Source: Pseudomonadota bacterium (GTDB taxonomy: Bacteria; Pseudomonadota; Alphaproteobacteria; SHVP01). Taken from it: a stretch of 48,838 nt of DNA. How positions within the stretch are numbered: position 1 is the first letter of the stretch; every line of letters starts with the position of its first letter. The stretch is taken from assembly GCA_027622715.1 (NCBI GenBank), contig JAQBYN010000022.1:1-48838 (forward strand), in the 5' to 3' direction. Of this stretch, positions 1-48,838 are shown one piece after another. The notes under the pieces were generated by a model, which ran no database searches, had not been told where the DNA came from, and worked only from the letters and a program-made list of their open reading frames with translations. The translations under genes were made by a program, and so were the position numbers.

Positions 1-49
1 CTGGAGCACCCTGGCGGGTGCCAAAAAACGGCCAGTCCGCGCAAGAAAA

Positions 50-125
50 TGGAGGGCGATCGGGGATTCGAACCCCGGACCCGGTGATTAAGAGTCACCT
101 GCTCTACCAACTGAGCTAATCGCCC
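50..125 (-). tRNA. tRNA-Lys (anticodon CTT)
   Basis: The reverse strand folds as a full cloverleaf of 76 nt. The acceptor stem pairs GGGCGAT with ATCGCCC, the T stem is CGGGG/CCCCG around TTCGAAT, and the anticodon stem GGTGA/TCACC encloses the loop CTCTTAA. That places CTT as the anticodon, which reads the lysine codon AAG. The CCA end is encoded in the DNA at 50-52. The discriminator base before CCA is T, where A is usual for lysine tRNAs. Just downstream on the transcribed strand there is a T-run (24-29) without a convincing stem, so I do not call a terminator. Confidence 0.96.
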
Positions 126-135
126 CACGGCAGTT

Positions 136-164
136 TTTCTAGGGTTTCGGGGTATGGCGGTCAA
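136..164 (-). promoter_or_regulatory. Sigma-70 type promoter of the tRNA-Lys gene
   Basis: On the reverse strand TTGACC (159-164) and TAGAAA (136-141) are separated by exactly 17 bases, close to the housekeeping consensus. The predicted start lies a few bases before the first tRNA base at 125. The call rests on sequence match and position only. The gene-free stretch 126-457 holds this promoter and a weaker candidate facing the peroxiredoxin gene; I see nothing else in it. Confidence 0.65.
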
Positions 165-366
165 GTTGAATTGGGAACATTGGAGAAACTAGGCAGCGAT
201 GCCGGGAATCCGCCCGGACTTGGTCGGGTGTCATTCCATTGGCCGGAGCGACCTGCCATCGCGCAATGGGTCCGAACTAGACGAAAGTCTTTTAAGAACG
301 TCGGACATCGTGGGACGAGGATAGGGGTTTGCGGGAAGCATTCTCACGTGGGAGCCCGCTGACGTA

Positions 367-395
367 TTGAAACGGTGCATTCGGGGCCATACGTT
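367..395 (+). promoter_or_regulatory. Candidate promoter of the peroxiredoxin gene
   Basis: TTGAAA (367-372) and TACGTT (390-395) are spaced by 17 bases on the forward strand, 62 bases before the peroxiredoxin start codon. The -35 box is good and the -10 box is weak. I found no recognisable redox-regulator operator. Confidence 0.35.
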
Positions 396-457
396 GAAGC
401 CTCAAGCGTACCCATGGCGCGCTAAACCAACGAAACCGCATAACTTGGAGGGTATCG

Positions 458-1117
458 ATGACGCTACGCATCAATTCTGAGGCGCCCAACTTCACCACGG
501 ACACCACCGAAGGGACGATCGATTTCCACCAGTGGATCGGCGACGGGTGGGCCGTTCTATTTTCTCATCCCAAGGATTTTACGCCGGTGTGCACCACCGA
601 ACTCGGCTACATGGCGGGCCTCAAACCTGACTTCGACAAGCGCAACACCAAGATTATTGGCCTAAGCGTCGATCCGGTCAGCGAGCACAAGAAGTGGGTT
701 GGCGACATCGAAGAGACCCAGGGGCACAAGGTCAATTACCCGCTCATCGGCGACCCCGACCTCAAAATCGCCAAGCTCTACGACATGCTGCCCGAAGATG
801 ACGGCGACACTGCGGCAGGCAGGACAGCCGCGAACAACGCGACGGTGCGCTCGGTCTTTGTTGTCGGCCCCGACAAGAAGATAAAGCTCATGCTCACCTA
901 TCCGATGAGCACCGGTCGCAATTTCGACGAGGTGTTGCGCGCGCTTGATTCAATTCAGCTGACGGCGAAACATCAGGTCGCGACGCCGGTCAACTGGAAA
1001 CACGGACAAGACGTCATCATCGTGCCGGCGGTTTCCGACGCGGACGCCAAAAAGAAGTACCCGGATGGTTGGAAGGCACCCAAGCCGTATTTGCGGATCG
1101 TGCCCCAACCGAAATAG
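458..1117 (+). CDS. Peroxiredoxin, 1-Cys (Prx6-like) type
   Basis: This cytoplasmic thiol peroxidase would reduce hydrogen peroxide and organic peroxides. The 219-aa product has the AhpC/TSA thioredoxin-like fold at the N-terminus and the longer C-terminal domain typical of the Prx6 group. The peroxidatic cysteine is Cys45 in the motif PVCTTE, preceded by HPKDFTP. I see no second conserved resolving cysteine, consistent with the 1-Cys type. The start ATG has a clear ribosome binding site, TGGAGGG at 446-452. The gene appears monocistronic, 146 bases before the ABC-F gene. The family assignment is strong; the in vivo reductant cannot be told from sequence. Confidence 0.95.
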   Translation: MTLRINSEAPNFTTDTTEGTIDFHQWIGDGWAVLFSHPKDFTPVCTTELGYMAGLKPDFDKRNTKIIGLSVDPVSEHKKWVGDIEETQGHKVNYPLIGDPDLKIAKLYDMLPEDDGDTAAGRTAANNATVRSVFVVGPDKKIKLMLTYPMSTGRNFDEVLRALDSIQLTAKHQVATPVNWKHGQDVIIVPAVSDADAKKKYPDGWKAPKPYLRIVPQPK

Positions 1118-1263
1118 ACCCCCAAAAAGACGACCTCCGCCCAGCGCCCGATTCGCGGCGCCGGGCGGCCTAGGTACGACGGCGCACGATTGGACGGGCG
1201 CTTGCCGCCTGGGCTGGGGCGCGGTACACCCCCGCACGCCCTTCGTTGCTGAAAGACCCTCCC

Positions 1264-3144
1264 TTGATCCATATCGACGCCCTGACCTACCGGATTGCCG
1301 GCCGCCCGATCCTTGAGGACGCCAGCGCGACCATCGATTCGGGCCACCATGTCGGATTGGTGGGGCGAAACGGCGCCGGTAAAACCACGCTGCTACGGCT
1401 GATCACTGGGCAAATTGAGGCCGACCAAGGGGCGATCCGCCTGCCCGCAAAGGCGCGCCTGGGCATCACCCAACAAGAAGCGCCGGACGGCCCCGAAAGC
1501 TTGATCGCCACCGTCATGAACGCCGATCGCGAACTTGCTGACCTCCTTCATGCTGCCGATCATGAGGTCGATCCAGATCGGTTGGGGCAGATTCATGCCC
1601 GTCTGGCGCAGACCGACGGCTACGCCGCGGAGGCCCGCGCCGCCCGCCTGCTTGCTGGGCTCGGGTTCGACCACCCCGCGCAGCAACGTGCCTGTTCCGA
1701 ATACTCGGGCGGTTGGCGGATGCGGGTCGCGCTCGCCGCGTTACTGTTCACGCAACCAGACATCCTGTTGCTTGACGAGCCGACCAACCATCTTGACCTC
1801 GAAGCAACACTTTGGCTCGAGGACTATCTAAGGCGTTATCGCGGCACGGTTTTGATTGTCAGCCACGATCGCAATCTTCTCAACAATTCGGTCGGCGAGA
1901 TTCTTCATCTCGATCACGGCAAGATGACGCTGTACACGGGGACCTACGATCAGTTCGAGAACGCCCGGCGGGAGCGGGCAGCGCAAGACGCCAAGCAGCG
2001 CACGCGACAACTCGCCGAACAAGCGCGGATCCAGAAATTCGTCGACCGGTTTCGCTACACAGCGTCCAAAGCACGCCAAGCGCAATCGCGGCTCAAGGTA
2101 TTGGCGCGCATGCAGCCGGTCGTCGAACTTGCCGGGGAAGAGCGCACGCCGATCACCTTTCCCGCGCCAGACGAAATGGCGCCACCGTTGTTTTCCTGTG
2201 AAGACGTATCGTTGGGGTACGGCGACCTCACGGTGTTGAACAATCTAAACCTGCGTATTGACCCAGACGACCGGATTGCCCTGCTTGGTGCGAACGGCAA
2301 CGGCAAATCGACGTTCATCCGCTTCCTCGCGGGGCGATTGGCCGAGCAATCGGGCACAGTAACGCGACCCAAGAAACTGCGGGTCGGGTATTTCGCCCAG
2401 TATCAAGTCGACGAGCTCGACATTACAGCGACGCCATTCGACGAGTTGTCGCGTCGTCGCCCCAAAGATAATCCTCAGATGATTCGCAATCAGCTTGGCG
2501 GATTCGGGTTCGCCAAAGAGAAGAGCGAGACCGCGGTATCGTCCTTGTCGGGGGGCGAAAAGGCGCGCCTTTTGCTGTCATTGATGTCGTGTGACCGCCC
2601 GCATCTATTGTTGCTGGACGAACCCACCAATCACCTTGATGTCGTTGCCCGAGAACTCTTGGTCGAGGCCCTGAATGACTTTCCAGGCGCGGTCATTTTG
2701 GTGAGCCACGATCCACATCTCATTGAAACCACGGTGGATCGGTTATGGCTGGTCGATGGCGGGGGGATCGAATCGTTCGACGGCGATATCGGCGACTACC
2801 GCGACCGCGTTTTAGGCCGTAGTGAAGAGAACGGCGGCAGCCGGATTAAGCCGTCATCGGCCAAACAGGCACGGCGGCGCGACCGGGCCGCGGAACGCCA
2901 ACGCATCGCGCCGCTGCGGCGACAAATCCGAGATACCGAAGCGCGCATCAGCAACCTTCAGTCGCAACAGGCAGCCCTGGAAGCAGAGCTCGCCAACCCC
3001 GACCTCTACCAGGACCGCCCGGACCGGGCGGCCGACCTCAATAAGTCGGTGGCGGCCCTTAAGGGCGAGATCAGCGCCGCGGAGGGGGCTTGGCTGGTGC
3101 TGCAAAACGATCTCGAAACAGCCGACGCGCCAGCCGACGACTAG
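1264..3144 (+). CDS. ABC-F family ATPase (Uup/YheS-like)
   Basis: Two ABC ATPase domains lie in one 626-aa chain without membrane segments, the hallmark of ABC-F proteins, which act on ribosomes rather than in transport. The first domain has Walker A GRNGAGKTT, signature YSGGW and LLLDEPTNHLDL. The second has GANGNGKST, LSGGEKARLLLS and LLLDEPTNHLDV. An arginine-rich linker lies between them. The last 90 or so residues are charged and predicted coiled coil, as in Uup and YheS. I chose the TTG at 1264 because it gives the usual MIHIDALTYR-type start; a TTG at 1246 would add six residues. The stop codon overlaps that of rodA on the other strand. Its exact ribosomal role is not readable from sequence. 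Confidence 0.93.
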   Translation: MIHIDALTYRIAGRPILEDASATIDSGHHVGLVGRNGAGKTTLLRLITGQIEADQGAIRLPAKARLGITQQEAPDGPESLIATVMNADRELADLLHAADHEVDPDRLGQIHARLAQTDGYAAEARAARLLAGLGFDHPAQQRACSEYSGGWRMRVALAALLFTQPDILLLDEPTNHLDLEATLWLEDYLRRYRGTVLIVSHDRNLLNNSVGEILHLDHGKMTLYTGTYDQFENARRERAAQDAKQRTRQLAEQARIQKFVDRFRYTASKARQAQSRLKVLARMQPVVELAGEERTPITFPAPDEMAPPLFSCEDVSLGYGDLTVLNNLNLRIDPDDRIALLGANGNGKSTFIRFLAGRLAEQSGTVTRPKKLRVGYFAQYQVDELDITATPFDELSRRRPKDNPQMIRNQLGGFGFAKEKSETAVSSLSGGEKARLLLSLMSCDRPHLLLLDEPTNHLDVVARELLVEALNDFPGAVILVSHDPHLIETTVDRLWLVDGGGIESFDGDIGDYRDRVLGRSEENGGSRIKPSSAKQARRRDRAAERQRIAPLRRQIRDTEARISNLQSQQAALEAELANPDLYQDRPDRAADLNKSVAALKGEISAAEGAWLVLQNDLETADAPADD

Positions 3145-4289
3145 GTCGGATCTAGACCTGGTCGCCGCGGAATCGGGATATCGCGGTGGATGTAGACGCT
3201 GAGCACCAGACCAAAACCGATGAGGATCGACACCATTGCGCTGCCGCCCCAGGAGATCAGCGGCAGTGGGACACCAACGACCGGGATGATGCCCATCACC
3301 ATCGCGATATTGATGAAGATGTAGAGAAAGAATGTGCTGGTCACGCCGGTCGCGAGCAGGCGGCCGAACTGGCTACGTGCCCGAAAGGCGACGGCGAACC
3401 CGTACATCAAGATTGCCGTGTACAGACCGAGCAAGATCATTCCACCGACCAGCCCAAATTCCTCGCCAAGGGTGGTGAAGATGAAATCGGAGTGCTTCTC
3501 GGGCAGGAAATTCAAATGGCTCTGGGTGCCTAGCAAATAGCCCTTGCCCCACAGACCGCCCGACCCCAAAGCGATCTTTGACTGCATGATCTGGTAGCCC
3601 GCCCCAAGCGGATCACGCTCTGGATTGAACAGGGTCAACACCCGTTCACGTTGATAGAGATGAAGCCGCTCCCAGACGAACGGGATGGACCCAAGAACGC
3701 CAATGAAGACCAACGCGAACTTCCACCACAGGACTCCGGCGGCAAAGAACAACGCGCCGGCACCCATGATGAGGAGAATGGCCGTGCCCAGGTCGGGCTC
3801 GACGAGCACCAAGCCCGCGGGCGCTGCGACCATCAGCAGCGGTACCACCAACCAGCGGAAGCGCTGAACGTCCTCGGCCGTCAATCCGTGAAAATATCGC
3901 GCGAGTGCCAACACAAGCGCGATCTTCATGATCTCCGACGGTTGGAGGTTGAAAAACCCAAGATCGAGCCAGCGCTGAGCGCCCATGCCGACCTCGCCCA
4001 TCGCTTCGACGATTAGCAGCAATACCAGCCCCAGCGCGTACAGCGGATAGGCCATGCGCAACCAAACACGGATGTCGACGAACGCGACGAACAACATTAA
4101 GGACGCGCCCACGGCGAAGCGGACCGCTTGCCGCGACGCCCAGGGATCCATCTTGCCGCCAGCGACCGAGTAAAGCATCGCGATCCCGAAGCCCGCAGTC
4201 AGGAAGATCAGAATGATCAGAAACCAATTCGTGTTCCTAACCTTCTGAAAGAAGGTCATGTCGTTCCGGCGATCGTCCACGAGGGCCAT
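3141..4289 (-). CDS. rodA: Rod shape-determining protein RodA (SEDS glycosyltransferase)
   Basis: RodA polymerises lipid II into glycan strands for side-wall growth, working with PBP2 and the MreBCD scaffold in the inner membrane. The 382-aa product is almost entirely hydrophobic with about ten membrane segments. It shows SEDS signatures, including the LVLVEPDLGTA region, and near the C-terminus GVPLPLISWGGSAM. I chose ATG 4289 (MALVDD), two bases after the mrdA stop, over the longer open frame, whose extra N-terminus is Arg/Cys-rich and overlaps mrdA. It is the last gene of the leftward mre operon. Its TAG shares the palindrome CTAG (3141-3144) with the stop of the converging ABC-F gene. Confidence 0.96.
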   Translation of the reverse strand: MALVDDRRNDMTFFQKVRNTNWFLIILIFLTAGFGIAMLYSVAGGKMDPWASRQAVRFAVGASLMLFVAFVDIRVWLRMAYPLYALGLVLLLIVEAMGEVGMGAQRWLDLGFFNLQPSEIMKIALVLALARYFHGLTAEDVQRFRWLVVPLLMVAAPAGLVLVEPDLGTAILLIMGAGALFFAAGVLWWKFALVFIGVLGSIPFVWERLHLYQRERVLTLFNPERDPLGAGYQIMQSKIALGSGGLWGKGYLLGTQSHLNFLPEKHSDFIFTTLGEEFGLVGGMILLGLYTAILMYGFAVAFRARSQFGRLLATGVTSTFFLYIFINIAMVMGIIPVVGVPLPLISWGGSAMVSILIGFGLVLSVYIHRDIPIPRRPGLDPT

Positions 4290-4291
4290 GG

Positions 4292-6160
4292 CTACCCTCG
4301 ATCCTCCAGCAGGGACGTATTGCCGCCGACTTGGGGTCCGCGTCCGGCGCGTTCGATCTCTTGTATCTTGATCAAGATGTCGCGCGCGATCGGCGCCGCA
4401 GTGCCCGACCCCGACCCCCCGTGTTCGACCACGACCGACACCGCGTAGCGCGGCGCGACCGTGGGTGCAAAGGCAACAAAGAGGGCATGATCGCGCTCCG
4501 CCCAAGGCAGCTGATCGTTGCGCAGCACGCCCGTTTCGCGTTCGGCGCGGGTAATGCGTCGAACCTGTGATGTGCCGGTCTTTCCAGCAAGTGCCATAGC
4601 GGAGTCATTGATGCGAGCGCGGAACGCCGTCCCGGTCGGCACGTTCGAAACCCGCCGCATGCCTTCGGCAACGAGCTGCAGCGAGGCGCGCCCGATGGGC
4701 AACCGTTCGAGCTCGACTGGTGGCACACCGTCCTCTTGAGTGTCCAAGATGAGCCGCGGTTTGACCGCGAATCCGCCATTGGCAATCCGCGCTGCCATGA
4801 CCGCCAGCTGAAGCGGCGTTGTAAGCACGAAGCCCTGTCCGATTCCGGCGACCAAGGTCTCGCCCTGTTGCCAGGCTTCTCCCGTGCGCCCCTTTTTCCA
4901 GGCGCGGGTCGGCATAAGCCCTTTGCGCTCGGCCGGAATTTCGATCCCGGTCTCGGCACCGAGGCCAAAAAGGCGCGCCGTCTCGGAGATCCGGTCGATC
5001 CCCACCCGCTTGGCAATATCGTAAAAGTAGACGTCGCACGATTGTTCGATCGCGTCGACCAACGCCATGTTGCCATGGCCGTTTCGTTTCCAGCAGTGAA
5101 AGCGCTGATTACCCAACTCGACGTGGCCCGAACAGAAAATCTTCTGCTCGGGGGAAACCACACCCGCCTCAAGGGCCGCGATGGCGACCATCATCTTGAA
5201 TATCGAACCGGGCGGATACTGTCCGGCAATCGCTTTGTTCAAGAGAGGATTGCGCGGATCGCTTGTAAGATCGCTCCAGGCCTGTTGGGTCAGTCCGATA
5301 TTGAAGGATTGCGGATCGAAACCCGGCGTCGACGCAAGGCCGAGAACGTTACCTGAATGGATGTCCATCACCACGGCCGATGCACTCTCGTCGGCCAGAA
5401 GTTTCATCATGTAGATCTGCAGTTCGGCATCGAGCGACAGCTTGAGATCTTCCCCGGGTTGACCCTCCCGCCGGTTCAATTCTCGGATGACTCGCCCGAA
5501 CGCGTTGACTTCGACCCGGCTTACGCCGGCCTTGCCGCGTAGATACTCCTCGCGGGTTCGCTCCACGCCGCTCTTTCCAACACGAAAGCCGGGTAGCTCG
5601 AGCAAGGGATCGCCGGTCAGATCTTTTTCGCTCACCGCGCCGACGTAGCCGATGACATGGGCCATCGTCGGCCCATGCGGATAGGCCCGGGTTTCACCGA
5701 TTTCGGGTTGGATACCGGGTAGATCGGGCGCGTTCACGTTGACCCGCGCGAATTCCTCCCAGGTCAGGTTTTCCGCGACCGTTACCGGCACAAACGAGCG
5801 CCGACGCTTGACCTCTCGCAACACCTTGGCGCGTTCATACCGATCGATTGGAATGAGCTCCGCCAGCGAGTCGAGCGTTTGCGCGACGCTGTCGGCCTGT
5901 TCGGCGATCAGCACCACCCTGTAGTTCTGCTGATTGTTCGCCAATTCCACCCCATGGCGGTCGAGGACACGACCACGCGGGGGCGGCAAGAGACGGAGAT
6001 TGATCCGGTTTTCATCGGCAAGCAGCTTGTACTGCTCGGACTCGATTACTTGGAGGTAGTACATGCGCGCGGCGAGTCCGGTCATCAAGACCGCTTGGGC
6101 GCCGCCCAGCAACAGGGCACGCCGGCTGAAAATCCGATGGGTATCGGCGTCGCGCTTCAT
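4292..6160 (-). CDS. mrdA: Penicillin-binding protein 2 (elongation transpeptidase)
   Basis: PBP2 crosslinks peptidoglycan during cell elongation and partners RodA. The 622-aa product starts with a basic tail and one membrane anchor (about residues 13-32). It continues with the non-catalytic dimerisation domain and then the transpeptidase domain. The catalytic Ser319 and Lys322 sit in PGSIFK, the second motif is SCD in EQSCDVYFYD, and the third is KTGTS. ATG 6160 overlaps the mreD stop as TAATG, so translational coupling is likely; an upstream in-frame ATG at 6202 lies inside mreD and is less plausible. rodA starts two bases after its stop. Confidence 0.97.
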   Translation of the reverse strand: MKRDADTHRIFSRRALLLGGAQAVLMTGLAARMYYLQVIESEQYKLLADENRINLRLLPPPRGRVLDRHGVELANNQQNYRVVLIAEQADSVAQTLDSLAELIPIDRYERAKVLREVKRRRSFVPVTVAENLTWEEFARVNVNAPDLPGIQPEIGETRAYPHGPTMAHVIGYVGAVSEKDLTGDPLLELPGFRVGKSGVERTREEYLRGKAGVSRVEVNAFGRVIRELNRREGQPGEDLKLSLDAELQIYMMKLLADESASAVVMDIHSGNVLGLASTPGFDPQSFNIGLTQQAWSDLTSDPRNPLLNKAIAGQYPPGSIFKMMVAIAALEAGVVSPEQKIFCSGHVELGNQRFHCWKRNGHGNMALVDAIEQSCDVYFYDIAKRVGIDRISETARLFGLGAETGIEIPAERKGLMPTRAWKKGRTGEAWQQGETLVAGIGQGFVLTTPLQLAVMAARIANGGFAVKPRLILDTQEDGVPPVELERLPIGRASLQLVAEGMRRVSNVPTGTAFRARINDSAMALAGKTGTSQVRRITRAERETGVLRNDQLPWAERDHALFVAFAPTVAPRYAVSVVVEHGGSGSGTAAPIARDILIKIQEIERAGRGPQVGGNTSLLEDRG

Positions 6161-6687
6161 TAGATCCCACCGACCAGGCGACGGACCGCGCTCATGAGCC
6201 AACTCATCACGGGGTAGAACGCCGCTGTGACAACTGCTTGAACGACAAGCGCGCCGGGATCAACGAACGCCCCAACGTAAAACGATCCGATCAGCCAGAT
6301 CGCAAAGAAAACAACCGGTGTGACCAGGGCAAACCCGAGCCACTCGACGACGAATTTCTTGCCTAAGAAAAAGCGCCGTTGATATGTCATGACGACAAGC
6401 ACCAGAAAGAACATCGCGGCCCACATGCCCAACGGACCGCCGCTTAGAATGTCCTGGAGAAGGCCGAGCACGAAGGCAAGCGGTGCCGGCAACAGATCAG
6501 GACGATAGACCCCCCAATGGAACACGGCCATGAGGGCCAACGGCGGCATCAGTTGAGCGCTGCCGGGAAAATTGTAGGGCGCAAGGGTGAGGAGCACGAA
6601 TAGGAGGGCGAGAAGTCCGGGCGCGCCATTCCGGGCAACCTGGGCAAGCCGGTCACCGATACTATCGGAGGCGTCAGCGTTCACCAT
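6160..6687 (-). CDS. mreD: Rod shape-determining protein MreD
   Basis: MreD is the small integral membrane subunit of the elongasome that links MreC to the cell-wall synthases. The 175-aa product has about five hydrophobic segments, beginning with LLALLFVLLTLAPYNF. I chose ATG 6687 (MVNADAS) because the longer frame upstream lies inside mreC and is not membrane-like. The start overlaps the mreC reading frame by 14 bases, and the stop TAA shares its last base with the mrdA ATG. MreD sequences are poorly conserved, so the call leans on size, topology and operon position. Confidence 0.92.
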   Translation of the reverse strand: MVNADASDSIGDRLAQVARNGAPGLLALLFVLLTLAPYNFPGSAQLMPPLALMAVFHWGVYRPDLLPAPLAFVLGLLQDILSGGPLGMWAAMFFLVLVVMTYQRRFFLGKKFVVEWLGFALVTPVVFFAIWLIGSFYVGAFVDPGALVVQAVVTAAFYPVMSWLMSAVRRLVGGI

Positions 6688-7537
6688 TTGCGCCGCTCTC
6701 CAAGCGCGGCAGATCGTAACGGACCACCCGAACGAATTCGAGCCGGTGCCAATTGACCAAGGGCTGGACGCGCACACCGCCCTCACCGATTGAGGCAACG
6801 ATGCCAATCGGGAGGCCCGGCGGCAAGAGCCCACCATGACCGGAAGTGACAATCGGATCGCCGGGCTGGACTTGCGCCTGATTGGGCAGGAACACCAGCA
6901 AGGGCCACTCGGAGTTATCGCCCGCGAGGACACCGCGTTGGCCCGACCGTTCATTGACGACCGGAACCCGCGAGTTCAGATCGCTCAACAATAGAATCCG
7001 ACCTGACCGTTCCCCAACCTCGGCAACGCGTCCGACCATGCCGTCCGCGTTCACGACGGCTTGTCCCTTGCTGACACCATCCCGACGGCCCGCGTTCAGC
7101 AAGACCGTTCGCACGAACGGCCCGCCCGCATCGGCGACGACGCGCGCGGCAATCAAGAACGACGAGGTTTCAGTCTTGGCGGTCAGCAGCGAACGGAAGC
7201 CAGAATTCTCTGCCTCAAGGCGCCGAGCGACAGTCTGCCATTGCAGCAACCGTTCGTTTTCTTCCTTCACTCTGGCGAGTTCGGTGCGCAGATCTACTAC
7301 CTCGCGGATGTCACGCACGACTGCGTTGACGGCGCTGACCGGCCGCGAAACCACGTCCATAATCGGCGTAAAGGCGTCGACGATGCCGAGACGCACCCGC
7401 TCGACGGCAACGTTATCGAAGCGGCCCAGTAACATGAGGGCAAACGCCGATCCGATCAGCAGCACGAAGGCAAAGCGCTGCACCAGGTTCCGAAGTGGAA
7501 CTGCGACTCTTAGGACGTTTCCTTGTGGCGCTCTCAA
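6674..7537 (-). CDS. mreC: Rod shape-determining protein MreC
   Basis: MreC is a membrane-anchored periplasmic protein that organises PBP2 and RodA along MreB filaments. The 287-aa product has an N-terminal anchor (about residues 20-38), then a coiled coil rich in Glu/Arg (about 80-110), then the beta-domain with GRVAEVG and the conserved segment PGDPIVTSGHGGLLPPGLPIG. The only good start is TTG 7537, with GGGAG about ten bases upstream; no ATG precedes the membrane segment. It lies 53 bases after mreB. Confidence 0.95.
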   Translation of the reverse strand: MRAPQGNVLRVAVPLRNLVQRFAFVLLIGSAFALMLLGRFDNVAVERVRLGIVDAFTPIMDVVSRPVSAVNAVVRDIREVVDLRTELARVKEENERLLQWQTVARRLEAENSGFRSLLTAKTETSSFLIAARVVADAGGPFVRTVLLNAGRRDGVSKGQAVVNADGMVGRVAEVGERSGRILLLSDLNSRVPVVNERSGQRGVLAGDNSEWPLLVFLPNQAQVQPGDPIVTSGHGGLLPPGLPIGIVASIGEGGVRVQPLVNWHRLEFVRVVRYDLPRLESGANGER

Positions 7538-7590
7538 CGCTCAAAAACTCCCGTTTGTCCTGGCACGTTCCCCGTCGCGCGGCCCGAACT

Positions 7591-8679
<1,089 letters not shown>

Positions 8680-8693
<14 letters not shown>

Positions 8694-10230
8694 CCGCAGG
8701 TGCAGTTTTCTGACGCTTTACCAAAAGTTTGTTCAGCGCGTTGATGTAGGCGCGAGCACTAGCCACCAACGTATCGGTGTCCGCCCCCTGCCCGTTGACA
8801 GATTTGCCGTTTTCCTCCAGCCGGACGGTTACCTCAGCTTGCGCGTCGGTTCCTTTGGTCACTGCATGGACTTGATACAGCTGCAGATTCGCGGTGTGCG
8901 GAAACAACGCTTTGATTGCGTTGAACGTGGCATCGACCGGACCGTCGCCAGTCGCGTGAGTCGATTTGACCACACCGTCAATTTCGAGCTCGAGGTCGGC
9001 GGTTTGCGGCCCGCGAGACCCCGCTACGACTTGAAGTGCCACGAAACGGATTTGATCGTTGGTGCGCACCTCGTCGTCGACCAGAGCAATGATGTCCTCG
9101 TCGAAGACTTCTTTTTTCTTGTCGGCGAGATCCTTGAACCGCCTAAAGACGTCTTGAACAGCATTGTCGCCCAACTCGAAGCCAAGCTCATTCAGCTTCT
9201 TGCGGAACGCGTGCCGGCCCGAATGCTTGCCCAAGACGAGATTGGATTCGGTCAGACCAACTGACTCGGGAGTCATGATTTCATAGGTCTGGGCGTTCTT
9301 CAGCATGCCGTCCTGGTGGATACCCGCTTCGTGGGCAAACGCATTGGCGCCGACGATTGCCTTGTTGGGTTGGACCGCAAAACCGGTAATTGTCGAAACC
9401 AATCGGGAAATTTTTGTGATGTTCTCGGTGCGAATGTTGGTGGCGTACGGGATCACGTCGCGGCGCGTCCGCAAGGCCATGACGATCTCTTCGAGCGCTG
9501 CGTTGCCGGCGCGTTCGCCGAGCCCATTGATGGTGCATTCCACTTGGCGCGCGCCAGCGGCGACCCCGGCCAGCGAGTTCGCGACCGCGAGCCCGAGATC
9601 GTTGTGGCAATGGACCGAAATCCGCGCTTTGTCGATATTGGGTACGCGGTTACGGATTTCCTCGATCAGCGACGTATATTCGGACGGTATGGTGTAGCCG
9701 ACGGTATCGGGAACATTGATCGTGGTCGCACCGGCTTTGATGGCGGTCTCAATAACGCGACAGAGAAAATCACGCTCCGACCGGGTGCCGTCTTCGCACG
9801 ACCATTCAACGTCGTCGACGTGATTGCGCGCCCTGGTGACCGAGTCTTGGACGGCCTGATGCACCTCTTCAGGCGTCATCTGCAACTTGAACTTCATGTG
9901 CAACGCGCTTGTTGCAATGAAGGTATGGATGCGTTTGCGCGCTGCCGGCCGCAACGCTTCGGCGGCGCGGTCGACATCCTTCGCCCCGGCGCGGGCGAGG
10001 CCGCAAACAATCGAGTCCTTAACGACTTTCGCGATCTCATTGACCGCTTCAAAGTCGCCGTTCGATGCAATCGGAAAACCGGCCTCGATAACATCAACAC
10101 CCATTGCCTCGAGCATCAAGGCAATGCGCATTTTTTCTTCTAGATTCATCGACGCGCCCGGCGACTGCTCGCCATCGCGCAAAGTCGTATCGAAAATTAT
10201 GACGCGTTCGGATTCTGGAATGCTGGTCAT
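8680..10230 (-). CDS. leuA: 2-isopropylmalate synthase
   Basis: This enzyme condenses acetyl-CoA with 2-oxoisovalerate, the first committed step of leucine synthesis. The 516-aa product has the DRE-TIM metallolyase barrel with DTTLRDGEQSPGASM near the N-terminus, the metal motif HCHNDLG and the segment GERAGNAALEE. The C-terminal LeuA dimer domain, which carries leucine feedback control, spans about residues 370-505. ATG 10230 is preceded by AAGGA. The gene is not in the ilv operon here. It has its own leader, described separately, with features of transcription attenuation. Confidence 0.97.
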
Positions 10231-10270
10231 GGTCTTGGTCCTTCGGAGAATTGGATCAACGGACTAGTTC

Positions 10271-10315
10271 AAAACCCCTGAACGAACCCGTATCCACATA
10301 CGTGCCGCTCAGGGG
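10271..10315 (-). terminator. Attenuator hairpin in the leuA leader
   Basis: On the reverse strand CCCCTGA (10309-10315) pairs perfectly with TCAGGGG (10275-10281). Two further inner pairs, one of them G-U, make a nine-pair stem. The loop is about 23 bases, and TTTT (10271-10274) follows directly. The upstream arm overlaps the stop of the leader ORF. That is the layout expected when ribosome position on the leader peptide decides whether the terminator forms. The competing antiterminator is not obvious by eye. The T-run is short, so strength is uncertain. Confidence 0.65.
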
Positions 10316-10410
10316 CGCGTAAGTCGAAGGACGATGACGAAATCACGCGCGCGCACGAGCCAAGCCGTCGCCGGCCTTTGACTATTGTCCAATTCAGAAA
10401 TTCCACTCAT
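10309..10410 (-). CDS. Leader peptide of leuA (attenuation)
   Basis: This 33-aa open frame runs from ATG 10410 to TGA 10309, ending 79 bases before the leuA start. Near its end it reads DFVIVLRLTRP, so five of six consecutive codons (GTC ATC GTC CTT CGA CTT) specify branched-chain amino acids. Its stop overlaps the first arm of the attenuator hairpin. By analogy with known leu and ilv attenuators of proteobacteria, ribosome stalling at these codons under branched-chain amino acid shortage would prevent termination. An in-frame GTG four codons upstream is another possible start. The ribosome binding site (GAAGAA) is weak. Confidence 0.65.
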   Translation of the reverse strand: MSGISELDNSQRPATAWLVRARDFVIVLRLTRP

Positions 10411-10454
10411 TGGATTCTTCACAGTGAATCAGTGCGTTAGCGTGATGCCTTATA

Positions 10455-10501
10455 GTGAATACTCGCAAAACCTAGGTAAGAGTACTCACGAAAGGTGACA
10501 A
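10455..10501 (-). promoter_or_regulatory. Candidate leuA promoter with an inverted-repeat operator
   Basis: On the reverse strand TTGTCA (10496-10501) and TACCTA (10473-10478) are spaced by 17 bases, about 60 bases before the leader peptide start. An imperfect inverted repeat, GTGAATACTC (10455-10464) and GAGTACTCAC (10480-10489), nine of ten bases matching, brackets the -10 box. That position suits a repressor or dual regulator. The regulator is unknown. The rest of the gene-free stretch 10231-10561 holds the leader ORF and attenuator. Confidence 0.4.
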
Positions 10502-10561
10502 TTCTGGGTTTTACGCCTTTTTGTGGCCACTTAGCAACAGTTTTCGGCCAACTATCGGCTG

Positions 10562-11143
10562 TCAGAAGGATGAATTGGGCTCGAGGAGGAAGGCCGCCTC
10601 CTCCGCTGTGGTGATGCGATCGAGGATTTTGTTGCGATGGGGAAAGCGACCGAAGCGCGCGACGATGTCACGATGCTGCTGCGCGGCCTCGCGACCTCGG
10701 GTCACATCGTCGCCGTCCGACAGCGCCTGAAACAGACTCAAACACGTCTCTTGGTCAGCTAGTTTCTCGCTATGCATCAGCGGCATAAAGAAAAACCACT
10801 TCTGGATTAGCGGGAAATCGTCGTGTTGGCGCCTCTCGATGGCGCCGCGGGCAATCTCGACGGCATAGTCGTCGGCGGCGTACATCGCGGGGTCGTCGCG
10901 GAACATATTTCGAGAAAACTGGTCGAGGATCAGGGTCAGCGCGAGCGCCGAACGGGGTTTCGCGCGCCAATCATCGAGCGGACGCGCGGCGGCTTGCCTA
11001 TAGGGCGCTTCAAATCTCTCGCGGATCGACCGATCAAATGCCGGGTCCTTTTCGAACCAAGCCTTACGAAAAATTGCCTCGCCAGACTCGTCGCGGTCGC
11101 TGAACCAGAATTCGAGGACATCTTCGACGACTTTGTCAGTCAT
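10562..11143 (-). CDS. DUF924 family protein
   Basis: The 193-aa soluble product matches the DUF924 family pattern. It opens with VLEFWFSD, has the central ALALTLILDQFSRNMFRD segment, and then FFFMPLMHSE followed by RFGRFPHRN. Family members are all-helical with a tetratricopeptide-like fold and no established biochemical function. The length is close to the family norm. It is the last gene of the ilv operon strand, 19 bases after the broken TVP38-type gene, with leuA regulatory DNA beyond it. No function is claimed. Confidence 0.85.
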   Translation of the reverse strand: MTDKVVEDVLEFWFSDRDESGEAIFRKAWFEKDPAFDRSIRERFEAPYRQAAARPLDDWRAKPRSALALTLILDQFSRNMFRDDPAMYAADDYAVEIARGAIERRQHDDFPLIQKWFFFMPLMHSEKLADQETCLSLFQALSDGDDVTRGREAAQQHRDIVARFGRFPHRNKILDRITTAEEAAFLLEPNSSF

Positions 11144-11162
11144 GCTTTCTTATTCTCCGCAC

Positions 11163-11957
11163 CTATTTTCGACCACGGGGCCGGGCGGCCCAATGCATCG
11201 CACCGGCGAGGACCAATCCACCAACAGCGAGACCAACCCACGATTGCCACGACATCGATGACATGTTGTGGCCAAGGACGACCATTACCACCGTGACCGG
11301 CAAGATACCCAACCCGGTGGCCAGCGTGAACGCAAACAGGCTTACGGTTGTCAGCCCAGCCGCATAGTTGACTAGATTGAATGAAATGACCGGTAAGAAC
11401 CGGCTGAGTAGCACGGCGCGCCAACCGCTTTGCGCCGCTCAATTGTCGAGTCGGACCCGATGGCGGATCGGCACGACGGCCTCGACAAACGGTCGCCCAA
11501 GCCAGCGCGCCAGTCCAAAGGCGGCAAACGCCCCAAGCATCGCGCCAACCCAGGTGATCGCCACGCCCCAATAAGGGCCGTAGACCAATCCATTGGCGAA
11601 GGCCACGAACTCGGCGGGGAAAGGGATGAAGGAATGAACGATCATCAGGCCGATCGAGCCCGCGACGCCCCAGCCGCCGGCATCGCGCATGAATTGGGCA
11701 AAGGACTCGGTCGACAGGTCCATTTCGCGCAACGACGGCAGCAGCGGCAGAAGAAAACGCACGCACAGGGCAGCAATGACCGCCAAGAGACAAAGGGTCA
11801 ACAGGGTCCGGACCCACAACCGGCGTCTGCCTCGGCCACTGTTTTCAGCCGTCGTTTTCAATTGCCCCAACGGAACGACCCCGCGCCACATTCTGATGCC
11901 AATTAGACGGCATAAACGGGCCGGGTGCGAGGCCGGCGCCGTCACACGCCGAAGCAT
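11163..11957 (-). pseudogene. TVP38/TMEM64 (DedA-like) membrane protein, interrupted by an in-frame TGA
   Basis: Two open segments in the same frame, 11439-11957 and 11163-11438, join into one protein of about 264 codons. It has an N-terminal membrane segment, the family core (SFIPFPAEFVAFANG, then GAMLGAFAAFGLARWLGRPF) and the C-terminal SRFLPVISFNLVNYAAGLT segment. The join is a TGA at 11439-11441, after VRLDN and before AAQSGW. Homologs as I remember them have Trp here, so TGG to TGA is the simple explanation. No length change is needed to restore the frame. It may be a pseudogene, a strain-level or sequencing artefact, or a readthrough case. It sits 10 bases after ilvC. Family members are inner-membrane proteins proposed to move or scramble lipids. 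Confidence 0.75.
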
Positions 11958-11967
11958 CCGGCGGCGT

Positions 11968-13528
<1,561 letters not shown>

Positions 13529-13540
13529 TCCGGGACCGTC

Positions 13541-15301
13541 CTAGACCAACGCTTTGCCGGCGTCGGAAACTTCCCGTCGATTAACATCCGCGGCGCCCAA
13601 AATCATTTCATTGTGCGCCGACCCCGAGGGGATCATTGGGAAACAGTTTTCGGTCGGATCCACCATAATATCCGCCACAACCGGACCATCCGTGTTCAGC
13701 ATTTCCTCGATCAGCCCGTCGACATCTTCGGGCCGACTTGCGCGCAGGCCCTTAGCGTGAAACGCCTCAGCCAACTTAACGAAATCGGGCAACGCCGCGG
13801 AATAGCTCTCCGAATAACGGCCACCATGAAGAAGCTCTTGCCACTGCCGCACCATGCCCATGTATTCGTTATTGAGAATAAATATCTTGATCGGCAGGCT
13901 GTACTGGACGGCGGTGGACAATTCCTGGATGCACATCAAGATTGACGCCTCGCCTGCGATATCGACGACAAGCGCATCAGGATGGGCGAGCTGCACGCCG
14001 ATTGCGGCCGGCATCCCGTAGCCCATGGTACCGAGGCCACCCGAGGTCATCCAGTGATTGGGTGACTCGAACTTGTAGAACTGGGCCGCCCACATCTGAT
14101 GCTGCCCAACCTCAGTTGTGATGAACGTCTCGCGATCCTTGGTCATCGCGTAGAGGCGTTCGATCGCGTATTGCGGCTTGATGGTCGAATCGGTTTGTTC
14201 GTAGCGCAGGCAATCGCGACCGCGCCATTCGTCGATCTTCTTCCACCACGCCTTAAGCGCGTTTTTATCGGCGGACAAACCATCGCGCTTCCAGATCGCG
14301 ATCATGTCTTCGAGAACTGAGCCGACGTCGCCAACGATCGGGACATCGACCGAAACGTTTTTGTTGATCGATGACGGATCGATATCAATATGGATTTTCT
14401 TTGACTTGGGACTGAACGCGTCGAGGCGGCCGGTGATTCGGTCGTCGAAGCGCGCCCCGATGCAGACCATCACGTCGCAATCGTGCATCGCGAGGTTCGC
14501 CTCGTAGGTACCGTGCATCCCGAGCATGCCGATGAATTGTGGATCGGACCCAGGAAAGCCGCCCAGCCCCATTAACGTATTAGTCACCGGCACGCCGGTG
14601 AGACGGGCCAGTTCGATGAGCCGCTTGGAGGCCGCGGGTCCCGAATTGATCACACCGCCGCCAGCATAGAAGACCGGCTTCTTGGCGTCGGCGATGAGTT
14701 TGACGGCGCGCTCGATCGCGGCGGAATCGCCTTTGACACGCGGCTGATAGGTCCGGTGGACGACCTTCTCAGGGCCGACGTACTTACCCTTGGCCATCTG
14801 GATGTCCTTGGGCATATCGATCACGACGGGACCGGGCCGGCCACTACGCGACACGTAGAAAGCCTCGTGCACCACCCGCGCGACATCGTCGGCGCGCTTG
14901 ATCAGGTAATTGTGTTTGGTGCACGGACGGGTGATCCCGGTCGTGTCGGCTTCTTGAAAGGCATCGTTGCCAATCAGATGCGTTGCGACCTGTCCCGTGA
15001 TGCAGACGATCGGAATACTGTCCATAAGAGCGTCGGTTAGGCCGGTCACGGCATTCGTGGCACCGGGACCCGAGGTCACCAAGACGACGCCGACCTTACC
15101 GGTCGAGCGCGCATACCCCTCCGCAGCGTGAACCGCACCCTGCTCGTGGCGAACCAAGATATGGCGCAGCTTGTTCTGACCAAAGATCGCATCGTAGATC
15201 GGCAGCACGGCGCCGCCGGGGTACCCGAATACGACGTCGACACCCTGATCGAGCAAAGCCCTGATGATCATCTCGGCGCCGGTCATTTGATCTCGACTCA
15301 T
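13541..15301 (-). CDS. ilvB: Acetolactate synthase large (catalytic) subunit
   Basis: IlvB is the TPP- and FAD-dependent catalytic subunit for the first common step of branched-chain amino acid synthesis. The 586-aa product has the N-terminal VFGYPGGAVLPIYDA with the catalytic Glu in RHEQGAVHAAEGYAR, the FAD-binding middle domain, and the C-terminal TPP domain. The usual GDGS of the TPP motif reads GEAS here (VVDIAGEASILM), a form I associate with alphaproteobacterial IlvB. Downstream is the conserved NNEYMGMVRQWQ. ATG 15301 (MSRDQMTGAEM) has AGGTG before it. The longer open frame to 15472 crosses the promoter and is not expected to be translated. Confidence 0.97.
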   Translation of the reverse strand: MSRDQMTGAEMIIRALLDQGVDVVFGYPGGAVLPIYDAIFGQNKLRHILVRHEQGAVHAAEGYARSTGKVGVVLVTSGPGATNAVTGLTDALMDSIPIVCITGQVATHLIGNDAFQEADTTGITRPCTKHNYLIKRADDVARVVHEAFYVSRSGRPGPVVIDMPKDIQMAKGKYVGPEKVVHRTYQPRVKGDSAAIERAVKLIADAKKPVFYAGGGVINSGPAASKRLIELARLTGVPVTNTLMGLGGFPGSDPQFIGMLGMHGTYEANLAMHDCDVMVCIGARFDDRITGRLDAFSPKSKKIHIDIDPSSINKNVSVDVPIVGDVGSVLEDMIAIWKRDGLSADKNALKAWWKKIDEWRGRDCLRYEQTDSTIKPQYAIERLYAMTKDRETFITTEVGQHQMWAAQFYKFESPNHWMTSGGLGTMGYGMPAAIGVQLAHPDALVVDIAGEASILMCIQELSTAVQYSLPIKIFILNNEYMGMVRQWQELLHGGRYSESYSAALPDFVKLAEAFHAKGLRASRPEDVDGLIEEMLNTDGPVVADIMVDPTENCFPMIPSGSAHNEMILGAADVNRREVSDAGKALV

Positions 15302-15443
15302 AGCAACACCTGTTTGGGTCGTCGGGTCACCGAACGGCGAAACCGCCCCTCGCCCTGACCGGATTCGATCAAGGGTACCGAGGCGGTTCGACATTTGGTG
15401 AGCGGAGGCCCCAGAAACCCCCGGATTCCGTACAATTCGCGGG

Positions 15444-15472
15444 AACCTAGCCGCTCCGCCCAGGACCGTCAA
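15444..15472 (-). promoter_or_regulatory. Sigma-70 type promoter of the ilvBNC operon
   Basis: On the reverse strand TTGACG (15467-15472) and TAGGTT (15444-15449) are separated by exactly 17 bases. The -35 box begins just after the miaA stop (15476-15478). The predicted leader before ilvB is about 135 bases long. I looked for a branched-chain leader peptide and a terminator hairpin in it and saw neither clearly, unlike in front of leuA. Confidence 0.55.
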
Positions 15473-15475
15473 CCA

Positions 15476-16405
15476 CTATGGACGAATTTTCGCAAAGATT
15501 TCGTTAACAGAGCTTTCCGAATCTTGCGAAATACGAGGCCAGTTCGTAATTTGATTACGATACCACGTCATTTGGCGTTTCGCCAGACGGCGCGTTGCCT
15601 GCTGACCCCGTTCAATGGCCCGCGCACGGTCCAGGCTCCCTGCTAGGTATTCCGCCATTTCCCGAACCCCAACGGCGCGACAGGCGGGCAAATCCGGCGC
15701 TAGGCCGCGCGCCAACAAGGCCTCTACCTCCGCCAACCCGCCGCCATCGAACATGGCGACAAACCGTGCGTCGATCCGCTCATAGAGGGTATCCCGCGAG
15801 ACGTCGACCACGGCGCGAACGGTTGGGCCGTCAAGCCCGCCAACCGGTGGACACCGCTGCCACGCCGCCAGGGAACGGCCGGTGCCGACGACAACCTCCC
15901 AGGCGCGGATCAGGCGTTGGCGGTCGCGGGGGCCAAGTGACTCGGCGGACTCCGGGTCGCGGGCGGCAAGCGCGCTGCGAAACGCTTCCGGCCCGAGCTG
16001 GTCCATCAGGGCCCGTGCCTCTTGACGCACACTTGAGGAAATCTCGGGAATCGGGGCCAAGCCATCGACCAACGCCCGAAAGTACAAACCGGTCCCGCCC
16101 ACCACGAGGGCGACGCGGCCCTGCGCGCGCGCCGCAGCGATTTCGCGGTGTGCGTCGGCGCGAAAGGCTGCCGCAGACCACGGTTGCACGGCGGGCAAAA
16201 TGCCATAAAGACGGTGGGGCACCGCTGCTTCTTCGTCCGGCGACGGTCGCGCGGTTAGAATGCGCAGCTCTTGATAGACCTGCATGCTATCGGCGTTGAT
16301 AATCGTCGCCCCGCCCGTCCGCTCGAGGCGGTGCGCTAATTCCAACGCCAGCGCCGACTTGCCGCTTGCAGTCGGTCCGGTCAACAAAACGACGGGCGAA
16401 TCCAT
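15476..16405 (-). CDS. miaA: tRNA dimethylallyltransferase
   Basis: MiaA adds a dimethylallyl group to A37 of tRNAs that read UNN codons. The 309-aa product has the P-loop GPTASGKS near residue 10, the catalytic region NADSMQVY, GGTGLYFRAL, and near the C-terminus RQMTWYRNQ. Size and motif order are normal. It is divergent from serB, with 72 bases between the two start codons. ilvB follows on the same strand with its own promoter. Confidence 0.97.
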   Translation of the reverse strand: MDSPVVLLTGPTASGKSALALELAHRLERTGGATIINADSMQVYQELRILTARPSPDEEAAVPHRLYGILPAVQPWSAAAFRADAHREIAAARAQGRVALVVGGTGLYFRALVDGLAPIPEISSSVRQEARALMDQLGPEAFRSALAARDPESAESLGPRDRQRLIRAWEVVVGTGRSLAAWQRCPPVGGLDGPTVRAVVDVSRDTLYERIDARFVAMFDGGGLAEVEALLARGLAPDLPACRAVGVREMAEYLAGSLDRARAIERGQQATRRLAKRQMTWYRNQITNWPRISQDSESSVNEIFAKIRP

Positions 16406-16477
16406 GGACCATGAGTTGGTAGTTGTGCCGAAGCCTTACCAGTTTGTTCTGCCTGTTGTCACACCGGGATCGCCTAC

Positions 16478-17386
16478 ATGACCGCGGTCGTTACGCTGAT
16501 AGCCGACCCAACGCGCCGCAGCCTGGATGACGACGTGCTGGCGTCATTGGGTCAGGCGCTGGCAGACGCAGGATTTGCGCCAGCGCCGCCGGTCTGGCTC
16601 AGCCCCGGCGAGGCGGTCGACATCGCAGTTGCACGTGCGGATGTAGCAGTCGTGCGGCCGGTCGCCGAAGTGGCGCTTGATGGCATGCCGATCGATGTCG
16701 CGGTCCAGCCGCAGGCCAACCGGCGCAAGCGCCTTTTGGTCGCCGACATGGACTCGACCATCATCGGACAGGAATGCATCGACGAACTCGCGGCGGCGCT
16801 CGGCCTGCGCGAAGAAGTCTCAGCAATTACCGAGCGTGCGATGCGCGGTGAAATCGAGTTTGCCGCAGCACTCCGAGAGCGCGCCGCCATGCTCGCCGGC
16901 CTCGGACCCGATGAAATGGAAGCGGTGCTCCGCGATCGAATCACGCTTAATCTTGGCGCGCACACTTTGGTGGCTACGATGCGCAAGAATGGCGCGTTTA
17001 CTGCACTTGTGTCGGGCGGCTTTACTTTTTTCACCAGTCGCATTCGGGCGCGCGCCGGGTTCGATATGGACCAAGCCAACGTGCTATTGACCGACGATGA
17101 GGGAAAGCTAACTGGCCTCGTGGCCGAGCCGGTTCTGGGACGCGCGGCAAAGCGCGAGGCGCTACAAGCGCTGACCGCTGCGCGCGGTTTTGCCACTGCC
17201 GAGACAATGGCGGTCGGCGACGGGGCAAACGATCTGGCGATGATTGAGGCCGCGGGTCTTGGCGTCGCATTTCGCGCCAAGCCGGCGGTGGCTGAACAGG
17301 CTGACGTGCGCATTACGCATGGCGACCTGACGGCCCTGCTGTTCCTGCAGGGATATCAACGCGCCGAGTTCATCACGCCGACCTAA
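16478..17386 (+). CDS. serB: Phosphoserine phosphatase
   Basis: SerB removes phosphate from O-phosphoserine in the last step of serine synthesis. The 302-aa product has an N-terminal regulatory region (about residues 1-85) and a HAD phosphatase domain. Motif I is DMDSTIIGQECIDELA, with the nucleophile Asp. Motif II is SGGFTFF, and motif III/IV is GDGANDLAMI. The start ATG lacks a strong ribosome binding site. The gene stands alone and converges on the HtrA protease gene, with a shared terminator between. Confidence 0.96.
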   Translation: MTAVVTLIADPTRRSLDDDVLASLGQALADAGFAPAPPVWLSPGEAVDIAVARADVAVVRPVAEVALDGMPIDVAVQPQANRRKRLLVADMDSTIIGQECIDELAAALGLREEVSAITERAMRGEIEFAAALRERAAMLAGLGPDEMEAVLRDRITLNLGAHTLVATMRKNGAFTALVSGGFTFFTSRIRARAGFDMDQANVLLTDDEGKLTGLVAEPVLGRAAKREALQALTAARGFATAETMAVGDGANDLAMIEAAGLGVAFRAKPAVAEQADVRITHGDLTALLFLQGYQRAEFITPT

Positions 17387-17387
17387 G

Positions 17388-17411
17388 AAAAAGGGGCGCA
17401 CCTGGCGCCCC
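17388..17411 (-). terminator. Intrinsic terminator between serB and the HtrA protease gene
   Basis: A perfect seven-base stem, GGGGCGC (17393-17399) and GCGCCCC (17405-17411), encloses five bases. On the reverse strand it is followed by five T, the layout of an intrinsic terminator for the leftward protease operon. On the forward strand only a weak T-containing tail follows, so serB may use the same hairpin less efficiently. Confidence 0.8.
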
Positions 17412-17440
17412 AATTCTTGGTTCGAAAAGGGTTTTCGGCG

Positions 17441-18955
17441 CTAGCCTTGATCGAGGCGGACGGCAACGAACCGTAAATCGCCCGAGCGTTCGACCAGTAA
17501 CAAAACGGATTTGCGGCCGGACTCCTGAACGGCTTTGATCTTTTCGGCGACCTCTTGCGGCGAGGCGACCTGTTCTTGGTTGACCTCGACGATGACATCG
17601 CCGGGACGAATGCCACGCTCCGCCGCTGTACTGTCGCCGTCGACACTGGTGACAACAACGCCCTTGGTATCTTCGCCCAACTGAAACTCGGTGCGCGATT
17701 CGCCGGTCAGCGGTGACAGGATCATGCCCAAGACCTCACTACGACCCGGGGTCGGCCCATCGGGCGTGAACGCCGCCTCCTGGGCTTCCTCCAATTCACC
17801 GACCTTGACCCGGAGTTTTTTCTCGGCGCCTTTGCGCCAAACCACGACATCGACGGTATCGCCGATTTCAGTATCGGCAACGATTCGGGGCAGCGTGCGC
17901 ATTTCTACGACAGGCCGGTCGGCAAACTCGAGGATCACATCACCGGCCTCAACCCCACCTTCGGCGGCGGGACCGCCATCGTTGACTTTGGAGACCAATG
18001 CACCGCGCGGTTTGTCGAGGCCCAGGCTTTCGGCGATCTCGTCGTTCACGGTTTGGATTTGAACGCCAAGCCAGCCCCGTTTCGTCTCGCCGAAATCGAT
18101 GAGCTGTTGGACGACACGCTTGGCAAGGTTGGATGGAATTGCAAAGCCAATACCCACCGACCCACCGGAGGGCGAGAAAATAGCTGTGTTGATTCCAATG
18201 ACTTCACCATCAAGATTGAACATCGGTCCGCCGGAATTGCCCCGGTTGATCGATGCGTCGGTCTGGATAAAATTGTCGTAGGGACCGGCATTTATGTTGC
18301 GCCCACGAGCGGAAATGATTCCAGCGGTCACCGACCCGCCAAGGCCAAACGGATTGCCGATCGCGACGACCCAGTCGCCGACGCGCGACACTTCTGAATC
18401 ACCCCACGGGACAAACGGAAAATCTTCGTCGGACTTCACTCGAAGTACGGCGAGGTCGGTCTTTTGATCGCGCCCGAGGATTTCGGCAGGGTACGAAGTG
18501 TTGTCATCGAAGATGACGGTGATTTCGTCAGCGTCCGCGATGACGTGGTAGTTGGTCACGACGATGCCTGACTTGTCGATGACGAAGCCGGAGCCCAGCG
18601 ACTGCGCCCGGCGTTGCGGGGTTGACCCGCCCTCGCGCTGCTGGCGGTCGAAAAAGTCCTTGAAGAAATCTTCAAATGGCGATCCCGGCGGCGCCTGCGG
18701 GCGCTCGGACGGGGCAGCCGCCGCGGGCCCGCGTACCGATTGCGACGTCGAGACGTTGACCACCGCCGGCTTAAGGCGCGCCGCGAGATCTGCAAAACTG
18801 AGCGGACGCTCCGCCGACTGCGCACCTGTAGCGAGCGCGAGCGCCATCAGCACGGCGATTGAGCCCAGCAACCAAAGCCAGATTTTCATGCTGTTCTTTT
18901 CGCCATCCCTATGGACGGCGGCGACTTTAGGCCGGGAGCGTTCAGGGTTCGACAT
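17441..18955 (-). CDS. Do-family periplasmic serine protease (DegP/DegQ/HtrA type)
   Basis: This envelope protease degrades or chaperones misfolded periplasmic proteins. From ATG 18955 the product has 504 aa, with a hydrophobic export segment IWLWLLGSIAVLMALALATG followed by a cleavage-like AQSA. The trypsin-like domain shows His in TNYHVI, Asp in TDLAVLRV and the nucleophile in GNSGGPMFN. Two PDZ domains follow. ATG 18955 has a strong GTAGGAG; ATG 18889 (MKIWLW) would give a more ordinary signal peptide with a poor ribosome binding site, and both are possible. It is the last gene of hflK-hflC-DUF2065-protease. DegP and DegQ cannot be told apart here. Confidence 0.93.
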   Translation of the reverse strand: MSNPERSRPKVAAVHRDGEKNSMKIWLWLLGSIAVLMALALATGAQSAERPLSFADLAARLKPAVVNVSTSQSVRGPAAAAPSERPQAPPGSPFEDFFKDFFDRQQREGGSTPQRRAQSLGSGFVIDKSGIVVTNYHVIADADEITVIFDDNTSYPAEILGRDQKTDLAVLRVKSDEDFPFVPWGDSEVSRVGDWVVAIGNPFGLGGSVTAGIISARGRNINAGPYDNFIQTDASINRGNSGGPMFNLDGEVIGINTAIFSPSGGSVGIGFAIPSNLAKRVVQQLIDFGETKRGWLGVQIQTVNDEIAESLGLDKPRGALVSKVNDGGPAAEGGVEAGDVILEFADRPVVEMRTLPRIVADTEIGDTVDVVVWRKGAEKKLRVKVGELEEAQEAAFTPDGPTPGRSEVLGMILSPLTGESRTEFQLGEDTKGVVVTSVDGDSTAAERGIRPGDVIVEVNQEQVASPQEVAEKIKAVQESGRKSVLLLVERSGDLRFVAVRLDQG

Positions 18956-19102
18956 CAGGACGATACTCCTACGAGCGGTTGGGCCTGCCTCGCGCGGCAT
19001 GCCTTGCGATCATTAACACGGGCAGCGCGCCCATATTCCAGCGCTACACGCCCAATATATGGTTCGACGTATCGCCAGGACAAGCGCGCCGAAGGTGTGA
19101 GC

Positions 19103-19288
19103 TCAGTAGCGGACCAGCGCCACAAGACCGAGACCTAGGACCGCCAAAGCGAGGCCCACGGCGCGCAGGGAACCGCTGGCCTGCTGAATAGCCGCCGCCA
19201 TCAGCCGTTTCATCCCGTCGGGCATCAACGTGTAGAGCGCGCCTTCAATAATCAACGCGATGCCGATGCCGACAAAGAGGTCGTCCAT
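19103..19288 (-). CDS. DUF2065 (YjeT-like) small membrane protein
   Basis: The 61-aa product has two hydrophobic segments, FVGIGIALIIEGALYTLMP and AVGLALAVLGLGLVALV, with GMKRL between them, as in the DUF2065 family. Its place between hflC and an HtrA-type protease gene is a common arrangement in alphaproteobacteria. The function is not established; the neighbourhood suggests inner-membrane protein quality control. Confidence 0.85.
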   Translation of the reverse strand: MDDLFVGIGIALIIEGALYTLMPDGMKRLMAAAIQQASGSLRAVGLALAVLGLGLVALVRY

Positions 19289-19357
19289 GCGTCATTCCCC
19301 AGACGGCTTATCACCGCCTTTTTACGTCCCGCGAGCGCGCCGCGCGGCGGCGACGCC

Positions 19358-20254
19358 CTATTGCGGGACGATGCCGCCGGGGAACAAGGCTTTCTCGAAA
19401 TCCTGGAAATACCGGAAGAAATCACTGTCGGGCGACAAGACCATGGTCGTGTCTTCGCTACCGAGCGTGGTTTCGTATGCCAGCATGGCACGGTAGAAAC
19501 CGAAGAACGCGGGGTCTTGTCCGTACGCATCGGCAAAGACCTTGTTCCGCAAAGCATCGCCCTCGCCTCGGAGAATCTGCGAATCGCGCTGCGCCTGCGC
19601 CACGATCACGATGCGCTCACGATCGGCGATCGCCCGGATACGCTGGGCTTGCTCGGCACCCTGCGCCCGAAACTCCGCTGCCTCGCGTTCACGTTCGCGC
19701 TGCATGCGGCGAAAGATCGCTTGGCTGTTTTCGGACGGCAAGTCCGCACGTTTGATGCGCACATCAACGACTTCGATGCCCAGGTTTTCGGTCTGCTGGC
19801 CGACGAGCCGGGTGATCTCTGCCATCAGTTGCGGGCGTTCATTGGTCAGCACCGACGACAGCGGCACCTCACCTAGAACCCGCCGCAAACTCGAGTTCAC
19901 GATCGGACCCAACCGCGTTTCAGCAACGGCCTGAGTCTGAACCGTAATAAAGAACTTGAGCGGATCGACGATACGGTAGCGCGTGAAGGTATCGACAACG
20001 AGACGCTTTTGGTCTGCCGCAATGATTTCTTCGGCCGGACCGTCGTAGTTCAGAATCCGTTTGTCGAGGGTTTCCGTGTTCTGCACGAACGGGATTTTGA
20101 TGTTCAATCCGGGCTTGGTGATGACCCTTTTCGGATCGCCGAACTGAAGCACGATAGCCTGCTCGGCTTGATGCACCGTGAATAGGGACGACGATGCCCC
20201 AATGACGATAACGAGCAGGGCGATCCCTAGGATAATAAGGGTGCTGCGGTTCAT
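19358..20254 (-). CDS. hflC: HflC, SPFH-domain modulator of FtsH
   Basis: HflC and HflK form a large cage in the inner membrane that encloses and regulates the FtsH protease. The 298-aa product has an N-terminal membrane anchor (about residues 5-25), the SPFH/band-7 domain starting at FTVHQAEQAIVLQFG, and a long charged helix with QRERERE repeats. It ends with the family segment LSPDSDFFRYF. The start overlaps the hflK stop by four bases (ATGA), implying coupled translation. Confidence 0.96.
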   Translation of the reverse strand: MNRSTLIILGIALLVIVIGASSSLFTVHQAEQAIVLQFGDPKRVITKPGLNIKIPFVQNTETLDKRILNYDGPAEEIIAADQKRLVVDTFTRYRIVDPLKFFITVQTQAVAETRLGPIVNSSLRRVLGEVPLSSVLTNERPQLMAEITRLVGQQTENLGIEVVDVRIKRADLPSENSQAIFRRMQREREREAAEFRAQGAEQAQRIRAIADRERIVIVAQAQRDSQILRGEGDALRNKVFADAYGQDPAFFGFYRAMLAYETTLGSEDTTMVLSPDSDFFRYFQDFEKALFPGGIVPQ

Positions 20255-21354
20255 GGCGTGCCTCCTGCGCTCGAACGCGTTAGCTCATTCAACGGGAGGT
20301 ACGGGACGACCCCGCTTTGTCCGGCCTGAGAATCGATGATGATCTTCCTCATCTTTCCTAGGACCGATTCCATCGTTTCGAGATACATCCGCCGCGCGGT
20401 AATTTCGCGGGCATTCTTGTACTCGCCGTAAATCGACAAGAACCGCTGCGCGTCACCTTCGGCGGTCTTGACCACCTGTTCGCGGTACGCTTCGGCCTCT
20501 AGAACCAACCGCACGGCATCACCACGGGCGCGCGGCAAGATGTCGTTCGAATAGGTTTCTGCCTCGTTGATTTGAGTCTCAAGGTCGGCGCGGGCACGCT
20601 GGACATCGCGAAATGCGTCGATCACCGCGCCCGGCGGGTCGACCTTCAGCAACTTCACCTCGTTTACGCTGATCCCAGCCTCATATGAATCCAGAATCGC
20701 CTGAATATTGTCTCGCGTTTGCTGTTCAATGGAGGCGCGGCCTTCGGCTACGGCAAACTGAAAATTCGACTGGCCGATGGTTTCACGCATAGCGCTCTCG
20801 GCGGCAATTTTCACGGTGCCCGCCGGATCCTCAATATTGAAGAGGAAGCGACCGGCGTCGTTGATCACCCAAAATACCGTCAGATCGATATCGACGATGT
20901 TTTCATCGCCCGTCAGCATCAGGCTTTCTTCGGGTAAATCGCCTTGGTTGGTCCGTCGGCCATCGCCGGTGCGAAAGCCGACTTCGACGCGTTGCACGCG
21001 CGTGACTTGCGGCGTATCGACCGTCTCAATCGGGCTTGGCAGGTGATAGTGAAGGCCCGGCGCCGTCGTGTTGACCCATTCGCCAAAGCGCAGGACGACA
21101 CCCTGCTCGTCCGGTGCGACCCGGTAGAACCCGGTCAGCATCCAAATCACCAAGACCGCGAGGAGTGCCAAAATGATGGCGCGCGGGCTTTTCGTCCCAC
21201 CCGGCATAAGCCGGCGAAACCGGTCCTGCCCCTTGCGCAGCAGCTCTTCCAGATCCGGCGATTGCGGTTGGCGTCCGGACGATCCGCCATTTTGGCCGCC
21301 CCATGGGCCGCGCCCGCCACCTTGCCAGCCACCTCCCTGATTATTCCAAGGCAT
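20251..21354 (-). CDS. hflK: HflK, SPFH-domain modulator of FtsH
   Basis: HflK is the partner of HflC in the FtsH-regulating complex. The 367-aa product has the typical Gly/Trp-rich cytoplasmic N-terminus (MPWNNQGGGWQGGGRGPWGG), one membrane segment (about residues 57-72), the SPFH domain starting near GFYRVAPDEQGVVLRFGEW, and a C-terminal helical region. It is the first gene of its operon and is divergent from mrp/apbC, with about 165 bases between the two starts. Confidence 0.96.
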   Translation of the reverse strand: MPWNNQGGGWQGGGRGPWGGQNGGSSGRQPQSPDLEELLRKGQDRFRRLMPGGTKSPRAIILALLAVLVIWMLTGFYRVAPDEQGVVLRFGEWVNTTAPGLHYHLPSPIETVDTPQVTRVQRVEVGFRTGDGRRTNQGDLPEESLMLTGDENIVDIDLTVFWVINDAGRFLFNIEDPAGTVKIAAESAMRETIGQSNFQFAVAEGRASIEQQTRDNIQAILDSYEAGISVNEVKLLKVDPPGAVIDAFRDVQRARADLETQINEAETYSNDILPRARGDAVRLVLEAEAYREQVVKTAEGDAQRFLSIYGEYKNAREITARRMYLETMESVLGKMRKIIIDSQAGQSGVVPYLPLNELTRSSAGGTP

Positions 21355-21519
21355 CGAAATTCCTTCGGTTATTTATGGGAGAACAGTGCTGGCATTTGTC
21401 TTTACGGTCTAGCGGGTTATATGACACCTATAGCCCCGGCTGCAAACAAAGCGCGGGTCTACGGCGTCACACGCACGTGACACACCACTCATATGCGCTT
21501 TTTCACGGTGGGTTCAAGG

Positions 21520-22710
21520 ATGGCGGACGTCAACGAGCAAGCAATTATCAAGGTATTGTCGGTCATTCGTGGTCCGGACGATCCCGGCGATGTGGTCACC
21601 CGGGGGCTGATCCAGGGTTTGCAGGTCCGCAATGGACATGTCGCCTTTACCCTCGATGTCGATCCAGAACGCGCCGCCCACTTTGAGCCTTTGCGCAAAC
21701 AATGCGAGGACGCCGTCTTCGATATGCCCGGCGTCCTGTCGGTTACGGCGGTCCTTACCGCCCATCAAACGGCTGAAACGCCCCAAAAAAGCGGCGCCAA
21801 GGGCGGTATGGAACAGGGTGCAAAAGGCGGTATAGAGGCTGGCGCCGACGGCGGCGCGCCCGGTAAAAACAACGGCGGCGGCGGGCAAAGCCAGAAAAAG
21901 ACAGTGCCGGGCGTTCGCGCCATCCTCGCTGTCGCCTCCGGCAAAGGCGGCGTGGGGAAATCCACGACGGCGGTAAACCTGGCCATGGCCTTCGCCCGGT
22001 CCGGGATGCGCGTCGGCCTGATGGATGCGGACATCTATGGGCCCAGCGTCCCCAAGATGATGGGCCTCAAGGGCCGCCCAGAGGCGACGCCCGACGGCCA
22101 GAAAGTCATTCCGAAGGAAGCCTACGGTGTTAAATGCATGTCCATCGGGTTTTTGGTGCCCGAAGACACGCCCATGATCTGGCGCGGGCCGATGGTCATC
22201 AGCGCCATCCAGCAGTTGCTCTACGAAGTGATGTGGGGTGAGCTCGATATCCTGGTGGTCGACCTGCCGCCGGGTACAGGCGATGCCCAGCTGACCATGG
22301 CGCAGCACGTGCCGATCACCGGGGCTGTGGTCATCTCGACCCCGCAGGATGTCGCGCTGCTTGATGTGCGCAAGGGTCTCAACATGTTCCGCAAGGTCGA
22401 TGTGCCGGTTTTCGGCGTGGTCGAGAACATGAGCTACTTCCTGTGCCCCAGCTGTGGGCATCGCGCAGAGATATTCGGGCACGGCGGTGCGCGGCAAACC
22501 GCGCAGGAGATGGAGACAGATTTCCTTGGCGAGATTCCGCTGCACCTGTCAATTCGCGAACATGCCGACGCGGGCACGCCGATTGTGATGGCCGAGCCCG
22601 ACAGCGACCATGCCAAGGTGTATCGCGATATCGCCGGTCGACTAGCGGAGAAGATCGAGCGCGCGTTGCTTGAGGACGCGGTAAGCGCGCCGCGCATCGT
22701 CATCGAGTGA
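21520..22710 (+). CDS. Mrp/ApbC-family iron-sulfur cluster carrier ATPase
   Basis: Mrp/ApbC proteins are cytosolic dimeric P-loop ATPases that hold and deliver [4Fe-4S] clusters. From ATG 21520 (MADVNEQ) the product has 396 aa. An N-terminal DUF59/MIP18 domain covers about residues 5-85. A Gly-rich linker follows, then the deviant Walker A GKGGVGKST, and the metal-binding pair in CPSCGH. The linker is odd: it contains near-repeats GAKGGMEQ, GAKGGIEA and GADGGAPG before GGGG. An ATG at 21493 is in frame but has no good ribosome binding site. The next gene starts inside its stop codon. Confidence 0.94.
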   Translation: MADVNEQAIIKVLSVIRGPDDPGDVVTRGLIQGLQVRNGHVAFTLDVDPERAAHFEPLRKQCEDAVFDMPGVLSVTAVLTAHQTAETPQKSGAKGGMEQGAKGGIEAGADGGAPGKNNGGGGQSQKKTVPGVRAILAVASGKGGVGKSTTAVNLAMAFARSGMRVGLMDADIYGPSVPKMMGLKGRPEATPDGQKVIPKEAYGVKCMSIGFLVPEDTPMIWRGPMVISAIQQLLYEVMWGELDILVVDLPPGTGDAQLTMAQHVPITGAVVISTPQDVALLDVRKGLNMFRKVDVPVFGVVENMSYFLCPSCGHRAEIFGHGGARQTAQEMETDFLGEIPLHLSIREHADAGTPIVMAEPDSDHAKVYRDIAGRLAEKIERALLEDAVSAPRIVIE

Positions 22711-23324
22711 GCCCGGCCGCCAGCATCCAGCTCCGGGTGGAGCTGGACGCAATCACCAACGACCACGTCCCGCTCGTCGAACATGTACCCCGGATTGCAG
22801 CGCTGGCAGAGCATTTGCCGCACTCAATTGGGGCACGCCCGACAAGGCCTTCGCCAGGGTTCAACTGCTTTGCCTATGCATTTGGACTGCACGACCAGGC
22901 TGCCTACACGCGGATAGCAGCGGCAGAGCAGCGCGCCCGCGGCAACCGCTTTTTTGCTAACAGCAAATTTGCCGATCATCTCGTGCGCACGAATGCTGTC
23001 ACGCCAATCGGCCAGCGCGCTCTCACCCCCGGCGACATCGTTCTCTACACCCATGACCAACGCATAGTTCATGCCGCCCGAGTGATTGAGGGTGGGTCCC
23101 TACAATCGAAGTGGGGCCAAGGTCATCTTTACGTTCATCACTTATGGGAGGTGCCGGCCCGGTACGGCAACACCGTACGGTTCTTCCAGAAATTGGGACC
23201 GGATCCGTACCTGCCCCAATTCGCGCATTTCTTGCGGGAAAGTACCGGTTGGGCCGAATTCGCGGCCACCAATCTCTCTTCGGTTTTTCCGAACGGCACA
23301 AAGCACTCACCGCCTGCGAAATAG
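22707..23324 (+). CDS. Uncharacterised protein with NlpC/P60-like cysteine-hydrolase motifs
   Basis: I do not recognise this 205-aa family with certainty. Three landmarks fit the papain-like NlpC/P60/CHAP fold: Cys54 in FNCFAYAFG, the segment TPGDIVLY (about 107-114), and His122 in IVHAARVIEGG. A distinctive run SKWGQGHLYVHHLWEVP follows. There is no signal peptide, so a cytoplasmic role is implied. The GTG start overlaps the mrp stop as GTGA, which suggests coupled translation. Peptidase or amidase activity is inference from the motif order only. Confidence 0.7.
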   Translation: MSPAASIQLRVELDAITNDHVPLVEHVPRIAALAEHLPHSIGARPTRPSPGFNCFAYAFGLHDQAAYTRIAAAEQRARGNRFFANSKFADHLVRTNAVTPIGQRALTPGDIVLYTHDQRIVHAARVIEGGSLQSKWGQGHLYVHHLWEVPARYGNTVRFFQKLGPDPYLPQFAHFLRESTGWAEFAATNLSSVFPNGTKHSPPAK

Positions 23325-23530
23325 CGTCTGCGCCGAGAGCTATGGGACTTCCCTTAAGCCAGTAGGGGATTCCCCGAATTGTACGGACCCGCGGCGCATT
23401 CGAAAATACGAGCACCACGCGACCGCGGGCCCAGCTTTTGCCCGGCAGGCGACCGGGCAACTGGTCTCCCCAGACCTAACACGTTTCCCCCCACGCCAAT
23501 TGGCGACGAGTAAACCCAAAGGTAGCGACC

Positions 23531-24313
23531 ATGAAGAGTAACCGACGCCAAGTGCTGGGCTGGATGGCCGCCGGCGCCGTAGCCTGCCCGACCTGCCTCT
23601 CGCTGGGTGTATCGCATGCCGCGGAAACCGGCCATGACGCGGTCCATTGGGACTACAAAGGCGAGGGCGCGCCGGAACGCTGGGGTTCGCTCGAATCGCG
23701 GTTCCGTGTTTGCGACCTGGGTCTCGAACAATCGCCAATCGACCTTCAACGCTCATTGCGGGCTGAAGTGGGCGCGGTTCGCCCGTTCTTTCGCCCGACC
23801 CGGCTTCGCGTGCTGAACAATGGTCACACAGTTCAAGTCAACGCCGATGAGGGCAGTTATTCCGATATTGTCGGCCAACGCTACGACCTCTTGCAGTTCC
23901 ATTTCCACCATCCGAGCGAACACCTGCTGGACGGCGAGAGCTTTCCGTTAGAGATACATTTCGTTCATCGCAGCGCGGCGGGGCAGCTTGCCGTCCTAGG
24001 CGTGTTCTTCCGCCAGGGGGCGGCTAATGACGAGCTGGCAAAGGTGTTCGACGCAATGCCGAGCCAGGAAACGCCAGAGCGGGATGCCGGAATGCAAGTC
24101 GACCCCCTAGGCATGCTGCCGGCCGCGCGGGGCTACCTGCGGTACATGGGTTCGCTGACGACGCCGCCTTGTTCGCAAGGCGTCCTGTGGACGGTATTTC
24201 GCGAACCGCTTGAAGCCTCATCGAGCCAGATTCAGCAGTTCTCCGAGATCTTCCCGTTGAACGCCCGGCCTATCCAGCCGCTGAACACCCGTTTTCTTCT
24301 CGAGAATTCCTAG
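23531..24313 (+). CDS. Alpha-type carbonic anhydrase with a Tat-like signal
   Basis: This enzyme interconverts CO2 and bicarbonate. The 260-aa product has the zinc ligands in QFHFHHPSEH (two His) and EIHFVH (third His), and the conserved SLTTPPCSQGVLWTVF near the C-terminus. The N-terminus carries the twin arginine NRRQVLGW followed by a hydrophobic stretch and SHA, so export to the periplasm is likely, probably by the Tat route. Length is normal for bacterial alpha enzymes. The start ATG is preceded by AGGTAGCGACC. A chemoreceptor gene begins only 21 bases after its stop, which points to an operon. Confidence 0.94.
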   Translation: MKSNRRQVLGWMAAGAVACPTCLSLGVSHAAETGHDAVHWDYKGEGAPERWGSLESRFRVCDLGLEQSPIDLQRSLRAEVGAVRPFFRPTRLRVLNNGHTVQVNADEGSYSDIVGQRYDLLQFHFHHPSEHLLDGESFPLEIHFVHRSAAGQLAVLGVFFRQGAANDELAKVFDAMPSQETPERDAGMQVDPLGMLPAARGYLRYMGSLTTPPCSQGVLWTVFREPLEASSSQIQQFSEIFPLNARPIQPLNTRFLLENS

Positions 24314-24334
24314 AACGCATTGGAGCTACCCGCT

Positions 24335-26665
24335 ATGTCCAGCAATTCAACGACTCGCCAGACCGGCTTTTTCGCCAAGCTGAGCTTGCGGACGAAAACC
24401 TATTCTGCGTTTTCGGCACTTCTTACCGTGATCATTCTCATAAGTGGCGTCTCGATTTACACGAGCCGGGTCGTGACGACCGAATTCGAGTCTTTTGCCA
24501 GCGCCGCCGGGTTGGCGGCCACGGTCGAGAAACTTGAACGCGAGGTGGTCGACTTGCGTGGTCGCGCCCGCGCGTTCTTTTTGTCGGGCGACGAGGCCGA
24601 GGCAGAGCTGGGCTTAGAAGTTGCGGAGGCCACGAAGGAGGCCGCCGTTCATGCGGTTGGCGCGGCAAACGATCCGAAAATACATGACGAGCTGGTCGTC
24701 ATTCAGGGCGAAGTCAACAAATCAGTCGAGCTGTTCGAGGAATTCGTCGCGAAGCGCCGCGAGATGGAAGTGCTTGTCTCCGAACGCCTTGAAGTCGGCG
24801 GCGCGAAACTGGTTCACGATCTCGAGGCGCTCGAGGTCGGCGCGGCCCGCGCCGGCGCGGCCAATGCGGCGATCCTGACCGGCACTGCGATCATTTTGGC
24901 GCTGGAGCTGGAGCTGGAAGTCGAGATTCTGCTGTCGCGGCACAAGGCGGAGTTTGCCGAACAAGCCCACAACACGTTCACCGAACTGCAAAGCACGCTG
25001 ACCGCGATTGGTAGCGCAAACGGAATTGCCAGTGTCCAAGCCCTGTTTGAACAGGTCGACGCGGAAGCCAAGGGGTATTTCGCAGCGTTCGAGGAAGCCG
25101 CCGAAATCAGCGCTGAACTTGAGCACATGCTTGACCGCGACACCGGGCAACTGACCGCCGGGTTGAACAAAATAGCTACCGAATTAGACCGCGTCCTCAG
25201 CGAGATTCACGAGATTGAGGCGCACCTCAAGGATCAGGCAGAATCGGCCCTGAGTTTCTCCTCAACGACTGTCCTGATTGTGGGTCTGGTTGGCCTGCTA
25301 TTCGGCATCGTCATGCAGTGGCTGTTGGTGCGGATGACCGTGAATCCGATTGGCCAAATCACCGGTGTGATGCGGCGTCTGTCTGAAGGTGAACTTCAGG
25401 CCGAGGTACCGTCACGCGAGCGCGCTGATGAGATCGGTGACATGGCGGAAGCACTGCAAGTGTTCAAGGAAAGCGCAATCGAGATTGAGAACATCCGCGC
25501 GGCACAGGAACAAGCCGGCAAAGAAATCGATGTGGTTGTGGCTGCGGCCGCGGTTGGCGACTTCACATCCCGGGTCGAACTTGCCGGCAAGAAAGACTTC
25601 ATGCTGGATTTGTCGAAATCCATGAACCAGTTGGTTGAGACCGTCGATAACGGCTTGAACGAAGTTCTCACTGTGGCATCGGCCCTTGCCGTTGGCGACC
25701 TGACATCGCGCATGACGGGCAACTACCAGGGATCATTCCTGCGCCTGAAGGACGATCTCAATTCGATGTCGGAAAAGCTCTCTGAGCTCGTTGGCGACAT
25801 TCGCCAATCGACCGACGCTCTCAACGGTTCCGCAGGGGAACTCGGCCAAGGCGCCGACGACCTCGCTCAGCGGACCGAACAGCAAGCGGCAAATCTCGAG
25901 GAAACCGCGGCGGCGATGGAGGAGATGACGGCGACCGTCCAGAGCAACTCCAAAAACGCGGCATCGTCGAACGAGATCGTCGGCGAGGCAGAGCAAAAGG
26001 CCAATGCCAGCGGAGAAATCGTGCGCAACGCCGTAACGGCAATGAATCAGATCGAGGGGTCGTCGAAGGAAATCTCTGCGATCGTCAATGTGATCGACGA
26101 CATTGCCTTCCAGACCAACCTGCTGGCGCTAAACGCCGCCGTTGAAGCGGCCCGAGCCGGCGATGCCGGCAAAGGCTTTGCCGTCGTTGCCAGCGAAGTC
26201 CGTTCACTGGCGCAGCGTTCGAGCGAAGCCGCGAAAGAGATCAGCGCCCTCATCGCCAAGAGCGGCGAAAACGTGGCGCAGGGCGTCAAGCTGGTGAACG
26301 AAACCGGCGAATCGTTGAACGGGATCATCGATTCGGTCCAGCGCGTGGCAGGGATCATTCAAGAAGTCGCCTCTGCCAGTATCGAGCAATCTACCGGTCT
26401 TGGTGAGGTCAACACGGCGATCTCGCAAATGGATGAGATGACGCAACAGAATGCAGCGATGGTCGAGGAAACGACGGCAGCCGCCCGATCGCTTTCAACG
26501 GAGGCCGGGAAGCTCGTCGAGCTCGTCAGCTTCTTCCAAGTCGGCGGCGGTACGGGGCGGCCTACTCGCGCTGCGGCTAAACCTCAGGCCGCCATCGCCG
26601 CGCCGCCGCAACCCCAAGCGATCGCCCAGAAGCCCGGCGGCAAAGACGATTGGGCTGAATTCTAA
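24335..26665 (+). CDS. Methyl-accepting chemotaxis protein with a long helical sensor
   Basis: The 776-aa transmembrane receptor has a first membrane segment (about residues 27-45), a large periplasmic Glu/Ala-rich helical region (about 46-305) resembling a helical bimodular (HBM) sensor, and a second segment ([21 protein letters not shown]). HAMP-like linkers and then the signalling domain follow. Its hairpin tip reads [23 protein letters not shown]. The C-terminus KDDWAEF is an acidic/aromatic tail like those that tether adaptation enzymes. ATG 24335 has GGAG upstream; a TTG at 24320 is less likely. It is tightly linked to the preceding carbonic anhydrase. The ligand is unknown. No che genes lie in this window. 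Confidence 0.93.
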
Positions 26666-26787
26666 GATTGTTCCAGCGATTCAGTTGATCCAAATCGGAC
26701 AATTGGGGAATGCTGTTCGGGCGACAACGTCGACTTGCCGGTTGGCGTTGTTTCGCGCGAACGCTCTGGCGCAAGACCACTGAGTCC

Positions 26788-26821
26788 TCGTAAGGCTGTC
26801 GTAAGGGTGGCGCGCTAGAAT
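26788..26821 (+). promoter_or_regulatory. Candidate activator-dependent promoter with 11-bp direct repeats
   Basis: TCGTAAGG occurs twice (26788-26795 and 26799-26806), exactly 11 bases apart. A -10-like TAGAAT (26816-26821) lies nine bases further on. Repeats spaced by one helical turn next to a -10 box are typical of OmpR/PhoB-class binding. The only gene it could drive here is the NnrU gene, about 180 bases on. The rest of the gene-free stretch 26666-27003 shows nothing I can name. Confidence 0.3.
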
Positions 26822-27003
26822 ATGGGCGTCGGAACGGGTCAGCGGTTTTCTCAGAGGCGACAAGCGACCGATACCAGGCCCGTCATGTGGCGGCGCCGAA
26901 TTCACCATGCGGCTGCCGCAAAATGGGTCTACCGTCGGGGCGACGTCTGGGGCCAATGGCGCCGCCGCAGGGTAGCGGCCAGCGCAAAACGGGAGAACAC
27001 TTC

Positions 27004-27561
27004 ATGACCATCCTCGTTGTGGGCGTCATTCTTTGGTGCGCCGTGCATTTGTTTCCGTCGCTCGCGCCGACTGCTCGGCGCGGGTTCCTGGACCGCCGTG
27101 AAGGTCTCTACAAATCCATTTTCTCTTTGTTCGTCATTGGATCGCTGGTTCTGATCGTGACCGGTTGGCGCGCCGCCGAACCGTCCTTCGTTTATGCCGA
27201 GCCAAACTGGGGTCGCAGCGTCAACATGGCGGCAATGCTGGTCGCGTTGATCCTATTCGCGTCGGGGCGGATGAAGACCAACATCAAACGCTATGTCCGC
27301 CACCCGCAACTGAGCGCGGTTTTTCTGTGGTCGGTCGGACACCTTCTGGCCAACGGCGATTCGCGGTCGGTGATCTTGTTCGGCGGTCTTGGATTGTGGT
27401 CCGTCGTTGAGATTGTGTTGATCAACCGGCGCGACGGCGCGTGGCATAAGCCCGAACCGACCCCGGCCGGACGCGATCTAATTCCGTTGATCGTTGGGGT
27501 GGTGCTCTACGCCGTCTTGGGCTGGGCCCACCAATATTTCACGGGCATTGCGATCTATTAG
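27004..27561 (+). CDS. NnrU family membrane protein
   Basis: The 185-aa integral membrane product has about five hydrophobic segments and the NnrU pattern: ILWCAVHLFPSLAPTAR near the start, then RYVRHPQLSAVFLWSVGHLLANGD and WSVVEIVLINRRDG. NnrU was first described near nitrite/nitric oxide respiration genes, but the family is wider and its function is unclear; none of those genes is visible here. ATG 27004 follows GGGAG. The stop is four bases from that of the converging hydrolase gene. Confidence 0.88.
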   Translation: MTILVVGVILWCAVHLFPSLAPTARRGFLDRREGLYKSIFSLFVIGSLVLIVTGWRAAEPSFVYAEPNWGRSVNMAAMLVALILFASGRMKTNIKRYVRHPQLSAVFLWSVGHLLANGDSRSVILFGGLGLWSVVEIVLINRRDGAWHKPEPTPAGRDLIPLIVGVVLYAVLGWAHQYFTGIAIY

Positions 27562-27565
27562 GCGG

Positions 27566-28414
27566 CTAACCGTCCAGCCAGTCGGCCAGCATTTTGGCGA
27601 GCGCCTGGGTTTCCTCGGTCGTCGCCAGCGTTTCGGGATTGTCGTGCGGATGCGCCATCTTGGCGCAACCGGGCACTAGGTCAGCGACCCCATCAAGGTG
27701 GGCGTAGGGCACATCGTTGCGCGCGCACACCGCCAGTGTCGGCACCGTGATCAACGGCAATCGGTCCGGTGACGGGTAGGTCACTGCGGCGATATAGGCG
27801 TGGTGGCTGGTCCGGAACCCTTTGAGGATATCGACGACGTGGTCGTGCAACCGGTCGAGCGGCGGCAAGCCGGTCGGGCGGCGATGCGCAGCATCGCGCG
27901 CGGTTGCGGGCCAGAACAAATAGCCGTCGCGCAGACTGGTCCAGGTGTTGAAAAACTGCGTGCCGACTTGATCGACCAAATGTCGTTTGTCGAGCGTCTT
28001 GGCGTAGTCCAAACCCTGCGGCGTGACCGCCGCGCTCATGCCGTCGAGAACTAGTTTGCGGGTGCGCTGCGGATGGTGGATCGCAAATTCGGTGGCGATA
28101 CGCGCCCCGGTATGGGTGCCGAACACATCGACCTGGTCCATCCCGCCGTAGGCATCGAGCCCCCGGCACGCGGCATCGGCGAAGTAGGCCATATCGACGT
28201 TGTCGCGCGCTGGAGCCGACGAGTCGCCCTGCCCCATCGTGTCGAGCGCAATCACGTGCCGCGTTTCGCCGAGCGCACTCATCAGCCGGCTGAGCATCTT
28301 CGATGACCCAGGCGAGCCGTGAAACATAACAAGCGGCGTGCCGCCGTGGCCGGCGGTGCGGTAATGCACTTGTCCTTCGTCGATGTCGATAAAGCCGCGC
28401 ACCGGTTCCATCAT
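27566..28414 (-). CDS. Alpha/beta hydrolase-fold protein, His at the nucleophile elbow (copy 1)
   Basis: The 282-aa product has the alpha/beta hydrolase pattern: VMFHGSPGSS oxyanion loop near residue 30, then DTMGQGDSSAP, and the nucleophile elbow VFGTHTGAR at about 97-105. The elbow reads G-T-H-T-G, so the usual Ser is replaced by His101. The neighbouring gene has the same change. The start ATG 28414 overlaps the stop of that gene by four bases (ATGA). It is the last gene of a leftward operon with an FkbM methyltransferase and a carboxymuconolactone decarboxylase-like gene. The substrate, and whether it is a hydrolase at all, cannot be told. Confidence 0.88.
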   Translation of the reverse strand: MMEPVRGFIDIDEGQVHYRTAGHGGTPLVMFHGSPGSSKMLSRLMSALGETRHVIALDTMGQGDSSAPARDNVDMAYFADAACRGLDAYGGMDQVDVFGTHTGARIATEFAIHHPQRTRKLVLDGMSAAVTPQGLDYAKTLDKRHLVDQVGTQFFNTWTSLRDGYLFWPATARDAAHRRPTGLPPLDRLHDHVVDILKGFRTSHHAYIAAVTYPSPDRLPLITVPTLAVCARNDVPYAHLDGVADLVPGCAKMAHPHDNPETLATTEETQALAKMLADWLDG

Positions 28415-29262
28415 GCACCGTCCAGCCAATCGGCGAACATCGCCGCGGCCGGCCCGACATCGCCCGGCTGCACACCCGGCGGATAATTCTTTTGAGTGCA
28501 ATTCGGGATCATCTTGGCGACCTCGCCCATCGCCGCGCCCGAAACATCGCCCTCGGCGGCCGTCAACAGCGTCGGCACCGGGATGTCGGGAAAGCGTTTG
28601 CCGCCTTCATTGTTGTCGAAGGCCGCGATGTAGGCCTTGTGATAGCTGAACAAGTTCTTGAGCAAATCGAGCGTGCGGTCGTGCAAATCGTCGGCGTCCG
28701 GCACATCGCGGTTGCGGCGGTGGGCCGCGTCGCGCCGGTAGTAGGGAAACCAAATGAACATGTCCTTGATGACATGGAACGCCCACAGGTATTGCGATCC
28801 CGAATAATCGTAGGGCGGAGTTTCGCGCAAGTGGGCAATGTAGTCGTCCTTGAGATCGCGCGGCGGTAGGCCGATGCCGTCGAGGATCAGCTTGCCGACC
28901 CGGTCGGGATAGCGGATTGCCACATCCATCGCGGTATGGGCGCCGGTATGGGTGCCGTAAAGATCGGCCTTGTCGATTTTCAGCGCGTCCAACAAACGCA
29001 CCATGGCATCGCCGAAATAGCCGATGGCGGGATCGTCGGTGTCGGGCGCACACGAATCACCCTGCCCGAGATTGTCCGGCGCCAGCGTCCAGCGACTCAG
29101 CCCGAGCTGTTCGGTGAGCGGGTTGAGGGTGCGGGCGGCGAACGGCGAGGCATGCATCAACACCGCCGGACGCTTGCCGTTGCCGGCCAACGATTCGCCG
29201 GCGGTGTAGTAGTGCACCTGCCCGAGATCGATGGCGGCGAAGCGACGTCTGATCGTTGTCAT
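28411..29262 (-). CDS. Alpha/beta hydrolase-fold protein, His at the nucleophile elbow (copy 2)
   Basis: The 283-aa product is a diverged paralog of the next gene downstream. Both share QVHY-T-AG near the start, DN/TMGQGDS, GTHTGA, and RKLVLDG/GKLILDG, and both end in FADWLDGA or LADWLDG. Residues 103-107 read GTHTG, with His105 in place of the catalytic Ser. The oxyanion-loop region is LMHASPFAA. The start overlaps the FkbM gene stop by four bases. A tandem duplication with divergence is the simplest origin. The function is unassigned. Confidence 0.88.
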   Translation of the reverse strand: MTTIRRRFAAIDLGQVHYYTAGESLAGNGKRPAVLMHASPFAARTLNPLTEQLGLSRWTLAPDNLGQGDSCAPDTDDPAIGYFGDAMVRLLDALKIDKADLYGTHTGAHTAMDVAIRYPDRVGKLILDGIGLPPRDLKDDYIAHLRETPPYDYSGSQYLWAFHVIKDMFIWFPYYRRDAAHRRNRDVPDADDLHDRTLDLLKNLFSYHKAYIAAFDNNEGGKRFPDIPVPTLLTAAEGDVSGAAMGEVAKMIPNCTQKNYPPGVQPGDVGPAAAMFADWLDGA

Positions 29263-30068
29263 GCGGGTCGGTCCAGGCGCCGCGGAAGGAAGATGAAGTT
29301 GTAAACATAGCCTTTGACCGGCTGGCGATGGTGACCTTCGGGTTCGAAGTCGCTGAGTGCGCGCAAAGCCTGGGCGTTGCGGTCAAAGAAAAGCCCGTCA
29401 TAGCCGAGCGCCACGACCTCGGCGAGGGCGGTTTCAATCGGTATTTGGGTGTGTTTCTCTTCAATCTCGATCATCAATGTTGGCCGGTCGCGGGCGATCA
29501 GGGCCCGTGCGCCCTCAAGAACCTCGGACTCAAAACCTTCAACATCGATCTTGATGAAACCGATGTCGTCGAGGTTCAGCGCGTCGAGCGGTTCGGCTTT
29601 GACAGGTAGGGCGGCGTAGTCCTCGTTTACTTTGATGGCGCTGAGGGTGCCGCCTTGGTTTGAATAGCTGCCTTTGCCGTAGCGCGGTACGCGAAATTCC
29701 ACCTCGCCGGTGCGGTTCGACAGGGCCAAGGGCGATACCACCACGTTGCGGCCCGCGGTGCGCCGCAGCACCTCAAACATTTTCGGGTTCGGCTCAAAGG
29801 CGTAGACGGTGCGGGCCAACTGACCGAGCACAAAACTGTAGGTGCCCTTGTTGGCGCCGGCATCGACGGCGTTGCGGTTACGGTCGACCAGAAAGGACAA
29901 GAGGCGCATTTCCGCCTCGCCCTTGAATCGTTCTTTGGCGGCCTTGTAGCGAATGTAGAGGCGCGGCGGAATGAGCAGCGCCTTCAAACGCTCCTCAATC
30001 GTGGAGGGTGGACTCCAACCGGCGCCTGTCGCCGGCGCGCCAGCCCCAACGCGCTGATCGGTGGTCAT
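29259..30068 (-). CDS. FkbM family methyltransferase
   Basis: The 269-aa product is a class I SAM-dependent methyltransferase of the FkbM type. The SAM motif is AVDAGANKGTYSFVLGQLA, followed by the acidic FEPNP and the family landmark IGFIKIDVEGFESEVLEGA near residue 170. FkbM enzymes methylate hydroxyl groups on polyketides, sugars and other small molecules; the acceptor here is unknown. It lies 27 bases after the carboxymuconolactone decarboxylase-like gene and overlaps the next hydrolase by four bases. Confidence 0.93.
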   Translation of the reverse strand: MTTDQRVGAGAPATGAGWSPPSTIEERLKALLIPPRLYIRYKAAKERFKGEAEMRLLSFLVDRNRNAVDAGANKGTYSFVLGQLARTVYAFEPNPKMFEVLRRTAGRNVVVSPLALSNRTGEVEFRVPRYGKGSYSNQGGTLSAIKVNEDYAALPVKAEPLDALNLDDIGFIKIDVEGFESEVLEGARALIARDRPTLMIEIEEKHTQIPIETALAEVVALGYDGLFFDRNAQALRALSDFEPEGHHRQPVKGYVYNFIFLPRRLDRPA

Positions 30069-30095
30069 GTCTCGCCCGCCCGCTTGCGAATGCGA

Positions 30096-30674
30096 CTATT
30101 CGGCCGCGTCGCTGAGCGGGACGATGGGACAATTGGCTTCGCGTTCGACGAGGTCGTAGACGAACAAGAACTTGGCCATGCCGGTGAGGACGGCAGCAAC
30201 CACGCCCAATTCGTAGAGGTCGCCGTCGCTGTAATGAACGCGCAGGCGGTCATAGAGATCTTTGGTCAATTCGCCGTGCATGTTGGGTAGGGCGATCTGA
30301 TCGGCCAGCTCAAGGATGGCGCGCTCGCGGTCATCGAAGCAGGCCGCCGCCGGGTTCATGATGCTGTCAATTTTGTCTTGGGCGATACCGGCCTTGGCCG
30401 CCGCGAGCCGGTCGCCCCGATTGCAATGCGCGCAGCCGTGGATGCCGGCAAGACGCAGGCGCAGCAATTCCTTGGTCGGGACATCGACTTGACCGGCGTA
30501 GAACAAGCGCTCGTAAAAATCCTTGCGGTAGAAGTCGAAGACGTGCGGCGCGTTGCCGTAAATCTCGACCCGGTCGGCTTCGCCGTGGATCTTCACGTTT
30601 TGATCGTGGGCGGCCTGCATAAACGGCGACAGTTGGTCGCGCGGGACGCGCTTGAGGTGCGGGTTAGGCATCAT
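30096..30674 (-). CDS. Carboxymuconolactone decarboxylase / AhpD-like protein
   Basis: The 192-aa helical protein has the CMD/AhpD core with the redox pair in GIHGCAHCNRGDRLA, then AILELADQIA, and a C-terminal helix YELGVVAAVLTGMAKFLFV. Proteins of this type act either as decarboxylases in aromatic degradation or as thiol peroxidase partners; the CxxC favours a redox role. Two adjacent ATGs (30674 and 30671) are possible starts, the second better spaced from CGGAG. It is the first gene of the operon with FkbM and the two hydrolases. Confidence 0.9.
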   Translation of the reverse strand: MMPNPHLKRVPRDQLSPFMQAAHDQNVKIHGEADRVEIYGNAPHVFDFYRKDFYERLFYAGQVDVPTKELLRLRLAGIHGCAHCNRGDRLAAAKAGIAQDKIDSIMNPAAACFDDRERAILELADQIALPNMHGELTKDLYDRLRVHYSDGDLYELGVVAAVLTGMAKFLFVYDLVEREANCPIVPLSDAAE

Positions 30675-30836
30675 GCTCTCCGGTTATTTGCCGAAACAAA
30701 GCCAAATGGGCAGCGCGACGCCCGATGGACTTTGTCCCCAATACCAAACGAAGCCAAAAAACGCTTATGATTCAAGGGTCGATCTGTGGATAAGACGAAC
30801 GAACCCAAATCTACCGGCAACGCCCCTTTTGATCAT

Positions 30837-30864
30837 CGACCTCGGCAACGGGTCGCCGAGGTCG
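30837..30864. repeat. Perfect 10-bp hairpin in a gene-free stretch
   Basis: CGACCTCGGC (30837-30846) and GCCGAGGTCG (30855-30864) form a perfect stem with an eight-base loop. It lies between the CMD-like gene start and the end of the small-paralog pair on the same strand. No T-run follows on either strand. It could end or stabilise the message of the small paralogs; that is inference. Confidence 0.5.
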
Positions 30865-30906
30865 CGACATCAACATGCCCAGTATAGCGCAGAGCGACCG
30901 CGCGAT

Positions 30907-30927
30907 GGGGTCACATTCTGTGTCCCC
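30907..30927. repeat. 21-bp near-perfect palindrome, REP-like
   Basis: GGGG-T-CACA, a TTC loop, then TGTG-T-CCCC gives an eight-pair stem with one T-T mismatch. It lies about 25 bases beyond the stop of the 107-aa gene. Its shape resembles dispersed extragenic palindromes, but only one copy is in this window, so repetition in the genome is unproven. Confidence 0.4.
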
Positions 30928-30950
30928 AGAGGCTTGCCGGCGGTGGCGCG

Positions 30951-31274
30951 CTAGGCCCAGCTCGGTCTGGTCAGTTCGGGATCGTCGTCCGGGAGGTCGG
31001 GGGGGCCGAGGACGGCACGCAGCTGACCGAGGGTATCGCCTGTGAGTGGCATTTCGAGCAAGAACCCGTCGTCCAGAACAAACATCAGGCTGAGCAGGGT
31101 TGCCGGCTGGTCGTTCATCTCACCGAGCACGGCGACCACAGGTTTGCACCGAGCAACTTGCGTCGGCCTGGCGCCAGCAGGCATCATCGGCGTTTCTTGG
31201 GGGTTCGGCTTGAACGGGCGGACGATCAACGCCGGGCGTGGCATGCCTCGGCGGTCAAACCCGATGACACTCAT
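30951..31274 (-). CDS. Small unknown protein, paralog of the preceding gene (107 aa)
   Basis: I do not recognise this family. The 107-aa product has a Pro/Arg-rich N-terminus and a conserved C-terminal block, LLSLMFVLDDGFLLEMPL and then LGQLRAVLGPP. The 103-aa gene just upstream contains the matching block VRSLMFLLADGWMLEVPV and DQLRQIVG. The start overlaps the stop of that gene by four bases (ATGA). No signal peptide, membrane segment or metal motif is visible. Coupled translation of two related proteins suggests a heteromer, but this is inference. Confidence 0.7.
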   Translation of the reverse strand: MSVIGFDRRGMPRPALIVRPFKPNPQETPMMPAGARPTQVARCKPVVAVLGEMNDQPATLLSLMFVLDDGFLLEMPLTGDTLGQLRAVLGPPDLPDDDPELTRPSWA

Positions 31275-31582
31275 TGCCTGGCCTCGAACGTACCGACAAT
31301 TTGACGCAGTTGATCGACGATGGGCTTGGAAACCGGGACTTCGAGCATCCAGCCGTCCGCGAGTAAGAACATGAGCGAGCGAACCTGGCCCGCGATTTCG
31401 GGCGCGCCAGCCAGCGCCACAGCGCCGTTGCTCGCGACACCCGCGGCGATGATCATATCGAGCGATTCGTGTATCGCGAGTTCGTGCTTGGGTTGCCCTA
31501 TAGGGCGGGGCCGCAGCGGCAGCTGGTAATTCGGCGGCGCATTCCTGATCGATCGTTCATGCATCGTGTCCACCACAATCAC
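31271..31582 (-). CDS. Small unknown protein, paralog of the following gene (103 aa)
   Basis: This 103-aa product of unknown function shares its C-terminal half with the next gene (SLMF-L-DG--LE-P, then QLR--G). The middle contains MIIAAGVASNGAVALAGAP, mildly hydrophobic but not a clear membrane segment. The start is GTG 31582 with AAGGG upstream; an ATG at 31564 is also possible. It is the first gene of the pair. Upstream lies an unusually AT-rich stretch with a palindrome. Confidence 0.68.
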   Translation of the reverse strand: MIVVDTMHERSIRNAPPNYQLPLRPRPIGQPKHELAIHESLDMIIAAGVASNGAVALAGAPEIAGQVRSLMFLLADGWMLEVPVSKPIVDQLRQIVGTFEARQ

Positions 31583-31619
31583 TTCGGCTTTTCCCTTATA
31601 CCGGGAAAAAGCTTGAACC

Positions 31620-31674
31620 TTTCAACGGGCGCTGTCACGCGTATAATGCGAAGTAAATCATGAAGTAATTACTT
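31620..31674 (+). promoter_or_regulatory. AT-rich control region with a -10 like box and a 12-bp palindrome
   Basis: In otherwise GC-rich DNA this stretch holds TTTCAA (31620-31625), 16 bases, then a perfect TATAAT (31642-31647) on the forward strand. It also holds the perfect palindrome AAGTAATTACTT (31663-31674), with a related AAGTAAA just before it. No forward gene follows, so the forward promoter may be fortuitous or make a non-coding RNA. The palindrome could be an operator for the leftward small-paralog genes. Confidence 0.3.
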
Positions 31675-31711
31675 AAAATTGTATTATCCCGTAGATCGGG
31701 GGCGCTCGGGG

Positions 31712-32020
31712 CTACGCGCGCGGGGTCGACCCGGTATCCAGGTCGGCGACGACGGCCTCAAGCTTGGGCACGATGATGTCCACGAGTCGGTCGTGCAGCG
31801 GATGGACCTGGTAGGCGTCGTGGGCGGCCTTGGTTTCCCAGATCGAAATATGAACGTGGGTGTGACCTTGGGCGAAGGGTGAGACGTTGGGGCCCCGGTG
31901 ATAGCCAACGCAGCCCGCCACCTCACTGCGAATACGCCCGTAGATTTCTTCGATCTCACGCTGCTCGTCCGGCGTGAAGGGCGCGGTGTAGCGCTCAAGG
32001 ATCACGTGGTAGTAGGTCAT
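31712..32020 (-). CDS. Dabb (stress-responsive alpha/beta barrel) family protein
   Basis: The 102-aa product fits the dimeric ferredoxin-like Dabb domain. It starts MTYYHVILERY and has GCVGYHRGPNVSPF and then a HPLHDRLVDIIVP segment, with the conserved His pair. Members act in aromatic or polyketide metabolism, or their role is unknown. I chose ATG 32020 with GGAGGA upstream; the longer frame adds an Arg-rich stretch that looks untranslated. Confidence 0.85.
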   Translation of the reverse strand: MTYYHVILERYTAPFTPDEQREIEEIYGRIRSEVAGCVGYHRGPNVSPFAQGHTHVHISIWETKAAHDAYQVHPLHDRLVDIIVPKLEAVVADLDTGSTPRA

Positions 32021-32133
32021 GCCGCGTCCTCCGTACTGCCGGCATAGAGTCGGTCCATGTCGGGTTTTTCGGTGGCGACGTCGTGGACCCAAATATAGAC
32101 GGTCCGGGTAGCGGGGAAGAACCCCCTCCCTGC

Positions 32134-32157
32134 CCTCCCCCTGCAGGCAGGGGGAGG
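32134..32157. repeat. 24-bp GC-rich palindrome
   Basis: CCTCCCCCTGC (32134-32144) and GCAGGGGGAGG (32147-32157) are perfect inverted arms with two bases between. Flanking CCCTCCCTG and GGAGGAG extend the pyrimidine/purine asymmetry. It lies downstream of the metallo-hydrolase stop and before the Dabb gene. It looks like the C-rich dispersed palindromes seen between genes in many alphaproteobacteria, but copy number cannot be judged here. Confidence 0.6.
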
Positions 32158-32185
32158 AGGAGACGGGTCGAGTTGCGTGCGGCGG

Positions 32186-33022
32186 CTAGTTGCTCAGCGC
32201 GGCGTGGACGCCCTCGATGTTGAGCGGGAGCCAGTCTTTGTAGGCGCCCCAGTCGGCATATTGCGGCAGGCTGATTTCCTGCTTGAGCGCATCAAGCGAT
32301 TTGCCGGCCTTCATGCCGTCGCGCACGGCGGTGATGAGGGCTTCGAAATAGCGGCGATGATCGGTGGCGTCGGCCTTGGTGCCCATGTCGCCGTGACCCG
32401 GCACCAGGATGTCGAAGTCCATCGCCTCGATCGCGCGGATCGAGCCGACCCAATCGGGAATGGCCGCGCCGCCAAGATTGCGGAACGGCAAGCGTTTGAC
32501 CGAGATGAAGTCGACGGTGAACACCGCGCGTTCGGCCGGAAAGTGCATCGCGATCATGTCATCCGAGTGATTCGCCCCGACATGGATCAATTCCACCGTT
32601 TTGCCGCCCAGCGTGAGCGTCATCCGGTCGTCGAACGTGAGATCTGGTGCGCGCACGCCGGCGTGCGGGCCGGCGATGTTCTTGGGCATGTTGCTGTGGC
32701 CGACGAAGATCACGTCGTCGCCAAATGCCTGGCCGCCCGAGGCATGGTCTTGATGGTGGTGGCTGTAGACGACGTATTTGATGGGTACGCCAAAACGTTG
32801 GGCCACCTCGTCTTGCAGCCATTTCGCCGCGTCCGCGTCGATCGGGTCGGTCGCGATAACGCCCTCGGGCGTGACCAGAAAGACCGCGACGTGAAAATTG
32901 TTCTGAAAGCGATACAGGTCGCCGGCGATCTTGGTGATGGTGCGCTGCGGCGCCTGCTGGGCCTGGGCGGTAACGGCGATGAAAAGCGCCGTCATAGCGA
33001 CGGCGATGGTGCGTAGAATCAT
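32186..33022 (-). CDS. Exported metallo-beta-lactamase fold hydrolase
   Basis: The 278-aa product begins with a signal peptide (MILRTIAVAMTALFIAVTAQAQ). It carries the MBL metal motif SHHHQDHASGG near residue 88, then HVGANHSDDM, DFISV and PGHGD. Length and motif order resemble exported subclass B3-like or SoxH-type hydrolases rather than a proven beta-lactamase. The ATG has GGGAGG upstream. The neighbouring Dabb and thyX genes give no strong functional clue. The substrate is unknown. Confidence 0.92.
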   Translation of the reverse strand: MILRTIAVAMTALFIAVTAQAQQAPQRTITKIAGDLYRFQNNFHVAVFLVTPEGVIATDPIDADAAKWLQDEVAQRFGVPIKYVVYSHHHQDHASGGQAFGDDVIFVGHSNMPKNIAGPHAGVRAPDLTFDDRMTLTLGGKTVELIHVGANHSDDMIAMHFPAERAVFTVDFISVKRLPFRNLGGAAIPDWVGSIRAIEAMDFDILVPGHGDMGTKADATDHRRYFEALITAVRDGMKAGKSLDALKQEISLPQYADWGAYKDWLPLNIEGVHAALSN

Positions 33023-33103
33023 GGTGGCCTCCCTTTGGGTTGTGGTGCGTTAACACGAACCGGGGTCGACTTATTCAGGCTTCACGCCATCGTGAGCAGA
33101 CTG

Positions 33104-33138
33104 GATTGGTTGAGGGCCAGCGAGGTCGTCAACCAATC
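33104..33138. repeat. 10-bp inverted repeat at the end of thyX
   Basis: GATTGGTTGA (33104-33113) and TCAACCAATC (33129-33138) are perfect inverted arms with 15 bases between. The right arm touches the thyX stop codon. There is no T-run, so it is a hairpin that might protect the thyX mRNA end rather than a standard terminator. Confidence 0.5.
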
Positions 33139-34085
33139 TAATCTCGCTCCGGCAACTCCAACGACGCTTGCAATTCGCGCCACTCGCGGGCCGAGAGGCC
33201 GGTGTCCTTGCGGTCGACCTTTTCGCCTTTGAGCAGGCGCTTCACCGCGGCGACGCCCTTGGCCGACAGGGTCACCCCGCCCATGCGGTAGTCCATGAAG
33301 GCGTCATAGGTCAGCGGCACCCAGCGTTTGAGGGTATCCAACATGGCGTCGGCATAAACGCGGATCTCGTACTGCGCGTGCGGGTCGGCGCGCAAAGACA
33401 GGAAGTGCAGCAAGTTGTGCAGGTTCGTCTTCCAGTACCATTGCGTATAAAAATTGAGCGATAAATTCATGCGCGCGAGTTCGCGGGCCAGGCCTTTGCG
33501 CGATTCGTCTTTGGGGTCGCCCGCCTCGTCTTCGTTGAGCATGTAGGCGTAGTGCGCGTAGTTGTTTTCTGAATCTTCACGCAGCAAGCGGAACACCTCG
33601 GTGGCTTCGTCGCCCGACAGCACGGCGTCGCGGCCTTGCCGGTTCTGGGCGCTTTGCGCGGCGAGGTGTTGCGGCGCCGGGATATAGAACTCGTTGTCGA
33701 GGATCGAATAGCGCGCCGAGTATTCGTTGACGTTGGCGGTGCGATGCCTAATCCACTGGCGCGCGACGAAGATGGGGAGTTTGACGTGGTACTTGATCTC
33801 CGCCATTTCGAACGGCGTCGTGTGGCGATGGCGCATCAGGTAGTTGATCAGGCCGCGGTCTTCTGAAACCCGCTTGGTGCCCTTGCCGTAAGAGACGCGC
33901 GCGGCCTGGACCACGGCGTTGTCGTCGCCCATGTAGTCGACGACGCGCACGAAACCGTGGTCGAGGATCGGGATCGCCTGATACAGGATCGCTTCGAGCG
34001 CGGGCACCGTGGCGCGGCGGGTCTCAAAGGATTCCGCGCGCTGGGCGTCGATTTCCTGCTGTTGCTCGGGCGAAACGTGGGGCAT
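33138..34085 (-). CDS. thyX: FAD-dependent thymidylate synthase
   Basis: ThyX makes dTMP from dUMP using methylene-tetrahydrofolate and FAD, in place of ThyA. The 315-aa product has the ThyX signature as [15 protein letters not shown] (family RHRxxSxNExSxR) near residue 110. Later it shows [29 protein letters not shown], the conserved C-terminal active-site region. The length is at the long end, as in alphaproteobacteria. Its 5' region contains a 21-bp tandem duplication. Confidence 0.97.
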
Positions 34086-34108
34086 GGCGGGCCGGCTGTT
34101 GGCTACAT

Positions 34109-34150
34109 GATATTGGGCCGTGGGCCCGGGATATTGGGCCGTGGGCCCGG
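34109..34150. repeat. Two perfect 21-bp tandem copies upstream of thyX
   Basis: The unit beginning GATATTGGGCCGTGGG occupies 34109-34129 and is repeated without change at 34130-34150. Each unit contains the palindrome GGGCCC. The array ends 24 bases before the thyX start codon, inside its likely leader or promoter. Perfect identity implies a recent duplication. The remaining bases up to the MAPEG gene at 34333 show nothing I can name. Confidence 0.9.
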
Positions 34151-34332
34151 GGGCATACTACATCTCGCCTTTCGGTTTTACACCCGGTCTAGGCGTAGAT
34201 TTTGCGCGCCGGTCGCCGTGCCTGTTTGGCCGGCCGGTGGAGTTCTGGCGCGTCGCAACCGCGTTAGCGCGAAGCCCGCGTTGAGGCCGCCCCTCGAAGG
34301 AACGGCCTCGATTGCGGGTCGCTGCCGGCGGC

Positions 34333-34743
34333 CTAAGCCGCGCTGACCAGTATTTGCACGGCATAAACGACGAGAGCGGCCCAGGCGGCCGTGAACACGA
34401 GTGTTCTTGCCATCGCTACCGTGACGCCCGCGATAAAGATGACCGCGTGGACCACGCGCGCCCAAACGAAGACGGCGGCACAAATTTGCGTCAGCTCGTT
34501 CGAAATGCCTGCCAAATGGGCAACCAACACGATACCGGCGAAGGCGCCGAATTGTTCGACCAGGTTGATGTGGGCGCGGTTGGCGCGGCGCACCCAATTT
34601 GGGAGACCCTCTTCGGTGCGAAGGTTTCGGTAGTCATCAGGCGTCAGCAACCCCTTGGTGACGACTTGCCCGACGATGTGCGGTATCCACAACATGGCGA
34701 GCAATACCGAGGCGGCGAATAGGTACCAAAGTTCGACAGTCAT
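34333..34743 (-). CDS. MAPEG family membrane protein
   Basis: The 136-aa product has four hydrophobic segments and the MAPEG pattern. It starts ELWYLFAASVLLAMLWIP and has RANRAHINLVEQFGAFAGIVL, with the conserved Arg/Asn/His/Glu of the glutathione-binding region. FVWARVVHAVIF follows. Bacterial members are small membrane proteins related to glutathione-dependent enzymes, mostly uncharacterised. ATG 34743 has AGGGG upstream; the longer frame start is not supported. Confidence 0.9.
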   Translation of the reverse strand: MTVELWYLFAASVLLAMLWIPHIVGQVVTKGLLTPDDYRNLRTEEGLPNWVRRANRAHINLVEQFGAFAGIVLVAHLAGISNELTQICAAVFVWARVVHAVIFIAGVTVAMARTLVFTAAWAALVVYAVQILVSAA

Positions 34744-34825
34744 GTGATTTCCCCTGACCCATTGTGACGACCGAGGCACTACACCGGGTTTTGCGCGATC
34801 AGGTCAAACTGTTTTGGCGGTTGGC

Positions 34826-34867
34826 CCTTCGGGACGCGGTCCTTCGGGACGCGGTCCTGCGGACCGC
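34826..34867. repeat. 15-bp tandem repeat plus a 7-bp hairpin between genes
   Basis: CCTTCGGGACGCGGT occurs twice in tandem (34826-34840, 34841-34855). It runs into GCGGTCC (34851-34857) and GGACCGC (34861-34867), a perfect stem with a three-base loop. It lies just downstream of the amidohydrolase stop. The shape matches dispersed intergenic repeats of alphaproteobacteria. It may also act as a transcript end for the amidohydrolase gene. Confidence 0.75.
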
Positions 34868-34902
34868 TCCTCAGGATGACGTGTTTAAGAGAATGCCGTC
34901 CA

Positions 34903-36006
34903 CTAGAGTCCGTAGAGCCGTTTCGGGTTGTCGTAGAGGATTTGCTGTTTGGTGGTCTCATCGATGTCGGTACGGGCGCGTAGGAGGTCGATGACATCGA
35001 TCTGAGCGGATGGGTCGGTGTGGCCGTAGTCGGTGCCAATGAGGAGCGACTTGGGGCCCGCGTACTTGAGGATGTAGGCCAGATCATCGTCGCTTTGACA
35101 GGTCAGGTGAATGTTGGCGTCCCCTAGAAAGTCGGCGGGCATCTTCTTGCCGGTCGAATGGACGCGCCGGGCGAATTCGTTGTGCACCCACGGCACCCAT
35201 TGGGCCGCCGACTCGATAAAGCCCCAGCGTAGTTTGGGGAACGTTTTCGGGATGTCGCTCATCAGCAGCACCATGCAGCCGACCACGGCGGGCAAACGGG
35301 TGATGGTGAAGCCTTTGACCGAAACCGGACCGGGCGCGCGCATGTGGAAGACCGTGTTTTCTTGGCTGCCGTTGGCGATGTGGACGGTCATCGCCATGTC
35401 GAGGCGCTCGGCTTCTTCGTACATCGGATAGAAATGGGGATCGGACATCAACCGGTCGCCTTCGTAGGCGCGCACGAAGACGCCGACGGCGCCGTTCTGT
35501 TTCGCCCGGCGGATTTCCGCAATGGCTTCGTCCATCACCAACGTCGGTGGAATGCACACCCAGCGCAGGCGGTCGGGCGCCTGTTTGCAGATGTCGATCA
35601 ACCAACTGTTGTAGGAGCGCGCGAGCGCGACCTCGGCGGCCGGATTTTCGGTGAGGCTAGTCAACCACATGGTGGGAAACAGAACCTGGACGTCGATCCC
35701 GAGTTCGTCCATGTGGCGCAGGCGGAGCGGAATGTCGCTCATCTCGCGCGCGGCTTTGGGCGTCGCCATGTCGCGGCCTGCAATCGTCGACATCTTCTTG
35801 ATTTCGTCATCGGTAAAGCGGCGCAGGAATGCCGGACCGAGAATGCCGTCGATCATCCAGCCGCCTTCGGCCGGATTGTCGCCGGGCGGTTGGCTGATCA
35901 CGGGGCGATACTTGGCTTCGTCGGGCGCCAGATAGTCCCAGGTGCGCTCGGTCTCGATGACATGCGCGTCAGCATCGATGACCCGCGTCTTGACCTGTGC
36001 ATCCAT
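34903..36006 (-). CDS. Amidohydrolase family protein (ACMSD-like branch)
   Basis: The 367-aa product resembles metal-dependent amidohydrolase-2 proteins. It begins RVIDADAHVIE, which supplies the Asp-x-His style metal site. AMTVHIANGS carries a further His, RWGFIESAAQWVP lies in the barrel, and LLIGTDYGHTDPS gives the C-terminal catalytic Asp. This branch includes aminocarboxymuconate-semialdehyde decarboxylase and related nonhydrolytic decarboxylases. ATG 36006 follows AAGGGAAGA. It is divergent from the luciferase-like oxidoreductase gene (188 bases between starts), which may share control. Confidence 0.92.
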   Translation of the reverse strand: MDAQVKTRVIDADAHVIETERTWDYLAPDEAKYRPVISQPPGDNPAEGGWMIDGILGPAFLRRFTDDEIKKMSTIAGRDMATPKAAREMSDIPLRLRHMDELGIDVQVLFPTMWLTSLTENPAAEVALARSYNSWLIDICKQAPDRLRWVCIPPTLVMDEAIAEIRRAKQNGAVGVFVRAYEGDRLMSDPHFYPMYEEAERLDMAMTVHIANGSQENTVFHMRAPGPVSVKGFTITRLPAVVGCMVLLMSDIPKTFPKLRWGFIESAAQWVPWVHNEFARRVHSTGKKMPADFLGDANIHLTCQSDDDLAYILKYAGPKSLLIGTDYGHTDPSAQIDVIDLLRARTDIDETTKQQILYDNPKRLYGL

Positions 36007-36194
36007 ATTCGCGTCTTCCCTTCGTGGTGTGGCCGGCATGGTGCGGTGCCTGCGACGCCGGCGCAACAACGGCCATTGATATGTCCGCATGACGGTCCGC
36101 TGCGGGTCCGCGGATGGCCATGGCGATCATCTCCGCTAGACTGCCGTCAGCACCAAAGGCTGGCAGGCTGGACAGCCCTTTCGCGGAGCGGATC

Positions 36195-37343
36195 ATGAAG
36201 TTTTTGTTTTTTCATCTGATGCCGTGGGACACGTTTCCCAAAGAGGGGCCGGAATGGCCCGTGAGCAACCGTGAGTTCGATCCGGTTAAGGCGACGGACG
36301 TCTACAAGACCTATATCGACACGATGGCGTATGCCGAGAACTGCGGCTTCGATGCGGTGGGCTGCAACGAGCACCACTTTTCGCCCTTCGGGTTGATGAC
36401 CAACCCCAACTTGATCGGCTCGGCGCTGATCCAACGGACCACGCGGGTGAAGCTGGCGATGGTCGGCAGCCTGGTGCCGCTGCTAAACCCGATCCGGGTC
36501 GCCGAGGAGTACGCGATGCTGGACGTGATGTCGGGCGGCCGGTTGATGGCCGGTATCCTGCGCGGCATTCCCCATGAATACGTCGCCTACAATGTGCCGC
36601 CCGACGAATCGCGCGCGCGATTGGCAGAGGCCGCGGAATTGATCATCAAGGCCTGGACGTCACGCGAGCCGTTTGGCTGGAACGGGCACTTCTACAACTA
36701 CCCGGCGGTGTCGATTTGGCCCCGGCCCCGTCAACAGCCGCACCCGCCAATTATTATGTCGGCGAGCAATGACGATTCGGCGCGCACCGCAGCGCGCCAT
36801 CGCGCGATTATGGGCCTTGCGCTGATCCCCGACCTGAAGGTCGCCAAGCACCTGATCGACACCTACATGGAGGCCGCGCATGAGGCGGGCTGGCAACCAA
36901 CGCCGGAGCATGTGTTGGTTGGACTCAATACCTGTATTGCCGAAACGAGCGCGGCGGCGCGCGACGAATTGGCCAAAGGGTCGGCTTACTTCGGCAAGGT
37001 GCTGCTCGGCGGCCCACGCACCGCGCAAAAACTGGTGCTGCAGAAGTCGCGCTATTTTGCCGACGACGACGTGCGCAAGGAATTCGTCGGGCGCATTCAA
37101 AACGCCAAGGAGCGTTCGCTGCAAGATAGCATCGATGCGGGCGTGACGTTGTGCGGGACGCCCGATGAGGTGGTCGGGCAAATTCAGCGCGTGCGCGAAG
37201 AGTTGGGCTGCGGCTGGATCAACATGAACATGAAGATCGGCAATGTGCCCAATGACGGGGTGCTGCGATCGATGGAATTGTTCCGCGATCACGTGCGGCC
37301 AGCGTTCCCGGTGCCGGAGGATGCGGCTGTTGCGGCCGAGTAG
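36195..37343 (+). CDS. LLM class (luciferase-like) flavin-dependent oxidoreductase
   Basis: The 382-aa product has the bacterial luciferase-like TIM barrel. MKFLFFHLMPW starts the first strand, GFDAVGCNEHHFSPFG carries the conserved E-HH, and MLDVMSGGRLMAGI and the C-terminal LCGTPDEVVGQI match the family. These enzymes use reduced FMN or F420 to oxidise small substrates. ATG 36195 has GGAG upstream. A link with the divergent amidohydrolase in degrading a ring or carbonyl compound is plausible but unproven. Confidence 0.94.
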   Translation: MKFLFFHLMPWDTFPKEGPEWPVSNREFDPVKATDVYKTYIDTMAYAENCGFDAVGCNEHHFSPFGLMTNPNLIGSALIQRTTRVKLAMVGSLVPLLNPIRVAEEYAMLDVMSGGRLMAGILRGIPHEYVAYNVPPDESRARLAEAAELIIKAWTSREPFGWNGHFYNYPAVSIWPRPRQQPHPPIIMSASNDDSARTAARHRAIMGLALIPDLKVAKHLIDTYMEAAHEAGWQPTPEHVLVGLNTCIAETSAAARDELAKGSAYFGKVLLGGPRTAQKLVLQKSRYFADDDVRKEFVGRIQNAKERSLQDSIDAGVTLCGTPDEVVGQIQRVREELGCGWINMNMKIGNVPNDGVLRSMELFRDHVRPAFPVPEDAAVAAE

Positions 37344-37456
37344 ATGACGCTCCTGCGTCACGCAAAACGGTTGGCCTGACGTACCGTCTGTGCACCTTTA
37401 CAACCGGCGCGGGACGCGCTGCTATGTGCGCACGCGGCGGGAGATAGGATGCAGTC

Positions 37457-37663
37457 ATGCCGGAAGTGACGGTCATCGGGCAGGACGGCCACTTGCTTGA
37501 GGTCAACGGGATTGCCCGCGGCACTTTGTCGCCTGCTGGCAAACTGGTGCCGGTCGACGCGGGCTGGGTCACGTTCGTCGCGCTAAGTAGCGACGGTTCG
37601 GTCCACCGCGACGATGATCGCTACATCAACCCGGCCGACAACGACCCCATCGATTTGACATGA
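37457..37663 (+). CDS. Small unknown protein (68 aa) before the patatin gene
   Basis: I do not recognise this 68-aa acidic protein. It reads as a small beta-rich domain (VTVIGQDGHLLEVNGIARG, then GWVTFVALSSDGSV) with an Asp-rich tail. It is real mainly because its stop overlaps the start of the patatin-like lipoprotein by four bases (ATGA) in the same direction. The ATG is preceded only by a weak AGGATG-like site. Confidence 0.5.
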   Translation: MPEVTVIGQDGHLLEVNGIARGTLSPAGKLVPVDAGWVTFVALSSDGSVHRDDDRYINPADNDPIDLT

Positions 37664-39225
37664 TCCGTGTTGCCGCAGTCGGCTTATTGATGACGCTTGC
37701 GGCGTGTGCGGCGCCCGTACGCAACGCCGAATTGGCGGTGCTGGACGACGATGCTGGATACCGCTTTCACAATATCAATCACGGCGCCCGCGACGATACG
37801 CTTGTCGTCGTAACGATGTCGGGTGGCGGAACGCGCGCGGCGGCATTGGCGACCGGCGCGCTTCATGGGCTACACGCGGCGCGCTTTGCCGATGACGGCA
37901 CAACGCTCGACCGTGAAATCGACATACTTTCCTCGGTGTCCGGCGGTTCCGTCGCGGCCGCCTACTTCGCGCAGCACGGCTTTGAGGGCCTCGATAGGCT
38001 GGAGCAAACCTTTTTGCGCCAAGACGTCATCGGCGACCTCGTGGCGGCCGGCCTTAACCCGGTCAACCTGGCGCGCTTGCCGACTGCGTCCTACGCGCGG
38101 ATCGATTGGTTGGTGGCGGCGATCCGCAAACGGTTGTTTTCAGAAGGCGAGACCTACCAAACATTGTTGGAAACGGGTGGGGCCCGCCCCTATCTCATCG
38201 TCAATGCTGGCGACGTGGCGGCCGAAGCCGTGTTTCCTTTTACCCAAGAGCGCTTCGACCTGATCTGTTCGAACTTGGTTGAGATGGAACTGGCGCACGC
38301 GGTGGCGGCCTCCGCCGCCTTCCCCGTTGCGCTGTCCGCGTTGACGCTGAAGAACTATTCGCCGTGCGCAGCGCAAGATCAAGCGTGGCCCGTCCATCCG
38401 CCCCTGCGCATTATCAATCCGTTGAGCACGTCGGCGTATGACAACCCTGAAGCACGCCGCCGCGCGGTGCGCGAATGGGACTATTTGAACCGGCAATATC
38501 CGGACGACTACCTCGACAGGAACGGCGCTATCGACAACGACCGCCCGCCGCGGCGCAAAGATTGGCTGCGCAAGCTGCCCGCTGGTGAGAGGCGGCAATT
38601 CATTCATTTGCTCGACGGCGGCATTGCCGACAACCTCGGTCTCTCCGAACCGCTGTATCTCCTATCGGCGAGCAACTCTCAGGCCCTGACGCGGGGCCGC
38701 GACCGCGCCCTTAAGAACCTTGTCCAGGCAATCTGCGAAAGAGACATCCGCACCATCCTATTCGTGGTCGTCAACGCCCGGTCGGACAAAGAAAGCGCAC
38801 TGGACCAGCGCGCGACGCCACCCGGGCTGGTTTCGATGCTGACCGGCACGACCAACGCCGCGATCGACGGCACCACCTACGGCCTGCTCGACCGGCTGGG
38901 TACCGTGACGAAGGAACTGCTCCGCATTAACCAAGCCTGCGACCCGCGCGCAGTAGACGATCTCGTGGTGCTACGGGTGCCGGTGGATTTCGATTTCATC
39001 GATGACCCGGTGTGCCGACGGCGGTTCCAGAACGTCGCGACGACATGGTCCTTGGCGGATTTCGAGATTGACGCCCTGTTGAGCGCTGGCGCGGCCCTGG
39101 TCGCGAAAGGGCTGAATTCCGCCCCGCGCGACGGCAGCCAACCCAGCGCCGCGGCGCGCTTGGGACTGACACCGGAGGCGGGCAGGACGCTCCAAAAGGC
39201 CTGCAGCACCCTCGCGGCCAGCTAG
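37660..39225 (+). CDS. Patatin-like phospholipase, predicted lipoprotein
   Basis: The 521-aa product has a short lipoprotein signal with lipobox LAAC (Cys16). The patatin fold shows the oxyanion loop SGGGTRAA near residue 54, the nucleophile Ser in SSVSGGSVAAAYF near residue 95, and the catalytic Asp in LLDGGIADNLG near residue 325. It would act as a lipid acyl hydrolase anchored in the envelope. The catalytic set is complete, so activity is likely. The C-terminal 150 residues have no motif I recognise. It is coupled to the 68-aa ORF; the tmRNA promoter follows 13 bases after the stop. Confidence 0.9.
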   Translation: MIRVAAVGLLMTLAACAAPVRNAELAVLDDDAGYRFHNINHGARDDTLVVVTMSGGGTRAAALATGALHGLHAARFADDGTTLDREIDILSSVSGGSVAAAYFAQHGFEGLDRLEQTFLRQDVIGDLVAAGLNPVNLARLPTASYARIDWLVAAIRKRLFSEGETYQTLLETGGARPYLIVNAGDVAAEAVFPFTQERFDLICSNLVEMELAHAVAASAAFPVALSALTLKNYSPCAAQDQAWPVHPPLRIINPLSTSAYDNPEARRRAVREWDYLNRQYPDDYLDRNGAIDNDRPPRRKDWLRKLPAGERRQFIHLLDGGIADNLGLSEPLYLLSASNSQALTRGRDRALKNLVQAICERDIRTILFVVVNARSDKESALDQRATPPGLVSMLTGTTNAAIDGTTYGLLDRLGTVTKELLRINQACDPRAVDDLVVLRVPVDFDFIDDPVCRRRFQNVATTWSLADFEIDALLSAGAALVAKGLNSAPRDGSQPSAAARLGLTPEAGRTLQKACSTLAAS

Positions 39226-39237
39226 GCCCCTCACCCC

Positions 39238-39266
39238 TTCAAATCCGGCACCGAACACCCTATATA
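39238..39266 (+). promoter_or_regulatory. Candidate promoter of the ssrA (tmRNA) gene
   Basis: TTCAAA (39238-39243) and TATATA (39261-39266) are spaced by 17 bases just upstream of the permuted tmRNA gene. The -10 box is strong for this GC-rich DNA. The predicted start is close to 39273, where a small GCCGG/CCGGC hairpin begins. Confidence 0.5.
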
Positions 39267-39269
39267 GGG

Positions 39270-39592
39270 GGTGCCGGTTTTCCGGCTATGGCGATAAACG
39301 CCTTACGGAATAAGCGTAGCGGACCCGGGGGCAGTACCCGGCGCCTCCACCATAAACACACCGGCCCGATCATTCGGGCGCGCCAAACAGGTTTCACGTG
39401 TGTTTTTGATGGGGGCGAATCAGGATCGACGCGCGTAGTAAAGGTGAGGTTTTTGCCCGGCATGGTACCACCGTCATCGGGCTATATCTAAAAGTGCCAA
39501 CGATAATGAAATGGCGCTCGCTGCTTAGTCATAAGTAAGCGCGGTTCGGGGGGGTACCGGGCAACAGAAGCCCCCCCACTTCAACAACCCGC
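39270..39592 (+). ncRNA. ssrA: Two-piece (circularly permuted) tmRNA, alphaproteobacterial type
   Basis: tmRNA rescues stalled ribosomes and marks their products for degradation. The 3' half of the tRNA-like domain comes first, ending CGCCTCC-A-CCA at 39342-39352. After an excised spacer of about 58 bases, the 5' half begins GGGGGCG at 39411, which pairs with CGCCTCC as the acceptor stem. The coding piece carries the tag frame (39496-39528) and then a GC-rich helix, seven G (39548-39554) with seven C (39571-39577), probably pseudoknot. This order is the permuted form known in alphaproteobacteria. Outer ends are estimates; the inner processing sites are firm. sspB follows. Confidence 0.93.
39496..39528 (+). 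other. Proteolysis-tag reading frame of tmRNA (ANDNEMALAA)
   Basis: The frame reads GCC AAC GAT AAT GAA ATG GCG CTC GCT GCT TAG, giving ANDNEMALAA. With the alanine carried by tmRNA itself, the full tag is AANDNEMALAA. The start AANDN matches the SspB-binding end of known tags, and the final ALAA is the ClpX-binding end. At 11 residues it equals the E. coli tag and is shorter than the 14-residue Caulobacter tag. Confidence 0.93.
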
Positions 39593-39681
39593 ATTTCGTT
39601 TCTGCGTCACCGACGACGCGACCCCCTTGGATTCCGCCGCGAGCGGGCTAGTATGTGCGACCGACGGGAGCTTCGGACGAC

Positions 39682-40218
39682 ATGCGCGATCACTTTAACT
39701 ACCCAACGATGGTTGATACGGCACTGCGCGGCGTGGTGCGCACGGTCTTGCAGCGCGTTCAGGAACAGGGCCTGCGCGGCAATCACCATCTGTATGTGTC
39801 CTTCCTAACGCATTTTCCGGGCGTGGTTGTGGCGGACTACCTGCGCCACAAATACCCCAAGGAAATGACCATCGTGCTGCAACATCAGTACTGGGATCTG
39901 GACGTGACCGACGAAGGATTCGACCTGACTCTATCGTTCCACAAGGTGCCCGAACGTCTGACCATTCCCTTCGCGTCAATGACCGGCTTCGCCGATCCCA
40001 GCGTACAGTTTGGGCTGCAGTTCCAGCCCGACCGCAGCCAAGTCGCGAGCGGCGCAATCAGCAATAGCGGCGTGCCCGCGCCGATCACCACGCGTGGCGC
40101 CATGATGACGGTGGGTAGCAACGCCGACGATGACGACAGCATCGACGAGCCCGAAGGCAAGCCCGAGATACCGGCCGGCGAAAAAGTCATCGCCCTGGAT
40201 CAGTTCCGCAAAAAATAG
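39682..40218 (+). CDS. sspB: SspB-alpha, ClpXP adaptor for ssrA-tagged proteins
   Basis: SspB binds ssrA-tagged proteins and delivers them to ClpXP. The 178-aa product has the SspB core, from [19 protein letters not shown] through [19 protein letters not shown] to [19 protein letters not shown] variable acidic linker ([11 protein letters not shown]) then leads to a short C-terminal tail, [12 protein letters not shown], suited to be the ClpX-docking segment. I chose ATG 39682 over a GTG at 39655. It follows the tmRNA gene by about 90 bases, so tag and adaptor genes are adjacent. Confidence 0.95.
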
Positions 40219-40255
40219 CCGATCGAACGCGGCGTCATGCCGCCAAGGAGAACCT

Positions 40256-41884
40256 ATGGTCGCGTTCCAGTATCAGGACATGTTTCCGCTCGGCCCGGAC
40301 GAAACGCCGTATCGCCAAGTAAGTGACCAGTTTGTTAGCACCATCGACGTGGGCGGCAGCGAGGTCGTCAAGGTGGCGCCGGAAGCCTTGTCGCTGCTGA
40401 CAAAAGAAGCGATGCGCGACATCGCCCATTTGCTGCGCCCCGGTCACCTGCAACAGCTGCGCAACATCATGGACGACCCCGAGGCCTCCGATAACGATCG
40501 CTACGTCGCCTATGAATTGTTGAAGAACGCAAATGTCGCTGCGGGGATGATCCTGCCCGGGTGTCAGGACACCGGCACCGCGATTGTCATGGCGTATAAG
40601 GGTCAGAACGTCTGGACCCGTGGGAACGACGCCGAGGCGATCTCACGCGGCGTCTTCAGTACGTATACCGAATCATATCTGCGCTATTCGCAGATGACGG
40701 CGCTAACGATGTATGACGAGATCAATACCGGCAGCAATCTCCCGGCGCAGATCGACATTTATGCGGCCGAGGGCGATGCCTACAAGTTCTTGTTCATGGC
40801 CAAGGGCGGGGGCTCGGCCAACAAGACATTTCTGTATCAGCAGACCCGCGCGGTGCTGAACCCGACCGCCTTGATGACATTTCTTGATGAGAAGATTCGT
40901 TCGCTCGGGACGGCGGCTTGCCCGCCCTATCACCTAGCTGTCGTGATCGGCGGCACCTCTGCCGAGATGAATTTGAAGACCGTGAAGCTCGCCAGCACCC
41001 GGTACTTGGATGCGCTGCCCACTACCGGCAACGAACACGGCCAGGCGTTTCGCGACTTAGAAACCGAGGCCATGGTGCACGAGCTAACCCGCACGATGGG
41101 CATCGGCGCGCAGTTCGGCGGCAAATACTTCTGCCACGACGTGCGCGTGATTCGGTTGCCGCGACATGGCGCGAGCGTGCCCATCGGCATTGGCGTGTCG
41201 TGCTCGGCGGACCGTCAGGCCAAGGGGAAGATCACCCGCGACGGCGTTTTCTTGGAGAAACTGGAAACCAATCCGGCCAAGTACATGCCCGAAATTCGCG
41301 AAGGCGAACTGGGCGGTGACGTTGTGCACGTCGACCTCAACCGGCCAATGGCCGAAATCCTCAAACAACTATCTGAATATCCGATCCGTACCCGTCTATC
41401 GCTCAACGGGCCGATGATCGTTGCCCGCGACATCGCGCACGCCAAAATCAAAGATCGGTTGGCGAGCGGCGACGGCATGCCGCAATACATGAAGGATCAC
41501 ATGGTCTACTACGCCGGACCGGCCAAGACACCCACGGGCTATGCCTCGGGATCGTTCGGCCCGACCACCGCCGGCAGAATGGATTCTTACGTCGACGAAT
41601 TCATGGCCGCCGGGGGCAGCATGATTTCGCTGGCCAAAGGCAACCGTTCACCGATGGTGCGCAAGGCCTGCGGCAAGCATGGCGGCTTTTACCTCGGCTC
41701 GATCGGCGGCCCGGCCGCGAGCTTGGCGCAGGACTGCATCAGAAAAGTCGAGGTGCTGGAGTATCCCGAGCTCGGCATGGAAGCGGTGTGGCGCATTGAG
41801 GTTGAGAATTTCCCCGCTTTCATCGTCATCGACGATAAGGGGAACGACTTCTTTGTCGGCACTGTCGAGCGAAAAGCCGCCTAG
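40256..41884 (+). CDS. Fumarate hydratase, class I (iron-sulfur type)
   Basis: This enzyme converts fumarate to malate in the TCA cycle with a [4Fe-4S] cluster. The 542-aa single-chain product is FumA/FumB-like. The three cysteine regions are [20 protein letters not shown] and [16 protein letters not shown]. The C-terminal half carries the beta domain with [20 protein letters not shown] 40256 has AAGGAG upstream. It follows sspB by 37 bases. A class II enzyme (fumC) lies about 3 kb downstream, so both oxygen-sensitive and oxygen-stable forms are present. Confidence 0.95.
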
Positions 41885-41895
41885 AGGCGCAGAAC

Positions 41896-42396
41896 TTGGC
41901 GATCACCATCCGCGACGCCCGCCCCGGCGATGCCGGTCGGCTGATTGCGTTACAAGTGGCGTATTACAGCAGCCAGTGGAACTTTCCGGCGGGTTTTTTC
42001 GAAGCCAAGATCACCCGCGAATTGGGTGAGTTTCTTGGCCGTCTTGATGATCCACGGAATCGGTCTTGGCGGGCCGAGAGCGATGGGCAGTATCTCGGCG
42101 GCATTACAATCGACGGCAGCGCCCATCCAACGGACGCGCATCTGCGCTGGTTCATCCTAGACGACGCCGTACGCGGACAGGGTGCCGGACAGACGCTGAT
42201 GGATGCGGCGATGGATTTTTGCCGAAGCCAGGGTTTCGCCAACGTTCATTTGGCGACGTTTGCCGGCCTGGATGCCGCGCAGCGGCTTTACAAACGCGCG
42301 GGATTCCGGTTGGTCAGCGAGTATGACAGCACGACCTGGGGCAAGCCTTTGACGGAACAACGCTTCGAATGGACACCCGACGGCGCGGCACCGTGA
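41896..42396 (+). CDS. GNAT family N-acetyltransferase
   Basis: The 166-aa product has the GNAT fold. It starts AITIRDARPGDAGRLI and has the acetyl-CoA binding motif VRGQGAGQTLMDAAMDF (R-G-x-G-A pattern) and the C-terminal AQRLYKRAGFRLV. The start codon is TTG 41896, with AGAGGCGC upstream, 11 bases after the fumarase stop. Its stop overlaps the GTG of the next gene. The substrate is unknown. Confidence 0.92.
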   Translation: MAITIRDARPGDAGRLIALQVAYYSSQWNFPAGFFEAKITRELGEFLGRLDDPRNRSWRAESDGQYLGGITIDGSAHPTDAHLRWFILDDAVRGQGAGQTLMDAAMDFCRSQGFANVHLATFAGLDAAQRLYKRAGFRLVSEYDSTTWGKPLTEQRFEWTPDGAAP

Positions 42397-43787
42397 CCAT
42401 CCTGCCTGATGTGTTAACCCGCGACCTCGATGTCGTGTTTTGCGGTTCTGCCGCAAGCGCCGCATCGGCGCGGCAGGTGGCCTACTACGCCGGCCCTGGC
42501 AACAAGTTTTGGCCGACGCTGCACAAGATTGGGTTGACCGACCGGGCCTTGGCGCCGCCGGAATATCCGTTGGTTCTGACCTACCGCATCGGCTTGACCG
42601 ACATGAACAAAGCCGAGTCCGGCGGCGATAGCACGTTGTCCAAGGCCGGCGACGACCCGGCGCGTTTGCGCACGCTAATTACCGAACACGCCCCACGCTT
42701 TCTCGCCTTCAACGGCAAGCGGGCGGCCCAAGCCTTCTTCGGCCACGACGTTAACTATGGCCGTCAGCCTGAGAGTATCGGTGAAACTGCGATTTACGTC
42801 CTGCCGTCGACCTCGGGCGCGGCGTCGGGTCATTGGGATTTCATGCCGTGGCAGGAGCTGGCCGAACATGTCCGCCAGCGGCGCGTGTTCACCCGCGAAG
42901 ATCACGAGTTGGACGCCCTGACGCCGGAAGCGCGCGAGGACATGCGGGTATCGCTGAACCGGCGGCTCTATCACCGCATCGGGCTCGACCTGCGCAAGAA
43001 GCGCGACGAGAGCGAGTTCGCGTCGCGCATGACATCGCTGCCGCAGATACGCCGCCTGAAGCGCATCGTCGAGGACACGGCGGCTGCATTTCTGGGTGGG
43101 CCCGCGGCTTTTCTGGGGCTTTCAACGCTTGGTCTAGACGCCTATGTCGACGATTTCTTCGCGGCCTACCCTGAGCGTCCAGTGCAGGATAATGAAGGCG
43201 GCACCAAGTTCGCCGATTCGTTCTGGCTTTATCTCCTAAGCCGGTTGATTGCGCCGACATTCATCGTTGAAAGCGGCGTGCACCGTGGGCATTCGACGTG
43301 GCTATTGCGCCTGGGCAGCCCGCGGGCAGATATCCATTGTTTCGATGTGAGTTTTCGCAGCCTGGTGTGGCGCGACGACGCGACCTACCACGAGCACGAC
43401 TGGATGACGGACGACCTTTCGGCGCCGCCGGGTGCCAACGCGTTGGCCTATTTCGACGATCACATCAGTCATGCCCAGCGCATCGTTGAAGCGCACAGGC
43501 GCGGTTTCCGGACGCTGCTGTTCGACGACGATTTCCCGGCCCACCACCTCCATGCGACCGGCCACCCGCCGCTCCCGACGTTGGCGATGATGTTCGACGA
43601 TACGCTGGAAGACGGCGAAGAAATTACCTGGCGACGGCATGGCAAGGAAAAGTCATGGACGGTGGACCTGTCCCTGCACCGCGCCGCGCGGGCTCTGATC
43701 GCGGACTACGCCAAAACGCCCGACCTCGGGCCGTTGCTGCGCATGCGGCCGCAATCGGGGATCGCGGTCGTCAAGCTGCGCGACTGA
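42393..43787 (+). CDS. Fusion: Mug-type mismatch DNA glycosylase plus methyltransferase-like domain
   Basis: Residues 1-165 of this 464-aa protein match Mug/TDG-type mismatch uracil glycosylases. ILPDVLTRDLDVVFCGSA opens it, YYAGPGNKFWPTLHKIGLT and RIGLTDMNK follow, then FLAFNGKRAA and VLPSTSGAAS. The second part (about 210-464) looks like a class I SAM-methyltransferase fold: FIVESGVHRGHSTWLLR matches motif I (E-x-G-x-x-x-G), followed by the acidic HCFDVS. No frameshift is needed; the frame is continuous. GTG 42393 overlaps the GNAT stop and gives the usual Mug start; an upstream ATG at 42369 adds eight residues. I do not know this domain pairing from described proteins. The second domain's activity is inference. 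Confidence 0.8.
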   Translation: MTILPDVLTRDLDVVFCGSAASAASARQVAYYAGPGNKFWPTLHKIGLTDRALAPPEYPLVLTYRIGLTDMNKAESGGDSTLSKAGDDPARLRTLITEHAPRFLAFNGKRAAQAFFGHDVNYGRQPESIGETAIYVLPSTSGAASGHWDFMPWQELAEHVRQRRVFTREDHELDALTPEAREDMRVSLNRRLYHRIGLDLRKKRDESEFASRMTSLPQIRRLKRIVEDTAAAFLGGPAAFLGLSTLGLDAYVDDFFAAYPERPVQDNEGGTKFADSFWLYLLSRLIAPTFIVESGVHRGHSTWLLRLGSPRADIHCFDVSFRSLVWRDDATYHEHDWMTDDLSAPPGANALAYFDDHISHAQRIVEAHRRGFRTLLFDDDFPAHHLHATGHPPLPTLAMMFDDTLEDGEEITWRRHGKEKSWTVDLSLHRAARALIADYAKTPDLGPLLRMRPQSGIAVVKLRD

Positions 43788-43845
43788 CGCGCACCGGTCG
43801 GGCTGACGGCTTGCATTGGCGCAAGCGAACGCGTAATCCCGCGCC

Positions 43846-44478
43846 ATGCCCGTCGATCCCGCAACGCTGCTCGCCTTTGTCGTCACCATTCTGGCGCTGG
43901 TGCTGTCGGTCGGCCCCGACACCTTGGTGATCATCCGCTACACAATGTCATCGGGCCCACGGACCGGGTTTGCCACCGTGATGGGCGTACAACTCGGCTT
44001 ATTCACCCACACCGCGCTTGCCGCGGTCGGCATATCGTTGGTGATCGCGTCGAGCGCCATTGCCTTCAAGACGATTGCGATTGCCGGCGCCGCCTATCTG
44101 GTGTGGCTCGGCGTGCAGGGGTTTCGATCGGGCCTCATCAACGTTGAGGCCATGACCCAAGGCAGGGAAGTCACTCCTTTGAAAGGTCTGCGGGACGCGC
44201 TGCTGACCAACTTGCTAAACCCAAAAGTCATCATTTTGTTTCTTGCGCTGATGCCCAACTTTGTCGATCCGGCACGCGGTCGGATTTGGTTGCAACTGGT
44301 AACGCTGGGCGTGGCGCTGTTTGTGGTTAATGTGGCGTGGCAGATCGGGGTAATGCTATTGGCCGACCGGGCCCGGGTCTGGCTTGGCCGGCCCTCCGTT
44401 CAGCGCACGGTGTCCTGGAGCACCAGCGCCGTCCTCTTCGTTTTTGCCGGCGGGTTGTTGATCGATCATGTGATCTGA
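43846..44478 (+). CDS. LysE family translocator
   Basis: The 210-aa integral membrane product has about six hydrophobic segments and the LysE/RhtB pattern. GPDTLVIIRYTMSSGPRTGFATVMGVQLG lies near the start, the middle has AYLVWLGVQGFRSG, and LLTNLLNPKVIILFLALMP is the family's most conserved segment. Members export amino acids or related small molecules. The substrate cannot be predicted. Confidence 0.94.
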   Translation: MPVDPATLLAFVVTILALVLSVGPDTLVIIRYTMSSGPRTGFATVMGVQLGLFTHTALAAVGISLVIASSAIAFKTIAIAGAAYLVWLGVQGFRSGLINVEAMTQGREVTPLKGLRDALLTNLLNPKVIILFLALMPNFVDPARGRIWLQLVTLGVALFVVNVAWQIGVMLLADRARVWLGRPSVQRTVSWSTSAVLFVFAGGLLIDHVI

Positions 44479-44548
44479 CGATCTCCCGACGGCACGGTGT
44501 CAGGAGACCGGCGCTAATGTGTAGACTGAGCCACTGAGGAGCACAGGC

Positions 44549-45049
44549 ATGGCCAACGATCCAAAGAACCTCGTCCGCACCAACGCTTTACGGCCGCAGG
44601 ACGCCGCACACCTCAAACATCCGATGAACCCGAACTCGGAAATATTCATGCACCGGCTGAGCGATCATGTCGGCATCGAACGCTTGCATATGAACATCGC
44701 GCGCATCCCGCCGGGCAAAGAGAGCTTCTTGCCGCATGCCCATACATTTCAAGAAGAATGGGTATTCGTGCTCAAGGGCGCCGGGATCGCCGTTATTGAC
44801 GGAGACGACGTTGCGATTGGTGGCGGCGATTACCTCGGGTTTCCGACCGACGGCACCACTCACCATTTGAAGAACACCGGCGTCAGCGACCTTGTGGTGC
44901 TGCAAGGCGGCGAGCGCACGCCGCGCGAAATTGGCCGGTTTCCGACGATTGGGAAGACCGCGCTCTTTGAGGCGCCAAAAGTCACTTTCTACGGCGATGA
45001 CGGGACGGTTGAAGAACTGCCCCTCTCCCGCTGGCTCGCGACGGACTGA
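44549..45049 (+). CDS. Cupin domain protein
   Basis: The 166-aa product has one cupin barrel. Motif 1 reads HAHTFQEEWVFVLKG (two His and one Glu as metal ligands) and motif 2 includes HHLKNTGVSDLVVL. The metal site looks intact, so an enzyme or small-molecule sensor is possible; no DNA-binding domain is present. fumC starts three bases after its stop, so the two are probably cotranscribed. Confidence 0.9.
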   Translation: MANDPKNLVRTNALRPQDAAHLKHPMNPNSEIFMHRLSDHVGIERLHMNIARIPPGKESFLPHAHTFQEEWVFVLKGAGIAVIDGDDVAIGGGDYLGFPTDGTTHHLKNTGVSDLVVLQGGERTPREIGRFPTIGKTALFEAPKVTFYGDDGTVEELPLSRWLATD

Positions 45050-45052
45050 TCG

Positions 45053-46447
45053 TTGGCAACGACCCGACAAGAAACCGACAGCATGGGCACCGTTGAGGTG
45101 CCTGCCGATCGCTATTGGGGCGCGCAGACGCAGCGCAGCTTGGAGAATTTCCGTATCGGCGGGGAGCGGATGCCGGCGGCGGTCATTCACGCGCTGGGCG
45201 AGATTAAGCGCGCGGCAGCAGAGGCCAATTCAGCGTCCGGCGACCTGGACGGCGCAGTGGCAGCCGCCATCGTACAGGCGGCCGAAGAAGTGGCGGCGGG
45301 CACACTTGACGACCACTTTCCGTTGGTTGTTTGGCAGACTGGCTCAGGCACCCAGACCAACATGAACGCCAACGAGGTCATCGCCAATCGCGCTAACGAA
45401 ATTCTCGGCCAGCCGCGCGGCGGCAACGACCCTGTGCATCCCAACAACCACGTCAACATGGCGCATTCGTCGAACGACACATTTCCGACGGCCATGCATG
45501 TTGCGGCTACGCGCGAGACCGTCAGTCGGTTGTTGCCAGCCCTCGATGGGCTGCAGCGGACGCTGGGCGAAAAAGCCCGCGCGTGGGAAACCATCGTGAA
45601 ACTCGGGCGGACCCATCTGCAAGATGCGACGCCGATGACACTGGGGCAGGAGTTTTCCGGCTACGCCGCCCAAGTCGCGGGCGCCATTGCGGGGATTAAG
45701 CTAGCCCTTGGCCCGCTCTATGAATTGGCGCAAGGCGGTACGGCGGTAGGCACGGGCCTCAACGCGCGCGCCGGTTTCGGCGCGGCCATCGCGGCGCGGA
45801 TCGCTGAGCGCACCAAGATGCCCTTTGTAAGTGCGCCCAACAAATTTGCGGCGCTGGCCGCCCATGACGCGCTGGTCGGCGCGAGCGGCGCGCTGAACGT
45901 CGCGGCCACGGCATTGATGAAGATCGCCAACGATGTTCGTCTGCTTGCCTCGGGGCCGCGGTCGGGCCTGGGCGAGTTGATTCTGCCCGCCAATGAGCCC
46001 GGCTCATCGATCATGCCGGGCAAAGTCAATCCGACGCAGGCCGAAGCGCTGACCCAGGTCTGCGCCCAGGTCATGGGCAACACGATCACCGTGACAATCG
46101 CTAACGCCGGCGGCCATCTCGAACTCAACACCTACAAACCGGTGATGATCTACAACCTCTTGCAATCGATCGGCCTATTGGCGGACGCATCGGCCAGTTT
46201 CGATGCCCATTGCGTTCAGGGGATCGAACCCGACCTCGACCGGCTCGACTCACTGATGCGCCAGTCGCTCATGCTGGTCACCGCGTTGGCGCCACATATT
46301 GGCTACGATCAGGCGGCAGAAATTGCCAAGCGCGCGCATGCCGAGGCGATATCGTTGCGCGAGGCGGCGTTAGCCTCGGGGCTGGTCGGCGCGGCGGATT
46401 ACGATTCGTGGGTTGATCCCACGACAATGACGCGACCCCGCGTTTAG
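45053..46447 (+). CDS. fumC: Fumarate hydratase, class II
   Basis: FumC is the iron-independent, heat-stable fumarase of the TCA cycle. The 464-aa product has the superfamily signature [13 protein letters not shown], the substrate site [12 protein letters not shown] and [20 protein letters not shown], and the N-terminal [22 protein letters not shown]. The start is TTG 45053, the only one that keeps the normal N-terminus; an ATG at 45083 would remove part of it. Length is normal. It follows the cupin gene by three bases. Confidence 0.97.
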
Positions 46448-46458
46448 GGCTACGGCGC

Positions 46459-46689
46459 GTGTTGGCAAAGCGTTCCGTTATCGTGGCCGGACACCGAACC
46501 AGCGTTTCACTGGAATCCGAATTCTGGGACGAACTCGCGCTACTCGCCAAGGCGCGAGGGGTTTCCTTGAATGCGCTGGTCGCCGAGGTCGATGAAACAC
46601 GCACCGGCAATCTTTCGAGTGCGTTGCGCCTTTTCGTCCTACGGTCAGTGAAAACCGAGACCGCTAACGATCCCCGAGCCGGCGGATAA
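46459..46689 (+). CDS. Ribbon-helix-helix domain protein
   Basis: The 76-aa product matches small alphaproteobacterial ribbon-helix-helix proteins. HRTSVSLESEFWDELALLAKARGVSLNALVAEVD gives a beta strand and two helices, and RTGNLSSALRLFVL follows. It is likely a DNA-binding dimer, perhaps autoregulatory. Starts at GTG 46459 or TTG 46462 are both possible. It lies 11 bases after fumC and its end overlaps that of the converging AsmA-family gene by 26 bases. Confidence 0.82.
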   Translation: MLAKRSVIVAGHRTSVSLESEFWDELALLAKARGVSLNALVAEVDETRTGNLSSALRLFVLRSVKTETANDPRAGG

Positions 46690-48838
46690 TCCCGCGTAGA
46701 AGTTCGTTGCCGGCGGCCGGTTTCGGCTCATCGGTGCTCTGGATCTGACTTCCCGGAAGGGTAGGAATGCGACTGTCCTGTCCCGGTGTCGCGGCAGGTC
46801 GGGCAGGCGCCGGCGCGGCATCGTCGTCGCTCTTCAACAGTTTGCGAATAAGCGTCGTGCCGACCCGTTGCGTAAGGTATTGCTCAAGCCCCTTGGTCTG
46901 GAGCGTGCGTTGCGGGTTGTCGATAGGACCGCTGAGATCGAGACCCACGTCCGGCGATTGGGGATGATCGGTCAGGCGGGCGCGTGCGCTCATGTCGAGC
47001 CGCCAACGTGGCAAGTCCACGACGGCGGTGCCGGTCCCGCTAGCGGCATCAAGCGCCGCGCTCAAGTCGTTGCTGCGGGCCACGCCGTCGTCGATTTGAA
47101 ACGTGCCCTGGAGCGAGTCGTAACGGGTTTCGCCGCCCTCAAATGTCCGGAGCAGCAGATCGGCGAAATCCAACGCCTCATTAAGACGACCAAGCCGTTC
47201 GCTGAGCGACGCCAGGTCGATCCCGCGTACCACGCCGTCGCGTGCCGCGAATGACATATTCCCCGCCAGATTGTTGACCAGATCGAACTGGCTTTGCCCG
47301 GTCGTCGTGATGGCACCTTGCATGTTGAAGCGCCCTGTGACGCGATCAAGTCCGGCGCCGACCTTGAGCGCTTGTTCGATATCCGCGCCGTCAAGCGACA
47401 GGGACAGGCCTATACGCGCCGGCCGGTCGGCCACCGCCGTCAACTTAATGTCGGCTTTGCCGCCGAATAGGCTGCCGCTGAGCGGATCCACGGTCAGCGT
47501 GCCGTTCTCAAGTGCGGCGACCAGGGTCGGCTCTTGCAGCGCATAATCGCCGTAGGTCAGCCCGCGCGCGCGCAGTTCGAGGCGGGCATCTGCCGCATGA
47601 AGGCCCGAAAGGTCGATCGGCTCTTGCGACCAACGCTCGCCGCCGCGTGCCGCAGCAGGTGACGTCGGACCGCCGCCGCCTGCCCCGCTGGTCGGACGCG
47701 GCAGGAAAAGATCAACCAGGATTTCACTGGTATTGAGACGGGCATCGATGCGCGGGCGCGCGCCGGCCAAGACCACCGACGCATCGCCGACAAAATTGAC
47801 GGGGCCGATGCCGCCCTCGACTCGCGATACGGTGAACCGAGACGGGCTACCGGAAACGTCGGCCAGCACTTTGACATCGCCCAAATTGACCGTGGCGGGG
47901 CGATAGTCGGCACCGAGCATGCGCACGAGACGTTCGATATCCGGATGATTGGCCTGAAGGTTGATGTTGAACGCCGGATCGCCAGAAAGGTTGTTGAGCG
48001 TTCCGCCGACGACCACAGCCAATTCGCCTGCGCCCAGGTCAGCGTCAAGGTTGATCATTTCGCGGTTGCCCCGGACGATGCCGGCGAGGGAGAAAACGCC
48101 GTCTAACTGCTCGTCGGCCGGCGCGATCGTAAAGCCGGCCAACTGCGCTGCGCGGACAAGACTCGGGCTGCCCAATTTGAAGCGCAGGTCGATGCGCGGC
48201 GACGCGGCGATAAGTTCCACCCTGCCCGCGGCCGCGGCCGTCATGTCCCCAATGTCCGCTTTGATGTCGATCGCCAGATCTTCGGCGGTGCCGATGAGGG
48301 TGCCGCCGAGGGCCACTTGGCCCAGGGCGCGCGCGTCAACCGGCAAGTCGACGCCAAAGAAACGCGCCGGCGCCGATGCATCGGGTGCACGAAGGCTGAG
48401 TTTGGTATCGAACGAGGGAACCGACGCAAACGATCCGGCGCTACCGGAAAGCACCAGCGCGGCGCCCCCAGCATCGGCTATCGCCGCATTGCGCAAGGTC
48501 AGCTCGCCGGCAAGCAAACTCGCATCCAGTTTGACGCCGCCATAACGGCGACCGCCGACCGTGAGCGAATCGACCGCGACCTTGGCATTGGTGTCGAAGG
48601 ACTCGAGTAACGCGAGCGTGCCGGTGCCCGGTACGGCCACGCCGTCAGCCGAGCCAACGCTGGATATTTCGGCGTCAGTGCTCGGCGCCAAATAGGCATC
48701 GACATTCAACCGGTCAACTTCGAGATCCACACTGAAGGATGGCCGGGCGCGGAAAGCATAAGCGACGCCGCCCGTTATTCGTGACGAATCGAGGCGCAAA
48801 TCAATCCCAAACACTTGGCCCAATTCCCGCGTCGCCCG
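46664..48838 (-). CDS. AsmA family protein (partial, 5' end outside the window)
   Basis: The reading frame stays open to the right edge, so the N-terminus and membrane anchor are missing; at least 724 residues are visible. The sequence is a long series of beta-strand repeats with many Asp-Leu-Ser/Gly turns, typical of AsmA/TamB-like proteins. The AsmA C-terminal region shows NMQGAITTTGQSQFDLVNNLAGNM-type segments and DGVVRGIDLASL. Such proteins span the envelope and are implicated in phospholipid transport to the outer membrane. A Pro/Ala-rich linker precedes a conserved basic C-terminus (LLRGIIRRLGDR). Confidence 0.9.
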   Translation of the reverse strand, partial: RATRELGQVFGIDLRLDSSRITGGVAYAFRARPSFSVDLEVDRLNVDAYLAPSTDAEISSVGSADGVAVPGTGTLALLESFDTNAKVAVDSLTVGGRRYGGVKLDASLLAGELTLRNAAIADAGGAALVLSGSAGSFASVPSFDTKLSLRAPDASAPARFFGVDLPVDARALGQVALGGTLIGTAEDLAIDIKADIGDMTAAAAGRVELIAASPRIDLRFKLGSPSLVRAAQLAGFTIAPADEQLDGVFSLAGIVRGNREMINLDADLGAGELAVVVGGTLNNLSGDPAFNINLQANHPDIERLVRMLGADYRPATVNLGDVKVLADVSGSPSRFTVSRVEGGIGPVNFVGDASVVLAGARPRIDARLNTSEILVDLFLPRPTSGAGGGGPTSPAAARGGERWSQEPIDLSGLHAADARLELRARGLTYGDYALQEPTLVAALENGTLTVDPLSGSLFGGKADIKLTAVADRPARIGLSLSLDGADIEQALKVGAGLDRVTGRFNMQGAITTTGQSQFDLVNNLAGNMSFAARDGVVRGIDLASLSERLGRLNEALDFADLLLRTFEGGETRYDSLQGTFQIDDGVARSNDLSAALDAASGTGTAVVDLPRWRLDMSARARLTDHPQSPDVGLDLSGPIDNPQRTLQTKGLEQYLTQRVGTTLIRKLLKSDDDAAPAPARPAATPGQDSRIPTLPGSQIQSTDEPKPAAGNELLRGIIRRLGDR

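Follow-up and report, generated by a model that had tools for sequence, protein, structure and literature searches.

An alpha-carbonic anhydrase gene recurrently paired with a chemoreceptor gene in Alphaproteobacteria, a candidate module for sensing CO2, bicarbonate or pH

The sensing of CO2 gradients by bacteria is poorly known. McpS of Pseudomonas putida, a chemoreceptor with an HBM domain, is an organic-acid receptor, and we know of no enzyme linked to it. To our knowledge, no chemoreceptor has been described with a dedicated periplasmic enzyme encoded alongside it, and we know of no carbonic anhydrase (CA) gene beside that of the Helicobacter pylori chemoreceptor TlpA. H. pylori performs chemoreceptor-mediated bicarbonate and acid taxis via TlpA and TlpB (PMC8406319). 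In Pseudomonas aeruginosa, the PilJ-type domain of the chemoreceptor McpN is reported to bind nitrate directly (PMC6381276).

We analyzed a stretch of 48,838 nucleotides, hereafter the window, from an alphaproteobacterial genome assembly (GCA_027622715.1, contig JAQBYN010000022.1), in which an alpha-CA gene precedes a gene for a methyl-accepting chemoreceptor (MCP). Full-text searches of open-access papers yielded no publication that connects CA and MCP genes, in agreement with the preliminary description of this DNA, which knew of no described system with such a layout.

The gene pair in the window

The predicted CA scored 142.8 bits against the PF00194 profile (cut-off 27), and its whole mature part could be aligned to solved bacterial alpha-CAs, of which 6im0, 4xz5 and 4c3t were the closest structures. 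In addition to the zinc ligands recognized by this alignment (Table 1), the protein keeps the shuttle H99, the gate E130 and T210 (equivalent to Thr199). All seven catalytic positions are invariant across the 26 paired CAs aligned, which suggests that CA activity is probably the trait under selection. At the N-terminus, read by eye, RR precedes a hydrophobic segment (SNRRQVLGWMAAGAVA), a pattern consistent with a twin-arginine signal. Of the paired CAs whose N-terminus could be read, nearly all likewise have RR, with KR in L078. The profile match, the alignment and the N-terminal sequence thus agree with the preliminary description of an alpha-CA with complete zinc ligands and a putative twin-arginine signal.

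Table 1. Positions of the paired genes and their features in the window
Feature	Position	Strand	Evidence
Alpha-CA with twin-arginine-type signal, 260 aa	23531..24313	+	Pfam PF00194, E 2e-41
Zinc ligand codons H124, H126, H143	23900-23902, 23906-23908, 23957-23959	+	Alignment with solved CAs and 26 paired CAs
21-base gap between CA and MCP genes	24314..24334	+	Sequence; terminator scan
MCP, 776 aa	24335..26665	+	Pfam HAMP, HAMP_2, MCPsignal
Periplasmic six-helix sensor, HBM-like predicted fold, approx. residues 50-300	24482..25234	+	AlphaFold2 model; McpS 2yfb match
Arg202-His203, turn between sensor helices 4 and 5	24938..24943	+	Frequent in CA-paired receptors
Tandem HAMP domains	25322..25774	+	Pfam PF00672, PF18947
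MCP signalling domain	25976..26443	+	Pfam PF00015
C-terminal DWAEF, resembling the CheR/CheB-binding pentapeptide	26648..26662	+	Sequence; DWKEF of relatives

The CA gene ends with a stop codon at 24311-24313, and the MCP gene runs from an ATG at 24335 to a stop at 26665. A scan of the gap between them found no terminator-like site, and a ribosome-binding-like GGAG (24322-24325) lies nine bases 5' of the MCP start. The MCP has a TM-periplasmic sensor-TM arrangement followed by a pair of HAMP domains and then by an MCPsignal domain with a conserved tip. The sensor could not be assigned to a Pfam family with confidence, and the HBM profile (PF16591) was unmatched; 6 of 13 relatives matched HBM weakly (best E 2e-4). 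The AlphaFold2 model of the sensor (mean pLDDT 82, from 13 sequences) has six helices that form a stack of two four-helix modules, as expected of an HBM domain. The best solved match of the model was the HBM domain of McpS (2yfb; Z 21.0, rmsd 2.6 angstrom, 229 of 235 residues), a structure solved with malate/succinate, and its further structural neighbours included helical sensors such as PilJ (Z 19) and TorS (Z 17). A PDB profile search with the sensor gave weak matches only (ancestral PcpI, E 6e-5). The coordinates and Pfam domains confirm the earlier statement that 21 bases separate the end of the CA gene from a full-length chemoreceptor gene on the same strand, and the predicted six-helix fold is consistent with the large helical periplasmic sensor that had been proposed.

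Upstream of the pair, a DUF7689 open reading frame (22707-23324) sits between a gene for an Mrp-type ATPase and the CA gene on the same strand, ending approximately 207 bases 5' of the latter. The GC skew changes sign at around 22000-24000 of the window (cumulative minimum), which probably reflects gene orientation.

Recurrence, phylogeny and genomic context of the pair

The preliminary description had proposed searching genomes for alpha-CA genes less than 100 bp upstream of such MCP genes, and had set beforehand restriction to one strain as evidence against the idea. The pair proved to be conserved, with at least 26 loci in at least 24 alphaproteobacterial genomes (distinct records, plus one remnant), although these counts are of unevenly sampled database genomes and not of independent origins. 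The hosts include Skermanella, Rhodopseudomonas, Bradyrhizobium, Rhizobium-labelled MAGs and others. Gene order and strand are constant across the pair loci, and the spacing between the genes ranges from 14 to approximately 95 bases. A class-wide CA search gave matches in 31 of 385 genomes, headed by two copies in one genome (G345) and one in another (G086), and a gene for the same sensor (approximately 25% identity) lies directly 3' of all three, on the same strand. In a second scan, in which the best 80 CAs were taken from 84,980 species genomes, this sensor type directly follows 11 of the 13 top-ranked CAs. The pair is plasmid-borne in Skermanella mucosa and S. rosea, where independent annotation calls the products a carbonic anhydrase and a HAMP-domain MCP. 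In the Rhodopseudomonas palustris XCP family, the sensor was directly downstream at all 12 fetched loci with a CA identity of at least 63%, and at none of the 18 with an identity of 50% or less. A stop or frameshift breaks one gene of the pair in G086, L070 and L240.

In each gene tree, the paired members fall in one clade. All 14 paired CAs in a tree of 99 CAs fall in one 22-row clade (SH-aLRT 93), compared with 0 of 77 outside it (Fisher p 8e-12), and a second, separately drawn CA set gave 12/12 against 0/18 (p 1e-8), both p-values ignoring relatedness and the two sets sharing a few genomes. The paired label required five changes on the CA tree versus 13.3 in shuffles. Rhodopseudomonas and Bradyrhizobium also carry a second lineage of CAs, which is never paired (0/31 in that clade). 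In a tree of 43 sensors, all 16 paired members and the remnant lie within a 23-row set (100/99), and none of the 20 further sensors of comparable type is paired. CA and sensor distances across 22 pairs were correlated (r 0.82; none of 300 label shuffles as high), a result that co-inheritance alone could yield. Recurrence across genomes rules out chance adjacency of CA and MCP genes, and the counts outside the paired clade or class (0/77 and 0/18) rule out the pairing as a general trait of alpha-CAs.

The linkage follows the sensor. The window MCP shares its signalling domain type and C-terminal DWxEF with the Rhizobium-labelled MCPs (DWKEF in the latter), whereas the other paired MCPs have a different signalling domain type without DWxEF. 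Since the Rhizobium-labelled sensors nest with those of Bradyrhizobium and Rhodopseudomonas in the sensor tree (99/94), the output half was exchanged while CA and sensor were kept together; CA linkage is a property of the sensor and not of the receptor output domain. The window sensor is only approximately 25% identical to the other paired sensors. His at the helix 4-5 turn occurs in 19 of 22 paired receptors, in none of the seven unpaired ones in the clade, and in none of the 20 similar-type sensors outside it. With phylogeny allowed for, the association of Arg-His with CA presence comprised two concordant and zero discordant independent pairs and was non-significant. Arg202-His203 was therefore dropped as a proof of CA-sensor coupling and remains a lead.

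Each partner also occurs alone. Eight members of the CA clade have no adjoining receptor gene, and six members of the sensor clade (seven counting the CA remnant) have no adjoining CA gene. A locus in G269 (L181:4778-9132) is syntenic with the G345 cassettes and retains the PAS-MCP and the sensor-MCP, with the CA gene missing; its receptor has Arg-Arg where the window sensor has Arg202-His203. The remnant in G156 (L183:4600-5500) is a CA-like open reading frame directly before the sensor-MCP gene, which keeps the frame, the signal and the C-terminus and has lost the region of the three zinc histidines. These two loci, a receptor without a CA and a CA frame without zinc histidines, exclude a strict one-to-one rule. 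In G086 (L045:6400-8600), the CA gene has an in-frame TAA and the receptor passes into a cheY fragment shortly after its second TM helix, on which grounds we dropped the idea of a receptor that lacks an output domain; decay of the genes and collapse of the assembly fit this damage equally well.

Several pairs lie among chemotaxis genes. The order cheW-CA-mcp on one strand was found at five loci (L067, L069, L231, L240 and L241), with Pfam confirming cheW at L067, L069 and L231. In G086, the cheY fragment and an MCP gene follow the CA-mcp pair, and between them lies a gene resembling cheZ (Pfam E 3e-6, which falls short of the family cut-off). A second MCP gene follows the pair in Bradyrhizobium locus L071 and a putative one in L068. 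CheA was present in 9 of the 14 genomes searched. No other metabolic gene common to the pair loci was seen among the neighbourhoods compared. Two Rhizobium-like arrays (L231:6649-10543 and L241:3286-6963) have the order MCP-cheW-[secreted sCache_2 protein]-MCP-cheW-CA-MCP, in which the sCache_2 protein precedes its neighbouring MCP in the same manner as the CA. AraC-family regulators (AraC_binding_2) stand divergently beside the CA gene at L044:7569-9692, L232:4566-6665 and L239:8369-9364; they represent two distinct lineages, with 36-38% identity from one to the other.

The window's genome (3.15 Mb in 86 contigs, called 100% complete) encodes two MCPs and one CheW, with its chemotaxis genes on contigs C18, C33 and C79, and MotA- and MotB-like genes, recognized by eye, are on the same contig as CheW. 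The sensor of the second MCP (C33) contains CVNCH, a CxxCH motif. CheA was not found in the 86-contig assembly, and the window receptor may be an orphan, or cheA may sit in an assembly gap. A genome of the same genus has CheA and neither gene of the pair. CA and sensor genes were both absent from all nine family members, which suggests that the window lineage acquired the pair or that its relatives lost it.

A possible function in CO2, bicarbonate or pH sensing

The recurrence of the pair, its place in clusters with cheW, mcp and cheY, the match between CA and sensor families and the exchange of the output half strongly support a functional link of CA and receptor in one sensory function. What the receptor would sense is best explained from CA chemistry, which points to CO2, bicarbonate or pH. 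The preliminary description had offered both ideas; the shared sensory role gained support from recurrence, che clusters and co-occurring families, and the proposed ligand comes from CA chemistry, the predicted sensor fold being that of a domain known for organic acids (McpS). Our favoured reading, to which we assign a probability of about 0.55, is a conserved sensory module in which a periplasmic CA equilibrates CO2, bicarbonate and protons and the receptor reads bicarbonate or pH. The presumably exported enzyme would bring these species to equilibrium locally and almost instantly. The six-helix HBM-like domain of the receptor, presumably co-transcribed with the CA, would bind a product of the equilibrium, most likely bicarbonate, or respond to the proton, and the signal would pass from the sensor through the HAMP domains to the MCP tip. 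Without a catalyst, the hydration of CO2 needs seconds or more, which is longer than a swimming run lasts, and a receptor for bicarbonate or pH could then not track a CO2 gradient; with CA, CO2 and bicarbonate would become one readable signal for a presumed taxis response. Several observations weigh against this reading: McpS, with the nearest fold, binds organic acids, some clade members have one partner only, the window's assembly shows two MCPs and no CheA, the nine family members have neither gene, and the window sensor has low identity to the others. The further proposal of a dedicated CO2 sense, in which the periplasmic CA lets a helical-bundle receptor follow CO2 while the cell swims, the unit being inherited across Alphaproteobacteria, is bolder, and we put it slightly short of an even chance.

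Among the alternatives, the receptor could sense an organic acid as McpS does, with the CA co-expressed for the same growth state, for example to buffer the periplasm or to recover CO2 from acid decarboxylation, and with no direct exchange of signal. The nearest solved fold, McpS with malate/succinate, and the occasional solitary occurrence of either partner speak for this. However, the CA always neighbours one sensor subfamily and not others, it is placed inside cheW-mcp clusters, and the loci have no other metabolic gene visibly in common, which makes the organic-acid explanation unlikely. More doubtful still is a CA acting as a docking co-receptor that binds the sensor as TorT binds TorS and passes on the CO2/bicarbonate state by contact. 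Contact alone would not need the catalytic residues, which are fully kept, and the tendency of Arg202-His203 to follow CA presence is non-significant after phylogeny; in favour of docking are that tendency at the helix 4-5 turn, the TorS sensor among the structural neighbours (Z 17) and the secreted sCache_2 protein that likewise precedes an adjoining MCP in the two Rhizobium-like arrays.

Besides hydrating CO2, alpha-CAs are known to catalyse side reactions, ester hydrolysis among them, and hydrolysis of an ester, COS, CS2 or cyanate might make or destroy another chemoeffector whose product the receptor senses. This general property is what commends the idea, but no gene in the pair loci points to such substrates, and we regard it as improbable. 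Chance or hitch-hiking adjacency in the window's genome could draw on the nine family members that have no pair; occurrence in at least 24 genomes, both gene trees and the two counts contradict it so clearly that it is barely credible. Under the favoured reading of an equilibrating CA and a bicarbonate or pH receptor, the recurrence of the pair points to an undescribed way of sensing CO2, bicarbonate or pH, and gives an orphan group of HBM-like receptors a likely ligand class. The module is present in culturable hosts (S. mucosa, S. rosea and R. palustris), in which CO2/bicarbonate taxis is testable with a common CA inhibitor.

Comparison with known systems

McpS has in common with the window MCP the predicted six-helix, two-module fold and the TM-sensor-TM-HAMP-MCP layout, but its sequence identity to the window sensor is 11-12% and the window protein lacks a Pfam HBM match. 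TlpA of H. pylori has a dCache sensor, in contrast to the helical bundle predicted for the window MCP. McpN offers a precedent for a helical periplasmic domain that binds a small planar anion, nitrate being planar like bicarbonate, whereas its domain family differs from that of the window sensor and the summary of that study mentions no enzyme partner (PMC6381276). TorS and TorT combine a helical sensor domain with a periplasmic partner protein, as the CA-MCP pair would; however, TorS belongs to the histidine kinases, and TorT is a non-enzymatic binding protein, unlike an MCP and a CA. Bacterial alpha-CAs such as 6im0 and 4c3t belong to the same enzyme family and have the same catalytic residues as the window CA, and whereas the other alpha-CAs sampled are not tied to a receptor gene, the clade of the window CA is.

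Follow-up and report, generated by a model that had tools for sequence, protein, structure and literature searches.

The stretch of DNA analysed here (the window, 48,838 nucleotides) carries on its forward strand an open frame at 42393–43787 that encodes a single protein of 464 amino acids followed by a stop codon. By Pfam, the genes at this locus run in the order patatin-like, sspB, class I fumarase, GNAT, the gene studied here, LysE, cupin, class II fumarase and RHH_4, and this order is common to the family relatives, with GNAT and cupin missing in some of them. The class I and class II fumarases, which are unrelated to each other, bracket the locus (40256–41884 and 45053–46447) in an arrangement that is kept in relatives. 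The gene starts with GTG and ends with TGA. The longest possible open reading frame would begin at an ATG at 42369; the start used is the GTG at 42393, with which the ATG of the closest relative (G001) aligns and which runs into the TGA stop of the preceding GNAT gene (41896–42396, forward strand), a four-base overlap that reads GTGA. An earlier note on this DNA, made from the letters alone, had described one uninterrupted frame joining a Mug-type DNA glycosylase to a methyltransferase-like domain, and the translation bears this out. Bacterial uracil-DNA glycosylases are mostly single-domain enzymes. Here, the join is open and conserved: the Mug-type glycosylase and the methyltransferase-fold domain form a genuine two-domain protein, in which domains of two known kinds are paired in a new way.

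The glycosylase half comprises residues 1–164 (42393–42884), in good agreement with the roughly 165 amino acids proposed in the earlier note. It matches the Pfam model UDG at 6.9e-11 (42.8 bits, the cut-off being 24.3), and its best solved relative is PDB 2c2p (E 2.7e-34), residues 17–184 of which align with fusion residues 3–164. Matches to the NCBIfam models for Mug fall short of the cut-offs (82.6 of 144 bits and 49.6 of 402.6 bits). A full-length model reached a mean pLDDT of 66.3 in this half and was not used for it. Matches to diphtheria repressors at E 0.9 were dismissed as noise.

At the position of the loop that reads GINPG in E. coli Mug, according to the text cited (PMC12001322), sequence comparison places CGSAA (residues 17–21; 42441–42455). 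The note's reading of a CGSA variant was thus correct, and the GINPG loop with the catalytic Asn of classical E. coli-type Mug does not occur in this half. In the alignment with 2c2p, Asp79 (42627–42629) is the equivalent of Asp93 of Deinococcus MUG; it is invariant in seven of seven rows, and the aligned position holds Asp in 2c2p and Ala in 2c2q. According to a review, Asp93 is the catalytic residue of Deinococcus MUG, and the enzyme was assigned to a class newly set up for it, MUG2, whose substrate range is broader (PMC5128194). Given this kinship and an Asp79 kept in all seven rows, the CGSA variant is the ordinary form of the MUG2 class. Judged by sequence, the glycosylase half belongs to the MUG2 class of the Mug/TDG family and retains the catalytic Asp of that class, and it is likely to be an active glycosylase.

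Some further observations concern glycosylases in the host and its relatives. The same genome holds four UDG-family matches, the fusion being the weakest and the other three lying on C37, C67 and C6. The glycosylase half has a net charge of 0 to +1 in three fused copies, compared with +3 to +11 in three separate, basic relatives. A ThyX gene (Pfam Thy1) is found within a few kb of a Mug-type gene in two families (L062:569–1510 in G006 and L068:2393–3385 in G025). The supply of thymidylate bears on how much uracil enters DNA, but at this distance and in a sample of two the nearness is only a hint.

Residues 213–464 (43029–43784) are predicted to form a domain of the class I methyltransferase fold preceded by leading helices. 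A model of residues 166–464 based on eight sequences has a mean pLDDT of 82.7 and a pTM of 0.80, with values below 50 for residues 166–171 and 189–213. The best row returned by Foldseek is the O-methyltransferase Rv0187 (6jcl; E 2.5e-6), with modest TM-scores of 0.39 by query and 0.52 by target; identity in the rows is 10–19%, and most of the first 50 are O-methyltransferases, KsgA and ErmE being among the few exceptions. Realignment with VIA-align of Foldseek's top 1000 chains yielded tied rows near Z 13, the cation-dependent kind leading (2hnk_A: Z 13.1, rmsd 4.8 over 185). Absence from these fold lists was not taken as excluding any family. Sequence profiles agree with the fold matches. A profile of 18 rows, four fused (the window's copy included) and 14 separate, finds the O-methyltransferases 8gxn (5.6e-5), 2hnk (9.9e-5) and 2gpy (4.2e-4) and, weakly, CmcI (0.066), and its comparison with a profile of ten canonical O-methyltransferase rows gives 94% and E 1.3e-7 over the 47 columns from motif I to strand 2.

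The SAM-motif-like ESGVHRG and the acidic residue following it, both pointed out in the earlier note, find their place in this fold. ESGVHRGHS (residues 293–301; 43269–43295) aligns with motif I of canonical O-methyltransferases and lies at the end of strand 1, which spans residues 290–294 in the model. Asp318 (43344–43346), at the end of strand 2, is the expected ribose ligand by analogy with Glu92 of Rv0187 (PMC6543040). Eleven residues are invariant in all 18 rows: E293, G295, G299 and D318 in this region, followed by F354, D355, D356, H357, R363, G371 and D379. The C domain of the window reaches no Pfam or NCBIfam model, which makes its family a candidate for annotation. Model, fold searches and profiles thus agree with the note's methyltransferase-like second half as a predicted fold, modelled at good confidence and with its SAM motif conserved; the nearest known enzymes are predicted to be the cation-dependent O-methyltransferases. 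The domain is likely to be active and SAM-dependent, a claim less certain than that of an active glycosylase.

Two acidic stretches may form a metal site. FDDH (residues 354–357; 43452–43463) is identical in 18 of 18 rows and lies at the end of strand 4 (residues 350–354 in the model), and FDDD (residues 377–380; 43521–43532) lies at the end of strand 5, with D379 kept in 18 and D378 in 17 of the 18 rows and D, N or S at position 380. In Rv0187, the metal ligands are Asp139, Asp165 and Asn166, and Lys142 is the general base (PMC6543040). Comparison by hhalign is confident only for motif I to strand 2; forced alignments leave the remainder, metal residues included, out of register, and the register between DDHIS in the C domain and DADK in the canonical rows is not fixed. 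No evident counterpart of the general-base Lys of the canonical enzymes follows DDH. The Pfam family Methyltransf_3 does not match the window's domain; with E values of up to 0.1 allowed, it is matched by four of the 18 rows, the best at 8e-4.

Between the two halves lie a variable acidic linker (residues 165–187; 42885–42953; net charge −4) and an invariant basic block, LNRRLYHRIGLDLRKKRDESEFASR (residues 188–212; 42954–43028; net charge +4). The block, which falls in the poorly modelled part of the C-terminal model, is identical at 25 of 25 positions in G001 and G006 and at 22 of 24 in G004; three species from two genera thus have the same block, and a third genus has nearly the same. The linker and residues 213–258, which flank it and change faster, show 48% and 36% identity, respectively, to G006 and 38% and 33% to G004. 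Between the window's genome (G000) and G001 the block has a pS of 0.83, and since synonymous sites have changed to this extent, the constraint acts on the protein. Compared with G006, pS is 0.32 in the block against 0.61–0.66 in the rest, a value drawn from 25 codons only.

No convincing counterpart of the block was found in 14 separate relatives of the C domain or in 190 genomes of the class. A search of these genomes with 28 residues covering the block recovered G000 and G001 (about 5e-14) together with three matches at E 0.03–0.08, which were rejected as chance: two contain stops, and the third (G135, L060) was judged to lie opposite a peptidase-like gene. When the block was compared with the first 60 residues of the 14 separate relatives, the scores of 10 were no better than those of ordinary shuffles, and for the four better ones (L006, L034 first copy, L030 and L028) 6, 6, 22 and 27 of 500 shuffles were as good. 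Over 14 trials this signal is weak; it may hint at a faint common origin of the block within the C-domain family.

The fusion is matched in six of ten genomes of the host's alphaproteobacterial family, and its absence from the matches in the other four indicates that it is not essential. It is whole in three of the ten, G000, G001 (82% identity) and G006 (62%), which represent two genera, so that the search for the same architecture in other genomes, proposed in the earlier note, did recover the join. In a third genus (G004) both parts are present, each reaching a contig end; G002 holds the C part only, from the first base of its contig, and G007 the first 39 residues only, up to the end of its contig. 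Rough dN/dS values against G001 are 0.04–0.13 in both domains, with dS near or above 1, and against G006 they rise to 0.40 in the C-tail and 0.54 in residues 213–258, where change is faster. Selection has maintained the fusion in a single alphaproteobacterial family, represented here mainly by metagenome assemblies, and the retention of the joint protein in several related bacteria implies that the pairing is probably useful.

Outside this family the fusion was not found in searches of the class, the phylum and genome contigs, which are samples that rare fusions could escape. Among 385 genomes of the class, the C-domain profile has matches in 17; in 13 the match lies below E 1e-20, and of these 13 only G000, G001 and G006 are fused. 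In 398 genomes of the phylum, the glycosylase profile matches 113 and the C-domain profile 40, six strongly; the window's is the one fused copy among these six, and the others are open frames of 282–327 amino acids with no glycosylase match. A two-pattern peptide scan of genome contigs from 84,980 species recovered seven loci, three in the host family and four without an adjoining glycosylase. Likewise, no MUG match was found in 39 loci with a C domain or a weak hit, some of which are overlapping views of one place. One genome, G037, encodes a separate C domain and has no match of the MUG2 type to the glycosylase profile, from which it follows that the C domain can do without the glycosylase.

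The surroundings of the separate genes offer some clues to their function. Among seven hand-chosen neighbours of separate C-domain genes, from six genomes, the Pfam hits include TylF-type and DegT-type genes (G209), a glycosyltransferase (G403), a 2OG-Fe(II) oxygenase (G099), a Cys/Met-metabolism enzyme (G101), a B12-binding radical SAM protein (G156) and a luciferase-like gene (G131). Few and hand-chosen as they are, these neighbours suggest that the acceptors are hydroxyl groups on sugars or small molecules and not DNA. In G135, a tandem pair of distant C-domain relatives was observed (L116:367–1950). In G025, a separate MUG2 gene lies directly 3' of sspB (L068:3790–4832), as in the fusion locus minus its fumarase gene, and this order suggests that the locus first held the unfused gene and gained the C domain later.

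Limited searches for a phage or mobile origin returned nothing related: a single peptide pattern, scanned against viral contigs, was matched 25 times but never by a relative, tblastn against phages and plasmids gave no match at E 1e-5, and PHROGs gave no family for the 18 C-domain rows. PADLOC, a similarly limited search, found no defence match for the fusion and three neighbouring genes. In the titles and abstract openings of open-licence papers, no such fusion is reported.

Taken together, we favour, with a probability of roughly 0.6, a working base-excision glycosylase with a tethered SAM-dependent domain that resembles O-methyltransferases and may use a metal, both activities and the use of metal being putative. 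The N-terminal half would flip a uracil-type base out of DNA and hydrolyse its glycosidic bond with the help of the Asp, in the manner of Deinococcus MUG, so that an abasic site remains. Its C-terminal partner would bind SAM in its class I fold, perhaps hold a divalent metal through the acidic residues that end strands 4 and 5, and move the methyl group to an acceptor hydroxyl, more likely on a small molecule or sugar-like group than on a DNA base. The conserved basic block may position the two halves or contact DNA or a partner. The conserved fusion and its invariant block hint that base excision is linked to some acceptor or regulator; D79, E293, D318, D356, D379 and block 188–212 are the residues of interest.

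Alternatively, the C domain might be a diverged, non-catalytic methyltransferase fold that serves as a sensor, for example of SAM, or as a scaffold, leaving the glycosylase as the sole enzyme. The lack of an evident general-base Lys, the fast variation of the C-tail and of residues 213–258 relative to G006 and the missing Pfam match of the window's domain are in line with such a role. However, all 18 rows, the 14 separate relatives among them, agree in motif I, D318, FDDH and D379, which is beyond what a scaffold would need, and we regard this explanation as unlikely. Also unlikely in our view, and slightly more so, is a fusion of convenience, in which neighbouring or inserted genes were joined in the ancestor of the family and both halves work uncoupled on unrelated substrates. 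Separate relatives of both halves, the lone C domain of G037, the MUG2 gene after sspB in G025 and the housekeeping genes flanking the fusion would all fit this history. Yet the fusion has been kept in at least three genera, counting the pieces in G004, and a passive join would not need the near-invariant block between the halves.

The earlier note had also considered that the second half modifies bases, coupling their removal to their modification. Methylation of DNA or of a nucleobase at the excision site would make sense of the covalent link to a DNA-acting domain and of the basic block, with its net charge of +4, between the halves, and TrmR, annotated as acting on tRNA 5-hydroxyuridine, is among the fold matches (5zw3_B, Z 12.5). 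Amino and C5 DNA methyltransferases carry a catalytic motif of the form [N/D/S]-P-P-[Y/F/W/H] or Pro-Cys. Neither occurs in residues 165–464, the top folds are for the most part O-methyltransferases of small molecules, and the C domain is acidic in the window (net −8) and in G001 (−10), though +3 in G006. With several separate relatives lying beside sugar or small-molecule genes and the C domain of G037 occurring without a MUG2-type match, this proposal is not supported, and we hold it to be very improbable. More speculative still, and something of a long shot, is sequential action on one lesion: the glycosylase would make an abasic site or free a hydroxylated pyrimidine, after which the O-methyltransferase domain, kept near it by the basic block, would methylate the newly exposed hydroxyl, for instance capping the abasic sugar against strand break. 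If true, this would place a methylation step inside base-excision repair, and we know of no description of such a step. An artefact of assembly or annotation, finally, is rejected because G000, G001 and G006 carry the whole frame in a shared gene order, so that the join is real as its homologues indicate; nothing was found in favour of an artefact, the pieces in G004, G002 and G007 each ending at a contig end. With a methyltransferase fold predicted, its SAM motif conserved and the same join present in homologues, neither of the outcomes that the earlier note named as refuting its reading came about.

The tethered enzyme that we favour can be set against three known kinds of protein. Separate members of the C-domain family (for example G037, G212, G104, G156, G101 and G385, and more distantly G131, G099, G135, G209 and Alteromonas) show 25–43% identity in the alignment and share its invariant residues; they differ in being unfused, and block 188–212 is absent from them or marginally similar only. 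The cation-dependent O-methyltransferases of the Methyltransf_3 family (Rv0187/6jcl, 2hnk, and the caffeoyl-CoA and catechol enzymes) share the predicted fold, the region from motif I to strand 2 by profile, and acidic residues where strands 4 and 5 end, which are not aligned residue by residue. They carry D-A-D-K and D-N where the C domain has DDH and DD(D/N), with Asp rather than Asn at position 380 in the four fused rows. In addition, the window's domain falls below Pfam recognition, and the fusion has extra N-terminal helices as well as the glycosylase. The MUG of Deinococcus radiodurans (DR_0715, 2c2p) can be aligned over residues 3–164, has the catalytic Asp in the same place and likewise lacks the Asn of GINPG, its loop reading VGTAPSG where the fusion reads CGSAA. 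In contrast to the fusion, the 2c2p chain has 199 residues and aligns to the N-terminal part only, to which the fusion adds a C-terminal part of 300 residues.
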